Numbered from the stretch's first letter, positions 1 to 61,147 are shown. The stretch: 61,147 nucleotides of DNA from Fidelibacterota bacterium (GCA_030746535.1 JASLML010000003.1:1-61147), one strand, 5' to 3'. Program-made: numbers and translations. Notes: generated by a model not told the origin, from the sequence alone.

Positions 1-3000
1 GATGGCCTTGATTCCTTGTCATTTACTGCCAACGAGAGTTTTTTCATGCTAGGCCGCATGGCCAATTATAATGGCACGAAGGTCATGACCGTTAAACGTT
101 CTAAACTAAAACAGCAGTCCAATAAAGACCTTTTATCCCTTCGACATAACAATAAAGATATATTTACTGAACAGTTAGTTAATAAAAACAGTGGCAACAG
201 ACTCACTCGTCACAACAACTCTACCTACAATGATTCTCTCTCACAGTTAAATACTCTAGAATCGGAGAAAGATCAATTTTATAAGCGTTATTATGAATTA
301 GATAGCCGGACACCAGGCTCCCGTAAGAAAAATAGATCCTTTAATCATGACGTCTCACAGTCACAGCGGAAGGTTGTGGAATCAGAGAAAAATATATTTG
401 ATAATCGATTTTCCAAATCAGATAAAGTCGACAAAAATATTTACAGCAATAGCCGTACTTCCAGGACTGATTCGACAGCCCTGGTCGTCTATCCCACAGA
501 GAATTTTATGGGTGAGATCAACATTCGTGTCATCGCTACTGACTCATCAGGTGCTTCTGTAGACGACATTATAACTCTCAACATAGAAAACTTCAATGAT
601 GCACCATTTGTGGCAGATGCGCATGATGATATCGTAGTTTATGTGGGAAGTGAGCCGGTGTTATTGTACCAACAACCTAACTTAAGTTATTGGACCGGAT
701 ATCAGGCTTACATGCAATACGCGTACGGTCCTGACAATTTAGGTGTTTTCGATGATCCTGATATGCTCTCAGGTGACATTCTGACCATTACCGCACAGCC
801 ATTGGACGAAACACTGGTAACATTAGATTATAATTCAGGTGGTCCATATGAGTCTGCGTCACTCACCCTGTCTGTTGAGAATGGACCGGGTGAAACAGAT
901 ATCATACTGAGTGCCGCGGATATAGCTGGGCAATCCGTTTCTGATACGTTTCACGTAACCATAGCACAGGCTCCTAACGGTTATTTTGGCCTTCCAAAAA
1001 CTATTTCTGATGTTTCATTAGCTTTATCTGTCTATGCCACAGACCTTGACGGAGACGATGATGTAGACGTTTTAGGAACAGGCTTTAAGACCAATGGTTT
1101 CTTATGGTGGGAGAACGATGGAAGCCAAGTTTTTACTGAGCACAGCCTTGAGGGTGAAGCCGACAACATCAATTCCGTACACGCTGCTGATTTGGATGGA
1201 GATGGCGATATGGATATTCTGGAGGCAGGCCATAAAATTGAATGGTTTGAGAATGATGGAAGCCAAGGATTTACTAATCACGTTATTGATAGTGAATTTA
1301 ATGATGCAATTTCTGTTTATGCTACTGATGTTGATAGTGACGCAGATATAGACATTTTGGCAGCAGGAAACAACATCACCTGGTTTGAGAATGATGGTAA
1401 TCAAAATTTCACAGAACATCCAATCATTACCTGGTCCGATTGCCAGTACTCAAATACCTGCGGAGGCGCTCGTGACGTTTACGCCACCGATGTAGATGGT
1501 GACGGCGACGTAGATGTCCTGGGGGCAACATATAACACTCAGGTTCCTGTTAATAATTATAAAATTATATGGTGGGAGAACGACGGCAGTCAGAGTTTTA
1601 CAGAGCACACTGTCGATGATGATTTTTCTGGCGCTTCTTCTGTTTATGCCACCGATATAGATGGTGATGGCTATATAGATATCCTTGGAGCAGCGACAGG
1701 AGCAGATGATATCACTTGGTGGCAGAACGATGGTGAGGAAAATTTCACAGAGCACACTATCGATGATGATTTTGATGGGGCCTACGATGTCTATGCTGCA
1801 GACCTTGACGGTGATGGTGATATGGATATTCTTGGTGCCGCACAAAATGCCAATGACATTGTCTGGTGGGAGAACAACGGCAGCCAGGGTTTTACCAGAA
1901 ACAACATTACCATGCCCTATTACCAGTTAGATGGTGCTAGATCTATTTACGCCTCTGATGTAGATGGCGATGGAGATTTAGACGTTTTAGGAGCAGCCGG
2001 GGATTATGGGATAGATGGTCCAGCAAATGGCAGCATTACTTGGTGGGAGAACAATGGAAATAATCCGCCAATAGTCACAACTAATCTGCCGAACGTTACC
2101 ATTGATGAGGATACTTACAGCGCAATAATTATTTCCGCTATGGAAGAACATTTTACAGACACAGATGCAGAAGATATTTTGTCGTATACGGCAAGTGCTC
2201 TGGGAGCCGGTCTTGACTCTCTATCTATAAACTCTGGCCTTATCGTATATCCAACGGAAAACTTTGCGGGTTACATCAACATTATGATTATTGCTAGTGA
2301 TATGTACGGTGAATCAGTGGCCGACACTATGATGCTCACTATTGAAAATATAAACGATGCCCCGGTAATAATAGAGTCATTACCGGACGTTACCATCGCC
2401 GAAGATGATTTTGGTGCAGTAATCATACCAGTCCTTGAAGCGCATTTTGTTGATATAGATGAAGGTGATATACTTTCCTATACTGGGATTGCTTTGAGTG
2501 AGGGTCTTGATTCCTTGTCATTTAGTACTGATGATAGTTTTAACGTCATGGCCAGTTATCATGGATCCAGGATCATGACCGTCAAGCGTTCTGAAATGAA
2601 AAATCGTCAAGATGGTAGGATATTATCACCCTTGCAGAATAATAGGAATAAATCAGTTAAGCAGGATATATTGTCTTTTAGAGCAGATACCGATATTCTA
2701 AATACACGCCAGAATACCTCCAATAGCCGGACCGATTCTACGACCCTAATTGTCTATCCCACAGAGAACTTTGTAGGTGACATTGGTATTATAATTATCG
2801 CCAGTGACATAACTGGTGAGTATGCAGTGGATACTTTAACGGTCACTATTGAGAATATCAATGATAGTCCTTTAATGGCAACAATTGCTGATCAAACAAC
2901 GAATGAGGATACGGCCACGACTGTCATCTTATCAGCGACAGATATAGATGGAGACAGTCTAATATTTTCTGCTTCTTCAGTGGATACAAATATTACAACT

Positions 3001-4623
3001 ATTGTCATAGATGACACTTTGACTATTACACCAGAAACAAACTGGAATGGTCAAACAGAGATTACTGTGATCGTGATTGATAACGGACTGGGTTCTCTTT
3101 CAGACACAATATCGTTTACATTTACAGTGAATGCCATCAATGATACTCCGGTACTTATAGCAGCATTGCCGGATGTTACCATAGATGAAGATGATTTTGG
3201 CGCGGTTATTATACCCGTCCTTGAAGTCCATTTTGTTGATATAGATGAAGGGGATATACTTTCCTACACTGGGAGTGTTTTGGGTGAGGGACTTGATTCA
3301 CTGTCATTCAGCACGGATGATAGTTATAACGTAATGGGTAACATGTCCAATTATCATGGATCCAGAATCATGACCGTCAAGCGATTTGAAATGAAAAATC
3401 GTCAAGATGGTAGGATATTATCACCCTTGCAGAATAATAGGAATAAATCAGTTAAGCAGGATATATTGTCTTTTAGAGCAGATACCGAAATTCTAAATAC
3501 ACGCCAGAATGGCCCCAATAGCCGGATCAATTCTACAGCTCTAATTGTCTATCCAACAGAGAACTTTATGAGCGATGTTGAGATAATGATTATTGCCAGT
3601 GACATAGCTGGTGAGTACGCAGTGGATACTTTAAAACTCACTATTGAGAATATCAATGATGCGCCATTTGTGGCAAATTCCATAGCTGACATTGAGGTGT
3701 ATGAAGACAGTGAGCCGGTAACATTGAATATCAATGGTGTTTTTGATGATTTTGATATTGCTGTGGGCGACAGTCTGACCATTACTGTTATTTCCCTGGC
3801 CGATACGCTTGTAACAGTGGAATATGATTCAAATAATTTGCCATTTCTTGTATTTACGGAAAATGGCAATGGCGAGACGGATATAATTGTTACAGCTACA
3901 GACCTGATTGGATTGACTGCAAATGATACGGTTCACGTTACTATCCTGCCTGTAAATGATGCACCGATAGAGTTTGGCCTCTTAAATCCTGCAGATAGTA
4001 CGGAATTAGTGATAACACCCAATGATATCAGTCAGGAAATGAACCTTATGATAAGATGGGAATCCAGCTACGATATAGAAGGTGATGATTTAAGCTATGA
4101 GTTTGTACTTGGAATCGATGGTACAGGTGCACCGGTATTAATTGATACAGTGTTGTCAGATACCGTGTTAAACATTCCATACCAGGATCTGGCTGAACTT
4201 ATAGGGATGTTAGGTCATACCAGCATAAGTGGAAACTGGACGGTGTTTACTACAGATAGTGATGACACAACAATGTCAAATGATGTTTGGAATATTTTTA
4301 TTGATGCAGGTGGTGTTCTGTCAATACATGGAGATATTATTCCTGATGTGTATGCTCTGTATCAGAATTATCCTAACCCATTCAACCCAACGACAATACT
4401 GCGCTATGATTTACCTGAAGACACACAGGTAAGAATTACGATTTATGATATCATGGGTCGTGAAGTCAGGACATTGTTTAATAACCAACAAAGTGCCGGC
4501 TATAAATCAGTTGTTTGGGATGCCACCAATGATTTAGGGCAGCCAATATCAGCAGGAGTATATTTATATACTATTGAAGCAGGAGGTTTTAGACAAACAA
4601 AGAAGATGATACTTCTTAAATAA
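1..4623 (+). CDS. Giant secreted/surface protein (3' part, 5' end outside window): cadherin-like/VCBS modules, seven FG-GAP/VCBS repeats, C-terminal T9SS type A sorting domain
   Basis: Frame 1 is open to the left edge (DGLDSLSFTANESFF...), so the track start at 16 is internal. Seven DxDxDG-type motifs lie between ~1040 and ~1990. C-terminus YALYQNYPNPFNPTTILRYDLPEDTQVRITIYDIMGREVRTL...GVYLYTIEAGGFRQTKKMILLK is typical of T9SS sorting domains. Confidence 0.9.
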   Translation, partial: DGLDSLSFTANESFFMLGRMANYNGTKVMTVKRSKLKQQSNKDLLSLRHNNKDIFTEQLVNKNSGNRLTRHNNSTYNDSLSQLNTLESEKDQFYKRYYELDSRTPGSRKKNRSFNHDVSQSQRKVVESEKNIFDNRFSKSDKVDKNIYSNSRTSRTDSTALVVYPTENFMGEINIRVIATDSSGASVDDIITLNIENFNDAPFVADAHDDIVVYVGSEPVLLYQQPNLSYWTGYQAYMQYAYGPDNLGVFDDPDMLSGDILTITAQPLDETLVTLDYNSGGPYESASLTLSVENGPGETDIILSAADIAGQSVSDTFHVTIAQAPNGYFGLPKTISDVSLALSVYATDLDGDDDVDVLGTGFKTNGFLWWENDGSQVFTEHSLEGEADNINSVHAADLDGDGDMDILEAGHKIEWFENDGSQGFTNHVIDSEFNDAISVYATDVDSDADIDILAAGNNITWFENDGNQNFTEHPIITWSDCQYSNTCGGARDVYATDVDGDGDVDVLGATYNTQVPVNNYKIIWWENDGSQSFTEHTVDDDFSGASSVYATDIDGDGYIDILGAATGADDITWWQNDGEENFTEHTIDDDFDGAYDVYAADLDGDGDMDILGAAQNANDIVWWENNGSQGFTRNNITMPYYQLDGARSIYASDVDGDGDLDVLGAAGDYGIDGPANGSITWWENNGNNPPIVTTNLPNVTIDEDTYSAIIISAMEEHFTDTDAEDILSYTASALGAGLDSLSINSGLIVYPTENFAGYINIMIIASDMYGESVADTMMLTIENINDAPVIIESLPDVTIAEDDFGAVIIPVLEAHFVDIDEGDILSYTGIALSEGLDSLSFSTDDSFNVMASYHGSRIMTVKRSEMKNRQDGRILSPLQNNRNKSVKQDILSFRADTDILNTRQNTSNSRTDSTTLIVYPTENFVGDIGIIIIASDITGEYAVDTLTVTIENINDSPLMATIADQTTNEDTATTVILSATDIDGDSLIFSASSVDTNITTIVIDDTLTITPETNWNGQTEITVIVIDNGLGSLSDTISFTFTVNAINDTPVLIAALPDVTIDEDDFGAVIIPVLEVHFVDIDEGDILSYTGSVLGEGLDSLSFSTDDSYNVMGNMSNYHGSRIMTVKRFEMKNRQDGRILSPLQNNRNKSVKQDILSFRADTEILNTRQNGPNSRINSTALIVYPTENFMSDVEIMIIASDIAGEYAVDTLKLTIENINDAPFVANSIADIEVYEDSEPVTLNINGVFDDFDIAVGDSLTITVISLADTLVTVEYDSNNLPFLVFTENGNGETDIIVTATDLIGLTANDTVHVTILPVNDAPIEFGLLNPADSTELVITPNDISQEMNLMIRWESSYDIEGDDLSYEFVLGIDGTGAPVLIDTVLSDTVLNIPYQDLAELIGMLGHTSISGNWTVFTTDSDDTTMSNDVWNIFIDAGGVLSIHGDIIPDVYALYQNYPNPFNPTTILRYDLPEDTQVRITIYDIMGREVRTLFNNQQSAGYKSVVWDATNDLGQPISAGVYLYTIEAGGFRQTKKMILLK
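2380..2860 (+). repeat. Intragenic repeat copy 1 (cadherin-like module plus basic insert)
   Basis: Nearly identical DNA to 3175-3655, offset about 795 bp; e.g. gaaatgaaaaatcgtcaagatggtaggatattatcacccttgcagaataatagg occurs in both. Confidence 0.9.
3175..3655 (+). repeat. Intragenic repeat copy 2
   Basis: See copy 1 at 2380-2860. Confidence 0.9.
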
Positions 4624-4686
4624 TTCTACCCTTTTCACAACATCAAGCCCCACATTCGTGGTTTTTTTGTTTGTAAGATTAAATAA

Positions 4687-4718
4687 AAAGAAGGGGCAAA
4701 ATTAATTGCCCCTTCTTT
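4687..4718. terminator. Bidirectional terminator-like hairpin between the giant gene and the recombinase
   Basis: aaagaaggggcaa-aattaa-ttgccccttcttt: perfect 13-bp stem between convergent genes. Confidence 0.8.
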
Positions 4719-4739
4719 CATTACATTAACGACCGATTC

Positions 4740-5288
4740 CTATTCTTTCAGATACCGGTAAAGCGTAGCCTTGGAAACACCCAGGGTATCGCAGATATCT
4801 GAGATCGAGTTGGAATGATCAGCCATCATTGATTTAGCCAAAGCAACTTTCTTATCATCTAACTTCTTAGGTCTGCCGCCAACTCTCCCACGAGCACGAG
4901 CTGAATCAAGTCCAGCTTTTGTTCTCTCGCGAATAATGTCTCGTTCAAACTCTGCAAGAGCTCCAAAAACATGGAAAATTAACTTTCCACCACTTGTACT
5001 TGTATCAATACTTTCCTGAAGGCTCTTAAAATAGATCTCCCGTTCATTTAGCAGAATCACTACTTCGATTAAGTGTTTCAAACTGCGACCAAGCCGATCC
5101 AGTTTCCATACAACAAGCGTATCACCTTTACGAAGAAATGATAAAGCTTCCTCAAGCCCTGGTCGATCAGTCTTTGCTCCACTGGCCGTATCACTGAATA
5201 TTTGATTACAGCCATCTTTCTTTAAAGCATCTTCCTGTAAATCTGTGCTTTGGTCATTCGTTGAAACCCGCATATATCCAATTTTCAT
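4740..5288 (-). CDS. Serine recombinase (resolvase/invertase, Pin/Hin-like)
   Basis: MKIGYMRVSTNDQ...VVWKLDRLGRSLKHL...GALAEFERDIIRERT...GRVGGRPKKL plus C-terminal HTH (ISDICDTLGVSKATLYRYLK). Confidence 0.95.
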   Translation of the reverse strand: MKIGYMRVSTNDQSTDLQEDALKKDGCNQIFSDTASGAKTDRPGLEEALSFLRKGDTLVVWKLDRLGRSLKHLIEVVILLNEREIYFKSLQESIDTSTSGGKLIFHVFGALAEFERDIIRERTKAGLDSARARGRVGGRPKKLDDKKVALAKSMMADHSNSISDICDTLGVSKATLYRYLKE

Positions 5289-5437
5289 TTTTGGCTCCTA
5301 TATGGTTTATACTATTCTTATGCCAAAAAGTATTAAAAAGGTTTACACCGGGCGGTTTTAATAATTAGATAAAGAGACGGGAAATGATACTTGGTTTAGA
5401 ATAATTGAGACAAATTATGATACAAAGCAGAATAGTT

Positions 5438-5457
5438 TCAAAAACGAAGGTTTTTGA
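5438..5457. repeat. Short hairpin in the noncoding gap upstream of the recombinase
   Basis: tcaaaaac-gaag-gtttttga, 8-bp perfect stem. Confidence 0.4.
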
Positions 5458-5581
5458 GATTCAGTTTGGGGGCTAGTCATTACCGTAACAATTTTTCAAA
5501 TACCCATTTCATTTAACTTCTTCAAGATTCTCTCCTGCAGTTAACAAAATTCCACATCATCCCACAAACAAAAAACCCAAT

Positions 5582-5620
5582 AAAAACCCCCGATTTCTTG
5601 ATGAGAAAACGGGGGTTCAA
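5582..5620 (-). terminator. Rho-independent terminator downstream of tRNA-Asp
   Basis: aacccccg ... cgggggtt stem; followed by a T run on the minus strand. Confidence 0.8.
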
Positions 5621-5624
5621 AAAG

Positions 5625-5698
<74 letters not shown>

Positions 5699-5721
5699 AT
5701 TTTCAATAAATCTTTTGTTAT

Positions 5722-5802
5722 GCGAGTTCAAGTCCAAAGGACCAACTCGCGATCTTCCCGACATACAAGTCGGGACGTTCTAACCAACTGAACTACAGCC
5801 CC
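5722..5802 (-). ncRNA. tRNA-Asp-like element lacking a 3' acceptor strand (tRNA pseudogene or structured tRNA-derived RNA)
   Basis: The first 27 nt match the adjacent tRNA-Asp; then a 7-bp hairpin TCCCGAC-TTGTAT-GTCGGGA and a long hairpin GCGAGTT..GTCC-TTT-GGAC..AACTCGC; no complement to GGGGCTG. Confidence 0.6.
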
Positions 5803-5813
5803 AGAAAATTTCT

Positions 5814-6098
5814 TTACTGAGAATTGCTTTTATCCCGGTAAATCAAAGCTGCCGGGATAACAACCACGTAACCAAGAAAAAGCATTACCGGCGCCAGAGA
5901 AAGGCTTTGAAAGCTGTTCACGGTGCCAGTATACATAACTACATATCCGCCTGCGATCAGCGCAAGACCAACTCCGAAGATGATATAATTAGTTTTTGTA
6001 AATGCCCATCCCTCGAAGAGATGAGCTTTTTCCTGTGCTTTTTCCTTGCTCATAGCGGCCGCAAAATTACTTAATGAGATCCCCGGAAACAAAACCAT
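5814..6098 (-). CDS. Small two-TM membrane protein, DUF3098-like (start possibly internal, MSKEKAQ...)
   Basis: FTKTNYIIFGVGLALIAGGYVVMYTG ... LSLAPVMLFLGYVVVIPAALIYR. Confidence 0.7.
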   Translation of the reverse strand: MVLFPGISLSNFAAAMSKEKAQEKAHLFEGWAFTKTNYIIFGVGLALIAGGYVVMYTGTVNSFQSLSLAPVMLFLGYVVVIPAALIYRDKSNSQ

Positions 6099-6196
6099 TT
6101 TACGCCTAATTACTGAATAGATCGGGCAGATAGCTAACTGATCTTTAGTATTTGGACGGCGTCGAAAAACTGCATTAGATTCCGCCCCATTATTCC

Positions 6197-7258
6197 ATGG
6201 AATTACACCATCTTAAGCCAACAGCCAAGATCGGGGGAGTTGTATCAGGAGTTCTGTTCGTCAGTCTGCTCGCATTTTACGGGCTTATTCTGTTCTGGCC
6301 TCAGGGGAATCCCTACGATTCCGTCACGATTGATATATCTAAAGGAAGTTCTGTGAAAGAAATCAGCAAAGAATTGCACGACCTCAGTATCATCCGAAGC
6401 CAAAGAGCATTTCTTTGGGGAGTAAAGGCACTCGGAGTAGAAACAGAGATTCCCGCCGGATCCTATAAACTGATACATGCGAACAGCAATTACAGAATTA
6501 TTGATCAACTCGTGAATGGGGCGCCGGTATTGAAGCGCGTAACCGTGCTGGAAGGATGGACGCTTGAAAATATCGCAGCAGAGCTCCACAAAAAGTTGGG
6601 CATCAGCAAAAGGAAATTCCTGAATGCCTGCCGGGATAAAAGTCTGTTGAATGAATTTGGCGTAAATGCAAAATCATTTGAAGGATATCTTTTCCCGGAA
6701 ACCTATTTCTACCCGGAAAATGAAGATCCGGAATTTATTGTCAGGTCTATGGCGTCTGAATTCAGGAAAAACTTTTCTTCGCACATGGAAGACAGAATAA
6801 AAGAAATTGGCTTCACAGAAATTGAGACGGTTACCCTTGCTTCCATTATTGAAGGTGAAGCGATCTATGATGAAGAAAGGCCAACCATTTCAGGCGTGTA
6901 TCACAACAGGCTGAAAAAAGGAATGCTTCTGCAGGCCGATCCGACCATCCAGTACATTATTGAAGACGGACCGAGGCGCCTTCTGAATAAAGATTTAAAA
7001 ATTGATTCTCCATACAATACGTATTTAAATGAAGGACTGCCTCCGGGGCCAATCAACAGCCCCGGAAAAGCTTCGATTATAGCTGCTCTATATCCTGAAC
7101 AGAACAGCTACCTTTATTTTGTGGCCCGCGGCGACGGATACCATACCTTTTCCAAAACAGAAAAAGAGCATAACCGGGCAAAACGGAAGTTCCAAAAAGT
7201 GCGCCGGGATGCAAGCAAAGCAAAACGCACCAACGATTTGAATAAGGAAACTTCATGA
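6197..7258 (+). CDS. mltG: Endolytic murein transglycosylase MltG (YceG-like)
   Basis: SFEGYLFPETYFYP, LASIIEGEA, ISGVYHNRLKKGMLLQADPTIQY, YNTYLNEGLPPGPINSPGKASI, LYFVARGDGYHTFSKT. Confidence 0.95.
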   Translation: MELHHLKPTAKIGGVVSGVLFVSLLAFYGLILFWPQGNPYDSVTIDISKGSSVKEISKELHDLSIIRSQRAFLWGVKALGVETEIPAGSYKLIHANSNYRIIDQLVNGAPVLKRVTVLEGWTLENIAAELHKKLGISKRKFLNACRDKSLLNEFGVNAKSFEGYLFPETYFYPENEDPEFIVRSMASEFRKNFSSHMEDRIKEIGFTEIETVTLASIIEGEAIYDEERPTISGVYHNRLKKGMLLQADPTIQYIIEDGPRRLLNKDLKIDSPYNTYLNEGLPPGPINSPGKASIIAALYPEQNSYLYFVARGDGYHTFSKTEKEHNRAKRKFQKVRRDASKAKRTNDLNKETS

Positions 7259-9432
7259 AGAAAGAACGATTGAACGCATCTCAAAAAGCCGCTGTTGAGG
7301 CAGTGGGCAATCCGGTTCTCATTTTCGCGGGAGCCGGCAGCGGAAAAACACGCGTCCTCACCCACAAGATTTCACATCTGGTAAAAGAGAAAATTGTAAG
7401 CCCGGAAAATATTTTGGCGGTCACATTTACCAATAAAGCAGCCAATGAAATGAAGGAACGGGTGCGCAAACTTATAAAGGGAAAAACATCGGCTATTTCG
7501 ATTGGGACCTTTCACTCAATTTGTGCACGACTGCTGAGAAACGAGATTCAAAAACTTGGATATACCAGAGATTTTGTTATTTATGATATTCAGGACCAAA
7601 ACGCGCTTCTGAAAACGATCTTAGACGGACTTGACATTCCAAAGACGGACATTTCACCATCGGGTGCAGGTCAGAATATTAGCCTTTTTAAGAACCGGAT
7701 GATTCCGATCAAAAAAGCGAAATCACAGGCGCGGACCGTGTTGGACAAGCGTCTGGCGGAAATTTATGAAGCATATGAAAAAGCGCTCAAAAAGAACAAT
7801 GCAGTGGACTTTGACGATTTGCTTCTCCTTCCGCTGAAACTCTTTGAAAAGCATCCGGAAGTCCTCAAGAAATACCGCGAACATTGGAAATACATTCTGG
7901 TGGATGAATATCAGGACACGAACCGCCCGCAGTTTCTGTTTATTAAAAAGCTGGCGGAAAAACACAAGCAAATCTGTGTTGTGGGCGATGACGACCAGTC
8001 CATTTACGGTTGGCGCGGCGCGGATATCCGGAATATCCTTGATTTTGAAAAGGCATTTCCGGGCTGCGAAACCTACACGCTGGAAAAGAATTACCGTTCC
8101 ACAGGCGAAATCCTGAAAGCTGCCACAACCGTGGTTAAAAACAATCTGAAGCGTGCCGAGAAAGAACTGCAGGCGCATAACGGGGAAGGGGAAAAGCTCG
8201 GCCTTATCGAAACCAATGATGAAGGAGAAGAAGCGGATGCAGTTGTTAATGCGCTTGAAAAAGAAATAAAGATCAACAAGCGTCCATTCAGCAATTTCGC
8301 TGTTTTATACAGAACGAATGCCCAGTCCCGTGCGTTGGAAGACAGCTTCCGCCGCAATGGAATTCCTTACAATATCATTGGCGGAGTCCGGTTTTATGAA
8401 AGGAAAGAGATCAAGGATATCATGGCATACCTGAAGCTGATCGTAAACCGAAAGGACACCGTATCTCTGCGCCGTGTGATCAATTTCCCTCCGAGAGGAA
8501 TCGGCAGCAAAACGCTGGATAAATGTGTTGCTTATGCGGCGAAAAAGAAGAGAGACCTTTTTGACGTATTAAACGATCCGGAAGGAATGGAAATCAGAGG
8601 GAAGCAGGCGGATGCACTTAAAGAATTCCACGCAATTGTCACTAAATATGCTGAACTGCTGGAAAAGCTGAGTGCCGGGGAACTGGTGCGTGCCCTTGCG
8701 GAAGATACCGGCGTAGTCCGCCATTATAAGGAAAGCGAAATGCCGGAGGACCGGGACCGGTTTGAAAATATCATGGAATTTTTAAGCGGCGTGGATGAGT
8801 TCATGGCCCGAAATCCTGATGCTATAATTCAGGAATTTCTCGAAGAAGTTTCTCTGCTGACGGATATTGATCAGTGGAATGACGAAGACAATAGGGTAAC
8901 GCTTATGACGGTGCATGCAGCAAAAGGGCTTGAATTTCCGGTCGTTTTCCTGGCGGGACTTGAAGACGGATTGTTTCCCCTTTACCAGGCGCTTGAAGCA
9001 GTGGACCAACTGGAAGAAGAGCGGAGGCTTTTTTACGTCGGATTAACTCGTGCAAAAGATAAAGTGTATCTGCTCTACGCAAAAAACAGAAGGCGGTACG
9101 GCGGAGAAAGTTTTTACGGAATGGTGTCGCGGTTTATCCATGAGATTCCAGAAGACAGCCTGGAAAAGATCAATTTTTCATCCGCTGTCACTCGTAAACT
9201 TGTCACAAAAAAGGGCAAGGTGCGGATGGAGCTCAAGCGAACAGTAACCATCTTTGATGATTTTCGGGTCGGCGATACCGTGGAACATGCTATTTTCGGC
9301 ATCGGAAAAATTATGGCTCTCAGCGGATCCGGAGAGAACCAGCGTGTCGGCGTTGTGTTTAAGGATGGGCTCAAGAAAAAACTCATCGTCCGTTTTGCAA
9401 ATCTCAAAAAGGTTGCATCGCCGGAATCATGA
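7255..9432 (+). CDS. UvrD/PcrA-family ATP-dependent DNA helicase
   Basis: LNASQKAAVEA, FAGAGSGKTRVLTHK, DEYQDTNRPQ, VGDDDQSIYGWRGAD, VTLMTVHAAKGLEFPVVFLAGLEDGLFP, EERRLFYVGLTRAK. Confidence 0.95.
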   Translation: MKKERLNASQKAAVEAVGNPVLIFAGAGSGKTRVLTHKISHLVKEKIVSPENILAVTFTNKAANEMKERVRKLIKGKTSAISIGTFHSICARLLRNEIQKLGYTRDFVIYDIQDQNALLKTILDGLDIPKTDISPSGAGQNISLFKNRMIPIKKAKSQARTVLDKRLAEIYEAYEKALKKNNAVDFDDLLLLPLKLFEKHPEVLKKYREHWKYILVDEYQDTNRPQFLFIKKLAEKHKQICVVGDDDQSIYGWRGADIRNILDFEKAFPGCETYTLEKNYRSTGEILKAATTVVKNNLKRAEKELQAHNGEGEKLGLIETNDEGEEADAVVNALEKEIKINKRPFSNFAVLYRTNAQSRALEDSFRRNGIPYNIIGGVRFYERKEIKDIMAYLKLIVNRKDTVSLRRVINFPPRGIGSKTLDKCVAYAAKKKRDLFDVLNDPEGMEIRGKQADALKEFHAIVTKYAELLEKLSAGELVRALAEDTGVVRHYKESEMPEDRDRFENIMEFLSGVDEFMARNPDAIIQEFLEEVSLLTDIDQWNDEDNRVTLMTVHAAKGLEFPVVFLAGLEDGLFPLYQALEAVDQLEEERRLFYVGLTRAKDKVYLLYAKNRRRYGGESFYGMVSRFIHEIPEDSLEKINFSSAVTRKLVTKKGKVRMELKRTVTIFDDFRVGDTVEHAIFGIGKIMALSGSGENQRVGVVFKDGLKKKLIVRFANLKKVASPES

Positions 9433-9854
9433 GCCATGACAGCGAACAGTTAAGGAAGGTCCTGAAAAAGGAAGGACTGCGTTACACGGATCAGCGCCAG
9501 GCTGTTTGGAACGAGCTTTGTTCCAGCGATGATCACAGAGATGCCGAAGCAATATATTTTTCCATTCGTGAATCCGGTGTCAATGTTTCAAGAGCGACAG
9601 TATACAGAACCATTGATGTTCTTGTAAAAAACAATCTGGTCAGAAAACTGGACCTCGGTGACGGCAGGTCACTCTACGAACATAAGATTGATCCCAGCCA
9701 CCACGACCACCTTATTTGTATTCAGTGCGGAAGGATCGAAGAATTTATGGTAGAAGAGATTGAATCTCTTCAGAACCGTGTGGCGGATGAATTCGGATAT
9801 AAGCTGATTCGGCATATTCATCAGCTGTTTGGCCTCTGCGTCAACTGTTCCTAA
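9429..9854 (+). CDS. Fur-family metal-dependent transcriptional regulator
   Basis: LRYTDQRQAVWNEL, VSRATVYRTIDVLVKNNLVRKLDLGDGRSLYEH, HHDHLICIQCGRIEEF. Confidence 0.9.
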   Translation: MSHDSEQLRKVLKKEGLRYTDQRQAVWNELCSSDDHRDAEAIYFSIRESGVNVSRATVYRTIDVLVKNNLVRKLDLGDGRSLYEHKIDPSHHDHLICIQCGRIEEFMVEEIESLQNRVADEFGYKLIRHIHQLFGLCVNCS

Positions 9855-10327
9855 ATCCATTTCTTATAGAAAAAACTCCCCGAAGAAGCCTTTCCTTCCG
9901 GCTCATAACCAAGCGACGTATACAGCCTAATTGCGCCGTCATTATTCGGGGCTACATTAAGCGATAAACCCGAGACACCCTCATTGCCGGAATAGGTTTC
10001 TGCATGGTTTATGAGGGAAGTGCCAATACCTTTTTTTCTGTGGGAAGGGTCGACAAATAAATGAAAAAGGTGTCCTTTCATGATCTTGCGTACGATCAAA
10101 ATACTGATATAGCCGATGATCCAGTCTCCATCCTTGGCAACAAAAGTTGTTGTGCCCGGCTTGGCATAGCTTCGTTTTATCCAAGCATCAAAATTGAAAG
10201 GAAATTTCATGTTCGGATCGGTCAGGTTGAGATCCTTTGGATTTTCAAACCACCGGATGAGGCAGGCTTTCAAAATTCGTTTATCTTCCGGGTTATCATA
10301 AGAAATGGATTGAATCGTTAATTGCAT
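9851..10327 (-). CDS. GNAT-family N-acetyltransferase
   Basis: LFVDPSHRKKGIGTSLINHAE...LSLNVAPNNDGAIRLYTSLGYEPEG; start trimmed to MQLTIQSISYDNPED so it does not overlap the next gene. Confidence 0.88.
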   Translation of the reverse strand: MQLTIQSISYDNPEDKRILKACLIRWFENPKDLNLTDPNMKFPFNFDAWIKRSYAKPGTTTFVAKDGDWIIGYISILIVRKIMKGHLFHLFVDPSHRKKGIGTSLINHAETYSGNEGVSGLSLNVAPNNDGAIRLYTSLGYEPEGKASSGSFFYKKWI

Positions 10328-10396
10328 AACACCTAAGTTTACAAAGCTAAGTATCCGGAGGCAAAAATTGTATCCGAATCTTTTTCGGGACACAAT

Positions 10397-11365
10397 ATGA
10401 AGAAAATTTCGACTATCACTGAATTCAAAGAAGGACAAACCATTCAGGGGTTTTTCCTTTGCGTGGAAAAACACCTGAGGCATACCCGCGGTGGCGACCT
10501 TTATCTCGATCTCAGTTTACGAGATAAAACGGGGCAAGTTGGCGCCAAAGTGTGGGACAATATCCCGAAATTTCATGAAAAATTCGATCCGGGCGATCCG
10601 GTTGCAGTTGCCGGAGAAGTGGAAGTTTTTCAGGATCGTCACCAGCTGGTGGTAAAAAAGATCAACCGTGCTTCGGTGCAGTCATACGGAAGATACGGCT
10701 ATGATCCGGCTATGATTGTGCCTGCCTCAAAGGCTGATCCTATGGAAATGTGGAAATCCATTACCGGATATATCAAGGGAATCAAATCGTCACATTTGAA
10801 ACAGCTGGCTTCCCAAATCTATAAAGAAAATAAAGACAAAATTTTGGTTCATCCCGGGTCAGCATCTCTTCATCATGCTTACCGGTCAGGTTTGCTGGAG
10901 CATACGCTTTCGATGGCATCTATTGCCAAAACAATCGGCCCGCATTATGACGCAGATCTGGATTTGCTGATGACAGGAGTACTGCTGCATGATATCGGTA
11001 AATTGAAAGAAATTTCGGACGGGATGGAATTTGATTATACCGATTCAGGCCATTTTATCGGACATATCGTCTTAGGGCGGGATATGGTGGCCGCGGCCAT
11101 TAAAAAGCTAAAAGGATTTCCGAAGGATCTCGCGGCAAAAGTAGAACATATGATTTTATCACATCAGGGGAAAAGGGAATGGCAGAGTCCCAGACGCCCC
11201 ATGTTCAAGGAAGCGCTCCTGCTGCATTTGATTGATTATATGGATGCGCAGGTGAATTTGATGGACAGAATCCTTGAAGAAGATTCGGATGAAGGAAGCT
11301 GGACGGACAGGCGGAATTATTTTCGCATGCCGCTTTACCGCGGAACCAAACCTTCTTCGAAATAA
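10397..11365 (+). CDS. OB-fold/HD-domain 3'-5' exoribonuclease (YhaM-like)
   Basis: OB-fold N-terminus (DLSLRDKTGQVGAKVWDN) plus HD domain (HHAYRSGLLEHTLSMA, GVLLHDIGKLKEI, EHMILSHQGKREWQSPRRPMFKEALLLHLIDYMDA). Confidence 0.9.
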   Translation: MKKISTITEFKEGQTIQGFFLCVEKHLRHTRGGDLYLDLSLRDKTGQVGAKVWDNIPKFHEKFDPGDPVAVAGEVEVFQDRHQLVVKKINRASVQSYGRYGYDPAMIVPASKADPMEMWKSITGYIKGIKSSHLKQLASQIYKENKDKILVHPGSASLHHAYRSGLLEHTLSMASIAKTIGPHYDADLDLLMTGVLLHDIGKLKEISDGMEFDYTDSGHFIGHIVLGRDMVAAAIKKLKGFPKDLAAKVEHMILSHQGKREWQSPRRPMFKEALLLHLIDYMDAQVNLMDRILEEDSDEGSWTDRRNYFRMPLYRGTKPSSK

Positions 11366-11372
11366 TTACTGT

Positions 11373-11897
11373 ATGCATATGGATCGCCTCGTAAAAGCTG
11401 CGATTTTTGCAGCAACGGCCGCAGGCCTCGGATTTGCACTGGTATTCGTACCGAACGTTGAACTGATTACCATTGTTATCTTTCTTTCCGGACTAACCTT
11501 GGGGCCAATGTGGGGCGGGCTTGTCGGCATCACTTCGGAAGCGGTTTATTCCGGGATGAATCCGCTGGGGTCCGGCTTAGCTTTTCCGCCGCTGTTTACT
11601 GCACAAATCATTTCGATGGGGTTTGTTGGACTAATGGGCGGAATGCTGAAGCCGATTTTGTTCAAAAAGCATTTTACAGCATTCCAAATAATCATGCTCG
11701 GCATTAGCGGATTTTCCCTGACGTTTATTTACGATTCACTCACTACGCTCAGTTACCCGGTTTCCGCTGGTTTTGATTGGCCGCAAACAGTGACCATTTA
11801 TATTTCAGGCATGGGGATGACGGTGCTTCACCAAATTTCAAATACGATTGTATTTATCATTGGAATTCCAAGGGTAACGAAACATCTTGCTGCCTAA
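11373..11897 (+). CDS. ECF transporter S component-like membrane protein
   Basis: MHMDRLVKAAIFAATAAGLGFALVFVPNVELITIVIFLSGLTLGPMWGGLVGITSEAVYSGMNPLGSG...; multi-TM with S-component-like start; trimmed from track start 11274. Confidence 0.65.
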   Translation: MHMDRLVKAAIFAATAAGLGFALVFVPNVELITIVIFLSGLTLGPMWGGLVGITSEAVYSGMNPLGSGLAFPPLFTAQIISMGFVGLMGGMLKPILFKKHFTAFQIIMLGISGFSLTFIYDSLTTLSYPVSAGFDWPQTVTIYISGMGMTVLHQISNTIVFIIGIPRVTKHLAA

Positions 11898-13506
11898 CAA
11901 TATTCGGTACTTTATTCTCATAACAGGCTTCTGCGGATTTACTTTCGCACAATCGCTCCAGTTCGACTGGTCTGGACAGTTCGGCTTGGAAACACAGGGC
12001 GGAAGAACTTTGTGGAACAGAACGTGGGCTTCTGGACCGGTTATAATGGACGGAACTTTTGCCTATTTCCCAAAAAGGTACGGCAACCTTGTATCAAAAG
12101 ATTTCCGTTTGCAAACCGCTGCCTCATTTCCTGTGCTGCGGGCATTGCCGGATTCTCAAAAAGTAACAAGTTATCTTGATTATACACGGGGAGATTTTTT
12201 GCTGGATGAACTGGAAATTGGTCAACGGTCTGCAGATAGTAATTCCCGCAAATACTTTGGCATGTTTAAGCGGGATTTTGCAGGAAGGGAAGGCCAGTTT
12301 CTTGTACCTTACGCAGAAATCCCAATTCAGCAGTCCTATAAAATGGACTATACATCGAAAAGTACTGGGAATTCTTTGGATGTTTCTGTAATTCGCCTAA
12401 TAACAGACGTCGGTTTGCCGGACGATTCCTCCGCCGAAACAGGAAGATACACGGATGAAATTCTTTCTGGCGGGTTTCTGTTAAAAAATGATTCGGATAA
12501 ATATTGTTGGACGCTGAATGGAAGCCAGTTCAATCAAAAATTAATGACCAATGTATTGGCGTACCCGGATCTTGGTTATCTGCGGCTGAACAGAACATCT
12601 ATTCACGGAAGGCTGACTGTAAAGAATACGGATTTTCCCGTGGACCATTTTGGATTGAATTCACAATTTCAAAGTATCGGTGATTCTTCAATATCCTCGC
12701 TGGGATGGAATACGGTTTATGCCGGATTGGACGGAAAGGGATGGGTTGCAAATGCCGGATTCACGGTTCCGGCCGATTTAAAGGAGTCGCAAATTTATGG
12801 AGAAGTAAACGTCATTTCTGGTTGGAACGGATGGAACATATCCGCGAATGCGCTTTTGGAATCATCTCCGCGTCATTACATGGAAAGGATGGCACGCCCG
12901 GGGAGCCAATTCGAAACGTGGTATTCAGGAGGTTTGTCCGCGGGAAAAACTTGGGCATCGTTTGAATTAACGGGAAAATTTTTTGCCGGCATTCGCGAAG
13001 AGAACGGATTTGAAGAACCTTACATTTCAATGGGTCCTGCATGGAAATGGGAACTATATCGTCGGTGGATCTTCAGCGGCGAAATGGTCTATTCGCCGAA
13101 TCCCATTCCCGAATCAGATGGAATCGGTTTAAGGGCGAATATTGGAATTCAGGGAACCGAATGGCTGTTCAGAGAAAATATGCTGACCACATTTTACCTC
13201 TGGGCGGATGCGGCAGGGATGCGGTCCAAGTCTAACGCTTTCCATCCCGTTTTACATCGGCCGGTATCTATCGGAAGCGAAACTGCTGCGGAAGATTTCG
13301 GAATCCTCAATTTTCGTATTGATGCCGTTATTTCTTCTGTATTGATTCGGTATCAAATTCTAAATATTCTCAATGCATCCTATCCAACCATCAGCGGATG
13401 GTTTTCGGATTTGGACGAGGAATCCACTTTTTTCCATGCGAATCCATTTTTTCCTAAATTGGGGAGAAGAGTCAGTTTTTCAATCACATGGCAGTTCAAT
13501 AACTGA
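11887..13506 (+). CDS. Putative outer-membrane beta-barrel protein with a TonB-receptor-like C-terminal strand and no visible plug domain
   Basis: Signal peptide ending ...FTFAQ; C-terminus VLIRYQILNILNASYP...FFPKLGRRVSFSITWQFNN resembles the end of TonB-dependent receptor barrels. Confidence 0.55.
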   Translation: MLPNNIRYFILITGFCGFTFAQSLQFDWSGQFGLETQGGRTLWNRTWASGPVIMDGTFAYFPKRYGNLVSKDFRLQTAASFPVLRALPDSQKVTSYLDYTRGDFLLDELEIGQRSADSNSRKYFGMFKRDFAGREGQFLVPYAEIPIQQSYKMDYTSKSTGNSLDVSVIRLITDVGLPDDSSAETGRYTDEILSGGFLLKNDSDKYCWTLNGSQFNQKLMTNVLAYPDLGYLRLNRTSIHGRLTVKNTDFPVDHFGLNSQFQSIGDSSISSLGWNTVYAGLDGKGWVANAGFTVPADLKESQIYGEVNVISGWNGWNISANALLESSPRHYMERMARPGSQFETWYSGGLSAGKTWASFELTGKFFAGIREENGFEEPYISMGPAWKWELYRRWIFSGEMVYSPNPIPESDGIGLRANIGIQGTEWLFRENMLTTFYLWADAAGMRSKSNAFHPVLHRPVSIGSETAAEDFGILNFRIDAVISSVLIRYQILNILNASYPTISGWFSDLDEESTFFHANPFFPKLGRRVSFSITWQFNN

Positions 13507-13508
13507 AC

Positions 13509-15554
13509 CTAAAATCTAAACGTAAATCCGCCTGTTAAACTGCGTCCCGGTTCCGGATAATCCGGAAAAAATGAAATATCCGAATCAAGAGCATTCTCAA
13601 TGACCATATGGATTTGAGCTGAGGGTATCCATGGAATGGCTGCGTGGAAGCCTAATGTGATGTTAGAAACAGGGTCAATCAACTTATCCACGAAATTATA
13701 ATTTTCATCGTAACCGGTATATGTCCGGGTATCGGTAAAATGATTGATGACATCGAAACTCAGGTTTTTATAGGTGTAGCCTATCTTAAGGACCGCTATT
13801 CTGTCCGGTACATATTCCAGCCTTTTCCCAGTCGATTCATTCTTTGCTTTGATAAAAGAAATATTTCCTGATATTGCAAGTCCGTTTATCCACTTCGGTA
13901 CCGTGAATGATATTGAAGCAGTTTCTCTTGAGCTTTTATCAATGTTTTCCGGCCTCCAGACCCAATCAGATCCTTGAGACCAATTGATCAGGTTTTTGCT
14001 TTTTCTTGATCTAAATCCTATTCCCAGCGAACCGTTTTTCATGAGCGGGATATCAATGGCTGCAGAAGCAAAAGTACTTTCTTCCGGTTTTAGGGAGGCA
14101 TTCCCTTCCGTATAGGATCCGGCCGGCCAATACAAATCATTGAAATTTGGAAGACGAAATCCTGTTCCGGTCTCCGCATTTATTGCAGCGGAAAATGGAA
14201 GAGTTACCTCCAATTGAACATCATACGTATGGCGGACTGCATCAGCATTGTCAATTCGAACCGACGGCTGCAGTTTGATTGAGTTCCACGGAACATAGGA
14301 TATGGACACTGCACCGGAAGCATTGTTTCTTGAACGGTTTCCCAACGATGTACTTTCCACAGATTCCCTTTTTATTTCTGCGGATCCATGGATGTGCAAT
14401 GTAGGGGAAATTTGCTGCTTCCAGCGGATAGCCGCATTTTCAGATAACACTTGGTGTCGGCTTGTATCCGTTCCCGGATTGGAATACCGCTCATCGTTGG
14501 ATCTGTGGTTTACAGCGAATGAAATATGTCCTGACGAAAAAAGTTGGTGTATCGTTGCGTTTGCAAGAATGAATTCATTGTTCCTCCGTGCGGAGGGTGA
14601 TGGGTGCGAAACAGGACCAGCAGATCCTCTGTCAGTTTCCGATATATGAAGAGAACTTGTTATGATGGCTCTGTCTGAATGGGTGATTCGAACATTTACA
14701 CCGCTAAATTTCCGGTCAAAATCATTATTCTCCCGTGATGCCGTTTCGCTCCCGTTCGAATATGAATAATTCCCCGATTCCCTTAATTGGCCGCCGATGA
14801 ATGAAAGCCCAAGGTTTTTACGGTCCAGAAGATTGTAGCGGATGGATTCGGATCGGTATCCTTGTGATCCTGAAGTTATTGACAATTTTGATCGTGTATG
14901 CCAAGGCTTTAGATAAATCGCACCGTCCATGGCCCCGGATCCAAATGAAATGCCCGGAGTTTTTGCAAAATACATCTGCTCATAATACTCTCCCGGAATC
15001 TCCGACAAATCTGATTGGCCGTTCTGTGGGTTAGTGAGGTCTATTCCATCCAAAACAATTTTTGTATGTTCGGGTTTGCCGCCGTCAATGCCTAACAGCA
15101 AAATGCCTGCACGCCCTCCGTATGTTTTTAAAAATGAACCTCCCAGCGACTGGACGGCACTTGTTTTTGCAATACGATCCGTTTCTGAAAGGGTCTGGCT
15201 GTTCCATTCTGTATTTTTAGATGAAAAGTTCCCTTTTACATTTACAGCATCCAGCCTAATCACTTCCCGTTGTAAGCGAATAACCACAGGGACATCATCT
15301 GAAATATCAACCGAAGTTTTCCGAAACCCAATTCTGGAAACGATGAGGCTGTCGCCGCGGTTCAGACCGGAAGGAAACATAAAATATCCGGCTTCATCAG
15401 AAATAATCCACTTATCCGAATGAGCAGTTCTGACTGTTGCATAATCAACGGGCTGGTTTTGATTATCAATCACATAACCGAAAATGCCTTGAACCGCAGA
15501 AAGAAGAACAGTCAGCAATCCTGAAATAAGAATAATTCTTATAAACTTGAGCAA
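13509..15554 (-). CDS. TonB-dependent outer-membrane receptor, probably for cobalamin (carboxypeptidase-like domain, plug and barrel); likely TTG start
   Basis: IFGYVIDNQNQPVDYATVRTAHSDKWIISDEAGYFMFP; plug TSAVQSLGGSFLKTYGGRAGILLLGIDGGKPEHTKIVLDGIDLTNPQNGQSDLSEIP; barrel end; cobalamin riboswitch upstream. The track start at 15587 lies upstream of the terminator hairpin. Confidence 0.88.
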   Translation of the reverse strand: MLKFIRIILISGLLTVLLSAVQGIFGYVIDNQNQPVDYATVRTAHSDKWIISDEAGYFMFPSGLNRGDSLIVSRIGFRKTSVDISDDVPVVIRLQREVIRLDAVNVKGNFSSKNTEWNSQTLSETDRIAKTSAVQSLGGSFLKTYGGRAGILLLGIDGGKPEHTKIVLDGIDLTNPQNGQSDLSEIPGEYYEQMYFAKTPGISFGSGAMDGAIYLKPWHTRSKLSITSGSQGYRSESIRYNLLDRKNLGLSFIGGQLRESGNYSYSNGSETASRENNDFDRKFSGVNVRITHSDRAIITSSLHISETDRGSAGPVSHPSPSARRNNEFILANATIHQLFSSGHISFAVNHRSNDERYSNPGTDTSRHQVLSENAAIRWKQQISPTLHIHGSAEIKRESVESTSLGNRSRNNASGAVSISYVPWNSIKLQPSVRIDNADAVRHTYDVQLEVTLPFSAAINAETGTGFRLPNFNDLYWPAGSYTEGNASLKPEESTFASAAIDIPLMKNGSLGIGFRSRKSKNLINWSQGSDWVWRPENIDKSSRETASISFTVPKWINGLAISGNISFIKAKNESTGKRLEYVPDRIAVLKIGYTYKNLSFDVINHFTDTRTYTGYDENYNFVDKLIDPVSNITLGFHAAIPWIPSAQIHMVIENALDSDISFFPDYPEPGRSLTGGFTFRF

Positions 15555-15581
15555 GAAAAAACCCCTTTCTATAAAGGGGTT
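15553..15581 (-). terminator. Terminator hairpin, probable expression platform of the cobalamin riboswitch
   Basis: Minus strand AACCCCTTTATAGAAAGGGGTTTTTTC, with the T-tract right before the TTG start. Confidence 0.75.
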
Positions 15582-15636
15582 ATGCATGATGGTAATTCCG
15601 AACGTATCATAACCTTTGTCCCGAAAGTTAGTGGAT

Positions 15637-15733
15637 ACACGGTTTTACTCAGGTTCCTGACTTGTGCATTTTGCACTTACAGTAGCGGGAACTGCGCCAG
15701 ATTTTCACCGGCTTCCCTGATGTGCAACCGTGT
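15637..15733 (-). promoter_or_regulatory. Cobalamin (B12) riboswitch
   Basis: Minus strand ACACGGTTGCACATCAGGGAAGCCGGTGAAAATCTGGCGCAGTTCCCGCTACTGTAAGTGC...GTCAGGAACCTGAGTAAAACCGTGT: B12-box-type core and a closing P1 (ACACGGTT/AACCGTGT). Confidence 0.92.
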
Positions 15734-15850
15734 CAAATAGTTGATAAATCTTACGAAGGTTCAGATTTTTGCACAAGGACTTTCCTCGGATTTTCCGACG
15801 AAGAAGGGTTGTGATTCAAAAGATCACTGCAATAAATTTACCTTCTATAT

Positions 15851-16663
15851 TTGATAGGAAATAAAGTGAAACCCAGCCATTATACCATCAATGTTTCCGT
15901 AGCGAATCTTTACGCGGATCCGGACTTCAATTCTCCCGTGGTGACGCAGGGTCTCATGGGAGAGAGCTGTGATGCGTTAGAAGATGACGGAAATTGGATT
16001 AAAATCCGCCAATGGGACGGATACGAAAGCTGGGGCCACCGTATATTTAGTTTTACGGTTGGAGAAAATTATTCTGCTTCCCATACCGTTACGGATATAC
16101 ACGGCATTGTATTTCAAAATATTGCGCAAACTATTCCGCTGCGGGACGTTACCTTTGGTTCAAAAATTCATGCTGAGCCGCTTGATGAGGCAAATACGTA
16201 TTCGGTCATTCTCCCGGACGGAATCAGCGGATTTTATAAGGGTGACCTCATGGATACAAAATCCGAACCAACCAGAGAGCAGCTTGTGCTGACGGCAAAA
16301 CGCTTTTTAGGCGCTCCGTATTTTTGGGGAGGAAAATCTCCCAAAGGATTTGACTGCTCCGGATTTGTCCAAACTGTGTTTCATTCTGCGGGGATTGATC
16401 TTCCGAGAGATGCGCACCAGCAATATGATGCTTTTAAAACTGCTGCCATAGATATCCAAAATTCTACTATTGGCGATGTGCACTTTTTCGGTACAGAAGA
16501 GTCCATTACCCACGTTGCGATGTCTACGGGAAACAAATCATTCATTCATTCCCAAGGATTTGTAAAAGAAGAATCGCTCGATGAACATTCTGATTCTGTT
16601 AACATCGAATTAATTGAAAAGCATGTTGCGGTATGTTCGGTTGAGGAGGTACTGCAGTTATGA
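15851..16663 (+). CDS. NlpC/P60 (C40) cell-wall peptidase with SH3-like domains
   Basis: TAKRFLGAPYFWGGKSPKGFDCSGFVQTVFHSAGIDLPRDAHQQY ... GDVHFFG...ITHVAMSTGNKSFIHS. Confidence 0.92.
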   Translation: MIGNKVKPSHYTINVSVANLYADPDFNSPVVTQGLMGESCDALEDDGNWIKIRQWDGYESWGHRIFSFTVGENYSASHTVTDIHGIVFQNIAQTIPLRDVTFGSKIHAEPLDEANTYSVILPDGISGFYKGDLMDTKSEPTREQLVLTAKRFLGAPYFWGGKSPKGFDCSGFVQTVFHSAGIDLPRDAHQQYDAFKTAAIDIQNSTIGDVHFFGTEESITHVAMSTGNKSFIHSQGFVKEESLDEHSDSVNIELIEKHVAVCSVEEVLQL

Positions 16664-17205
16664 CGATGATGAACGGACACCAAAAAAACGGATCCCTCTT
16701 AAACCGGTCCGTGCTTGTGCTGAATACCAATTACACTCCGCTCACTATTTGCACAGCCCGCCGTGCCATATGCCTGAACTATTTGAACAAGGTAGATGTT
16801 CTTGAATCCTACGGGGAAAAAGTACATTCACCTTCTGTTTCTTTCAGTCTTCCCAGTATTGTTAAACTGAAAGATTTTGTGAATTTCAACAGCATGAGTG
16901 TTGCATTGAGCAGAAGAAATATCCTGCTTCGCGATAACTACCATTGCCAATACTGCTCAACAAAATCAGGGCCTTTTACCATAGATCATATCGTGCCGAA
17001 AGAGCGCGGTGGATCGGATGCTTGGGAAAATTTGGTAACGGCGTGTCCTCCGTGCAACAGGACAAAAGGCAACCGCACGCCGGAAGAGGCAAATATGCCG
17101 TTAAAAAGGTTTCCGAGAAAACCGAACAGAATTCATTATTTTCAGCAATTCATTAAGGACCAGCAAGCCTCTTGGAGGCCATACTTGTTTTTGGAGCCTT
17201 TCTGA
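16660..17205 (+). CDS. HNH endonuclease family protein
   Basis: NILLRDNYHCQYCSTKSGPFTIDHIVPKERGGSDAWENLVTACPPCNRTKGNRTPEEANM. Confidence 0.9.
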   Translation: MTMMNGHQKNGSLLNRSVLVLNTNYTPLTICTARRAICLNYLNKVDVLESYGEKVHSPSVSFSLPSIVKLKDFVNFNSMSVALSRRNILLRDNYHCQYCSTKSGPFTIDHIVPKERGGSDAWENLVTACPPCNRTKGNRTPEEANMPLKRFPRKPNRIHYFQQFIKDQQASWRPYLFLEPF

Positions 17206-17224
17206 TGAAAGGAACACCTCGGAC

Positions 17225-18196
17225 ATGAAAAGAGTACTCAGCGGAATCCAGCCTTCCGGACAACTGCATCTCGGCAATTATTTCGGCATGATGCAGCGGA
17301 TGATTCGTTATCAGGAAGAAAACGATCTTTTTTGCTGCATTGTCAATTACCACGCACTCACGACAGTTCATGATGCAAATGTATTAAGCGAAAATACGCT
17401 TCAGGCGGCTATCGATTTTATTGCTTTGGGAATGGATCCTGAAAAATCAACATTTTGGATTCAGGGTGATGTTCCGGAAGTAACGGAACTCACATGGCTG
17501 ATTTCTAATGTTACCGGCGTCGGGCTGATGGAAAGGGGAACGTCTTATAAGGACAAACTTGCGCGGGGCCTTACTCCAAATATGGGATTGTTTAATTATC
17601 CCATATTAATGGCATCGGATATCCTTCTGTTCGGCGGCGAACTTGTTCCGGTAGGAAAAGACCAAAAACAGCACTTGGAAATGACAAGGGATATCGCTCA
17701 AAAATTTAACCAGACATTCGGAGACGTTTTCATCATACCGGAACCTGATATTGCTGAAAAATTGCAAATGGTTCCGGGCACGGACGGGCAGAAGATGAGC
17801 AAATCTTACGATAATATCATCCCTATTTTCGATGATGAAAAAGAGATCAAAAAGAAAATCATGTCCATCGTGACAGACTCCACTCCTGTTGATGAGCCGA
17901 AAGATTTTTCCGCTCCCATATTTCAGCTTTACTCCCTGTTTCTGGATGAAATGGGAATCGAAGATCTGAAGTCGAAGGCCGAAAAGCCGGGCTTGGGTTT
18001 CGGCGATGTGAAATCATCGCTTTACGAAACAGTGATGGATCATTTTGCGGATGCGCGCAGTAAGCGAGATGCTTTGATGAATCATAAGGATGATGTAATA
18101 GGTATGCTGAAATCCGGCGCAGCAAAAGCATCATCAGTAGCTGCGGAATATTTAGAAAAAGCGAGAAAAGCCACGGGGATATCTTATGGAGGCTAA
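17225..18196 (+). CDS. trpS: Tryptophanyl-tRNA synthetase
   Basis: VLSGIQPSGQLHLGNYFGMM ... GTDGQKMSKSYDN. Confidence 0.96.
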   Translation: MKRVLSGIQPSGQLHLGNYFGMMQRMIRYQEENDLFCCIVNYHALTTVHDANVLSENTLQAAIDFIALGMDPEKSTFWIQGDVPEVTELTWLISNVTGVGLMERGTSYKDKLARGLTPNMGLFNYPILMASDILLFGGELVPVGKDQKQHLEMTRDIAQKFNQTFGDVFIIPEPDIAEKLQMVPGTDGQKMSKSYDNIIPIFDDEKEIKKKIMSIVTDSTPVDEPKDFSAPIFQLYSLFLDEMGIEDLKSKAEKPGLGFGDVKSSLYETVMDHFADARSKRDALMNHKDDVIGMLKSGAAKASSVAAEYLEKARKATGISYGG

Positions 18197-18917
18197 TGCG
18201 TATCACGTCCATCTAGAAAATTTTGAAGGACCGCTGGATCTGCTTCTGTATTTCATTCGCAGGGACGAAATGGACATCTATGATATTCCGATTGCGAAAA
18301 TCACGGAAGAATACCTCAAAACTCTGGACCATGCCAGATCATCCAACATTGTAATTGCGGGTGAATTTGTGGTAATGGCAGCTACACTGATGAGGATCAA
18401 AGCGAAGATGCTGCTGCCCCGTCCGGAATTGGATGAAGAAGGCGAAATCATCGATCCGAGAATTGAATTGATGTTGCAACTCCAGGAATACACGCGTTTC
18501 AAGGACGCAGCGGCAAATCTTGATATCCTTGCCAATGAAGAAAATGAGTTGTTTAAACGGACGGGAGAAGAGACCATCGAGGAAGAGGAAGAGAATCCCG
18601 GCTTGTACCTAAAAGCTGTATCGCTTTTTGATCTTGCCGCGCATTTCAAAACCGCACTGGAAAACCGCCCCGTTTTAAAACCGATCGAACTTCATCGGGA
18701 AATTGCTAGTCTGGACGAACAAAAAAATGCCATTCTTGCCATGCTTGACGGCGAAGGAAAATTGAGGTTTTCAAGACTGATTGAAAAATTTGAGACTAAA
18801 ATTGAAATGATTGTCGCATTTCTAGCTCTGCTCGACCTGATTCGGATGAAATCTGTCGTTGTTTATCAAAATGAATTATTTGATGATTTGGAAATCCATA
18901 AAGTGGTGATCGGCTGA
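18186..18917 (+). CDS. scpA: Segregation and condensation protein A
   Basis: YHVHLENFEGPLDLLLYFIRRDEMDIYDIPIAKITEEYLKTL. Confidence 0.95.
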   Translation: MEANAYHVHLENFEGPLDLLLYFIRRDEMDIYDIPIAKITEEYLKTLDHARSSNIVIAGEFVVMAATLMRIKAKMLLPRPELDEEGEIIDPRIELMLQLQEYTRFKDAAANLDILANEENELFKRTGEETIEEEEENPGLYLKAVSLFDLAAHFKTALENRPVLKPIELHREIASLDEQKNAILAMLDGEGKLRFSRLIEKFETKIEMIVAFLALLDLIRMKSVVVYQNELFDDLEIHKVVIG

Positions 18918-19483
18918 TGCAGAAAAACGAACAGCTTCGGATTCTTGAGGCGTTGCTATTTGCGAGCCCTGAGCCGCTGAATCAAAGCCGGATTAATAGT
19001 GTATTTAAGGACGACCCGCCCAAGCTGGCTGAACTTGTCAAAAAACTCAAAGAGAAATACGAAAAAGAAAAGCACGGATTTGAGGTAAGAAAAGTTGCGG
19101 GAGGGTATCAATTTGCAACGTGTTCGGAATACAGCCCGTGGGTTCGGCGCCTTATTCAGAATCAATCCAAACTCAAGCTTTCTGCTGCAGCATTGGAATC
19201 GCTTGCCATTGTTGCATACAAACAGCCACTCAGCCGATTCGAGATCGAGTCCATTCGCGGCGTAGATTGTTCCGGAGTATTGAAAACACTGTTGTCCCGC
19301 CAGTTATTAAAGATTGCCGGCCGCGCCGAAGGACCCGGTCGTCCGCTCTTATACGGTACGACACGAGAATTCCTGGAACACTTCGGATTAGACCGCATCT
19401 CGGATCTTCCCCGCCTAAGGGAAATCACAGAACTCACAGCCGCGGATGAAAATTCGGACGGCGGCGTTCGTGCGCCTGAATAA
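18917..19483 (+). CDS. scpB: Segregation and condensation protein B
   Basis: LEALLFASPEPLNQSRI ... AALESLAIVAYKQPLSRFEIESIRGVDCSGVLKTLLSRQLLKIAGRAEGPGRPLLYGTT. Confidence 0.95.
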   Translation: MQKNEQLRILEALLFASPEPLNQSRINSVFKDDPPKLAELVKKLKEKYEKEKHGFEVRKVAGGYQFATCSEYSPWVRRLIQNQSKLKLSAAALESLAIVAYKQPLSRFEIESIRGVDCSGVLKTLLSRQLLKIAGRAEGPGRPLLYGTTREFLEHFGLDRISDLPRLREITELTAADENSDGGVRAPE

Positions 19484-20189
19484 ATTTCTCGCCCATGCCG
19501 GAGTGGCGTCGCGGAGGAAAGCTGATGAATTGATCCGCGCTGCTACAACCTCTGTCAACGGAACAATTGTAACTGACCCCGCGCTGGATGTAACCGCTGA
19601 TGATAAAATCATTTTTGACGGAAGACAAATCACGGTTTCCGATACAACCGTCGTGTATATGCTGCATAAACCCAAAGGATACATTACTTCCGTGGGAGAT
19701 CCGCAGGGGAGGAAGACCGTCATGGATTTAGTGGCGGTCAAAGAGCGTGTTTTTCCTGTCGGAAGACTGGATAAAGATACAACGGGCCTGCTTCTGCTCA
19801 CCAATGACGGTACATTGTCCCGATCATTATTGCTGCCTAAAAACAGGATTCCGCGCCGATATGAACTTGTTATAGATCGGCAGATCCAACCCAATGAGAT
19901 TCAAAAATTAAAAAGAGGAGTCCATGTGTGGGATGGTCAAAGAGGAAGAGCGAAAGTTATCAGCCAGAAAACAATTAAAAAGCGAACGACTGCAGTCTTG
20001 GAACTGACTGAAGGGAAAAAAAGAGAAATCCGGCGAATGATGGAACGATTGAAAATTAAATTGTTTTCCCTGCACAGGAATCAGTTTGGTCCGTTAGCCC
20101 TTGGAAGATTAAAAGAAGGACAATCTAGAATCTTAACCGAGGAAGAAATCACAAAATTGAAGTCTGTATGCAAGCCCCAAAAAAGATAA
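19446..20189 (+). CDS. RluB-type 23S rRNA pseudouridine synthase (start possibly GTG at 19470)
   Basis: LNKFLAHAGVASRRKADELI, VFPVGRLDKDTTGLLLLTNDG. Confidence 0.93.
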   Translation: MKIRTAAFVRLNKFLAHAGVASRRKADELIRAATTSVNGTIVTDPALDVTADDKIIFDGRQITVSDTTVVYMLHKPKGYITSVGDPQGRKTVMDLVAVKERVFPVGRLDKDTTGLLLLTNDGTLSRSLLLPKNRIPRRYELVIDRQIQPNEIQKLKRGVHVWDGQRGRAKVISQKTIKKRTTAVLELTEGKKREIRRMMERLKIKLFSLHRNQFGPLALGRLKEGQSRILTEEEITKLKSVCKPQKR

Positions 20190-20275
20190 AAATGGCCTTA
20201 ACTGGCAATGAGCCAATATATTGGTTTTCTATCATACTAAAACTAAATTCCTCGGCTTTTTGAGAATCTAAAACA

Positions 20276-20953
20276 ATGATTATCGCTATAGACGGTCCGG
20301 CGGCGTCCGGAAAGAGTACAAGTGCACGCCAAGTGGCAATGCAGTTGGACTTTTTGTATTTGGATACCGGCGCAATGTACCGATGTGTTACGTTGGCATT
20401 TATTGAGCAGGGAATTTCTTTAACTGACAAAAATGCGGTGGAATCATTACTGAATTCAATAGATGTGAATCTGACCGAGGAGAACGGAGAGCCCACTGCT
20501 TATCTTAACGGTGAAAATGTAACAAGCAGGATTCGCTCTGCTGAGGTAACATCTGCAGTCAGCCCGGTGAGCGCAATTCCTGAAGTTCGAGAAACTATGG
20601 TTCGCCTGCAGAGAAAAATAGCATTGCATTCGGATTGCGTCATGGAAGGCAGGGATATCGGAAGCGTAGTATTCCCCGATGCCGATGTGAAATTTTTTCT
20701 CGTCGCTGATTCGGAAGTGAGAGCAAAACGCAGGCAGGACGACCTTCGAAAGTTAGGCGAGGAAAAATCTGTTGAAGAATTGGTGAAAGATATCGAGGCG
20801 CGGGATGTATATGATTCCACGCGGGAACATTCGCCGCTTCAAAAAGCTGAGGATGCCATTGAAATCGATACAAGTCAAATGACAATCGATGAACAGGTAT
20901 CAAAGATGATTGAAATAGTTAACCAAAAAAGAGAAAAAACGAAAAACAAATGA
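20276..20953 (+). CDS. cmk: Cytidylate kinase
   Basis: IIAIDGPAASGKSTSARQVA ... YLDTGAMYRCVTLA ... MEGRDIGSVVFPDADVKFFLVA. Confidence 0.96.
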   Translation: MIIAIDGPAASGKSTSARQVAMQLDFLYLDTGAMYRCVTLAFIEQGISLTDKNAVESLLNSIDVNLTEENGEPTAYLNGENVTSRIRSAEVTSAVSPVSAIPEVRETMVRLQRKIALHSDCVMEGRDIGSVVFPDADVKFFLVADSEVRAKRRQDDLRKLGEEKSVEELVKDIEARDVYDSTREHSPLQKAEDAIEIDTSQMTIDEQVSKMIEIVNQKREKTKNK

Positions 20954-22890
20954 GCAATGAAGAACTGACCACTGAACAGACGGCTGACGCTGCTGCGGAA
21001 ATTCCCGCGGAAGAAACAGCGCCGGACGCCAGTGCCGATGCCGCACCTGCGGAAGAAGCACCTGTGTCATCCAATGGAGAGCAGCAAATTAACTTTAATT
21101 ATTTAGATGCAGATTTATTTAAGGATATTAAACGAGTTGCCGCGGAAGACCTTTCCACTGAACCGGAAGAAGACAGCCTAGAGCAAAACCTTCTGGACAG
21201 CTATTTAAATACCTTTTCCGATATATCCGAAAACCAGCTGATTCACGGCCGTGTGATCGGAATGAATGAAAAGGAAATCCTGATTGATATCGGGTTTAAA
21301 TCCGAAGGTATTATTGACCGAAGCGAATTTTTGGATGAAGACCTGCCGAAAGTAGGCGAATCGCTAGAAGTGTACCTTGAATATCTTGAGGATAGAAACG
21401 GCAGAACGGTTCTATCCAAAGAAAAGGCGGATTTCATGCGCCGATGGAAAAACCTGCGTGAAGTGTTCGATAATGAAACCATTATCCAGGGTACCATTAT
21501 AAAACGAATCAAAGGCGGTATGGCGGTTGATTTAGAAGGTGTTCAGGCCTTTTTGCCGGGGTCCCAAATTGATCTCCGTCCGGTTCGGGATTTTGATCAG
21601 TTTGTTGGCAAACCGATTGATCTGAGAATTGTCAAATTAAATGAAGCTCGTAAAAATATCGTTGTTTCGCATAAAGTCATCATGGAAGAGAGCATGAAGG
21701 AACAGCGGGATGCTCTGTTTGAAGATTTGGATGTGGATCAGATTATGGAGGGGCGTGTCAAGAATATTACCGATTTTGGTGCTTTCATCGATCTTGGCGG
21801 TATTGACGGCCTGCTTCATATAACCGATCTTACATGGGGACGGGTAAACCATCCCTCGGAGGTGGTTTCTCTGGATGACAAGATTACGGTGAAAATCATT
21901 GATTTTGATCGTGAAAAACAGAGGATATCTCTTGGACTTAAGCAGCTTACACCTCATCCGTGGGATAACGTTGCCGATAAATTTCCCGAAGGGACCAAAA
22001 TCACCGGAAAAATCGTCAGTATGAAAAATTATGGAGCCTTTGTTGAACTTGAGCCGGGAGTGGAAGGGCTCATTCATGTTTCCGAAATCTCATGGACGCG
22101 CCATGTGAAAAATCCTTCAGAAATTTACAAGATGGATGAAGAGGTGGAAGCAGTTGTGCTCGGTGTGGATTCCGAAGAGCGGAAAATCAGCCTTGGAGTA
22201 AAACAGCTGCAGGAAGATCCTTGGGATGCCATTCAGGATAAATATATTTTGGGAGATGTCCATAAAGGAAAAGTGATCAACCTGACACAGTTTGGAGCCT
22301 TTGTTGAACTTGATGAAGGCATTGAAGGACTTGTGCATGTTTCCGATTTTTCATGGACAACAGTAGTCCGTCATCCGAAGGAAATTCTAGAAAAAAATCA
22401 GGAAATTGATGTAAGAATCCTAGAAATATCCAGAGAGAACAGGCGGATTTCGCTCGGCTTGAAACAAGTTGAAGAAGATCCATGGCCAGAAATAGTCAAT
22501 GAATTCGAGACCGGAAAAGAAGTAGAAGGAGAAATTATTCGTGTTCTTGAAAAAGGGGTCATCCTCAAATTGGACAGGAATATAGAGGGCATTATACCGT
22601 TCTCAGGGAAAAGCAAGAAAGAGCGAAAATCAATAATGGGCAAATATGATAAAGGTGCAAAAATAAAGGGTGTAGTAATGGAAGTACGCCCCGATGATAA
22701 GAAAATCGTTCTTTTATCCGAAGAGCTTGGCACAACTAACAAAGCAGATGTGCTGGATGACGTTCAGTCATTCCTGGATTCTCAGGATGCGCCTGCAGGG
22801 GAAAAAATTGAAATTCCTCAAGACGGTGATTTAGAAACTGCTGATCCAGATTCAGCAGATGAAACCCCGGAAAAAACCGAGTCGGAGTAA
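20950..22890 (+). CDS. rpsA: 30S ribosomal protein S1 with acidic/Ala-rich N-terminal extension
   Basis: Tandem S1 domains (GRVKNITDFGAFIDLGGIDGLLHITDLTWGRVNHPSEVV; GKIVSMKNYGAFVELEPGVEGLIHVSEISW). Confidence 0.95.
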   Translation: MSNEELTTEQTADAAAEIPAEETAPDASADAAPAEEAPVSSNGEQQINFNYLDADLFKDIKRVAAEDLSTEPEEDSLEQNLLDSYLNTFSDISENQLIHGRVIGMNEKEILIDIGFKSEGIIDRSEFLDEDLPKVGESLEVYLEYLEDRNGRTVLSKEKADFMRRWKNLREVFDNETIIQGTIIKRIKGGMAVDLEGVQAFLPGSQIDLRPVRDFDQFVGKPIDLRIVKLNEARKNIVVSHKVIMEESMKEQRDALFEDLDVDQIMEGRVKNITDFGAFIDLGGIDGLLHITDLTWGRVNHPSEVVSLDDKITVKIIDFDREKQRISLGLKQLTPHPWDNVADKFPEGTKITGKIVSMKNYGAFVELEPGVEGLIHVSEISWTRHVKNPSEIYKMDEEVEAVVLGVDSEERKISLGVKQLQEDPWDAIQDKYILGDVHKGKVINLTQFGAFVELDEGIEGLVHVSDFSWTTVVRHPKEILEKNQEIDVRILEISRENRRISLGLKQVEEDPWPEIVNEFETGKEVEGEIIRVLEKGVILKLDRNIEGIIPFSGKSKKERKSIMGKYDKGAKIKGVVMEVRPDDKKIVLLSEELGTTNKADVLDDVQSFLDSQDAPAGEKIEIPQDGDLETADPDSADETPEKTESE

Positions 22891-22905
22891 ACCAATTTCC
22901 GGGCC

Positions 22906-23892
22906 TTGCCTATGCTTGATTTAAAGGCCTTATTCGATAAGCAAAAAATTGTATTGGTCCTCGGGCCGGTAGGGCTTGCTGTTTTGCTATGGGTATTTGT
23001 TGTAAGCGGTAATATTTATTCTCTTGATATTAATATTCCTATAGAAGGGAGGAACCTTCCTGCTAAAAAAGCGCTGAAGGAAGAAGTTCCTGATCATGCC
23101 CGTATAAAATTAAAAGGAACAGGTAGGGCGCTGTTTAAGACGCTATTGCTTAAAAATTTTATGTCAGATTTTAAGCTGGTGCTGGATTTAGAGCGGATTT
23201 CAGAGGAATACGACTTTTATCTTAATGATTATTTTGAACGCTACCCGCAAAAAGTCGTCATCGCCCCTTCTCTGGAAGTGGAGTATATTGAGGTGATCTA
23301 TCCAGATTCCATCCATATCAGCCTTGACGCATACAGGGAAAAGGTTGTTTCTGTTGATCAGCAATTGCTGGTTTTGCCTTCCGCAGGATATACCTTGGTT
23401 GGAGATCCGGTTGTAACGCCAAAGCAGGTCCAAATAGCAGGATCAAGAGAAATTGTGGAATCGATAGAATTGATTGCAACTGTAAGGGATACAATTCATG
23501 ATGCAATTGCCCCGTTAACAAGAATTATGCAATTTGAAAAGCTATCAAACAAACTGGTGGAATACAATCCAAACCAAGTATCGGTATCTGCAAACGTACA
23601 GCCGATATCTGAGCGGATCATCAGCGATGTTCAAGTTTCCATCCGCAATATCCGGCCCGATGTACGCGTTTTTCCTAGCCCCCAAAGCGTGTCTCTAACT
23701 GTCATTGGAGGGGCGGATTATATTGCTGCAATCCAGCCGGATGATATTCAGGTAATAATCGACTTTAATAAGCGTTGGAATCCAGGACAAACTTGGTACG
23801 AACCCGATGTTGAGGTCCCGCGCCATGTTATTGAATGGAGGGATTTATCTCCCCGAAACATCGAATTGGTCGTAACGCGAAAAACGCAATGA
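22906..23892 (+). CDS. YbbR/CdaR-like domain protein
   Basis: N-terminal TM; repeated YbbR-like segments (VSVDQQLLVLPSAGYTLVGDPVVTPKQVQIAGSREIVESI). Confidence 0.75.
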   Translation: MPMLDLKALFDKQKIVLVLGPVGLAVLLWVFVVSGNIYSLDINIPIEGRNLPAKKALKEEVPDHARIKLKGTGRALFKTLLLKNFMSDFKLVLDLERISEEYDFYLNDYFERYPQKVVIAPSLEVEYIEVIYPDSIHISLDAYREKVVSVDQQLLVLPSAGYTLVGDPVVTPKQVQIAGSREIVESIELIATVRDTIHDAIAPLTRIMQFEKLSNKLVEYNPNQVSVSANVQPISERIISDVQVSIRNIRPDVRVFPSPQSVSLTVIGGADYIAAIQPDDIQVIIDFNKRWNPGQTWYEPDVEVPRHVIEWRDLSPRNIELVVTRKTQ

Positions 23893-24884
23893 CCATACTT
23901 GGAATCGAAACATCGTGCGATGAAACTGCTGCTGCCGTTTGCAAGGACGGAGAAGTCCAGTCGTCGCTTGTTAGTTCTCATATCATACACAAGCATTTTG
24001 GAGGCGTGGTTCCCGAACTCGCTTCCAGAGAGCATGAACGGCTGTTAAACACAATCGTTCAGGAAGCTGTTTCCAAAGCCGGGATTGCGCTGGATACCCT
24101 GGATGGCATTGCCGTTACGCAAGGACCGGGATTGGCAGGAACACTGCTTACTGGATCCTGTTTTGCAAAGGGGCTTGCGCAGGGACTTGCAATACCAATA
24201 ATCGGTGTAAATCATCTTGAAGCTCATATCTATGCGAACTTTCTTGCAGATCCTACGTTGGAGTATCCGTTTGTATGTCTTCTTGTATCCGGCGGGCATA
24301 CACAACTTTGGCAGGTAAAAGAATTGGGAGAATACAGATTGCTGGGAGATACCCGAGACGATGCAGCGGGAGAGGCATTTGACAAAGGTGCGAGAATATT
24401 AGGGCTGGGCTATCCCGGTGGGCCTGAAATTGAGACCTGCGCAACAACAGGAAACGAGAATGCTGTTGAATTTCCTAAGGCCTTTCTGCATACAGATTCG
24501 ATTGAATTCAGTTTTAGCGGATTGAAAACATCATTACTGTACAAAATGAAATCGGAAGATCGTTCAAAAACAGATGGGCTATCCAAAAGCGATATAGCTG
24601 CCAGTTATCAAAAAGCAATTATCGATGCATTAATTTCAAAATGTGTATTAGCAGTGCAAGAAACAAAGGTTAAGACGCTGGTAATTGCAGGAGGGGTTGC
24701 GGCAAATCAACAACTGAGAGAAACAGTGAAAATGCAGTTGCCGGAATGCAGGATTTTATATCCAGACCTTCCTTTTTGTACCGATAATGCAGCGATGATA
24801 TCCTTTCTGGGTGAAAAATATTTAGTAAAGGGAAATAGTACCCAATTAGACTTCCCGGTATTTCCTAATCTTACGCTGGCCTGA
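23889..24884 (+). CDS. tsaD: tRNA N6-threonylcarbamoyladenosine synthase subunit TsaD
   Basis: MTILGIETSCDETAAAV ... HIHKHFGGVVPELASREHE ... GVNHLEAHIYANF; start trimmed from 23835. Confidence 0.96.
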   Translation: MTILGIETSCDETAAAVCKDGEVQSSLVSSHIIHKHFGGVVPELASREHERLLNTIVQEAVSKAGIALDTLDGIAVTQGPGLAGTLLTGSCFAKGLAQGLAIPIIGVNHLEAHIYANFLADPTLEYPFVCLLVSGGHTQLWQVKELGEYRLLGDTRDDAAGEAFDKGARILGLGYPGGPEIETCATTGNENAVEFPKAFLHTDSIEFSFSGLKTSLLYKMKSEDRSKTDGLSKSDIAASYQKAIIDALISKCVLAVQETKVKTLVIAGGVAANQQLRETVKMQLPECRILYPDLPFCTDNAAMISFLGEKYLVKGNSTQLDFPVFPNLTLA

Positions 24885-24887
24885 TAG

Positions 24888-26975
24888 TTGTATCTTGAAT
24901 TGCTAAGAAACTTGGATCCTATCTTCTGGATTGTGGTCGTTGGTGCCTGTTGTACTTTATTCATTGGATTCAGCAAATTGAAGGGCCATCCTCAATTCCC
25001 TATTCTTGTCGGATTAAGAATAGCAAGTGTCCTGGTATTAATGGCGCTCTTACTACATCCTGTATTGAAATGGGAGAAACAGGCACAGGTTTCTCTTTTC
25101 TGGAACGTATATCTTGATAATTCCGTGAGCATGAAATATCACCAGTCCATTTCTGTACCTTCGCTTTCCAACGGAGTGGAAATGGTCGAAGATGCTATCA
25201 GATCAAAAACAGAACATACTTCTTTTCACCACTTTTCAAGATCCGTAGAGGATGTACCTAACTTGTCTGTAAGTGCGGAGGGATCTGCTACCGATTTGGG
25301 TGCAGTGATGGAAGACATCTTATCAAGTCAGGATGAATTGGCGGCTGCAATAGTAATTACTGATGGGCAGTTAACCCAAGGGAAACACCCTTCTTCCATA
25401 CAAAAAAGCAGTATTCCAATTCATATTATTGCTGTCGGAGATTCTGTACCGCTGGTAGATGTTGCTGTAAAATCTCTTGATGCACCGACTGTAGCGATCA
25501 AAGGTGAGGATATTAAAGCTCAGGTGGTCGTTCAGGCTACAGGATTAGTGGATAAACCATTCAATGTTTCGCTATACCATAATTCCATACTGCTGGGTTC
25601 AAAACGGGTAAGAATTCGAGGAGGCGGTGCGGAAAGAGAGGTGTCGTTTCAATTCAGACCTAAGCAAATCGGAAAGCAGAAATACGAAATAAAAGTTTCT
25701 TCGGCAAGTGAAGAAATCAATATTGAAAACAACAGGCAGCTCTTTGAAATCAATATTTTAAAAGACCGTTACCCGGTGGCTCTGGTAACCGGTTCTCCAA
25801 ATTACCACACTGCTCTCATGAAGAAATTCACAAAATCGTATCCCCGAATAAGGGTGGATCATTTTGTGCAGCGCAGTGATGATGTTTTTTATCCTTCTCT
25901 GGATCAATTTTGGAAGAATTCCTACGATTTGATCATTTTTGAAAATTTCCCTGCAAACGAATTGCCAACCTCATTGCAAAGGGTGATGGGTAAAAAAATT
26001 GTGAATAATCAAGCATCGCTTGCATGGGTATTCGGTCCGCATATAAATAAAAATTCCGCAGAATCATTGTTTCCATTTTTTTATGTAGAAGGGGTTAGCA
26101 ATCAATTACAGGAATCACCCTACTCATGGTATTTTTCAGATGAATTCAATGCTGAGAGCTATCTTAATACAGAAACAGATCTGCAAACAGAATTTCCTCC
26201 GTTAACGAGCCCTGATTTTTATTTGCTTCCAAAAAAATCGGGCAGTGAGGTAATAGCTATGCTAGATACAGAGTCGGCCTTTCCGCTGATTCTAAGAACC
26301 GAAGTAAATGGATTAAGAAGTTTGGTTTTTGCAGCTCCCGATATGTATAAACTTCACTATTCTTTGAATGAAACTGAACAGCGTTTTTTTCTCGAAAAAT
26401 TTTGGCACGGCATGTATAACTGGCTATTAAGATCCGGATCACAAAATGAATTGTATTTCAGACTTAATAAGGACTCATACCAGCAAGGCGAAGAAATCCA
26501 AATTGCTGGAACGCAGAAAGGAATTGAAAATAAGACAGAAGCCCGGGCATTTATCAGCGTAATGAAAAATGGAATAAAATTAAATTCTGCGGAACTTCAT
26601 TATAATTTAAGCCGTTCCCTTTGGGAAGGAAATATCTGGGCTTCCAGCCCAGGAAGTTATTCCTATGAGATTGGCGTTGAGCATGGAAATAATACATCTT
26701 ATCACCGAGGAGAATTTACGGTTAATGAAAGCCAAATTGAATTGAACCGGGTCTTTGTTAATAGAGATATGCTTAAGAATCTGGCAATAGAATCCGGTGG
26801 AAAGTATATTCCATGGGCGTCCCGGGCAGATGTATCTGATCTTGTGATGAATCAATCAAAAAACGTAACAAGCAAAGCAAGCGTAAAATTCAGTCAAAAT
26901 CCCTGGTTGATTCTCATGCTCGTATTTATCTTATGTATTGAATGGAGCTTTAGGCGCTTTTCGGGCTTACCGTAA
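24888..26975 (+). CDS. VWA-like/BatA-type membrane protein (TTG start)
   Basis: N-terminal TM helices, MIDAS-like LDNSVSMKYH, VITDGQLTQGKHP, C-terminal TM. Confidence 0.65.
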   Translation: MYLELLRNLDPIFWIVVVGACCTLFIGFSKLKGHPQFPILVGLRIASVLVLMALLLHPVLKWEKQAQVSLFWNVYLDNSVSMKYHQSISVPSLSNGVEMVEDAIRSKTEHTSFHHFSRSVEDVPNLSVSAEGSATDLGAVMEDILSSQDELAAAIVITDGQLTQGKHPSSIQKSSIPIHIIAVGDSVPLVDVAVKSLDAPTVAIKGEDIKAQVVVQATGLVDKPFNVSLYHNSILLGSKRVRIRGGGAEREVSFQFRPKQIGKQKYEIKVSSASEEINIENNRQLFEINILKDRYPVALVTGSPNYHTALMKKFTKSYPRIRVDHFVQRSDDVFYPSLDQFWKNSYDLIIFENFPANELPTSLQRVMGKKIVNNQASLAWVFGPHINKNSAESLFPFFYVEGVSNQLQESPYSWYFSDEFNAESYLNTETDLQTEFPPLTSPDFYLLPKKSGSEVIAMLDTESAFPLILRTEVNGLRSLVFAAPDMYKLHYSLNETEQRFFLEKFWHGMYNWLLRSGSQNELYFRLNKDSYQQGEEIQIAGTQKGIENKTEARAFISVMKNGIKLNSAELHYNLSRSLWEGNIWASSPGSYSYEIGVEHGNNTSYHRGEFTVNESQIELNRVFVNRDMLKNLAIESGGKYIPWASRADVSDLVMNQSKNVTSKASVKFSQNPWLILMLVFILCIEWSFRRFSGLP

Positions 26976-27000
26976 TTCAAATAATTACTTAACAGATATA

Positions 27001-28320
27001 ATGAAAAATATTACAGTAATTGGAACCGGATATGTTGGATTGGTTAGCGGAGCCGGTATTTCTGATTTTGGGCATCAGGTTTCCTGCGTGGATATTGATG
27101 AATCGAAAATTGCTTCACTGAAAAAAGGTGAAATTCCGATCTATGAACAGGGTTTGGAATCGTTGGTCAAACGGAATGTAGATGCCAACAGACTCACTTT
27201 TTCAAGCGATGTTTCCAATGCAATTAAAGATGCGGATGTCGTCTTTATTGCAGTAGGGACTCCGCAGGACGATGAAGGGAATGCAGATATATCCGCAGTG
27301 TTGAAAGTTGCGGAGACGATTGGATCATCTTTGAACGGATATAAGGTTATCTGTACGAAAAGCACGGTTCCAATCGGCACCGGCCGAAAAGTAATTGAAG
27401 CAATCAATAAAACATCTGGGCCATCTGCACAATTTGATTATGTTTCCAATCCTGAATTCTTGCGTGAAGGTGCTGCAGTTCGGGATTTTACTCATCCAGA
27501 TAGAGTGGTTATCGGCGCTGATTCGCAAAAGGCATTTGATTTTATGAAAGATGTCTACCATCCTTTGTATGTAAATGAAACACCTGTTCTACACACTAAT
27601 ATTGAGACTGCTGAAATGATCAAATACGCATGCAATGCATTTTTGGCGCTCAAAATCAGTTACATCAATGAAATAGCAAATTTCTGTGAAGAAGTTGGCG
27701 CCGATGTGTTTAATGTGGCTCAGGGGATGGGACTGGATGGAAGAATCAGCCCGAAATTTTTGCATCCCGGCCCCGGCTACGGTGGTTCCTGTTTTCCTAA
27801 GGATACCAATGCGCTTGCATCTCAGGCAGAAGCTGCGGGTGTTCCGCTGCAAACGATTCGGGGTGCGATTGATGCAAACGGTATCCAGCAAAACAGAATG
27901 GTTCAAAAATTACGGAGACTGATGGAAGGCTCATTTGAGAATAAAATTATCGCAGTTCTGGGACTCAGTTTTAAACCACAAACAGATGATATTCGTGAAT
28001 CACCAGCTATACCGATGATTAGATCACTACTGGAAGAAAAAGCTAGTGTAAAAGCATTTGACCCGGTATCCAATGATAATATGAAATCTATATTTCCAAA
28101 TGTTGAATTTCTTCAAGATGTTAATAGTGCGGTTGCAGATGCAGATGCAGCCGTAATTATGACCGATTGGAATGAATTTAGGGGAATGGATATTTCTCGC
28201 ATCACATCTTTGATGAAAACTCCAATTATTTTGGATACCAGAAATATTTTGAATACTGACGAATTGGATTCGAGTGGAGTGATCTATGATAATGTTGGAA
28301 GAAAGAAAACAAACGCATGA
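27001..28320 (+). CDS. UDP-glucose 6-dehydrogenase
   Basis: MKNITVIGTGYVGLVSGAGISDFGHQVSCVDID ... NPEFLREGAAVRDFTHPDRVVIG ... GPGYGGSCFPKDTNAL; start trimmed from 26938. Confidence 0.95.
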   Translation: MKNITVIGTGYVGLVSGAGISDFGHQVSCVDIDESKIASLKKGEIPIYEQGLESLVKRNVDANRLTFSSDVSNAIKDADVVFIAVGTPQDDEGNADISAVLKVAETIGSSLNGYKVICTKSTVPIGTGRKVIEAINKTSGPSAQFDYVSNPEFLREGAAVRDFTHPDRVVIGADSQKAFDFMKDVYHPLYVNETPVLHTNIETAEMIKYACNAFLALKISYINEIANFCEEVGADVFNVAQGMGLDGRISPKFLHPGPGYGGSCFPKDTNALASQAEAAGVPLQTIRGAIDANGIQQNRMVQKLRRLMEGSFENKIIAVLGLSFKPQTDDIRESPAIPMIRSLLEEKASVKAFDPVSNDNMKSIFPNVEFLQDVNSAVADADAAVIMTDWNEFRGMDISRITSLMKTPIILDTRNILNTDELDSSGVIYDNVGRKKTNA

Positions 28321-29345
28321 CCTTGTTTAAAATCATAGGATATTCTGCCATATGTGGAGGATTATTCTTTTCTACCTTGTCATCACAGGATAGAAGAGAA
28401 TACCAGCAAACAATTGATCCAAAGAAATATGGATGGCAGGAAGAACTTGAAACTGCGGATGATATGCAGGCTGCAGCATATCTTGATTATATAGCATTAG
28501 AAAGAATGGTTGATTCAGAAACCTATATATTAGGACCAGGAGACATTATCGGAATCAATATTATATCATCAGAATCGATGAATTATTCGCTTCGTATTTT
28601 GCCTTCAGGAAGTATCCTGATTCCTTCCGTAGGATCCTTAAATCTTAATGGTGAAAACCTTAAAAATGCAGTAAAAAAAATTAAATCATACATCAAAAAA
28701 AATGCTTATCCTAATGCCAGAGTGTTTGCCTCTCTTGAACATATCAAACGTTTCAAGGTTCAGATTTCCGGAGCTATTCATGAGCCTGGATTTATAGAAG
28801 TGAATGGCGTATCTCGTCTAATGGATGCTGTTGCACTTGCTGGAGGTGTTCACAAATATGCAGAATCAAATCTGATCATCCTTTCAAGACGTGATTCAAA
28901 GGTGAATTATCATCCGGGTAAGTTTTTAATGCAAGGAGATGTGGGTCAAAACCCTTATTTGCAAGAGGGCGATGTGATTCATATACCTTTTGATAAGCTT
29001 TATGAAAAAGACATCAGCCAATATTCTGATCTTAATTACAGCCAAGTAGTTGTTATCGGCTTTGTTCAGGTGCCAGGTGGTTTCCGTTATATCCCTGGGT
29101 ATAAGGTTCGGGATTATATTGCAATTCGAGGCGGCCCTACTGATTCAGGAAGCTTAACAGGGGCTCGGATAATAAGAAAAGACGGAACTGTTATAACGAA
29201 CGCTTTAGACAAAGGAGTTTTTCCGGGAGATATCATTGAAGTTCCAGCAACATTACAATATCGTTTATTCGGCAGAACCAGTGCCACCCAGATTATTTCA
29301 GCATTCTTATCCATTTATTTGGCCTATCAGGCTTCCATCAACTAA
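28317..29345 (+). CDS. Wza-type polysaccharide export protein (SLBB)
   Basis: YILGPGDIIGINI ... FKVQISGAIHEPGFIEVNGVSRLMDAVALAGGVH. Confidence 0.9.
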   Translation: MTLFKIIGYSAICGGLFFSTLSSQDRREYQQTIDPKKYGWQEELETADDMQAAAYLDYIALERMVDSETYILGPGDIIGINIISSESMNYSLRILPSGSILIPSVGSLNLNGENLKNAVKKIKSYIKKNAYPNARVFASLEHIKRFKVQISGAIHEPGFIEVNGVSRLMDAVALAGGVHKYAESNLIILSRRDSKVNYHPGKFLMQGDVGQNPYLQEGDVIHIPFDKLYEKDISQYSDLNYSQVVVIGFVQVPGGFRYIPGYKVRDYIAIRGGPTDSGSLTGARIIRKDGTVITNALDKGVFPGDIIEVPATLQYRLFGRTSATQIISAFLSIYLAYQASIN

Positions 29346-29351
29346 TTCATA

Positions 29352-30680
29352 ATGGCGCTAACCGATCACGAACAAAAAATACTTGAGCTGATACAAAAGC
29401 ATCCAGAAATCCTAACTGATACTAAGGAAAGAGCGCGCTACGCAAAAAAGATTGGCCTTACGGAAAAAACACTGAGAAACAGGATTGGTGAATTGAAAAG
29501 GCAGGGATTTATTGAAAATTCCGAGACAAAACAAATGGAATCTAAATCGAGTGATTCGCCAAAGAGATCTGATCGTCAAGAAATTGAATTGGATAATGCA
29601 TTTACTCCAATATTGAGGTATAAACAAAATTTTCTAAATATATGGATTATGATTTCTCTCGTTATTGGAGCGCTTTCATTTGTATTGCCAAAATGGTATG
29701 AAGGGAGAGCTGTCATTCTGCCGCCATCAAACGATTCTTCCCAGTTTGGTGCAGGAGGATTAAGTGGTTTATTTGGAATGAGTAGTCTTGTGGATGCTTT
29801 CTCAAGTTCAAATGACGGACAAGAGAGATTTCTCGCTATTCTAAAAAGTGACAGATTAATGCAGATATTAGAACAAAAATTTGATTTTCAATCTAAATAT
29901 GATACTGATGATCTCGAATCAACCCTAAAAAAATTACGAAAACATATTTCTATTTTAATTGAAGATGAAAATCAAATTGTAATTTCTATTTTAGACCTTT
30001 CCCAAGATGATGTTGCCGATATTACGAATGAAACAGTTCGCATCTTGGATTCCCTAAATATCGAATTAAGCAACACTCAAGCCAGAGGTTCAAGGCTGTT
30101 CATCGAGGACCGTGTCAATGAAGTACTCGATAGTTTAAAAAGTCTGGAATTCCAGCTTACAAACTTTATGGAAACTGAAGGTGTAATGAGTTTGGAAGAT
30201 CAGGTATCTGTAGGCGTTGAAAAAGCAGCAGAATTACAGGCTATGATTACCGCCAAAGAGGTGGAGTTATCGGTAGCAGAAAAAATGATGGAAACTTCTC
30301 AGCCAATCCTCGGTCAGCTAAGACATGAACTGATTCAACTAAAACAGGACTATAAGGATTTTTTTCATAGTGATTCCAACGACCAGCTGTTGCCTAGTTT
30401 TTCGGATGTGCCAGAATTAGCAACCAAGCTTACCAGGCTTCAGCGGGCTATCGAATATCATGTAAAATTGCTGGAATTTCTTGGACCTCAGTATGAGCAG
30501 GCAAAAATTGATGAGGTAAAGGATATACCTACACTGCAGGTGTTGGATTGGGCAGTGAGGCCTGAGAGAGAAGCAAGGCCAAGAAAAATAATGATGATTC
30601 TAGTAGGGTTACTCCTTGGGTTTGTTTTAGCCTATTTATTTGTCTACGTTCAGGATTTTCGAAATAGATACCTGAATTAG
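29352..30680 (+). CDS. Wzz-type chain-length determinant with N-terminal HTH domain
   Basis: HTH-like MALTDHEQKILELIQKHPEILTDTKERARYAKKIGLTEKTLRNRIGELKRQGFIEN, then TM, Wzz periplasmic coiled coil, C-terminal VLDWAVRPEREARPRKIMMILVGLLLGFVLAYLFVYV. Confidence 0.85.
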   Translation: MALTDHEQKILELIQKHPEILTDTKERARYAKKIGLTEKTLRNRIGELKRQGFIENSETKQMESKSSDSPKRSDRQEIELDNAFTPILRYKQNFLNIWIMISLVIGALSFVLPKWYEGRAVILPPSNDSSQFGAGGLSGLFGMSSLVDAFSSSNDGQERFLAILKSDRLMQILEQKFDFQSKYDTDDLESTLKKLRKHISILIEDENQIVISILDLSQDDVADITNETVRILDSLNIELSNTQARGSRLFIEDRVNEVLDSLKSLEFQLTNFMETEGVMSLEDQVSVGVEKAAELQAMITAKEVELSVAEKMMETSQPILGQLRHELIQLKQDYKDFFHSDSNDQLLPSFSDVPELATKLTRLQRAIEYHVKLLEFLGPQYEQAKIDEVKDIPTLQVLDWAVRPEREARPRKIMMILVGLLLGFVLAYLFVYVQDFRNRYLN

Positions 30681-30703
30681 GTTCACAATAGCCGCTAAGC
30701 TGA

Positions 30704-31936
30704 ATGCACTCATTTATTGGAATCCTGACAATCTTTACGATTGCCGGGATTTTTATTTTTTCGAAGTATAGAATGCATACATCTCTCGGCTGGGTATTAG
30801 CTATTAGTTTTGGAGTCCGCGTGGTGGCAGCAATTTTCCAAGAGTTATATCATATTGTACCCTATGATTGGGATGAGGGTCTTTTTTTAAATATGGGGAT
30901 GAAAGTAAAGAACTATTTAGAAGGTACAAGGGCATCACTGCCGTTTGTAACATTATCGGGGGTTCCCGCCTATGGTACATTATTAGGCGGTTTATTTTTC
31001 CTTTACGATTTTGAACCATTTCTTGCTCGATTGTTAAGTGCTGTTATAGGTACAGGTGTAGTGTTCTGGGTTTATAAGTTATCAGAACAGTTAAAGCTGA
31101 ATCAATCATCCACAATTTTCATTTCTTTGGTTGTCGGTTTGACTCCTTCTTATATCATTTATTCAACTTTAATAATGCGCGATGTTTTGATTTGGCTATT
31201 GATTATGGTATTCGCTTTTCTTTGGGTAAAATCAATACAGAGAATGAGTACGCGATATTTAACGTGGGGTCTAATTCCTGCCTTAGTCCTTGTTCCTCTG
31301 CGTCCCCAATATGCACCATTATTTGCAGCTGCATTTGGATTTGTCTGTTATTTGTTTGCTAAGAAAACACATTTCCAGTTCAGAAAGATCAAACTGCATG
31401 GAATACAATATGCATTCTTTTTATCTGGCCTTGGCGGTGTGCTTATAGTGATTGGGTTATTGGTATTGTCAGAAATTGCAAGATGGGACAATGCAACTGT
31501 ATTAGAATATTTGATTCGACAACAAGGATGGCGAACACAAGGCGGATCTGTATATTTATCTGATTTGGAGTACACTTCATTCTTTGACGTTTTCATATAC
31601 CTCCCCCAAAGATTTATCCATTTTACCTTTGGCCCCTTTCTTTGGAACGGAGGCTCTGCACAGGTTTTTGCTAGTGGGCTGGAATCTCTAATCGGATGGA
31701 TTTTCTTTTTTATTCTAATTGCGAATTACAAGATATTAAACCGCAGTCTTGACAGCAGCTGGGTACAAAGTATACGTTTTATACTGATGTTTGTAATAAT
31801 TAATCTAATCACTGCTAGTATTATTGATTCAAATTATGGTACAGCGATGCGCCATAGGATGATCTTCATGCCATTACTATTCATTGCAGCATTGTCAATG
31901 CGTCAAACCAGAATTGATCTTACTTCCAATAGCTAA
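30704..31936 (+). CDS. Multi-TM GT-C/ArnT-like glycosyltransferase or polymerase-like membrane protein
   Basis: About ten hydrophobic segments; YDWDEGLFLNMGMKVKNYLEG and luminal DE motif; position in EPS locus. Confidence 0.6.
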   Translation: MHSFIGILTIFTIAGIFIFSKYRMHTSLGWVLAISFGVRVVAAIFQELYHIVPYDWDEGLFLNMGMKVKNYLEGTRASLPFVTLSGVPAYGTLLGGLFFLYDFEPFLARLLSAVIGTGVVFWVYKLSEQLKLNQSSTIFISLVVGLTPSYIIYSTLIMRDVLIWLLIMVFAFLWVKSIQRMSTRYLTWGLIPALVLVPLRPQYAPLFAAAFGFVCYLFAKKTHFQFRKIKLHGIQYAFFLSGLGGVLIVIGLLVLSEIARWDNATVLEYLIRQQGWRTQGGSVYLSDLEYTSFFDVFIYLPQRFIHFTFGPFLWNGGSAQVFASGLESLIGWIFFFILIANYKILNRSLDSSWVQSIRFILMFVIINLITASIIDSNYGTAMRHRMIFMPLLFIAALSMRQTRIDLTSNS

Positions 31937-31950
31937 TAAAGATAGAATTC

Positions 31951-33171
31951 ATGAAAAATAAAATATTATTGCAGATAGGATCAGCCGGAATTCTCGTAAT
32001 TATTGGTTCGTTAGCATCCTTTGCATCAAATATTCTATTGGGAAGAACGTTATCTCAGGAAGATTTTGGTGTTTTTTCGCTATTCCGTTCGGTAATGTTT
32101 TTATTACCTGTTCTTGCTTTTCTCGGATATGGAAATGCTATGATTAGATTTGCAAAAGAAAACGATTTTTCTACCACCAATTGGAAACCGTCATTACAAA
32201 AAATAAATATTCTTGGTGCAGGAATAATGTTTATTGCAGCTATAGTTGTGCAGAGGATATATCCATTCTCTTTCGTTCAGTCTATTTTTTTAGGAATAGC
32301 TGCATGGATGTTCGCTCGCGTAATGAATACCAATTCAATCCTCAGGATAAACGGCAAAATGGTGCTTGGTCAATTTACAATACTGGTGTGGAGATACGTT
32401 TTTTTTATAACACTTCTTGTTACCTTAACTTGGTATGAGATCTCCATAGAAAAAGTATTGATACTCTTTTTTCTATCTTTTGCTTTGATGTTTGTAGTTG
32501 CTAAAATAATTGAACATAGGATTTCTGTTGGTTCAAAAATAGTCAGTCTGAAAGAAATCTACCGGTACGGATCCACATTCTTTATAATTAATATATTTTC
32601 AATTCTAATGATACAATTGGATAAACTAATTATTTCATTGAATCAAGGATCTGTTGCAGTTGGTATATATGTTGGAGTTTCCTTGATTGCTCTAACTGTT
32701 TTCAATCTTGCAGGAACGACAATAGGATATGTACTCATGCCGCATTTTGCCAATGGAAATAAAATTATACTAAGAGAATTTCTGATTTATTTTTTGCTTA
32801 TTCCTTTAACCTTGTTAACGGTTTCATTATTTTGGCTGGAAGCAATAAATACATTCATTTTTGATTATAAATATTCTGGAAATACACATTTATTATATTT
32901 ATCCGTTGGAATCGGAATTATGCAATATTATCACAATATTATTGAATTTTCGCTTGGTGGATTGAGTGCAGAATCAACTTTGAAAACCTATTTATGGTCA
33001 ATTTTGATTTCGATTATATTGCTGATATTTTGCTCAGTATATTTTGCAGAATCATACAATTTAAATGGAATAGTCTTTGGTTGCTTGATTGCATGGATTG
33101 TAAAAAATATTATTGGGATGATTTTACTTGGCAATATCTTTCATCAAAGAAAAATAATAATATTTTCATGA
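31951..33171 (+). CDS. Wzx-type polysaccharide flippase (MATE/MVF-like)
   Basis: IGSLASFASNILLGRTLSQEDFGVFSLFRSVMFLLPVLAFLGYGNAMIRF; repeated TM helices. Confidence 0.85.
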   Translation: MKNKILLQIGSAGILVIIGSLASFASNILLGRTLSQEDFGVFSLFRSVMFLLPVLAFLGYGNAMIRFAKENDFSTTNWKPSLQKINILGAGIMFIAAIVVQRIYPFSFVQSIFLGIAAWMFARVMNTNSILRINGKMVLGQFTILVWRYVFFITLLVTLTWYEISIEKVLILFFLSFALMFVVAKIIEHRISVGSKIVSLKEIYRYGSTFFIINIFSILMIQLDKLIISLNQGSVAVGIYVGVSLIALTVFNLAGTTIGYVLMPHFANGNKIILREFLIYFLLIPLTLLTVSLFWLEAINTFIFDYKYSGNTHLLYLSVGIGIMQYYHNIIEFSLGGLSAESTLKTYLWSILISIILLIFCSVYFAESYNLNGIVFGCLIAWIVKNIIGMILLGNIFHQRKIIIFS

Positions 33172-34313
33172 AAATAATCTTAGACGGAACGGGTATATCA
33201 AATAAACCTACTGGATTAGGCGTTTATATCTATCAGCTGGTAAATAGTTTATGCCAGATTTCAACAAATTGTATATTTGAATTATGGATTTCCACTTCAT
33301 TAAATAATAAACACAAAATTTATAGTTTAGATTATCCAAATTTGAATATAGAAAAAATAAGTCTTAACAGTATTGGCCCACTGAGGGATTTAAAGTTCAA
33401 TTATTATAAAAGTCGAATTACTGACGATAGTATTTTCCATTCATTGAGTTCGAACTTTCCGCTGACATTTTATCCCTTCAAACATAGCGTTACGACAATT
33501 CATGATTTAAAATTTATATTACATCCAACTTATTTAGGAAGGTTGTACAAGTTAAAAACAGCATATTTGACAAAAGTCTTCAATAATGGTATAAAGCATG
33601 CAGATCGAATTATTTGCATATCTAAATCGACGAGAAATGATCTAATTACTTATTATCGAAGTATTGATGATATTGATCAAAAAATATCAGTGGTTCCACT
33701 TGCATCTGCTTTGAAGAAGCTTCCAGAAGATAAAAATGAAGCAAGTGGGAATACTATTTTTGACAAACCATATTTTCTATTTGTGGGAGAGTTTCGTCCT
33801 CATAAAAACATCGATGGAATGATTTCTGCGTTTAAAAAATTTTATATGATGGATAAAGATAACGAAAACTTTCTTTTTGTGATTGTTGGATCAAAGCATG
33901 CAAGTAAAACCAAATTCCAAATGAGTGACTTTTCCTCGGAAATATTGAATAATATTATTATCATGGAGGATGTTGATGATCATCAACTAGTTCATTTATA
34001 TAACAATGCATTTGCGTTATTATTTTTGTCCCATTATGAAGGGTTCGGATTGCCTATTGTAGAGGCAATGGAACTTGGTAAACCAGTCATTACTTCAAAC
34101 GTTTCTTCAATGCCGGAACTTGTGAAAAATACAGATTATATGGTTGATCCGAATGATCACATAGCAGCTGCAAACATGATGAATAGACTTGCGGTTGATA
34201 AAGAATTTTATGATCGTTCAGTAAATAATTCGCTTATGCAATCCAAAAATTATTCCTGGATGAAAACTGCATCTGAAACATTAAGTGTGTATAATACATT
34301 CTCTGAGCAATAA
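33168..34313 (+). CDS. GT4-family glycosyltransferase
   Basis: MKIILDGTGISNKPTGLGVYIYQL ... FLFVGEFRPHKNIDGMISAF ... LFLSHYEGFGLPIVEAMELGKPVITSNVSSMPELV; start trimmed from 32994. Confidence 0.92.
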   Translation: MKIILDGTGISNKPTGLGVYIYQLVNSLCQISTNCIFELWISTSLNNKHKIYSLDYPNLNIEKISLNSIGPLRDLKFNYYKSRITDDSIFHSLSSNFPLTFYPFKHSVTTIHDLKFILHPTYLGRLYKLKTAYLTKVFNNGIKHADRIICISKSTRNDLITYYRSIDDIDQKISVVPLASALKKLPEDKNEASGNTIFDKPYFLFVGEFRPHKNIDGMISAFKKFYMMDKDNENFLFVIVGSKHASKTKFQMSDFSSEILNNIIIMEDVDDHQLVHLYNNAFALLFLSHYEGFGLPIVEAMELGKPVITSNVSSMPELVKNTDYMVDPNDHIAAANMMNRLAVDKEFYDRSVNNSLMQSKNYSWMKTASETLSVYNTFSEQ

Positions 34314-34336
34314 TTAGAAACTGAGATAAACAGCAC

Positions 34337-35458
34337 ATGAAAATATTGTTTTCAGCCAATACATCCTGGTATCTCTACAATTTCAGAAGAAGCTTGATTC
34401 AATCAATGGTATCACGAGGCTGGGATGTCATTCTGGTGGCTCCGCAGGATGCGTATTATTGGAGAATCAAATTGCCGGGAGTGAAATATATTGGCTTTCC
34501 AATTGATAGATATGGTTTTAATCCGGTTCGCGCCTGGTCTTCGGTACGGCATTATTATGAAATATGTAAACGTGAAAAGCCGGATGTTATCCATTTATTC
34601 ACCATAAAACCTGTTATTCTCGGTACAATTGCAGCAAGGTTAGCTGGAATACCGAAAATCGTGAATTCAATAACAGGTCTCGGTTATATTTTTTCCAGCG
34701 GTCACAGATTAAGGAAAATAGTTGAAACAATGTATAGGAGTGTATTGACTTCATCGCGTGTTGATGTGATTCTTCAAAATCCTGATGATGAGAAATTATT
34801 TCAGGCATTTTCAAGAATTCATCCATCTAGAATTCATTTGATCAAAGGATCAGGAGTAGACTTGGATTCCTTTTCGTTGAATGGACATATTACACTTCCT
34901 CATTTCAAAAGCGACTCGCTGCATTTTATTATGTTTTGCAGGATGCTCTGGGATAAAGGAGTTAAGGAATTTGTGGATGCCGCTGAATTAGTAAGAAAAG
35001 ATATACCTGAGGCGCAGTTCCATTTAATCGGAGGTATTGAAACAGGCAGCCCAAATGAGGTTCCTAAAGCCTGGCTCGAACAATATGTTGATCATGAATA
35101 TATTCATTGGATAGATCATGTTGATGATATCCGTCCTTGGATTGCAGGATCAGATATTGTGGTTTTGCCAACCTATTACGGAGAAGGAGTGCCAAAATCA
35201 CTGATTGAAGCTGCTGCACTGAGAAAAGCAATCATCACAACAAATATCGCAGGATGCCGGGAAATTGTTATTGATGGAAAGAATGGTGTATTAATTGACC
35301 CTAATTCTGTACGAGCGTTGAAAGATGCTATGCTTTTTCTTGGCCAGAATCAGGAATTATGTTCGCAAATGGGTCAAGAAGGCAGACTACTGGTTGAAAA
35401 AGAGTTCGGTGATGCCCCGGTAGTTGAAGCGACAGAAGTTGTTTACGGTATTAAATAA
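34337..35458 (+). CDS. GT4-family glycosyltransferase (PglA/CapM-like)
   Basis: MKILFSANTSWYLYNFRRSLIQSMVSRGWDVILVAP ... LPTYYGEGVPKSLIEAAALRKAIITTNIAGCREIV. Confidence 0.92.
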   Translation: MKILFSANTSWYLYNFRRSLIQSMVSRGWDVILVAPQDAYYWRIKLPGVKYIGFPIDRYGFNPVRAWSSVRHYYEICKREKPDVIHLFTIKPVILGTIAARLAGIPKIVNSITGLGYIFSSGHRLRKIVETMYRSVLTSSRVDVILQNPDDEKLFQAFSRIHPSRIHLIKGSGVDLDSFSLNGHITLPHFKSDSLHFIMFCRMLWDKGVKEFVDAAELVRKDIPEAQFHLIGGIETGSPNEVPKAWLEQYVDHEYIHWIDHVDDIRPWIAGSDIVVLPTYYGEGVPKSLIEAAALRKAIITTNIAGCREIVIDGKNGVLIDPNSVRALKDAMLFLGQNQELCSQMGQEGRLLVEKEFGDAPVVEATEVVYGIK

Positions 35459-35470
35459 CTCGCTACTATA

Positions 35471-36436
35471 TTGAAGATTTTTATAACCGGCAGCGAAGGA
35501 TTTATTGGTAAGCCGCTTTGTAAGGCATTGCGGGAACTGGGGCACGCCGTTACCGGATATGACCATTCACCTGCTGCCTTAAATGATGTAAACCAAATCA
35601 ATGGAGACATTCTAGATTACGATCATTTAGCTGCCTCCATCCAAGATGAAACTGATCTCATTATCCATCTTGCTGCCGAGCATAAGGATGAAGGGCCAAC
35701 GGATGAAGATTATTATCGCGTAAATGAAACCGGTACCTTACACATCGTAAAAGCGGCAGAGGAAAAAAATATAACAAAGGTGATCTTTTTCAGTACGGTT
35801 GGTGTTTACGGTAATCAGACGTATCCAAATGAAAGTGCCGAATTATCACCGATCAATGTTTATGGTGCATCAAAAGTTGCAGCTGAAAAAATCGTAGAAG
35901 AATGGGTAACTGCTTTTGATGAGAGGTCTGCAGTAATCGTCCGGCCAACCGCTGTTTACGGTCCAGAAAACAGAGCCAATATCTTTCGGCTGTTGAAGCA
36001 GGGATCAACCGGTATGTTCATTATGCCGGGAAGCGGGAATCATCATAAATCCATTATTTTCCTGGATAATGCAGTTGCTTCCTGTATCTTTCTAATGGAT
36101 CATATTACAACAGGATTCCAAGCCTTCAATTTGGTTGACGAACCGTCCTTATCCTTAAATGAACTCATAGCGCTCATCCGAACAGCTTCGGGAAAAAAAG
36201 GTGCTGTGGTGCATTTACCAATCTTTTTACTAAACTGTTTACTTCCATTTTACAGATTATTGCAAATAATCAGAAATCAGCCTAAATCTTTATCATTGAG
36301 CCGGCTTAAAAAAATTACGGCACAGAGCCATTTTGACGGGTCAAAAATAAGAGGACTTGGATTTGTTCAGCCTGTTTCGAACGAGGACGGCATTCGTAAG
36401 ACGATTGCATGGAATGATACCAATGGCTGGGACTAA
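35471..36436 (+). CDS. NAD-dependent epimerase/dehydratase (SDR)
   Basis: MKIFITGSEGFIGKPLCKALRELGH ... YGASKVAAEKIVEEW ... VRPTAVYGPENRAN. Confidence 0.92.
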   Translation: MKIFITGSEGFIGKPLCKALRELGHAVTGYDHSPAALNDVNQINGDILDYDHLAASIQDETDLIIHLAAEHKDEGPTDEDYYRVNETGTLHIVKAAEEKNITKVIFFSTVGVYGNQTYPNESAELSPINVYGASKVAAEKIVEEWVTAFDERSAVIVRPTAVYGPENRANIFRLLKQGSTGMFIMPGSGNHHKSIIFLDNAVASCIFLMDHITTGFQAFNLVDEPSLSLNELIALIRTASGKKGAVVHLPIFLLNCLLPFYRLLQIIRNQPKSLSLSRLKKITAQSHFDGSKIRGLGFVQPVSNEDGIRKTIAWNDTNGWD

Positions 36437-36505
36437 GAGAATTGCTTGATATTCAAGAGAGCACATCATAACTTAAAGCAACCCTTAAGGAGACCTATCG
36501 AAAAT

Positions 36506-36566
36506 AAACGCTAACAATTTTCCCAGTTAAACAGGAGTAATAACATGGACAATTGGCAGAGCGTTT
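36506..36566 (+). promoter_or_regulatory. Long leader hairpin presenting an SD/ATG in its loop, upstream of the polyprenyl glycosylphosphotransferase
   Basis: AAACGCT-AA-CAATT ... AATTG-GCAG-AGCGTTT (7+5 bp) with cAGGAGtaataacATGgac in the loop. Confidence 0.5.
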
Positions 36567-36607
36567 CCCCGCACGTTTTATGTGACCGCAGCCACGCGGC
36601 AGCGTGA
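36545..36607 (+). CDS. Possible 20-codon leader peptide MDNWQSVSPHVLCDRSHAAA
   Basis: ATG preceded by AGGAG at good spacing; stop overlaps an ops-like hairpin; overlaps the next ORF out of frame. Confidence 0.35.
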   Translation: MDNWQSVSPHVLCDRSHAAA

Positions 36608-38042
36608 TTCAATACAAGTAATTTTCGTCATGACATCTGCATTCGCACATAATTTGCGTATCAGGGTACCTAAGTGGATTATTTCCTGGTCTTTGCTGAT
36701 TGCCGATATTTTTGCGGGAGGATGTGCATTTTACCTTGTGATTTATCCGCTCCACAGCGGTCCGGAATCTTTGGTATTTCCGATGGTAGAAAATTTCATT
36801 TTGATTACTTTGATTTGGTCGAGTCTGTTTTTTATCCTAGGACTGTATAAAGCAACTTCCGAAGTGTCCCGGTTTGGTGAAATACAGCATGCAACGGTTG
36901 GCTCATTCTCCTGTATCGTCCTCCTTATATTTTTAGATGCGGTCAACATTCTTCCGTTACCGTACAAACCCGGCATCATTCTCAATTACTGGTTTGTATT
37001 TATTCTATGTTTCAGCGTTGTGAGGTTTTCAGCTAGGTCTATTCAAAAAGCAATGATTCGGAAAGGCATCGGCCTTGAGAAAATGATAATTGTCGGTCAT
37101 AACCCGCGGGGGAAAAAGGTCGCGGCCGATGTGGAGAAACATCCTGATTTTGGATATGATTTAATTGGGTTTGTGCATATTGATGGAGAGGAAGAACTGG
37201 ATCCTGGAAACGGAAGCCTGCTTGGTCATGACAATAATCTGAAAGATATTATTATTCAGCACCAAATTGCCCACGTAGTGTTGGCTCCAAACCGGTCTGA
37301 TCATACAAAATTAATGTCTCTGTTAACCCGTGCCAACGGCGCCCCGACAGCTATTAAAATTGTACCGGATCTTTATGAAGCCATCAGCGGCATGGCGAGA
37401 ACCCAGCAATTGTACGGGTTGCCGCTCATTCGGGTTAATCCTGAGCTCAATACTTTGTATAACCGTCACGGGAAACGGCTGCTCGATCTCTTGATCGCTG
37501 TTCCCGCGTTTATATTATTACTCCCGTTTTGGGCGCTTATCAGTTTGGCGATCAAAATTGGATCCAAAGGAAGCATCCTTTACAAGCAGGAGCGGATAGG
37601 CTGGAAACAAAGGCCGTTTACCATCTATAAATTCAGATCGATGGTTCAGGATGCTGAGACGGACACGGGGCCGGTATGGGCATCCAAGGATGACAGCCGA
37701 ATTACATCTGTCGGGCGCTGGCTTCGGCGTTTCCGGCTTGATGAAATTCCGCAGCTCATCAATGTGATCAAAGGAGATATGAGTTTAATAGGTCCGAGGC
37801 CGGAAAGGCCGTCCATTATCGAGCGCCTGATTCAGGAATATCCATTTTATTACCGGCGGCATTCGGTACGTCCGGGAATTACAGGGTGGGCGCAAATAAA
37901 GCATCCCTACGATCAGCGGATTGAGGATGTAAGGGAAAAGCTGAAATACGATTTTTTCTATATTGAAAGCTTAACCTTTAATCTTGATATTAAAATCATC
38001 CTGAATACCGTATGGGTGATGCTTTCGGGCAAAGGGAGATAG
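36582..38042 (+). CDS. Polyprenyl glycosylphosphotransferase (WbaP-like initiating sugar-phosphate transferase); start possibly 36630
   Basis: KRLLDLLIAVPAFILLLPFWALISLAIKIGSKGSILYKQERIGWKQRPFTIYKFRSMVQDAE...RRFRLDEIPQLINVIKGDMSLIGPRPERP. Confidence 0.95.
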   Translation: MTAATRQRDSIQVIFVMTSAFAHNLRIRVPKWIISWSLLIADIFAGGCAFYLVIYPLHSGPESLVFPMVENFILITLIWSSLFFILGLYKATSEVSRFGEIQHATVGSFSCIVLLIFLDAVNILPLPYKPGIILNYWFVFILCFSVVRFSARSIQKAMIRKGIGLEKMIIVGHNPRGKKVAADVEKHPDFGYDLIGFVHIDGEEELDPGNGSLLGHDNNLKDIIIQHQIAHVVLAPNRSDHTKLMSLLTRANGAPTAIKIVPDLYEAISGMARTQQLYGLPLIRVNPELNTLYNRHGKRLLDLLIAVPAFILLLPFWALISLAIKIGSKGSILYKQERIGWKQRPFTIYKFRSMVQDAETDTGPVWASKDDSRITSVGRWLRRFRLDEIPQLINVIKGDMSLIGPRPERPSIIERLIQEYPFYYRRHSVRPGITGWAQIKHPYDQRIEDVREKLKYDFFYIESLTFNLDIKIILNTVWVMLSGKGR

Positions 38043-38114
38043 CTAATACTCCTGCGGTTGGATAAAACATTCAATCGGCTCTATTTTCCTCTATAAATTC
38101 CCATACATAAATTT

Positions 38115-39374
38115 ATGATTCCGCTATCCATACTTCGGGATGATCCCGGCAAAATCCAAAAAGGCCTTGAAGCCAAAGGCGTATCCATTGATATTAATAC
38201 TCTCGTCACACTAGATGAAGAACATCGTGCAGCGATAACAAAACTTGACTCTCTCAGAGCAGAAAAAAATAAAGTCTCCGAAAAAATTGCCGAATTAAAA
38301 AGAAATAGTGAGAATGCGGATTCTGATATTAAGGCTATGCAATCCTTAGGCGGTCAAATTGATTCATTGGAAGCATCAGCACAAGATCTGAAACAATCTT
38401 TGACTGATCAGCTTTTTGGGTTGCCCAATGTTCCGCATGATTCGGTTCCTTCAGGAAAAGATGCTGCAGAAAACAAAATTATTCGGGAGTGGGGAGAGAA
38501 ACCGGATGAAAGAAAAACGTATTTAACGCACCTCGAATTAGGGAAAAATCTGAACATCCTTGATATGGAAAGAGGATCAAAAATTTCAGGATCAGGATTT
38601 CCTTTGTATGTAAACCACGGTGCCCGGCTGGAACGTGCGCTGATCAATTTCATGCTTGATCATCATGAAGGGTTTACAGAAATCTTTCCGCCGTTCTTAA
38701 CCCAGTCGTCATCCCCGACAACATGCGGACAGCTCCCAAAGTTTTCAGATGATATGTATTCCACGGAAGATGGAAATCTTTGGCTGATCCCAACTGCAGA
38801 AGTACCGCTGACGAATATTCATCAGGATGAAATACTGGATGAAGATTCCCTTCCAATCTATTATAAAGCATATAGCGCCTGTTTCAGAAGAGAAGCCGGA
38901 TCTTATGGAAAAGAAACAAGAGGTTTGCTGCGCGTACACCAATTTAATAAGGTAGAATTGGTAAAATTCGTTACTCCTGAAAGCAGTTATGATGAACTGG
39001 AGTCTTTGACGCTTCAGGCTGAGTCGGTCCTTCAGGCACTTGGAATTCATTACAGAATTGTTGAGCTGTGCTCCGGCGATCTCAGTTTTGCTGCCGCTAA
39101 ATGCTATGATATTGAAATTTGGGCACCGGGAGAAAATCGCTGGCTGGAAGTTTCGTCTTGCAGCAACTTTGAATCTTTTCAGGCACGGAGAGGGAATATC
39201 CGCTATCGCCGCACTTCCGATAAGAAAGTTGATTTTGTCCATACACTAAATGGATCAGGCCTTGCGACACCGAGGCTGATGGTAGCTTTATTGGAGACAT
39301 TTCACACCGAAGACGGCACCGTCGAAATTCCAGATGCACTGCAGGATTATATGGGAAAAGAGGTTATTGAATAA
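38115..39374 (+). CDS. serS: Seryl-tRNA synthetase
   Basis: MIPLSILRDDPGKIQKGLEAKG ... PTAEVPLTNIHQDEIL ... CFRREAGSYGKETRGLLRVHQFNKVELVKF. Confidence 0.96.
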   Translation: MIPLSILRDDPGKIQKGLEAKGVSIDINTLVTLDEEHRAAITKLDSLRAEKNKVSEKIAELKRNSENADSDIKAMQSLGGQIDSLEASAQDLKQSLTDQLFGLPNVPHDSVPSGKDAAENKIIREWGEKPDERKTYLTHLELGKNLNILDMERGSKISGSGFPLYVNHGARLERALINFMLDHHEGFTEIFPPFLTQSSSPTTCGQLPKFSDDMYSTEDGNLWLIPTAEVPLTNIHQDEILDEDSLPIYYKAYSACFRREAGSYGKETRGLLRVHQFNKVELVKFVTPESSYDELESLTLQAESVLQALGIHYRIVELCSGDLSFAAAKCYDIEIWAPGENRWLEVSSCSNFESFQARRGNIRYRRTSDKKVDFVHTLNGSGLATPRLMVALLETFHTEDGTVEIPDALQDYMGKEVIE

Positions 39375-40094
39375 GTGATTTGGCGCAGCTGGCTACTACT
39401 GAATATTGGTGTATGGACAGGCATATTCGGCAGCATCGGAATCATTGGATCCTTGCTTGAGAAAAATAAAGGCGGCTTCATGGGCCACATTGCAAAATGG
39501 TGGGGAAAAACACTCTTGGCTGTCTGCGGGATCCGCTATTCTGTTAAAGGATTATCACACATACATCCGCAGCAGGAATATATTTTTGCCGCAAACCATG
39601 AATCATCTTTGGATATACCGCTTGTATTTGCAGCAATTCCCAAGCAGCTTGTTCCAGTATCGAAAATTGAACTAAAAAAAATACCCATTATGGGATGGGG
39701 AATGTCCCTGGCCGGGCATATCTTTGTTGACAGAAGCAGCAGTGAGCAATCTATGAAATCCATTCAAAAAGCAAGAGAATCGCTTAACAAATTTCCAAGA
39801 TCAGTCATTATTTTCCCTGAAGGCACCCGTTCAATAGACGGAAAGATGAAACCATTTAAACGCGGAGGCTTGCTGCTGGCTATAGAGACCGGCATTCCAG
39901 TGCTTCCTGTAGCAATCTGCGGAACCATCAATGCAAATAAAAAAGGATCATACAATATAACCAAACACCCCGTGGAATTACGATGTGGGTCGCCTATTAA
40001 TTCGGCTGAATATTCAATTGAAATGAGAAAAGAGTTTGTATCGCTAATCGAAAATTCCGTAAGAGATTTAAAAAATAACGCGACTCGAAATTGA
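39375..40094 (+). CDS. plsC: 1-acyl-sn-glycerol-3-phosphate acyltransferase (GTG start)
   Basis: FAANHESSLDIPLVFAAIP ... HIFVDRSSSEQSMKSI ... IIFPEGTRSIDGKMKPFKRGGLLLAIETGIPVLPVAI. Confidence 0.93.
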   Translation: MIWRSWLLLNIGVWTGIFGSIGIIGSLLEKNKGGFMGHIAKWWGKTLLAVCGIRYSVKGLSHIHPQQEYIFAANHESSLDIPLVFAAIPKQLVPVSKIELKKIPIMGWGMSLAGHIFVDRSSSEQSMKSIQKARESLNKFPRSVIIFPEGTRSIDGKMKPFKRGGLLLAIETGIPVLPVAICGTINANKKGSYNITKHPVELRCGSPINSAEYSIEMRKEFVSLIENSVRDLKNNATRN

Positions 40095-41185
40095 AAAATC
40101 TTTATCCCCAGTGGCAATTCCATAATTCGCAAATTGCGGAACCCGGCTTCAGATATGAATGGGATCTGGAACAGTCTTGGTTTTCGCTCTCTCCCGGAAC
40201 TTCTTTAATATCAATGGACGGCACTAAAATTGGTCTTATTTATCCCGGGAACAAAAACAGGAATGAAGGTCCCGATGCAAAGGGTGCACGGATTCTTGTA
40301 AACGGTCGAATCATGGAAGGGGATGTGGAATTTCATTTGAAAGCAGAGAATTGGTTTCATCATGGGCATCACCAAAATACCAATTTTGATCATGTTATTC
40401 TTCATGTTCTGGGCGAAGAAACAGAGTATGCTATCTTATTACCGGGGATGGCAGTCATTTTGAAGGGTCAACCATCCATTCAGGCTGAATGCACTCTTGA
40501 GGAGGCCGTCACCAATCACGAAGACGTTTTGACGCAGTTTGCGAAAATCCGCTGGAATAGCCTTGTGATATCTTTCAGCTTGAAACGGTATTCCGGCGAT
40601 CATTGGAAGCGAATGCTGATGAGAAAAAGTTTCAGTATTTTAGGTAAAGGCGGAAATGAAGATACGTTTTCATCTTTTGCGGACAACATCCATTATTCAG
40701 CTGATGAAGGTTTTGATGAACAGCAGTTTGCCAAACTGCCTTGGAAAGCGTTGGGAATGCGCCCGAGCCAGCGCCCGATTAACAGGATGGAACTTGCCAA
40801 AACACTGGCTGCCTTTATATCCGGATGGCAGGAAAATTATCATTGCCGTCCCGAAATTTTTAAACAGGAAGCTGAAATTTGGACAGAAAAGTATGGGAAA
40901 GGTATATGTACGGAATTGCTGATCAATGTGTTTTATCCGGCGATGGCATCCGAAGCTGCTGCATCTGGAAGGTTGGATGCAATCAGGCTTTGGGAAAGGG
41001 AATGGACGGCATTGAAACTTCCCTATACTTACGCCAAGTTCAAAAATCGATTTTCGCATGTTTTATCCCAGAAGCAATTACGGTCTGTAGCTGTTTTACA
41101 AGGGCTGAAACAGTTGGACACGGATTTCTGCAAACTGCGGCACTGTAGTGTTTGCCCCTTAAAGAAACATGGCAGTCTGGACTAG
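40091..41185 (+). CDS. DUF2851-like protein
   Basis: [41 protein letters not shown] ... [13 protein letters not shown]. Confidence 0.75.
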
Positions 41186-41642
41186 AACTGAATTACCTGA
41201 AATTATTCAATCGTGGAAAAGCGGTGGACAGAGAGTGGTATTCACGAACGGATGTTTTGATATATTACACAAAGGACATGAAACGCTGTTGGAAAAAGCA
41301 TCAGCGGAAGGAGATCGCCTTATTGTCGGACTAAACAGCGACGCATCGGTTCGGCGATTGAAAGGGCTGGACAGGCCGGTAAATCCTGAAAGCAAAAGGG
41401 CGGCGTCATTGGATGACTTGGAATGGGTCACGGGAGTGGTGTTATTTGAGGAAGATACTCCGGCACAACTCATTCGGGAACTGAACCCTGATGTGCTCGT
41501 TAAGGGAGGAGATTATACCGAAGAAACCATTGTAGGATCAAACCATGTTAAATCAAACGGCGGAACCATCGTGATTATTCCTTTGGTGGAGGGATTCAGC
41601 ACTACAGGCATTCTTGAAGTCAAACAGCGGGAAAAGTCTTGA
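41169..41642 (+). CDS. rfaE2: RfaE2-type D-glycero-beta-D-manno-heptose 1-phosphate adenylyltransferase
   Basis: [44 protein letters not shown]...RPVNPE...[15 protein letters not shown]. Confidence 0.92.
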
Positions 41643-43330
41643 CTGCCCTGAAGACTCCGCCTAACTTCGCCACCCCAAAAACCGCTAAGTTACTGATGTT
41701 ACGAAATATATCGATTTTTCTCTTCGCTCTGGCAGCCAGCGGATGGATAAATGCTCAGGAATCTGACGCAACTAATGGATCTGCCAGTAGTGCATCTGCA
41801 GAAACAACTACGCAAACATCAACACCCATTCTGCAGAACGGACTTGCCGAATCCAGAAACAGATTGCCTCTATTGCTGCGTGATGTAAAAGTGCTGCTTG
41901 CCGAAGCAATGATGGCGGATGTTAACAAGGATACGCTAGAGGTCCTTTATTTACTGGATCGCATCTTTGAATTATTAGCAGAGGCAGATCAATTTGGAGA
42001 TATGCGTCCGCAGGATGAAGAAGAATTCAACCGTTTTGAAGATTCTTTTGTTGAATTGTATTCCCATACTTTTACGACTTTGAACAAGGTTGATGGCGTT
42101 GTTACAGCTGATCATCTGCGTATGGATATTACATCCATGACCGAACCTCTTGAGGTTGAGATGGGATCAACTCAGTTTACTGTGATTGAAGACAGGGATG
42201 GACATATACCGCTTGTACGCAATAAAAAAGTAGATCAATTCATTGAATTTTTTCAAACCAAAGGAAAAGCTCAATTTCAAATCTGGCTTGATAGATATTC
42301 GCAATACGGCACCTTAATCAATGATATATTGGAGGAAGAGGGAATGCCAGAAGAGCTTGTATTTCTTGCGATGATAGAATCTGGGCTAAACCCACGGGCC
42401 TATTCTCGAGCAAATGCTTCCGGAATGTGGCAGTTCATATATACAACCGGCAAAGAATTCGGATTAAAGCGTACCTGGTATGTTGATGAAAGACGGGATC
42501 CAGTAAAGGCAACCCATGCAGCAGCGCAATATCTCAAAGGATTATATAAAGAATTTGACCACTGGTATCTTGCGATGGCGGCATACAACTGTGGAGAGGG
42601 CCGCATACGGAGAGCAATTCGGATTCACCAGACAACTGATTTCTGGCAGTTGCATTCCCTTCCTCGAGAAACGCGGAATTATATTCCCTATTATTTGGCA
42701 GCTGCCATCATTTGCAAATCTCCCGATGCATACGGATTTTCGATGACGAATTCCCAAATTGATCCATTTGAATTTGATTTGGTGAATATCAGTCAAAGTG
42801 CTGATTTAACCGTGATTGCACGGTCCGCCGGAATCAATCTAAAAACATTAAAGATGTACAATCCTGAGTTGAGGCAGTCTGCAACTCCATCGGAAGAAAC
42901 CTATTCACTCAGAATCCCCAAGGGCAGGTCTGAAACATTTTATATGAATTTTTCAGCACTTCCCGATGACCAGAAATTCGCCCCCCAAAATATTGTTCAT
43001 AAAGTAAAACGCGGAGAAAGCCTGTGGACCATTTCGGAGAGATACAAGGTGTCCATCCATGATTTGGCAGCTGTGAATAAAATCAAAAACAGGCATAAAA
43101 TAAGAATCGGTCAAAAATTGACTGTACCAATAAAAGGAGGCATTCCATCTGATAGTGGAGGTCCTCCCGGCCACTATAAAGTTGTCTATCAGGTAAAACG
43201 CGGAGATACACTTGGGCATATTGCGGAAGATTACGGTACCCGCGCCACCCAAATCAGGCGCTGGAACAATATTAATTATGGCGAATATATTTTCCCCGGA
43301 CAAAAACTTGTATTATGGATAAAAGGGTGA
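41639..43330 (+). CDS. MltD-like lytic transglycosylase with two LysM domains
   Basis: [37 protein letters not shown] ... [14 protein letters not shown]; Lys[29 protein letters not shown] and [17 protein letters not shown]. Confidence 0.92.
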
Positions 43331-43354
43331 GTACACCCGCTGTGAGGTAATCAA

Positions 43355-43660
43355 ATGAGTGGAACAAAAACCATAACAAAACAACAAATTGTCGATACAG
43401 TTTCGGATGCTACTGGCCTTTCGAAGGTAGAAACAGAAGCAGTGATGAATGGAGTAATGGCGACCATTATTGATTCTTTATCTGGAAACAACAGAGTTGA
43501 ATTACGCGGCTTTGGAACTTTCGGTGTAAAGCACCGCCAGCCCAAGAAAGCCCGCAACCCCGGAACCGGTGAAGCCATTTATCTGCCGGAACGGTTTGTA
43601 CCAACATTTAAACCTTCTAAGCGAATGCGAACCATTGTCAATCAATCGTTAACTGAATAA
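43355..43660 (+). CDS. HU/IHF-family DNA-binding protein
   Basis: TKQQIVDTVSDATGLSKVETEAVMNGVMATIIDSLSGNNRVELRGFGTFGVKHRQPKKARNPGTGEAI. Confidence 0.95.
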   Translation: MSGTKTITKQQIVDTVSDATGLSKVETEAVMNGVMATIIDSLSGNNRVELRGFGTFGVKHRQPKKARNPGTGEAIYLPERFVPTFKPSKRMRTIVNQSLTE

Positions 43661-43672
43661 TAAGGACCCTTT

Positions 43673-43768
43673 ATGCCCTGCGGTAAAAAACGGAAAAAGC
43701 GGAAGATGAACACGCATAAGCGCAAAAAGCGACTGCGTTCAAACCGCCATAAGAAGAAGAAAGTATAA
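43673..43768 (+). CDS. Tiny COX24/AURKAIP1-like (DUF1713) basic protein, putative ribosome-associated protein
   Basis: MPCGKKRKKRKMNTHKRKKRLRSNRHKKKKV (31 aa), AAGGA upstream; absent from the ORF track because of length. Confidence 0.8.
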   Translation: MPCGKKRKKRKMNTHKRKKRLRSNRHKKKKV

Positions 43769-43824
43769 TCAGATAATTTTGCAGGGAGAGGCAGAAAATT
43801 CTGCCTCCGGGTCACGTTTCATTT

Positions 43825-45036
43825 ATGGAACCATCCACTGACACTACCCTCACTGTTTCGGGACTCACAGCCCTCATCAAAGAAAAGCTGGAGGGCGCTT
43901 TCCCGCCGCTTTGGGTTTCCGGTGAATTATCCAACCTAAGCCGGCCGAGCTCAGGCCATCTCTATTTTACGCTGAAGGATGATTCCGCAGAATTGCGCTG
44001 CGCCATGTTTAAAGGAATGAACCGGTTTTTAAGGTTTCAGCCTGAAGACGGGATGCAGGTGATTTTAAACGGAAAATTAACCGTCTACGAACAGCGCGGA
44101 ACGTATCAGCTGATCGCCAAACGTATGGAGCCTGCGGGTCTCGGAACGCTCTATCTTGCATTTGAAGCTCTGAAAAAATCCCTTTCCGAAAAAGGATGGT
44201 TTGAGCCTGAAATAAAGAAACCGATTCCGCACTATCCGCAATCAATTGGCATTGTGACTTCCAAAACAGGGGCCGCAATTCAGGATATACTGAAAATTTT
44301 ATCCCGGAGAGCGCCGTATGCCGGAATTATTGTCAAGCATACCGCGGTGCAGGGAACGGGCTCGGCCGAGCAAATCGCTGAAGCTGTACATGCTTTGGAT
44401 AAATCCGGGTTTGCAAATGTAATTATTGTGGGCCGCGGAGGAGGATCCCTTGAGGATTTATGGGCATTTAATGAGGAAGCGGTGGCAGCTGCAGTTTTCG
44501 AATGTGAAACACCGGTTATTTCTGCTGTCGGCCACGAAACAGATATGACTATTTGCGATATGGCTGCGGATTTTCGTGCACCGACACCCTCAGCGGCTGC
44601 AGAAATTGCTGCGCGTCCGGCAGAGGAAATCATGTTCGAAATTAACTCTTACAACGCAGGCCTATCCAGAGTGATGGAAAACAGTCTAAGGAATGCTTGG
44701 CAGGAACTGGATTCCGCAGAAAACCGCCATTTGCATCTTAGTCCAAATAACCAGATTAACCGAAAATTGCAATGGGTGGATTCGTATTATCACCAGCTTA
44801 GACAAATGTCGCAAGGATGGCTGAAGCTGCATGCTTCGAATCTGAGTGGGAGACTGCACGAACTTCATGCTTTGAATCCGGAAGGTATTCTAGACCGTGG
44901 TTATGCAATCGCCACTAAATTGCCGGATAAAACCGTTCTGAAAGATCCAGAAGAACTAGCTCAGGATGATATATTCGAATTACAGCTTTCCAAAGGAAAA
45001 ATGACAGCACGGAAAACTGTAAAAAAGAACCGATAA
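43825..45036 (+). CDS. xseA: Exodeoxyribonuclease VII large subunit
   Basis: LTVSGLTALIKEKLEGAFPPLWVSGELSNLSRPSSGHLYFTLKDDSAELRCAMF ... GRGGGSLEDLWAFNEE. Confidence 0.96.
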   Translation: MEPSTDTTLTVSGLTALIKEKLEGAFPPLWVSGELSNLSRPSSGHLYFTLKDDSAELRCAMFKGMNRFLRFQPEDGMQVILNGKLTVYEQRGTYQLIAKRMEPAGLGTLYLAFEALKKSLSEKGWFEPEIKKPIPHYPQSIGIVTSKTGAAIQDILKILSRRAPYAGIIVKHTAVQGTGSAEQIAEAVHALDKSGFANVIIVGRGGGSLEDLWAFNEEAVAAAVFECETPVISAVGHETDMTICDMAADFRAPTPSAAAEIAARPAEEIMFEINSYNAGLSRVMENSLRNAWQELDSAENRHLHLSPNNQINRKLQWVDSYYHQLRQMSQGWLKLHASNLSGRLHELHALNPEGILDRGYAIATKLPDKTVLKDPEELAQDDIFELQLSKGKMTARKTVKKNR

Positions 45037-45062
45037 CTTTTCAATGATGTGTATATTCCGCA

Positions 45063-45293
45063 ATGGCTAAAAAATCTAAAAATATTTCCTTCGAGGCTGC
45101 ATTTCACCGGCTGGATGAAATTGTGACAGCGCTTGAACAGGGAAGTGAATCACTGGAAGATAGTCTTCAATTGTTTGAAGAAGGTTTGAAGCTGGCGGAA
45201 TCTCTGAAAGGGAAACTTAAGGATGCTGAATCACGCATTCAGGAACTGGTATCTTCTGCTGATGAAGAGCCCAAGCTGAAAGATTTGAAATGA
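45063..45293 (+). CDS. xseB: Exodeoxyribonuclease VII small subunit
   Basis: SFEAAFHRLDEIVTALEQGSESLEDSLQLFEEGLKLAESLKGKLKDAESRI. Confidence 0.94.
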   Translation: MAKKSKNISFEAAFHRLDEIVTALEQGSESLEDSLQLFEEGLKLAESLKGKLKDAESRIQELVSSADEEPKLKDLK

Positions 45294-46180
45294 AGCAGCC
45301 GAAAACATTCGGTATTTGGGCAAACACCGATAAGCCAGAGGTCTGGGAAATGATTCCGGAAATTCTTAAATGGGCACAGAATAAAGAACTCCAGTGCTGG
45401 ATAACAACACGCATTCAGAAAGAGCAACCTGATTCCGTCATTCTCGATTGCCCGATCATTGAATCTGCGGATGATTTTAAGAAATTAGATTTTATCATAT
45501 CGTTGGGAGGAGACGGAACCCTATTGTCCTTAGCGCGGGCTGTTTCCCATCATGCTATCCCAATTCTTGGTATTCATCTTGGAGAACTTGGTTTTTTGGC
45601 AGAAGTGGTCGATCAAGACATGTTTGACCGGCTGGATCTGGTTGGATTAGGATCTTACCTAGTTGCCAAACGGAATGTATTGGAATGTTCTGTAACCAAC
45701 GGCTCAAACGGCAGAAAGGTATTTGCATTAAATGATTTTGTGATAGACAACAGCACCTCCCACAGAATGCTTAATGTGCAGCTGGAAGCAAACGGAAGGT
45801 TTGTTGCCAATTATAAAGCGGACGGACTTATTGTTGCTACGCCGACAGGATCCACCGCTTATTCTCTTGCGGCCGGCGGCCCAGTGGTAACACCGGGTCT
45901 GAATGCAATGGTGGTTTCGCCCATATGTCCACATTCGCTTACCTTTCGCCCAATTGTTTTTCCAGCAGATAATGAATTGGCTATTTCTTTTCCTGATGAA
46001 GACAAAGACACTGTAGTTGACCTCGCAGTGGACGGACAGATCACGGAGATACTCAAAAACGATTCTGTTGTTTCCATTACATCAGCAGATTATCAGATTC
46101 ATATGATTGAATTCGATGATTCCAATTATTTCCACACGCTCAGGACAAAAATGGGCTGGGGGAAAAGAGGCGACAGCTGA
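45290..46180 (+). CDS. nadK: NAD kinase
   Basis: LGGDGTLLSLARAVSHHAIPILGIHLGELGFLAE ... DGLIVATPTGSTAYSLAAGGPVVTPGLNAMVVSPICPHSL. Confidence 0.96.
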   Translation: MKQPKTFGIWANTDKPEVWEMIPEILKWAQNKELQCWITTRIQKEQPDSVILDCPIIESADDFKKLDFIISLGGDGTLLSLARAVSHHAIPILGIHLGELGFLAEVVDQDMFDRLDLVGLGSYLVAKRNVLECSVTNGSNGRKVFALNDFVIDNSTSHRMLNVQLEANGRFVANYKADGLIVATPTGSTAYSLAAGGPVVTPGLNAMVVSPICPHSLTFRPIVFPADNELAISFPDEDKDTVVDLAVDGQITEILKNDSVVSITSADYQIHMIEFDDSNYFHTLRTKMGWGKRGDS

Positions 46181-46199
46181 CTCAGTTTTTCGGTAACAT

Positions 46200-47318
46200 T
46201 TAGTCCGTATATTTTTTCGCAAATGCTCTATAAAGGGACAGCAATTCTTTCGCCCTGTCTTCACATTCCGCTGGTTCAAATTTGGGGCAGTCGAACCCCA
46301 GCATTTCCTTCATGATTGCTGCGGCATAATCAACAAAAATAACAGTACCGTCTTCTTTGATTTCTTCCACACCGTCCAGCTTTTGGGATGCTTCATTTAG
46401 CGCAACTGCTTCATCGCGGGAAATGTCTTCCGGCAAATTGAGTTCCGCACCGCTGGAATTTATCAGAACGGGATAACCTCCCGGAAGTCCCAGTGGTCCC
46501 GGTGCGTGTGTAGCAGTGGGTTCATCGGACATCAGAGCAAAGGCATTTTTTATCGTTGATGATGCCGTTACGAGGGTGAAGTCCAGTCCCGGCGGATAAA
46601 GTTTTACAGCATCGTGCATCACGGCATCCGTTTTGAATTGATTTGTTATGTTTTGATCGCCATGCATGATTTTCAGAAAGTACGGTGCACCTGCTCCGTA
46701 TCCTGCTTCGCGCGGAACAACCCAATGCTGATGGTGTGCTACTAAAGAAACGGATATTTCGCTTCGATTCACATTTAATTCTTGTGCAGCAAGTGTCTGA
46801 ATTGCAGGTGCAATGAGGTCAACATTTCCCACACCCACGGTAGGCGCAAGTCCAATTTTTCCGAGCACGGGATTGGTAAGATCCGAAAGTGAAGTATTGA
46901 TATAATGTGCTGTAATCCCCGATGCCTTAATCGCAAGTGCGACTTTATATGCCAGCAGCAGCTGAACGGGAAGCCACGCACCCAGCGTTGCGGAACTCAA
47001 TTTTGCATATACATCATCGGGCAGCATTCGGATGAGATGCCATGTGTGGATTACGGCACAGTTGATGATTACATCAGGTTGAATCTGCCGGATGCGCTCA
47101 GCAGTTTGATCAATATTATTCAGATCCATTTTTTCTGAATGAAAATTCGGATGCAGGCCGTGATGTGCGGCGCCGATAACGGCATTGTTTAGCTGCAGAG
47201 CAGCTTTTTCTTCATTAATATCCGCAACGAAAAATTCCATCTGCCTTGTATCGCGAGCCAGCAATTCGATAATATGGCAGCCGACATTTCCGGTACCGAT
47301 GAGAAGTATTTTATTCAA
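46200..47318 (-). CDS. Saccharopine dehydrogenase-like NAD(P)-binding protein
   Basis: MNKILLIGTGNVGCHIIELLARDTRQMEFFVADINEEKA ... QPDVIINCAVIHTWHLIR. Confidence 0.6.
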   Translation of the reverse strand: MNKILLIGTGNVGCHIIELLARDTRQMEFFVADINEEKAALQLNNAVIGAAHHGLHPNFHSEKMDLNNIDQTAERIRQIQPDVIINCAVIHTWHLIRMLPDDVYAKLSSATLGAWLPVQLLLAYKVALAIKASGITAHYINTSLSDLTNPVLGKIGLAPTVGVGNVDLIAPAIQTLAAQELNVNRSEISVSLVAHHQHWVVPREAGYGAGAPYFLKIMHGDQNITNQFKTDAVMHDAVKLYPPGLDFTLVTASSTIKNAFALMSDEPTATHAPGPLGLPGGYPVLINSSGAELNLPEDISRDEAVALNEASQKLDGVEEIKEDGTVIFVDYAAAIMKEMLGFDCPKFEPAECEDRAKELLSLYRAFAKKYTD

Positions 47319-47356
47319 GTATATTTATCCAATAATCTTAGACACGATAGCGAACT

Positions 47357-47755
47357 TCAAGGAAATTGCCGGTGTCGTCTTAGCATACAGTCATTCATCA
47401 CAACCAGTAATCCTGCGTTTTCCGTAAACTCTGCCGCTTCCTTATTTATGACCCCATCCTGAAGCCAAAGTGCCTTTGCGCCGATCTCTATAGCTGCTTC
47501 CGCGATAGGAAATACATGTTCCGGACGGCGGAATACATCTACAACATCAACCTTTGCCGGAATGTCCAGCAGGGACGGATAACATTGCAATCCGGCAATT
47601 TCACTATGACCGGGGTTAACGGGAATTATTGTATAGCCGTTATCCTTCATATACATGGATACATAATGGCTGGGCCGCTCAGGTTTGGGACTCATGCCCA
47701 CAACGGCGATGGTATTTAACTCAAATATGGATTGGATGGTTTCTAGTTCATTCAT
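47357..47755 (-). CDS. CoA-binding domain protein (YccU-like)
   Basis: IAVVGMSPKPERPSHYVSMYMKDNGYTIIPVNPGHSEIAGLQCYPSLLDIPAKVDVVDVFRRPEHV...ALWLQDGVINKEAAEFTENAGLLVVMNDCM; start trimmed from 47821. Confidence 0.9.
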   Translation of the reverse strand: MNELETIQSIFELNTIAVVGMSPKPERPSHYVSMYMKDNGYTIIPVNPGHSEIAGLQCYPSLLDIPAKVDVVDVFRRPEHVFPIAEAAIEIGAKALWLQDGVINKEAAEFTENAGLLVVMNDCMLRRHRQFP

Positions 47756-47837
47756 GTGAAAAGTATCAAAGTGTCCGAGTGTTCGTATTTTAGCGGTGAA
47801 CTTAATATAAGATGTGAACACAAATGCATTTAAGCAA

Positions 47838-48737
47838 TTATCGTTTAAGCCAATTGCCCATCACGTAAGAGATTATTTTAGGATTTTCTTTTAACCTGCG
47901 GATGGAATATACATACCAGTCCGCACCAAACGGAACATAGATCCTGACTTTATGTCCGGCTTCTTTTAGCGCCCTTAATTTTCCACTCATCGGCACTCCG
48001 TACAGCACCTGAAATTCGTATCGACTCTTTTCAATTTGCTGTTCCAGGATCCATTCTTCGACGGAGTTGATAAGCGTTAAATCGTGGGTGGCAATGGCGA
48101 CATAACCCTCGCCGGTAAGGATTCGCTGGACAGCAACGGCGAAATGATCCCTTATCTCGATCCTGTCCTGATATGCAATGTCCGGCGATTCGCGGTAAAT
48201 GCCTTTGCAGATTCTTGCATTGAATCCGGCTGAATCTAGTGCAGTTATATCGTCCGGCGTGCGTTTCAAATACGCCTGTAGCACAACTCCGACATTGGGA
48301 TAATCCTGAATCAGCCGATTATAAATTGCGAGCGTCTGATCAGTATAGGGTGAATTTTCCATGTCAATTCTCAGAAAATTCCCGGAGGCTTTTGCATGTT
48401 CAATCAAAGTATTCAAATTTTTTAGAACAGTATCTTCTCCGACATCCAGCCCGATATGCGTCAGTTTAATGGAAATATTGCAGTCCAGATTCTCAGCTGC
48501 AACCCTGTCGTAGATATGTGCATATGCTTCGGTTATTGCCTTTGCTTCAATCTCTGATTTCGTATGTTCACCAAGAATATCCAGCGTTACGGAGTAGCCG
48601 TTTTCATTCAATTCCTTTACGGTCTGCATGGCTTCATCCTCTGTTTCTCCGGCGACATAAGGATTGGAAAACGGGCGAATCAATGCTTTGGGAACAATTG
48701 GGAGCATGCGGGCGAGTACGGAATTCAAGATGGACAT
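47838..48737 (-). CDS. Proline dehydrogenase
   Basis: ISIKLTHIGLDV ... FLRIDMENSPYTDQTLAIYNRL ... GVVLQAYLKRTPDDI ... VAIATHDLTLI ... YEFQVLYGVPM; start trimmed from 48803. Confidence 0.9.
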   Translation of the reverse strand: MSILNSVLARMLPIVPKALIRPFSNPYVAGETEDEAMQTVKELNENGYSVTLDILGEHTKSEIEAKAITEAYAHIYDRVAAENLDCNISIKLTHIGLDVGEDTVLKNLNTLIEHAKASGNFLRIDMENSPYTDQTLAIYNRLIQDYPNVGVVLQAYLKRTPDDITALDSAGFNARICKGIYRESPDIAYQDRIEIRDHFAVAVQRILTGEGYVAIATHDLTLINSVEEWILEQQIEKSRYEFQVLYGVPMSGKLRALKEAGHKVRIYVPFGADWYVYSIRRLKENPKIISYVMGNWLKR

Positions 48738-48810
48738 TAGCGTGGAATTTAGGAAAAGAGCTTCTTCAGCTTCAAATAGATTTCCCGACGGAAAAAACAC
48801 CAAGTTTGGC

Positions 48811-48840
48811 TTGACACCTGAAAAGCCGATTAGCTAACTT
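48811..48840 (+). promoter_or_regulatory. Candidate promoter of the nuo operon
   Basis: TTGACA (48811-48816), 18-bp spacer, TAACTT (48835-48840); ACCTGAAAA/TTTTCAGGT inverted repeat at 48816-48858. Confidence 0.35.
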
Positions 48841-48868
48841 CGTCGTCTGTTTTCAGGTCATATCCAGA

Positions 48869-49306
48869 ATGTATCGAGATTTCGGAACCATCTTAATTTT
48901 CGCTCTTTTGGGCATCGTGCTGGTGTACGTACCGTTGCTGATTCAACGGCTGGTTGCACCCAAGAATCCCACACCGGACAAGCTTTCCACTTATGAATGC
49001 GGAGAAGAACCGGAAGGTTCGGCATGGGTGCAGTTTAATATCCGCTTTTATGTGATTGCCCTCATTTTTCTCATTTTCGATGTAGAGGTTGTTTTCCTTT
49101 TTCCGTGGGCAGTTGTGTTCGATGAACTGGGTCTGCTGGCATTTGTGGAAATGGCAATCTTCCTCAGCATCCTGATTGTCGGACTTGCCTACGTATGGAA
49201 AAAGAAGGATTTGGATTGGGTAAAATACAGGGTGAAATACGGGCGCGGAAGGTATAGCGGAATTATTGAAGAAAAGCCGGAAGGAGGCACTGTTGGGACT
49301 TCTTGA
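48869..49306 (+). CDS. nuoA: NADH-quinone oxidoreductase subunit A
   Basis: [41 protein letters not shown]. Confidence 0.95.
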
Positions 49307-49784
49307 ACATAAATTTCAGGATAATGTAGTTGTTGCATCCATGGATAAACTGCTTGGGTGGGCACGTTCAACATCTCCGTGGTTTTTTCAGTTTGGACTT
49401 GCATGCTGTGCAATTGAAATGATGGCCACCGCTGCAAGCCGCCACGACCTCATGCGTATCGGTATGATTCCAAGATCTTCGCCGAGACAGGCGGATGTAA
49501 TGATTGTTGCCGGAACCGTTACTATGAAAATGGCGCTTCGGGTGAAAAAGTTATACGAACAAATGGCCAATCCAAAGTATGTCATTTCCATGGGAAGCTG
49601 TGCCACGAGCGGCGGACCGTATTGGCAGTACGGATACCATGTACTCAAAGGTGTTGATCTGGTAGTTCCGGTGGATGTGTATGTTCCCGGATGCCCGCCG
49701 CGTCCGGAAGCGCTGATTGAAGGCCTGCTGAAGCTTCAGGAAAAAATTCAGGCGGAACGCCCGCTGACGAAGAAAACTGCATGA
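49266..49784 (+). CDS. nuoB: NADH-quinone oxidoreductase subunit B (start may be internal, near LGLLEHKF)
   Basis: [47 protein letters not shown]...[19 protein letters not shown]. Confidence 0.95.
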
Positions 49785-50476
49785 CAGCCGATCAGGAAAA
49801 ATTAATCAGCGAAGCTGTTGAAAAGGCGCTGGCCGGAGACATGGATTCGATCAATGCAATTGAAGACCGCTCGCTTCGCGCGAAGGCAAAAGCAGCCCTT
49901 GTGAAGGCAAAACGCGCAGCGAAGGCAGAGCAAAAAACAGAAACTTCTGATGATGCAAAGTCTGCCGATTCATCGGTACCCCAGGAACCCGGTTCACCGC
50001 TTGCTTCGCTTCTTACAGCATTTTATCCGGGCGAGATCGTTGAATCATCGAACGACGGCAATTCTATTCAGATAAAACCGGAAAAATGGGAAGAGATTGC
50101 GGTATTTCTGAGAGACCACGCCGATGCGCTGCTGGATCAGCTTGAATGTTTGACCGGGGTAGATCTCGGAGAAGGTGAGGAGCTTCAGGTCCGGTATAAT
50201 CTGCATTCCATGAAGCATCGCCATAAACTTGAAGTACTTATCAATGCTGACCGCAATTCCCCGGAGATCCCATCGGTCGAAACCGTTTGGAGAATGGCGG
50301 ACTGGTTTGAGCGTGAAACGTACGATATGTACGGCATTGTCTTTAACGGTCACCGCGATCTCCGCAGGCTGCTCTGCCCGGAGGACTGGGAAGGCTGGCC
50401 GCTGCGGAAGGATTATGAAGAACAGAAAACCTATCACGGTATCGTGGTGCCGAAAGTGAAAGAAGGATGGGAGTAG
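49781..50476 (+). CDS. nuoC: NADH-quinone oxidoreductase subunit C with N-terminal A/K-rich extension
   Basis: [34 protein letters not shown]...[41 protein letters not shown]. Confidence 0.94.
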
Positions 50477-51612
50477 CAGCCGCTAAAGAAATCGGTCCGG
50501 TTCAGGCCGAGGAAATGGTCTTGAATATCGGACCGCAGCATCCATCTACGCACGGGGTGCTGAGGCTGAAGGTTAAGACGGACGGTGAAATCGTTTCGGA
50601 GGTGATTCCGTACATCGGATACCTGCACCGCTGTTTCGAAAAGCATGCGGAAAGCATTACTTATGAACAGGTGATTCCTTTTACCGACCGCTGTGATTAT
50701 CTCGGTTCCATGAATAACAATTTTGGCTTTGCCGTTGCAATGGAAGAATTGATGGACATTAAGGTACCTGAGCGGGTGGAATATATTCGCATCATCATGG
50801 CGGAACTAAACCGGATCGCAAGTCATCTATTAGCATTGGGAGTTTACGGACTTGATGTCGGAGCATTCACGCCGTTTCTGCATATGTTTCGTGACCGGGA
50901 ACGGATTTTGGATATTTTTGAGCTAACCTGTGGCGCCCGCCTCCTGTATAATTATATGTGGGTTGGCGGCGTGTCCCATGACCTTCCGCGAAATTTTGAT
51001 TCCATTTGTATTGATTTTTTGGATTATTTCGAGCCGAAAATTCCCGAATTCAACGAACTGCTTACCACGAACAAGATCTTTATTGAGCGCACAGCTGATG
51101 TTGGTGTGATGCCGGCGGAAGTTGCGATCAGCTATGGAGTATCAGGTCCGAACCTTCGCGGGTCCGGCGTCAAATGGGATGTGAGGAGAGATGAACCATA
51201 CTCCATCTATGATAAGTTCGATTTTGAAATTCCCGTAGGTTCGGGAGATGTTGGGACACTCGGTGACTGTTGGGACAGATATTGGGTTCGGATGCTTGAA
51301 ATGATGGAAAGTTGCAAAATCATCCGACAGGCTTTAAAGACCATTCCCGAAGGCGGTGATGTTCACCAAATGGTCCCGAAAAAGATTCGTCCGCCGAAAG
51401 GTTCCATTTACCGCCGTACAGAAAGTCCGCGCGGCGATCTCGGATATTACATCATCAGCGATGGTTCCGAGATTCCCTTCAGGATGAAAATGCGTTCTCC
51501 GGCTTTAACGGCTTTGAGCGTTTTAGATGAGATATCTGCCGGTTGGATGATTTCGGACGTTATTGCAATTCTAGGAAGCCTTGATATTGTGCTCGGTGAA
51601 ATAGACAGATGA
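50467..51612 (+). CDS. nuoD: NADH-quinone oxidoreductase subunit D
   Basis: LNIGPQHPSTHGVLRLKVKTDGEIV...YIGYLHRCFEKHAESITYEQVIPFTDRCDYLGSM. Confidence 0.96.
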   Translation: MGVAAAKEIGPVQAEEMVLNIGPQHPSTHGVLRLKVKTDGEIVSEVIPYIGYLHRCFEKHAESITYEQVIPFTDRCDYLGSMNNNFGFAVAMEELMDIKVPERVEYIRIIMAELNRIASHLLALGVYGLDVGAFTPFLHMFRDRERILDIFELTCGARLLYNYMWVGGVSHDLPRNFDSICIDFLDYFEPKIPEFNELLTTNKIFIERTADVGVMPAEVAISYGVSGPNLRGSGVKWDVRRDEPYSIYDKFDFEIPVGSGDVGTLGDCWDRYWVRMLEMMESCKIIRQALKTIPEGGDVHQMVPKKIRPPKGSIYRRTESPRGDLGYYIISDGSEIPFRMKMRSPALTALSVLDEISAGWMISDVIAILGSLDIVLGEIDR

Positions 51613-52685
51613 TTGTTGATTACCTCATAGATATCATCCCCTTTGCCGCAGACTGGCCGGGATTGGTATTTGTTTCGGTGGTGATCTTTTGTGCGGTGCC
51701 AGTATTTCTTTTTATTGCAGTGTACGCTCTTGTTGCGATTTACGGTGAACTGAAAGTGTCGTCCTTTATGCAGGATAAGATCGGGCCGATGGGACAGGGT
51801 GTAGGACTCCACGCCGGGAAATGGGGACTGCTTCAGCCGATTGCCGACGCACTGAAACTCATTTTGAAAGAAGATATTATTCCGACAACGGCGGACCGAA
51901 AATTATTTATTCTCGCTCCTTTTATTGTTTTTATAGGCGCATTTATATCCATGGCAGCGCTGCCGTTCAGCCAGACCATCATTGTTGCGGATATGAATAT
52001 CGGAATATTTTATATCCTAGCTGTGAGTTCGCTGGGTGTTATCGGAATCATACTTGCAGGATGGAGTTCCAATAATAAATGGTCGCTTTACGGCGCCATG
52101 CGGTCTGCTGCTCAAATTGTGAGCTACGAAATTCCCGCCGGCCTTTCGATTATCGGTGTGGTGATGATTACCGGAACGCTTAGCATGCAGGGAATCATCG
52201 AACATCAATCCGGATTTGTTTGGGGTATCTTACCGAACTGGATCATTTTTCAGAATCCGTTCACTTTTCTTTCTTTTTTCCTCTTTTTCATCAGCGGGGT
52301 TGCCGAATGCAACCGAACACCTTTTGATATTCCGGAGGCAGAATCGGAACTGGTTGCAGGCGCCTTCACCGAATATTCCGGAATGCGCTACGCGTTTTTC
52401 TTTTTAAGCGAATATGCCAATATGTTTGTTGTTAGCGGTGTTGCAGCGGCAGCATTCCTCGGCGGATGGAGAAGCCCGATCCCCGGAGTCCTCGACACAC
52501 CCGGCTGGGGAATTATGTGGTTCATCGGAAAATCCATGTTCCTCATTTTTATGATGATGTGGTTTCGCTGGACCTGGCCGCGTCTTCGGGTGGATCAGCT
52601 CATGAGCGTGTGCTGGAAAGGGTTCATCCCAATCGCATTTTTTAACATTTTCGGAATTGGAATCTGGAAGCTCTTAATCGGGTAA
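51609..52685 (+). CDS. nuoH: NADH-quinone oxidoreductase subunit H
   Basis: GELKVSSFMQDKIGPM...GLLQPIADALKLILKEDIIP...AECNRTPFDIPEAESELVAGAFTEYSGMRYAFFFLSEYANM. Confidence 0.96.
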   Translation: MIVDYLIDIIPFAADWPGLVFVSVVIFCAVPVFLFIAVYALVAIYGELKVSSFMQDKIGPMGQGVGLHAGKWGLLQPIADALKLILKEDIIPTTADRKLFILAPFIVFIGAFISMAALPFSQTIIVADMNIGIFYILAVSSLGVIGIILAGWSSNNKWSLYGAMRSAAQIVSYEIPAGLSIIGVVMITGTLSMQGIIEHQSGFVWGILPNWIIFQNPFTFLSFFLFFISGVAECNRTPFDIPEAESELVAGAFTEYSGMRYAFFFLSEYANMFVVSGVAAAAFLGGWRSPIPGVLDTPGWGIMWFIGKSMFLIFMMMWFRWTWPRLRVDQLMSVCWKGFIPIAFFNIFGIGIWKLLIG

Positions 52686-52689
52686 AATC

Positions 52690-53277
52690 ATGCGCGCATA
52701 TTTACGAACCATTTGGGAATCAGTATCAACACTTGTAACAGGAATGACCATCACCTGGCGCCACATGGTAAACATCCGGAAAGGAAATGTAACGCTTCAG
52801 TACCCGGAAGAGCGGTGGCCCCGGCCGGAACGCGATATCGGGTTTGACCAGGATGATTACAATGTGATCCGATCCCGTCTTCATGTGGATATGGATGACT
52901 GTATCGGCTGCCTCAAATGCGAACGCGTCTGCCCGGTGGACTGCATCAAAATTGAAACGGAAAAGGTGGACAAAGGTGAAGATATCCCCGATGTGGGGCA
53001 CACCGGAATCACGTCAAACGGGACGAAAAAAGCGCTGCTTTTAACAAGGTTTGACATTGATATGACCGAATGCTGCTACTGCAATCTTTGCACCTATCCC
53101 TGCCCGGAAGAATGTATTTATATGACAGGAGGCCCAAACTCTGAAAAACATCCGATTGATTATGAATTTTCGCAGTTTGACAGAAATGATATGGTTTACC
53201 GCTTTGCAAAGGAAGCATCCGAAGAACAGGTAGAAAAAGCCACATGCGTAAAAAACGGAGAGAAGAAAAATGGCTGA
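52690..53277 (+). CDS. nuoI: NADH-quinone oxidoreductase subunit I
   Basis: Two 4Fe-4S motifs: CIGCLKCERVCPVDCI and CCYCNLCTYPCPEECI. Confidence 0.94.
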   Translation: MRAYLRTIWESVSTLVTGMTITWRHMVNIRKGNVTLQYPEERWPRPERDIGFDQDDYNVIRSRLHVDMDDCIGCLKCERVCPVDCIKIETEKVDKGEDIPDVGHTGITSNGTKKALLLTRFDIDMTECCYCNLCTYPCPEECIYMTGGPNSEKHPIDYEFSQFDRNDMVYRFAKEASEEQVEKATCVKNGEKKNG

Positions 53278-53758
53278 TGCCGCATTTTGGCTGATGGCAC
53301 TGTTAACGGTTGCATCTGCGGTTGTTGTGGTTCACCATGATAAATTGCTGTATTCGGCCATTGCGCTTCTGTTCACCTTTTTCGGAGTGGCGGGTCTTTA
53401 CATTTTTTTATGGGCAGATTTTTTAGCCGCCGTTCAAGTTGTCATATATGTTGGAGGCATTTTAGTCCTCGTCATTTTTGGCATCATGCTTACCAATAAG
53501 ATCACAACCGTCAATATTTCTCACACGAGTATGCAGAGAGGCGCTGGCGGACTATTGGTTGCTTTCGTACTTGGTTCATTAGGGCTGATGATCACCAAAA
53601 CTCCGTGGCTTGTTCAGCATGCGGCAGAACCGGATCAAACGGTAGCCACGATCGGACGGCTGTTGATGATGGATTATTTGCTTCCATTTGAGGTGGCATC
53701 CCTGCTGCTGCTCGGAGCATTGATTGGCGCGGCAACACTTTCCAGAAGAGAAGAATAA
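53270..53758 (+). CDS. nuoJ: NADH-quinone oxidoreductase subunit J
   Basis: ALLFTFFGVAGLYIFLWADFLAAVQVVIYVGGILVLVIFGIMLTNK. Confidence 0.94.
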   Translation: MADAAFWLMALLTVASAVVVVHHDKLLYSAIALLFTFFGVAGLYIFLWADFLAAVQVVIYVGGILVLVIFGIMLTNKITTVNISHTSMQRGAGGLLVAFVLGSLGLMITKTPWLVQHAAEPDQTVATIGRLLMMDYLLPFEVASLLLLGALIGAATLSRREE

Positions 53759-54063
53759 TGCATTCGCTGGAATCCTATCTGTATGTATCCGCAATATTAT
53801 TTGCGCTCGGGCTGTATGCAGTGGTTACACGCCGAAACGGAATCGCCGTACTGATGGGCGTCGAACTTATCCTGAATTCGGCAAATCTCAATTTTCTCGC
53901 ATTCGCACGCTTTGGAGGAGTGAATCTTGCCGGCCATATTTTTGCATTATTCGTAATCATAATGGCGGCCGCAGAAGCGGCGGTTGCGCTGGCCATCGTC
54001 ATCAATATTTACAAGAATTACCAATCCATCAATGTGGATGAGATAAGCGCCCTGAGGCAATAA
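53758..54063 (+). CDS. nuoK: NADH-quinone oxidoreductase subunit K
   Basis: RNGIAVLMGVELILNSANLNFLAFARF...FALFVIIMAAAEAAVALAIVINIYK. Confidence 0.95.
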   Translation: MHSLESYLYVSAILFALGLYAVVTRRNGIAVLMGVELILNSANLNFLAFARFGGVNLAGHIFALFVIIMAAAEAAVALAIVINIYKNYQSINVDEISALRQ

Positions 54064-56120
54064 TGACAGAAAATATTTTCATAGACTACAGTTTGCTGAT
54101 TTTGTTTCTGCCGCTCGTATCATTTCTGATATTGGTGTTTACGGGAAAAAGGCTTCCGCGTCAGGGAGACTGGGTCGGCATCGGCGCTATCCTAACGACC
54201 CTGGCTTTATCCATCAGCATGTTTGTTTCCATGCTGATAGAATATGAACCGGGATTTTCGCACGAAGCTTCTTTTTCATGGATCAACCTGTCTGCTTTTC
54301 AGGTGGATCTTGGATTCCTTGTAGACAACATTACCATCATTATGCTGCTCGTGGTGTCTCTCATTTCCAGCATGACTCATATATTTTCTACCAAATATCT
54401 TGAAGGCGACATTCGCTACTCGAGGTACTATGCTTATCTTGGACTGTTCACCTTCAGCATGAACGGCATTGTGCTCGCAAACAATTTGATTTCCTTATAT
54501 ATGTTTTGGGAGCTTGTTGGCGTCAGCTCGTATTTGCTTATTCAGCACTGGTTTGAAAAAGATTCCGCTGCGGATGCTGCGAAAAAAGCGTTCCTGACCA
54601 ACAGGGTGGGAGATATCGGTTTCTTCATTGGTATTATGCTGATTTTTTCCACAGTCGGCGCATTTACCTATTCTGATATTTTTGCAGGTGTAGCAGACGG
54701 AACCATTGGCGGAACAATTTTGACTTTTGCAGGGATTGGACTGTTTTTGGGCGCAATGGGAAAAAGTTCCCAGTTCCCGCTTCATATCTGGCTTCCCGAC
54801 GCAATGGAAGGGCCGACGCCTGTGTCTGCGCTGATGCACGCTGCCACGATGGTTGCCGCCGGTGTGTATATGAGTGTCCGTATTTTTCCGCTTTTTACAC
54901 CTGACGCGCTTACTGTTGTTGCATATGTCGGAGGATTCACCGCGTTGTTCGCTGCGTCCATTGCCATTACGCAAAATGATATCAAAAAGGTGCTCGCCTA
55001 TTCCACGGTCAGCCAGCTTGGATACATGATCTTGGCCGTAGGAACCGGTGCGTACATTGCGGGATTCTTTCATCTGGTTACTCACGCCATGTTCAAAGCA
55101 TGCCTTTTTTACTGCTCCGGAAGCGTCATCCATGCTATGCACCACGCCCTTCATAAGAAACACGATCATGAAACCGATCCGCAGGACATGAGAAATATGG
55201 GCGGCTTTAAGGACAAAATGCCCGTGACGTATGCGACCATGCTGATTGCGACACTGGCGATTTCCGGTGTACCGCTCTTTTCAGGATTTTTATCAAAGGA
55301 TGCTGTCTTAGCCGGAACGCTTTCATTCGTGATCCATCATCCCGAACATTTCTTTCTAGCAATTTGTGGATTCGGCGCTGCGCTGATAACAGCTTTTTAT
55401 ATGTTCAGGCTGATCTTTATGACTTTCCACGGATCGCCAACCAAAAAAGAACTCATTGACGACATTCACGAATCACCGAAGGCAATGACATATCCGCTGA
55501 TTCTGCTGGCAACATTGAGTTTCTTCATTTTCTACACACTGCCTTCCGTAAACCCGATTTCAGACCACGGCTGGTTCAAAGACCTTGTCGTCCCGCAGGA
55601 TTCTTTTGTGCAGGATTCGGCTATTCTGAGTGCTCACGAAATAGAGGAAGGCATGCATCACGCGCATTATCTGGCAATGGCGCTGTCGCTGCTGGTTGCA
55701 GGATTGGGAATAGGCCTTTCGTGGATGATGTATTACAGGAAAATACTTTCTGCTGACGAATGGGCGAAAAAGACTGGACCCATGTACAACTTATCGCTGA
55801 ATAAATATTATTTTGATGAGAATTACCAAAAATATCTTATTCAGCCTGTTTTGAAACTTGCGGACAAAGTCGCCTACATTGACTGGGATTTGTACGACAA
55901 ATATTTCATTAACGGATTCGGGCGCGTTACTGATTGGATATCGCGTATTACCGGAAGGCTGGATTACGAAGGCATCGATCAGACACTGGTGGACGGCGTG
56001 GGCCGTTCCGCCGGAAAAATGGGATCGGGCCTAAAACAGATTCAAACAGGAAAATTGCAGAATTACCTGCTTTTCGTTCTGGCGGGTGTCATTGTCATCC
56101 TTGTATTCCAGACGATTTAA
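54063..56120 (+). CDS. nuoL: NADH-quinone oxidoreductase subunit L
   Basis: ELVGVSSYLLIQHWFEKDSAADAAKKAFLTNRVGDIGF...HIWLPDAMEGPTPVSALMHAATMVAAGVYM. Confidence 0.96.
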   Translation: MTENIFIDYSLLILFLPLVSFLILVFTGKRLPRQGDWVGIGAILTTLALSISMFVSMLIEYEPGFSHEASFSWINLSAFQVDLGFLVDNITIIMLLVVSLISSMTHIFSTKYLEGDIRYSRYYAYLGLFTFSMNGIVLANNLISLYMFWELVGVSSYLLIQHWFEKDSAADAAKKAFLTNRVGDIGFFIGIMLIFSTVGAFTYSDIFAGVADGTIGGTILTFAGIGLFLGAMGKSSQFPLHIWLPDAMEGPTPVSALMHAATMVAAGVYMSVRIFPLFTPDALTVVAYVGGFTALFAASIAITQNDIKKVLAYSTVSQLGYMILAVGTGAYIAGFFHLVTHAMFKACLFYCSGSVIHAMHHALHKKHDHETDPQDMRNMGGFKDKMPVTYATMLIATLAISGVPLFSGFLSKDAVLAGTLSFVIHHPEHFFLAICGFGAALITAFYMFRLIFMTFHGSPTKKELIDDIHESPKAMTYPLILLATLSFFIFYTLPSVNPISDHGWFKDLVVPQDSFVQDSAILSAHEIEEGMHHAHYLAMALSLLVAGLGIGLSWMMYYRKILSADEWAKKTGPMYNLSLNKYYFDENYQKYLIQPVLKLADKVAYIDWDLYDKYFINGFGRVTDWISRITGRLDYEGIDQTLVDGVGRSAGKMGSGLKQIQTGKLQNYLLFVLAGVIVILVFQTI

Positions 56121-56146
56121 CCATGAATAAAGAACAGAAGTAACGT

Positions 56147-57697
56147 ATGGAAAATCATTTATTAAGTTGGATAGTGTGGATACCGGTCATCGGAATGGTG
56201 GCGGTAACACTGATTCCGAGAGATCAAACCAATGCCATCAAGTGGACAGCTGCCGCAGCAGCGGGAATTCAGCTGATTTTTTCGCTGATACTGCTCGCAC
56301 GGTTCGACCTGACGACCGGAGATTTTCAGATGTACGAATCCGCACAATGGATTCCGTCACTGAATATTACATACCAGCTCGGGGTGGACGGACTGAGCCT
56401 GCCGATGGTTGTGCTGACGGCGATCCTCTTTTTCATCGGCGTATTCGTAAGCTGGAAAATAGACAAAGCAGTAAAAGGATATTTTGCTCTCTTACTGCTT
56501 CTGGATACGGGAATCGTCGGCGTATTCCTTTCACTCGATTTCTTTTTATTCTACGTATTCTGGGAGGTGATGCTCCTGCCGATGTATTTCCTGATTGGAA
56601 TGTGGGGCGGACCGCAGCGCGAATATGCAGCAATTAAATTTTTCCTTTATACGCTGGTTGGATCGGTGCTGATGCTGATCGCAATTCTTGCGCTCTATTT
56701 TACCTGCGGACATACGTTTGATATGATAACGATCATGGAAACTGCATCACCGAATCTTGCCGGTGTAACCTGGTGGGGACTGGATGCGATGAAGGTGATT
56801 TGGATTCTGCTGTTTATCGGGTTTGCGATCAAGGTTCCCGTATTTCCGTTTCATACGTGGCTTCCGCTGGCGCACGTTGAGGCTCCGACAGCGATATCAG
56901 TTATCCTTGCAGGAATCCTGCTGAAATTAGGAGCCTACGGACTGCTTCGTGTGAATTATGCCATGCTGCCCGACGCTGTATGGTGGTTTGCAGGCGCAAT
57001 GGCAATTTTGGGATTAATCAATGTGGTTTGGGGAGCATTGTGCGCGCTTGCTCAAAAAGATCTGAAGAAACTTGTCGCTTATTCCAGTATCAATCATATG
57101 GGATATGCGATGATCGGAATGGCGGCTGTGATCGCTGCAGGCGCCGCAAACGGAAGCAATTATGCTGCCGCGCAGGCCGGATTGAACGGTGCTGTTTTTC
57201 AAATGTTTAACCACGGTACCATTTCTGCCATGCTGTTTATTTTGGTTGGCGTCATCTATGACAGAGCGCATCACAGGGATATTAACGGATTTGGCGGACT
57301 TGCAACATCGATGCCGATATATTCAGGCATTGTTGCTTTGGCATTTTTCGCCGGACTAGGTCTGCCTAGCCTCAGCGGATTTGTGAGTGAAGCCATGTGC
57401 TTCCTCGGTGCTTTCCCGGTCTTCAGAACCATCGTGATTCTTGCCACCATTGGAATCCTGCTGAATGCAGCGTATTTCCTCTGGGCTTTCCAAAGAATGT
57501 TTTTGGGGAAACTGAATGAAAAATACAAGGACCTCCCTGAGATTAACGGAAGAGAACTTTTTACTGTTGTTCCGCTTGCAGTGATTACCATCCTGTTTGG
57601 CATCTATCCCTGGCCTTTCCTGAAATACATCGGTGAAACAATGAATGTACTCATTGACCAAATCGTGGCTATAGGCGGAATAGCCGGAGTGATGTAG
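56147..57697 (+). CDS. nuoM: NADH-quinone oxidoreductase subunit M
   Basis: YQLGVDGLSLPMVVLTAILF...PVFPFHTWLPLAHVEAPTAISVILAGILLKLGAYGLLRV. Confidence 0.96.
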   Translation: MENHLLSWIVWIPVIGMVAVTLIPRDQTNAIKWTAAAAAGIQLIFSLILLARFDLTTGDFQMYESAQWIPSLNITYQLGVDGLSLPMVVLTAILFFIGVFVSWKIDKAVKGYFALLLLLDTGIVGVFLSLDFFLFYVFWEVMLLPMYFLIGMWGGPQREYAAIKFFLYTLVGSVLMLIAILALYFTCGHTFDMITIMETASPNLAGVTWWGLDAMKVIWILLFIGFAIKVPVFPFHTWLPLAHVEAPTAISVILAGILLKLGAYGLLRVNYAMLPDAVWWFAGAMAILGLINVVWGALCALAQKDLKKLVAYSSINHMGYAMIGMAAVIAAGAANGSNYAAAQAGLNGAVFQMFNHGTISAMLFILVGVIYDRAHHRDINGFGGLATSMPIYSGIVALAFFAGLGLPSLSGFVSEAMCFLGAFPVFRTIVILATIGILLNAAYFLWAFQRMFLGKLNEKYKDLPEINGRELFTVVPLAVITILFGIYPWPFLKYIGETMNVLIDQIVAIGGIAGVM

Positions 57698-57708
57698 GAA
57701 AATATTTC

Positions 57709-59202
57709 ATGAGCAATCTTCACAGTTTATCTCATTATTGGCCTGAGCTGATTCTAACAGCAACAATCCTGATCGGAATTATTGCTGATTTATTCTACAA
57801 GCCGAAAGATTCCGGTAAAACCATGTACTGGATTTTTGGCGGACTCGCCCTTACAGCGTTTGCCGTGAAGTTGCTTTCAGATTCTCCAGCTGCCATTCTG
57901 TTTATGGGGACGCTTGCCCACGATCCATTCGCATGGTTTTTTAAAATGCTCATTGTGCTTGGGACTGTCATCGTCCTGCTCATGAGCGGAAAAAGCAGTG
58001 AACTGAAAAATCAAAGTGTAGGCGAATATTACGTATTGATCGGGATTATGGTTTTCGGCATGTTTTTAATGGTGTCTTCCATCGACATGATTATGGTGTA
58101 CCTCGCCATTGAAATTGTGAGTCTTATGTCATTTATACTCGCAGGATATTTAAAAAATGACAAATCTTCCAATGAAGCATCGCTCAAATATGTGATTTAC
58201 GGAGGATTCTCTTCCGGAATTATGCTGTACGGATTCAGTATTTTATTCGGACTTACAGGGACGACGAAACTATACGAGATCGGCCCGGCACTTGCAACTT
58301 TGGACGGAACAGCAAATTTTGCTATCATGATTTCCGCCATCTTTATCCTTGCAGGATTTGGTTACAAAATTTCCGCCGTGCCGTTTCACTTCTGGACACC
58401 GGATGTCTATGAAGGCAGCCCGACGCCTGTAACGGCATATTTATCCGTTGCTCCAAAGGCAGCAGGATTTGCATTGCTGATACGGTTTTTCAGTGCGGTT
58501 TTCGGAACGGGAGAAAATGTTGCTGCCGGCATTATCCCTGTTTCATCGGCCTTGCCCTGGCCTCAAATTCTGGCCATTCTTGCCGTCATGACCATGACAC
58601 TCGGGAATCTAGTTGCGATACAGCAGGAGAGCGTAAAACGGATGCTCGCATATTCAAGCATTGCCCATGCCGGATACATGCTGATGGGATTACCGATGTT
58701 GTCCGCAGACGGCATCAGCGCTGTAATGGTGTATCTTGTGATGTACCTCTTTATGAATCTTGGCGCCTTTTTCATTGTGATGGTTGTTCAGGCAAAAATG
58801 GGCGGCGATTCATTTAGCGATTTTTCAGGATTGGGATGGGAAATGCCGCTGCTTGGAGTGGCAATGACATTGTTCATGTTTTCGCTGACAGGTATTCCTC
58901 CGACGGCAGGTTTCATTGGAAAATATTATTTATTTGCTGCCGTGATTCAGGCAGGGCCGTCCTTTTACTGGCTGGCCTTTGCCGGTGCAGTAAACAGCGT
59001 CATTTCTCTCTACTATTATATTCGTGTGATTCGCCAAATGTATTTGGAAGGGGAACGGTCGGAAACCATTCAAGTTCCTGCGTTCATGACATCGCTGATT
59101 ATTCTTGTGCTCGCAATTCCGACATTGGTCTTTGGAGTATACTGGGCGCCGATCGCTGATTGGGTTTCATCTTCCATGGTGTTTGCCATACCGTCCATGT
59201 AA
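57709..59202 (+). CDS. nuoN: NADH-quinone oxidoreductase subunit N
   Basis: EIVSLMSFILAGYLKNDKSSNEASLKYVIYGGFSSGIMLYGFSILFGLTG...VPFHFWTPDVYEGSPTPVTAYLSVAPKAAGFALL. Confidence 0.96.
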   Translation: MSNLHSLSHYWPELILTATILIGIIADLFYKPKDSGKTMYWIFGGLALTAFAVKLLSDSPAAILFMGTLAHDPFAWFFKMLIVLGTVIVLLMSGKSSELKNQSVGEYYVLIGIMVFGMFLMVSSIDMIMVYLAIEIVSLMSFILAGYLKNDKSSNEASLKYVIYGGFSSGIMLYGFSILFGLTGTTKLYEIGPALATLDGTANFAIMISAIFILAGFGYKISAVPFHFWTPDVYEGSPTPVTAYLSVAPKAAGFALLIRFFSAVFGTGENVAAGIIPVSSALPWPQILAILAVMTMTLGNLVAIQQESVKRMLAYSSIAHAGYMLMGLPMLSADGISAVMVYLVMYLFMNLGAFFIVMVVQAKMGGDSFSDFSGLGWEMPLLGVAMTLFMFSLTGIPPTAGFIGKYYLFAAVIQAGPSFYWLAFAGAVNSVISLYYYIRVIRQMYLEGERSETIQVPAFMTSLIILVLAIPTLVFGVYWAPIADWVSSSMVFAIPSM

Positions 59203-59210
59203 AAAATCCT

Positions 59211-60557
59211 GTGAAAATACAAATTACAAAAGGTCACGATATCCGGATTGCCGGAACTCCGAAACGTGAAATTGTATCTATAGGAAAGCCGGAAAAAGTC
59301 GCTTTAAAGCCAATCGAATTTCGCGGTGTAAAACCCAAATTGCTCGTCAAGGAAAAAGACACAGTCAAAAGGGGTCAGCCGCTGTTTTTTGATAAACAAA
59401 ATCCTGAGGTTACGTTTGCATCTCCCGGAAGCGGTACTGTGTCGGCTGTCAATTTCGGGCCAAAGCGGTCCATTGAAACAATTGAAATTTCATTGGACGG
59501 TGATGATGCTGTCGAGCATGAACCTGTTCGGTTCCATGCAATTCCAGGTCTTGAACGCGAACATGTTAAATCAGCAATTATGAAAGGCGGACTTTGGCCT
59601 CTCATCAAACAAAGGCCGTTTAACGGCATTGCGGATCCGGGCGGAAATCCAAAGGCTATATTTATTTCCGGATTTAATTCTGCGCCGCTTGCAGTGGATA
59701 TAGACCTAGCGCTAAGCGAACAGTCGGGGCCTTTTCAGGCGGGGCTCAATGTACTAAGTACATTAACTGACGGAGATGTTCATCTGACTGTTTCCGAAGG
59801 ATCGGTCAGTGAAACCATGGTCAATGCTGAAAGAGTCCGAATCCATTATGTAAACGGTCCTCATCCCGCCGGAAATGTAGGTATTCAAATTCATCATATT
59901 GACCCTCTGAATCCGGGAGAAATCATTTGGACTGTAGCAGCTCAGAGTGTGGTAACACTCGGTACTTTTTTTACTTCCGGAGAATATGATCCGTCAGCTG
60001 TATTTTCCGTCGGCGGACCTTCCATAAACAATCCGGTGCATGTTAACGGGATTATCGGAATGAATGTGGGCTCTTTGCTCAAGGACAGATTAACCGATGG
60101 TCCGGCTAGAATTATTTCAGGCGATGTATTAACCGGAAAAGAAATCAGCCCGGACGGATTTATGGGTTATTATGACACAACCGTTTCCGTCATTCCAGAT
60201 TCTGACGATAGGGAGTTCCTCGGATTGCTAAGGCCGGGAACATCAGACACACGGTACAGTCTGACAAATGCTTTTTTATCATCAAATTCAGATGCATTCC
60301 ATTTTACGAATCAGACATCCGGATCTAAACGGCCCATGGTTCCCATTGATGCATGGGAAAAAGTGCTGCCGATGGATATTTATGCGAATGCGCTGTACCG
60401 AGCAATTCTTGCCGAGGATTTTGATGAAATGGAAGGGCTCGGTTTAATAGAATGCGACGAAGAAGATTTTGCACTCTGTTCTTTTTCATGTCCCAGTAAA
60501 ATTGATGTAGGCTCCGTTATTCGTATGGGACTGGATATGATGGAAAAAGAAGGCTAA
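59211..60557 (+). CDS. nqrA: Na+-translocating NADH:quinone reductase subunit A (GTG start)
   Basis: VKIQITKGHDIRIAGTPKREI...RGVKPKLLVKEKDTVKRGQPLFFDKQNPEVTFASPGSGTVSAVNFGPKR; start trimmed from 59160. Confidence 0.93.
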   Translation: MKIQITKGHDIRIAGTPKREIVSIGKPEKVALKPIEFRGVKPKLLVKEKDTVKRGQPLFFDKQNPEVTFASPGSGTVSAVNFGPKRSIETIEISLDGDDAVEHEPVRFHAIPGLEREHVKSAIMKGGLWPLIKQRPFNGIADPGGNPKAIFISGFNSAPLAVDIDLALSEQSGPFQAGLNVLSTLTDGDVHLTVSEGSVSETMVNAERVRIHYVNGPHPAGNVGIQIHHIDPLNPGEIIWTVAAQSVVTLGTFFTSGEYDPSAVFSVGGPSINNPVHVNGIIGMNVGSLLKDRLTDGPARIISGDVLTGKEISPDGFMGYYDTTVSVIPDSDDREFLGLLRPGTSDTRYSLTNAFLSSNSDAFHFTNQTSGSKRPMVPIDAWEKVLPMDIYANALYRAILAEDFDEMEGLGLIECDEEDFALCSFSCPSKIDVGSVIRMGLDMMEKEG

Positions 60558-60560
60558 TAG

Positions 60561-61147
60561 ATGAAATTTCTTCACACGATGATTGAAAAGGTTCGCCCAT
60601 CTTTTGAGAACGGAAGATCGCTGGAGAAATTTTACCCTATCTTTGAAGCGACGGAGACATTTCTATTCAGCACAGCTGAAAAAACAGAAACATGGCCGCA
60701 TATCAGGGACAGCATTGATATTAAGCGAGTCATGATCTTGGTGGTGGTTGCATTGCTTCCCTGCTACATATTTGGAGCAATTAATATCGGAATTCAGTCA
60801 GGCCTTGCGCACGGAGTGGAAAGGACATCCTTTCAAAATTTTATTTTCGGAATGGGCGTCATTTTACCGATCATCGCTGTAACATTTATTACAGGAGGTT
60901 TTTGGGAAATCCTGTTCGCTGTAACAAGAAAACACGATATTTACGAAGGATTCCTCGTCACCTGTACGTTGATTCCTTTAGTGATGCCGCCTACTATTCC
61001 ATTGTGGCAGGTGTCTCTGGCAACAACATTCGGCATTGTAATCGGAAAAGAAATTTTTGGAGGCGTTGGATACAATATTTTTAATCCTGCATTGGTTGCC
61101 CGTGCGTTCATATTTTTTTCCCACCCGACTCATATTTCGGGCGAAAA
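60561..61147 (+). CDS. nqrB: Na+-translocating NADH:quinone reductase subunit B (truncated by window end)
   Basis: Open frame from ATG 60561: MKFLHTMIEKVRPSFENGRSLEKFYPIFEATETFLFSTAEKTETWPHIRDSIDIKRVMILVVVALLPCYIFGAINIG...GVGYNIFNPALVARAFIFFSHPTHISGE; not in the ORF track. Confidence 0.94.
   Translation, partial: MKFLHTMIEKVRPSFENGRSLEKFYPIFEATETFLFSTAEKTETWPHIRDSIDIKRVMILVVVALLPCYIFGAINIGIQSGLAHGVERTSFQNFIFGMGVILPIIAVTFITGGFWEILFAVTRKHDIYEGFLVTCTLIPLVMPPTIPLWQVSLATTFGIVIGKEIFGGVGYNIFNPALVARAFIFFSHPTHISGE

What the first reader, a model, noticed from the sequence alone, without database searches (positions are those of the whole stretch)
1..3560. Basic, Asn/Gln-rich insert modules at the same site in three cadherin-like repeats of a giant T9SS protein
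Between the conserved strands GLDSLSF and (L/V)VYPTENF the protein carries inserts sharing a signature: ~1-490 (MANYNGTKVMTVKRSKLKQQ...TSRTDSTALVVYPTENF), 2540-2765 (MASYHGSRIMTVKRSEMKNRQDGRILSPLQNNRNKSVKQDILSFRADTDILNTRQN...TLIVYPTENF) and ~3320-3560 (MSNYHGSRIMTVKRFEMKNRQ...). A sister module at ~2205-2265 has no insert (GLDSLSINSGLIVYPTENF), so the domain boundary is clear. The inserts are K/R/N/Q-rich inside an otherwise acidic Ca-binding-type protein and start with the same MTVKR motif. They could be extruded ligand-binding loops, an in-frame mobile coding element (compare Rickettsia palindromic elements), or a processing/cross-linking segment. I do not recognise the family.
Basis: partly seen in the sequence, partly recalled or inferred. 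Interest (0 to 1): 0.66.

Follow-up and report, generated by a model that had tools for sequence, protein, structure and literature searches.

The report
Basic hairpin loops in acidic surface protein
A giant, very acidic surface protein of an uncultured Marinimicrobia bacterium carries long, positively charged loops at one fixed spot of a repeated domain; the loops have relatives across the phylum, are not mobile DNA, and most likely make electrostatic contact with something acidic.

Summary
Three inserts (window 25-480, 2524-2745, 3310-3540; 152, 74 and 77 aa) sit in the same hairpin of one cadherin-like repeat subtype in a type IX-secreted giant protein; a sister repeat has a 3-residue turn there. 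The source is a Ca. Neomarinimicrobiota MAG. Outside inserts and sorting domain the ORF has 10 Lys/Arg in 1147 residues; the inserts hold 53 of 72. No Pfam, NCBIfam, PHROG or PDB sequence match covers them. Homologous inserts occur at the same site in genomes from several families of the phylum, with a core [VI]xT[VIL]KRSxxxK...SRTDST; more distant families keep the site and usually the positive charge. No other protein context was found. The mobile-element idea is rejected: no palindrome, no RNA fold, no dispersal, purifying selection (dN/dS 0.19-0.46). Inserts 2 and 3 share 102 identical bases while their domain flanks are ~84% identical, so the insert was copied or gene-converted within the gene. 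The gene itself looks horizontally transferred. Some longer inserts contain ~38-aa internal repeats. Best reading: an extruded, mostly disordered basic loop on an Ig-like module, probably binding a polyanion or neighbouring acidic repeats. The function is inferred, not shown.

The parts
1..4623 (+). Giant surface protein ORF (1540 aa, 5' end cut by the contig start): cadherin-like/Big_9 repeats, six FG-GAP_3 stretches, type IX sorting domain at the C terminus
25..480 (+). Insert 1 (152 aa, net about +12); orthologue with internal repeats in G043 (L016)
79..102 (+). Conserved insert core KVMTVKRS
2092..2376 (+). Sister repeat of the same subtype without insert (hairpin NSG at 2230-2238): natural empty site
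2386..2523 (+). N-terminal half of the repeat that carries insert 2 (strands up to GLDSLSF)
2524..2745 (+). Insert 2 (74 aa, net +4)
2569..2592 (+). Conserved insert core RIMTVKRS (I, T, K, R invariant among the aligned inserts of A5)
2592..2693 (+). 102-bp run identical to 3387-3488, wholly inside the inserts: within-gene copying or gene conversion
2746..2871 (+). C-terminal half of the repeat that carries insert 2 (LIVYPTENF ... IENINDSP)
3172..3309 (+). N-terminal half of the repeat that carries insert 3
3310..3540 (+). Insert 3 (77 aa, net +5)
3364..3387 (+). Conserved insert core RIMTVKRF (insert 3 departs at the S)
3387..3488 (+). Second copy of the 102-bp identical run
3541..3666 (+). 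C-terminal half of the repeat that carries insert 3
4369..4620 (+). Type IX secretion C-terminal sorting domain (Por_Secre_tail / TIGR04183; FlgD_ig overlaps it)

Best explanation
The inserts are extended, mostly unstructured basic loops grown on one beta-hairpin of a subtype of cadherin-like (Big_9/Cadherin_5, tandem-95) repeat found so far only in Neomarinimicrobiota. Shown: fixed site, an empty sister site, homologous inserts at the same site in other families, a conserved core ([VI]xT[VIL]KRSxxxK at the start, SRTDST at the end), protein-level purifying selection, a ~38-aa internal repeat in some longer ones, and copying of the insert between repeats of one gene. Inferred: after type IX export the core forms a short strand or helix at the base of the loop, and the positively charged tip projects from an acidic stalk. 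There it makes electrostatic contact with a polyanion (acidic exopolysaccharide, LPS, extracellular DNA) and so anchors or bundles the giant protein; variation and gene conversion of the loop tune the contact.
For: Site, empty sister and lengths. Homologous inserts at the same site with invariant I-T-KR-K and SR..ST. More distant family members at the same hairpin, e.g. G139 VILVLKRKDIQK and G241 VMALKRKLH. In the sampled acidic cadherin-like ORFs most basic islands away from the N-terminal leader and the sorting domain are these hairpin inserts. Charge contrast. dN/dS 0.19-0.46 in inserts versus 0.11-0.20 in flanks. Homogenisation of inserts 2 and 3. Core strands modelled with pLDDT about 70-80, insert middle below 50.
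Against: No ligand, binding assay or confident model: mean pLDDT 58.9 (11-row alignment) and 54.0 (8-row). The weak constraint on the middle of the insert also fits a tolerated loop. One of the two G241 inserts has net charge -1, so positive charge is not universal. G225 keeps only a short, non-basic version.
Confidence: 0.45

Rival explanations
1. Intramolecular electrostatic clamp: the basic loop folds back on, or bridges to, the acidic FG-GAP and cadherin repeats of the same or a neighbouring molecule, stiffening or bundling the stalk instead of binding an outside ligand.
For: The rest of the ORF is extremely acidic (17.9% D+E, 1.5% K+R), so the loops have an obvious partner in the same chain.
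Against: The two-repeat model is of low confidence and could not be examined for contacts. Many equally acidic cadherin-like ORFs of the phylum have no such loop, so it is not generally needed.
Confidence: 0.2
2. Functionally neutral loop expansion: the hairpin tolerates long disordered sequence that drifts, duplicates (about 38-aa units) and is spread by gene conversion, with no specific function.
For: dN/dS in inserts is about 1.5-3 times that of flanks, lengths vary from 3 to 152 aa in this one protein, internal repeats, low-confidence unstructured prediction, absent in several relatives.
Against: dN/dS is still well below 1; invariant TxKR...K and SR..ST persist across families; positive charge is kept in most inserts although the sequence diverges.
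Confidence: 0.2
3. Processing segment: the invariant Lys-Arg pair is a cleavage site for a secreted Lys/Arg-specific or kexin-like protease, nicking the giant protein into non-covalently associated pieces, as gingipain/HagA adhesin polyproteins are processed.
For: KR is invariant in the aligned inserts and reappears in distant ones; Lys/Arg are almost absent elsewhere in the ORF, so a Lys/Arg-specific protease would cut mainly in the inserts.
Against: The core is hydrophobic before KR and is modelled as a strand then a helix at the hairpin base, not an exposed linker; the insert lies within a domain, not between domains; no protease partner was sought.
Confidence: 0.12
4. In-frame mobile coding element (Rickettsia palindromic element-like).
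For: Near-identical copies at two sites of one gene.
Against: No strong inverted repeats or RNA fold; no copies in any other gene of the own genome or of 245 phylum genomes; always the same hairpin; divergence under purifying selection.
Confidence: 0.03

Closest known systems
Cadherin_5 (PF17892) / Big_9 (PF17963) / tandem-95 repeat (NF012211)
   Same: The host repeat is of this kind: ED start, DxD, P..NF.G strand, NDAP end; other repeats of the ORF score above the cut-offs
   Different: Here 74-152 aa lie where the sister repeat has a 3-residue turn. The insert-bearing repeats were not scanned singly over their whole length, and the sister repeat scores just below the PF17892 cut-off (25.4 vs 26.5 bits)
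Rickettsia palindromic elements (defining features from own knowledge)
   Same: In-frame coding insert of tens of residues, several copies
   Different: No palindrome, no spread to unrelated genes, fixed site in one repeat subtype
Gingipain/HagA adhesin polyproteins of Porphyromonas gingivalis (PMC10319874 on the RgpA proteinase-adhesin complex, seen in title and abstract only)
   Same: Type IX-secreted multi-domain adhesins; those are processed at Lys/Arg (own knowledge)
   Different: Inserts here are within a repeat, not between domains; cleavage untested
Dystroglycan cadherin-like / juxtamembrane domain (8yt8, 8uf4)
   Same: Among the weak Foldseek matches of the low-confidence model (probability 1.00 and 0.93, E 0.03 and 0.06), as expected of cadherin/Ig-like folds
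   Different: Query TM-score 0.42 or less; no sequence match to any PDB chain; not evidence of shared function

Membership tests
Cadherin-like / Big_9 tandem-95 repeat (host domain) | Profile match of the repeats of the ORF | tested here: met
   ORF: NF012211 119.8 bits (cut-off 90), PF17892 53 bits (26.5), PF17963 47.5 bits (23.6)
Cadherin-like / Big_9 tandem-95 repeat (host domain) | Compact repeat of about 90-98 aa without a long internal insertion | tested here: not met
   Insert-bearing repeats have 74-152 aa in one hairpin where the sister repeat has 3. They are therefore filed as a variant, not as standard members
Known domain covering the insert | Pfam, NCBIfam, PHROG or PDB sequence match over the insert | tested here: not met
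   Only insignificant matches (best E about 0.07-0.1); none in PDB sequences
Type IX secretion substrate | C-terminal sorting domain | tested here: met
   TIGR04183 40.2 bits (cut-off 23), Por_Secre_tail 27.1 bits (cut-off 27)
Rickettsia palindromic element-type mobile element | Palindromic DNA able to form a stem-loop | tested here: not met
   Only 11-14-nt imperfect inverted repeats, z-scores from -0.64 to 0.58 in insert stretches
Rickettsia palindromic element-type mobile element | Copies in several unrelated genes | tested here: not met
   Own genome: only this ORF; phylum: the matches read are in this repeat subtype, or chance
Protease-processed adhesin polyprotein | Cleavage at Lys/Arg in the mature protein | not testable with these tools
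   Needs proteomics
Polyanion-binding loop | Binding to acidic glycan, LPS or DNA that depends on the basic residues | not testable with these tools
   Needs a binding assay

The most novel reading that the evidence does not exclude
A phylum-specific kind of adhesin module: a standard cadherin-like repeat made into a ligand-binding or self-associating unit by a conserved basic loop cassette (anchor TxKRSxxxK ... SRTDST, with one or more ~38-aa units between) that is copied between repeats by gene conversion and travels between families with the horizontally transferred giant gene.
Probability: 0.3. Interest if true: 0.6.

Novelty: new variant of a known kind. Interest (0 to 1): 0.42.

Why it matters
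Neomarinimicrobiota are common uncultured ocean bacteria (own knowledge). In the open-access library searched, one paper mentions Marinimicrobia together with type IX secretion and none mentions Marinimicrobia with cadherin. A defined, repeat-borne basic loop gives a concrete, expressible target for asking what their giant surface proteins hold on to. It also gives a clean case, with a natural empty sister in the same chain, of how one hairpin of an Ig-like repeat becomes an evolvable variable site.

Tried and rejected
Mobile element: rejected. Known domain: none. Relatives in viral contigs or plasmids: none. Weak profile hits in family f15 (G063, G094, G096, G104): the two that were read (G096, G104) lie in an LptD-like outer-membrane ORF (my reading of the sequence, no profile run) and are chance. 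DNA tandem repeats in the inserts: none above threshold with TRF. The ~38-aa internal repeats show only at protein level; they are convincing in G004 and G043 (score above all 60 shuffles) but marginal in window inserts 1 and 2 (1 of 60 and 1 of 100 shuffles as good). Missing 5' part of the gene: not found elsewhere in the assembly. Insert and flank trees have few supported branches and are used only as distances. The Foldseek search of the low-confidence model gave no match below E 0.001 and is not used as evidence of function.

Full report
What is there. The window is a whole contig (G000:C33) of a 1.47-Mb, 85%-complete MAG. The named genomes that carry the closest inserts are Candidatus Neomarinimicrobiota. 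The ORF 1..4623 is cut at the contig start and ends with a type IX sorting domain; it holds six FG-GAP_3 stretches and cadherin-like/tandem-95 repeats. A relative in G043 with its N terminus (open frame of 3886 aa, L016) adds GLUG, laminin-G-like and Ig-like parts in front. The contig begins exactly within DGLDSLSF, a stretch repeated in the gene, so the break is probably an assembly break at a repeat (inference). The upstream part was not found elsewhere in the assembly.

The inserts. Between GLDSLS[FI] and the next strand ([LV][IV]VYPTENF) the three repeats carry 152, 74 and 77 residues, while the sister repeat has NSG. The charge contrast is extreme: 53 of 72 Lys/Arg are in the inserts, 9 near the C terminus and 10 in the remaining 1147 residues. 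The inserts total +21 and the rest -203.

Relatives. With an insert query, 6 of 101 genomes match, including the own genome. With the profile A2, 12 of 245 phylum genomes match at E 0.01. Four of these are weak hits in family f15; the two that were read lie in an unrelated outer-membrane-type ORF and are chance. In every other match the insert is at the same hairpin of the same repeat subtype. The core I-T-KR...K and SR..ST is invariant in the aligned inserts of A5, which come from several families. A scan of 84,980 species' genomes with the pattern R[TS]DST[AS]L[IV]VY found only four loci, all Neomarinimicrobiota; this depends on that one pattern.

Census of the subtype. With the first 46 aa of the repeat as profile, 22 of 244 phylum genomes match at E 1e-6. 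Reading them: inserts in f1, f5, f10, f11, f2, f23 and f30; no insert in the f20 members that were read (such as GLDTLLIGQYLDLIAIPSENF), in G144 or in G229:C138; a short one in G225. The distant inserts no longer align in the middle, but G139 (VILVLKRKDIQK) and one of G241 (VMALKRKLH) keep the core, and G040 and G049 keep the basic character. G241's other insert has net charge -1, so charge is a tendency, not a rule.

Control for the basic character. In acidic, mostly cadherin-like ORFs from the fetched loci (46,772 residues, some overlapping), basic islands fall mainly in N-terminal leaders, in the sorting domain, and in these inserts. A few lie elsewhere, e.g. in L019 (111-153), L072 (378-422), L073 (1598-1660) and L082 (135-179). 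Two further basic islands look like inserts in other repeat types, without the core: L072 (2328-2390) and L101/L106 from G046. So basic loops may have arisen more than once in such proteins (inference).

Evolution. Inserts 2 and 3 share a 102-bp identical run wholly inside the inserts. Over aligned codons they differ at 18 of 222 bases, the flanks at 45 of 276 (Fisher p 0.007); synonymous differences give dS 0.17 in the insert and 0.58 in the flanks (p 0.006). In protein distance both flanks are closer to G004 than to each other, but the inserts are closest to each other. The insert was therefore most likely copied or gene-converted within the gene. Across the pairs compared the inserts evolve under purifying selection (dN/dS 0.19-0.46) but less tightly than the flanks (0.11-0.20). 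Some longer inserts contain ~38-aa repeats: scores 74 and 69 against a shuffle maximum of 41 in G004 and G043; weaker in the window inserts.

Horizontal transfer. The segment 601-2100 (mostly FG-GAP) is 85% identical to G043 (another family) over 500 aa and absent from two genomes of the same genus. Seryl-tRNA synthetase (named from its sequence) is 60% identical to G043 and 76-78% to the same genus. The downstream neighbours differ: a resolvase gene and tRNA-Asp here, a trigger-factor-like ORF in G043.

Structure. The single-repeat model (11 rows) has mean pLDDT 58.9: core strands about 70-80, the core-motif region a strand then a short helix at about 54, the insert middle below 50. The two-repeat model is lower (54.0). 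Foldseek found only weak Ig/cadherin-like matches. These models support 'Ig-like core plus largely unstructured loop' and no more.

Mechanism. The insert is an open, selected, basic loop on a hairpin of a secreted acidic protein. The most economical function is electrostatic contact, with an outside polyanion (preferred) or with acidic repeats of the same or neighbouring chains. Cleavage at the invariant KR is possible because few other Lys/Arg exist in the chain, but it is untested. None of these functional steps is shown.

Verdict. Real, specific to this phylum as far as searched, not a mobile element, function open. A new variant of a known repeat, of moderate interest.

Noticed in passing
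window 4740-5288 (-): A serine recombinase (Resolvase PF00239 158 bits, HTH_7) stands directly downstream of the giant gene, convergent to it; whether it acts on the gene is unknown.
   Followed up: partly
window 601-2100 versus G043:C36:18094-19593: The giant gene looks horizontally transferred between families: 85% identical here versus 60% for seryl-tRNA synthetase, and this segment is absent from two same-genus genomes.
   Followed up: partly
L017:3520-3810 (G004): The G004 copy has a frameshift just before the insert-bearing repeat and a TAG inside the insert: decayed gene or sequencing error.
   Followed up: no
L101/L106 (G046:C2), around residues 1905-1945 of the 3207-aa ORF: A Lys/Arg/Ser-rich basic stretch (GKKLSTIRSRGKSKRSSINSNSSKKG) in a different repeat type of another giant type IX protein, without the core motif.
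   Followed up: partly
L072 reverse strand, residues 2328-2390 (G139): A second basic insert in a different repeat type of the same 3054-aa protein, before strand TDSLIISIDSVTHKANF.
   Followed up: no
L016:9883-11220 (G043): Two successive insert-bearing repeats in G043 are almost identical over the whole repeat, a recent duplication.
   Followed up: no
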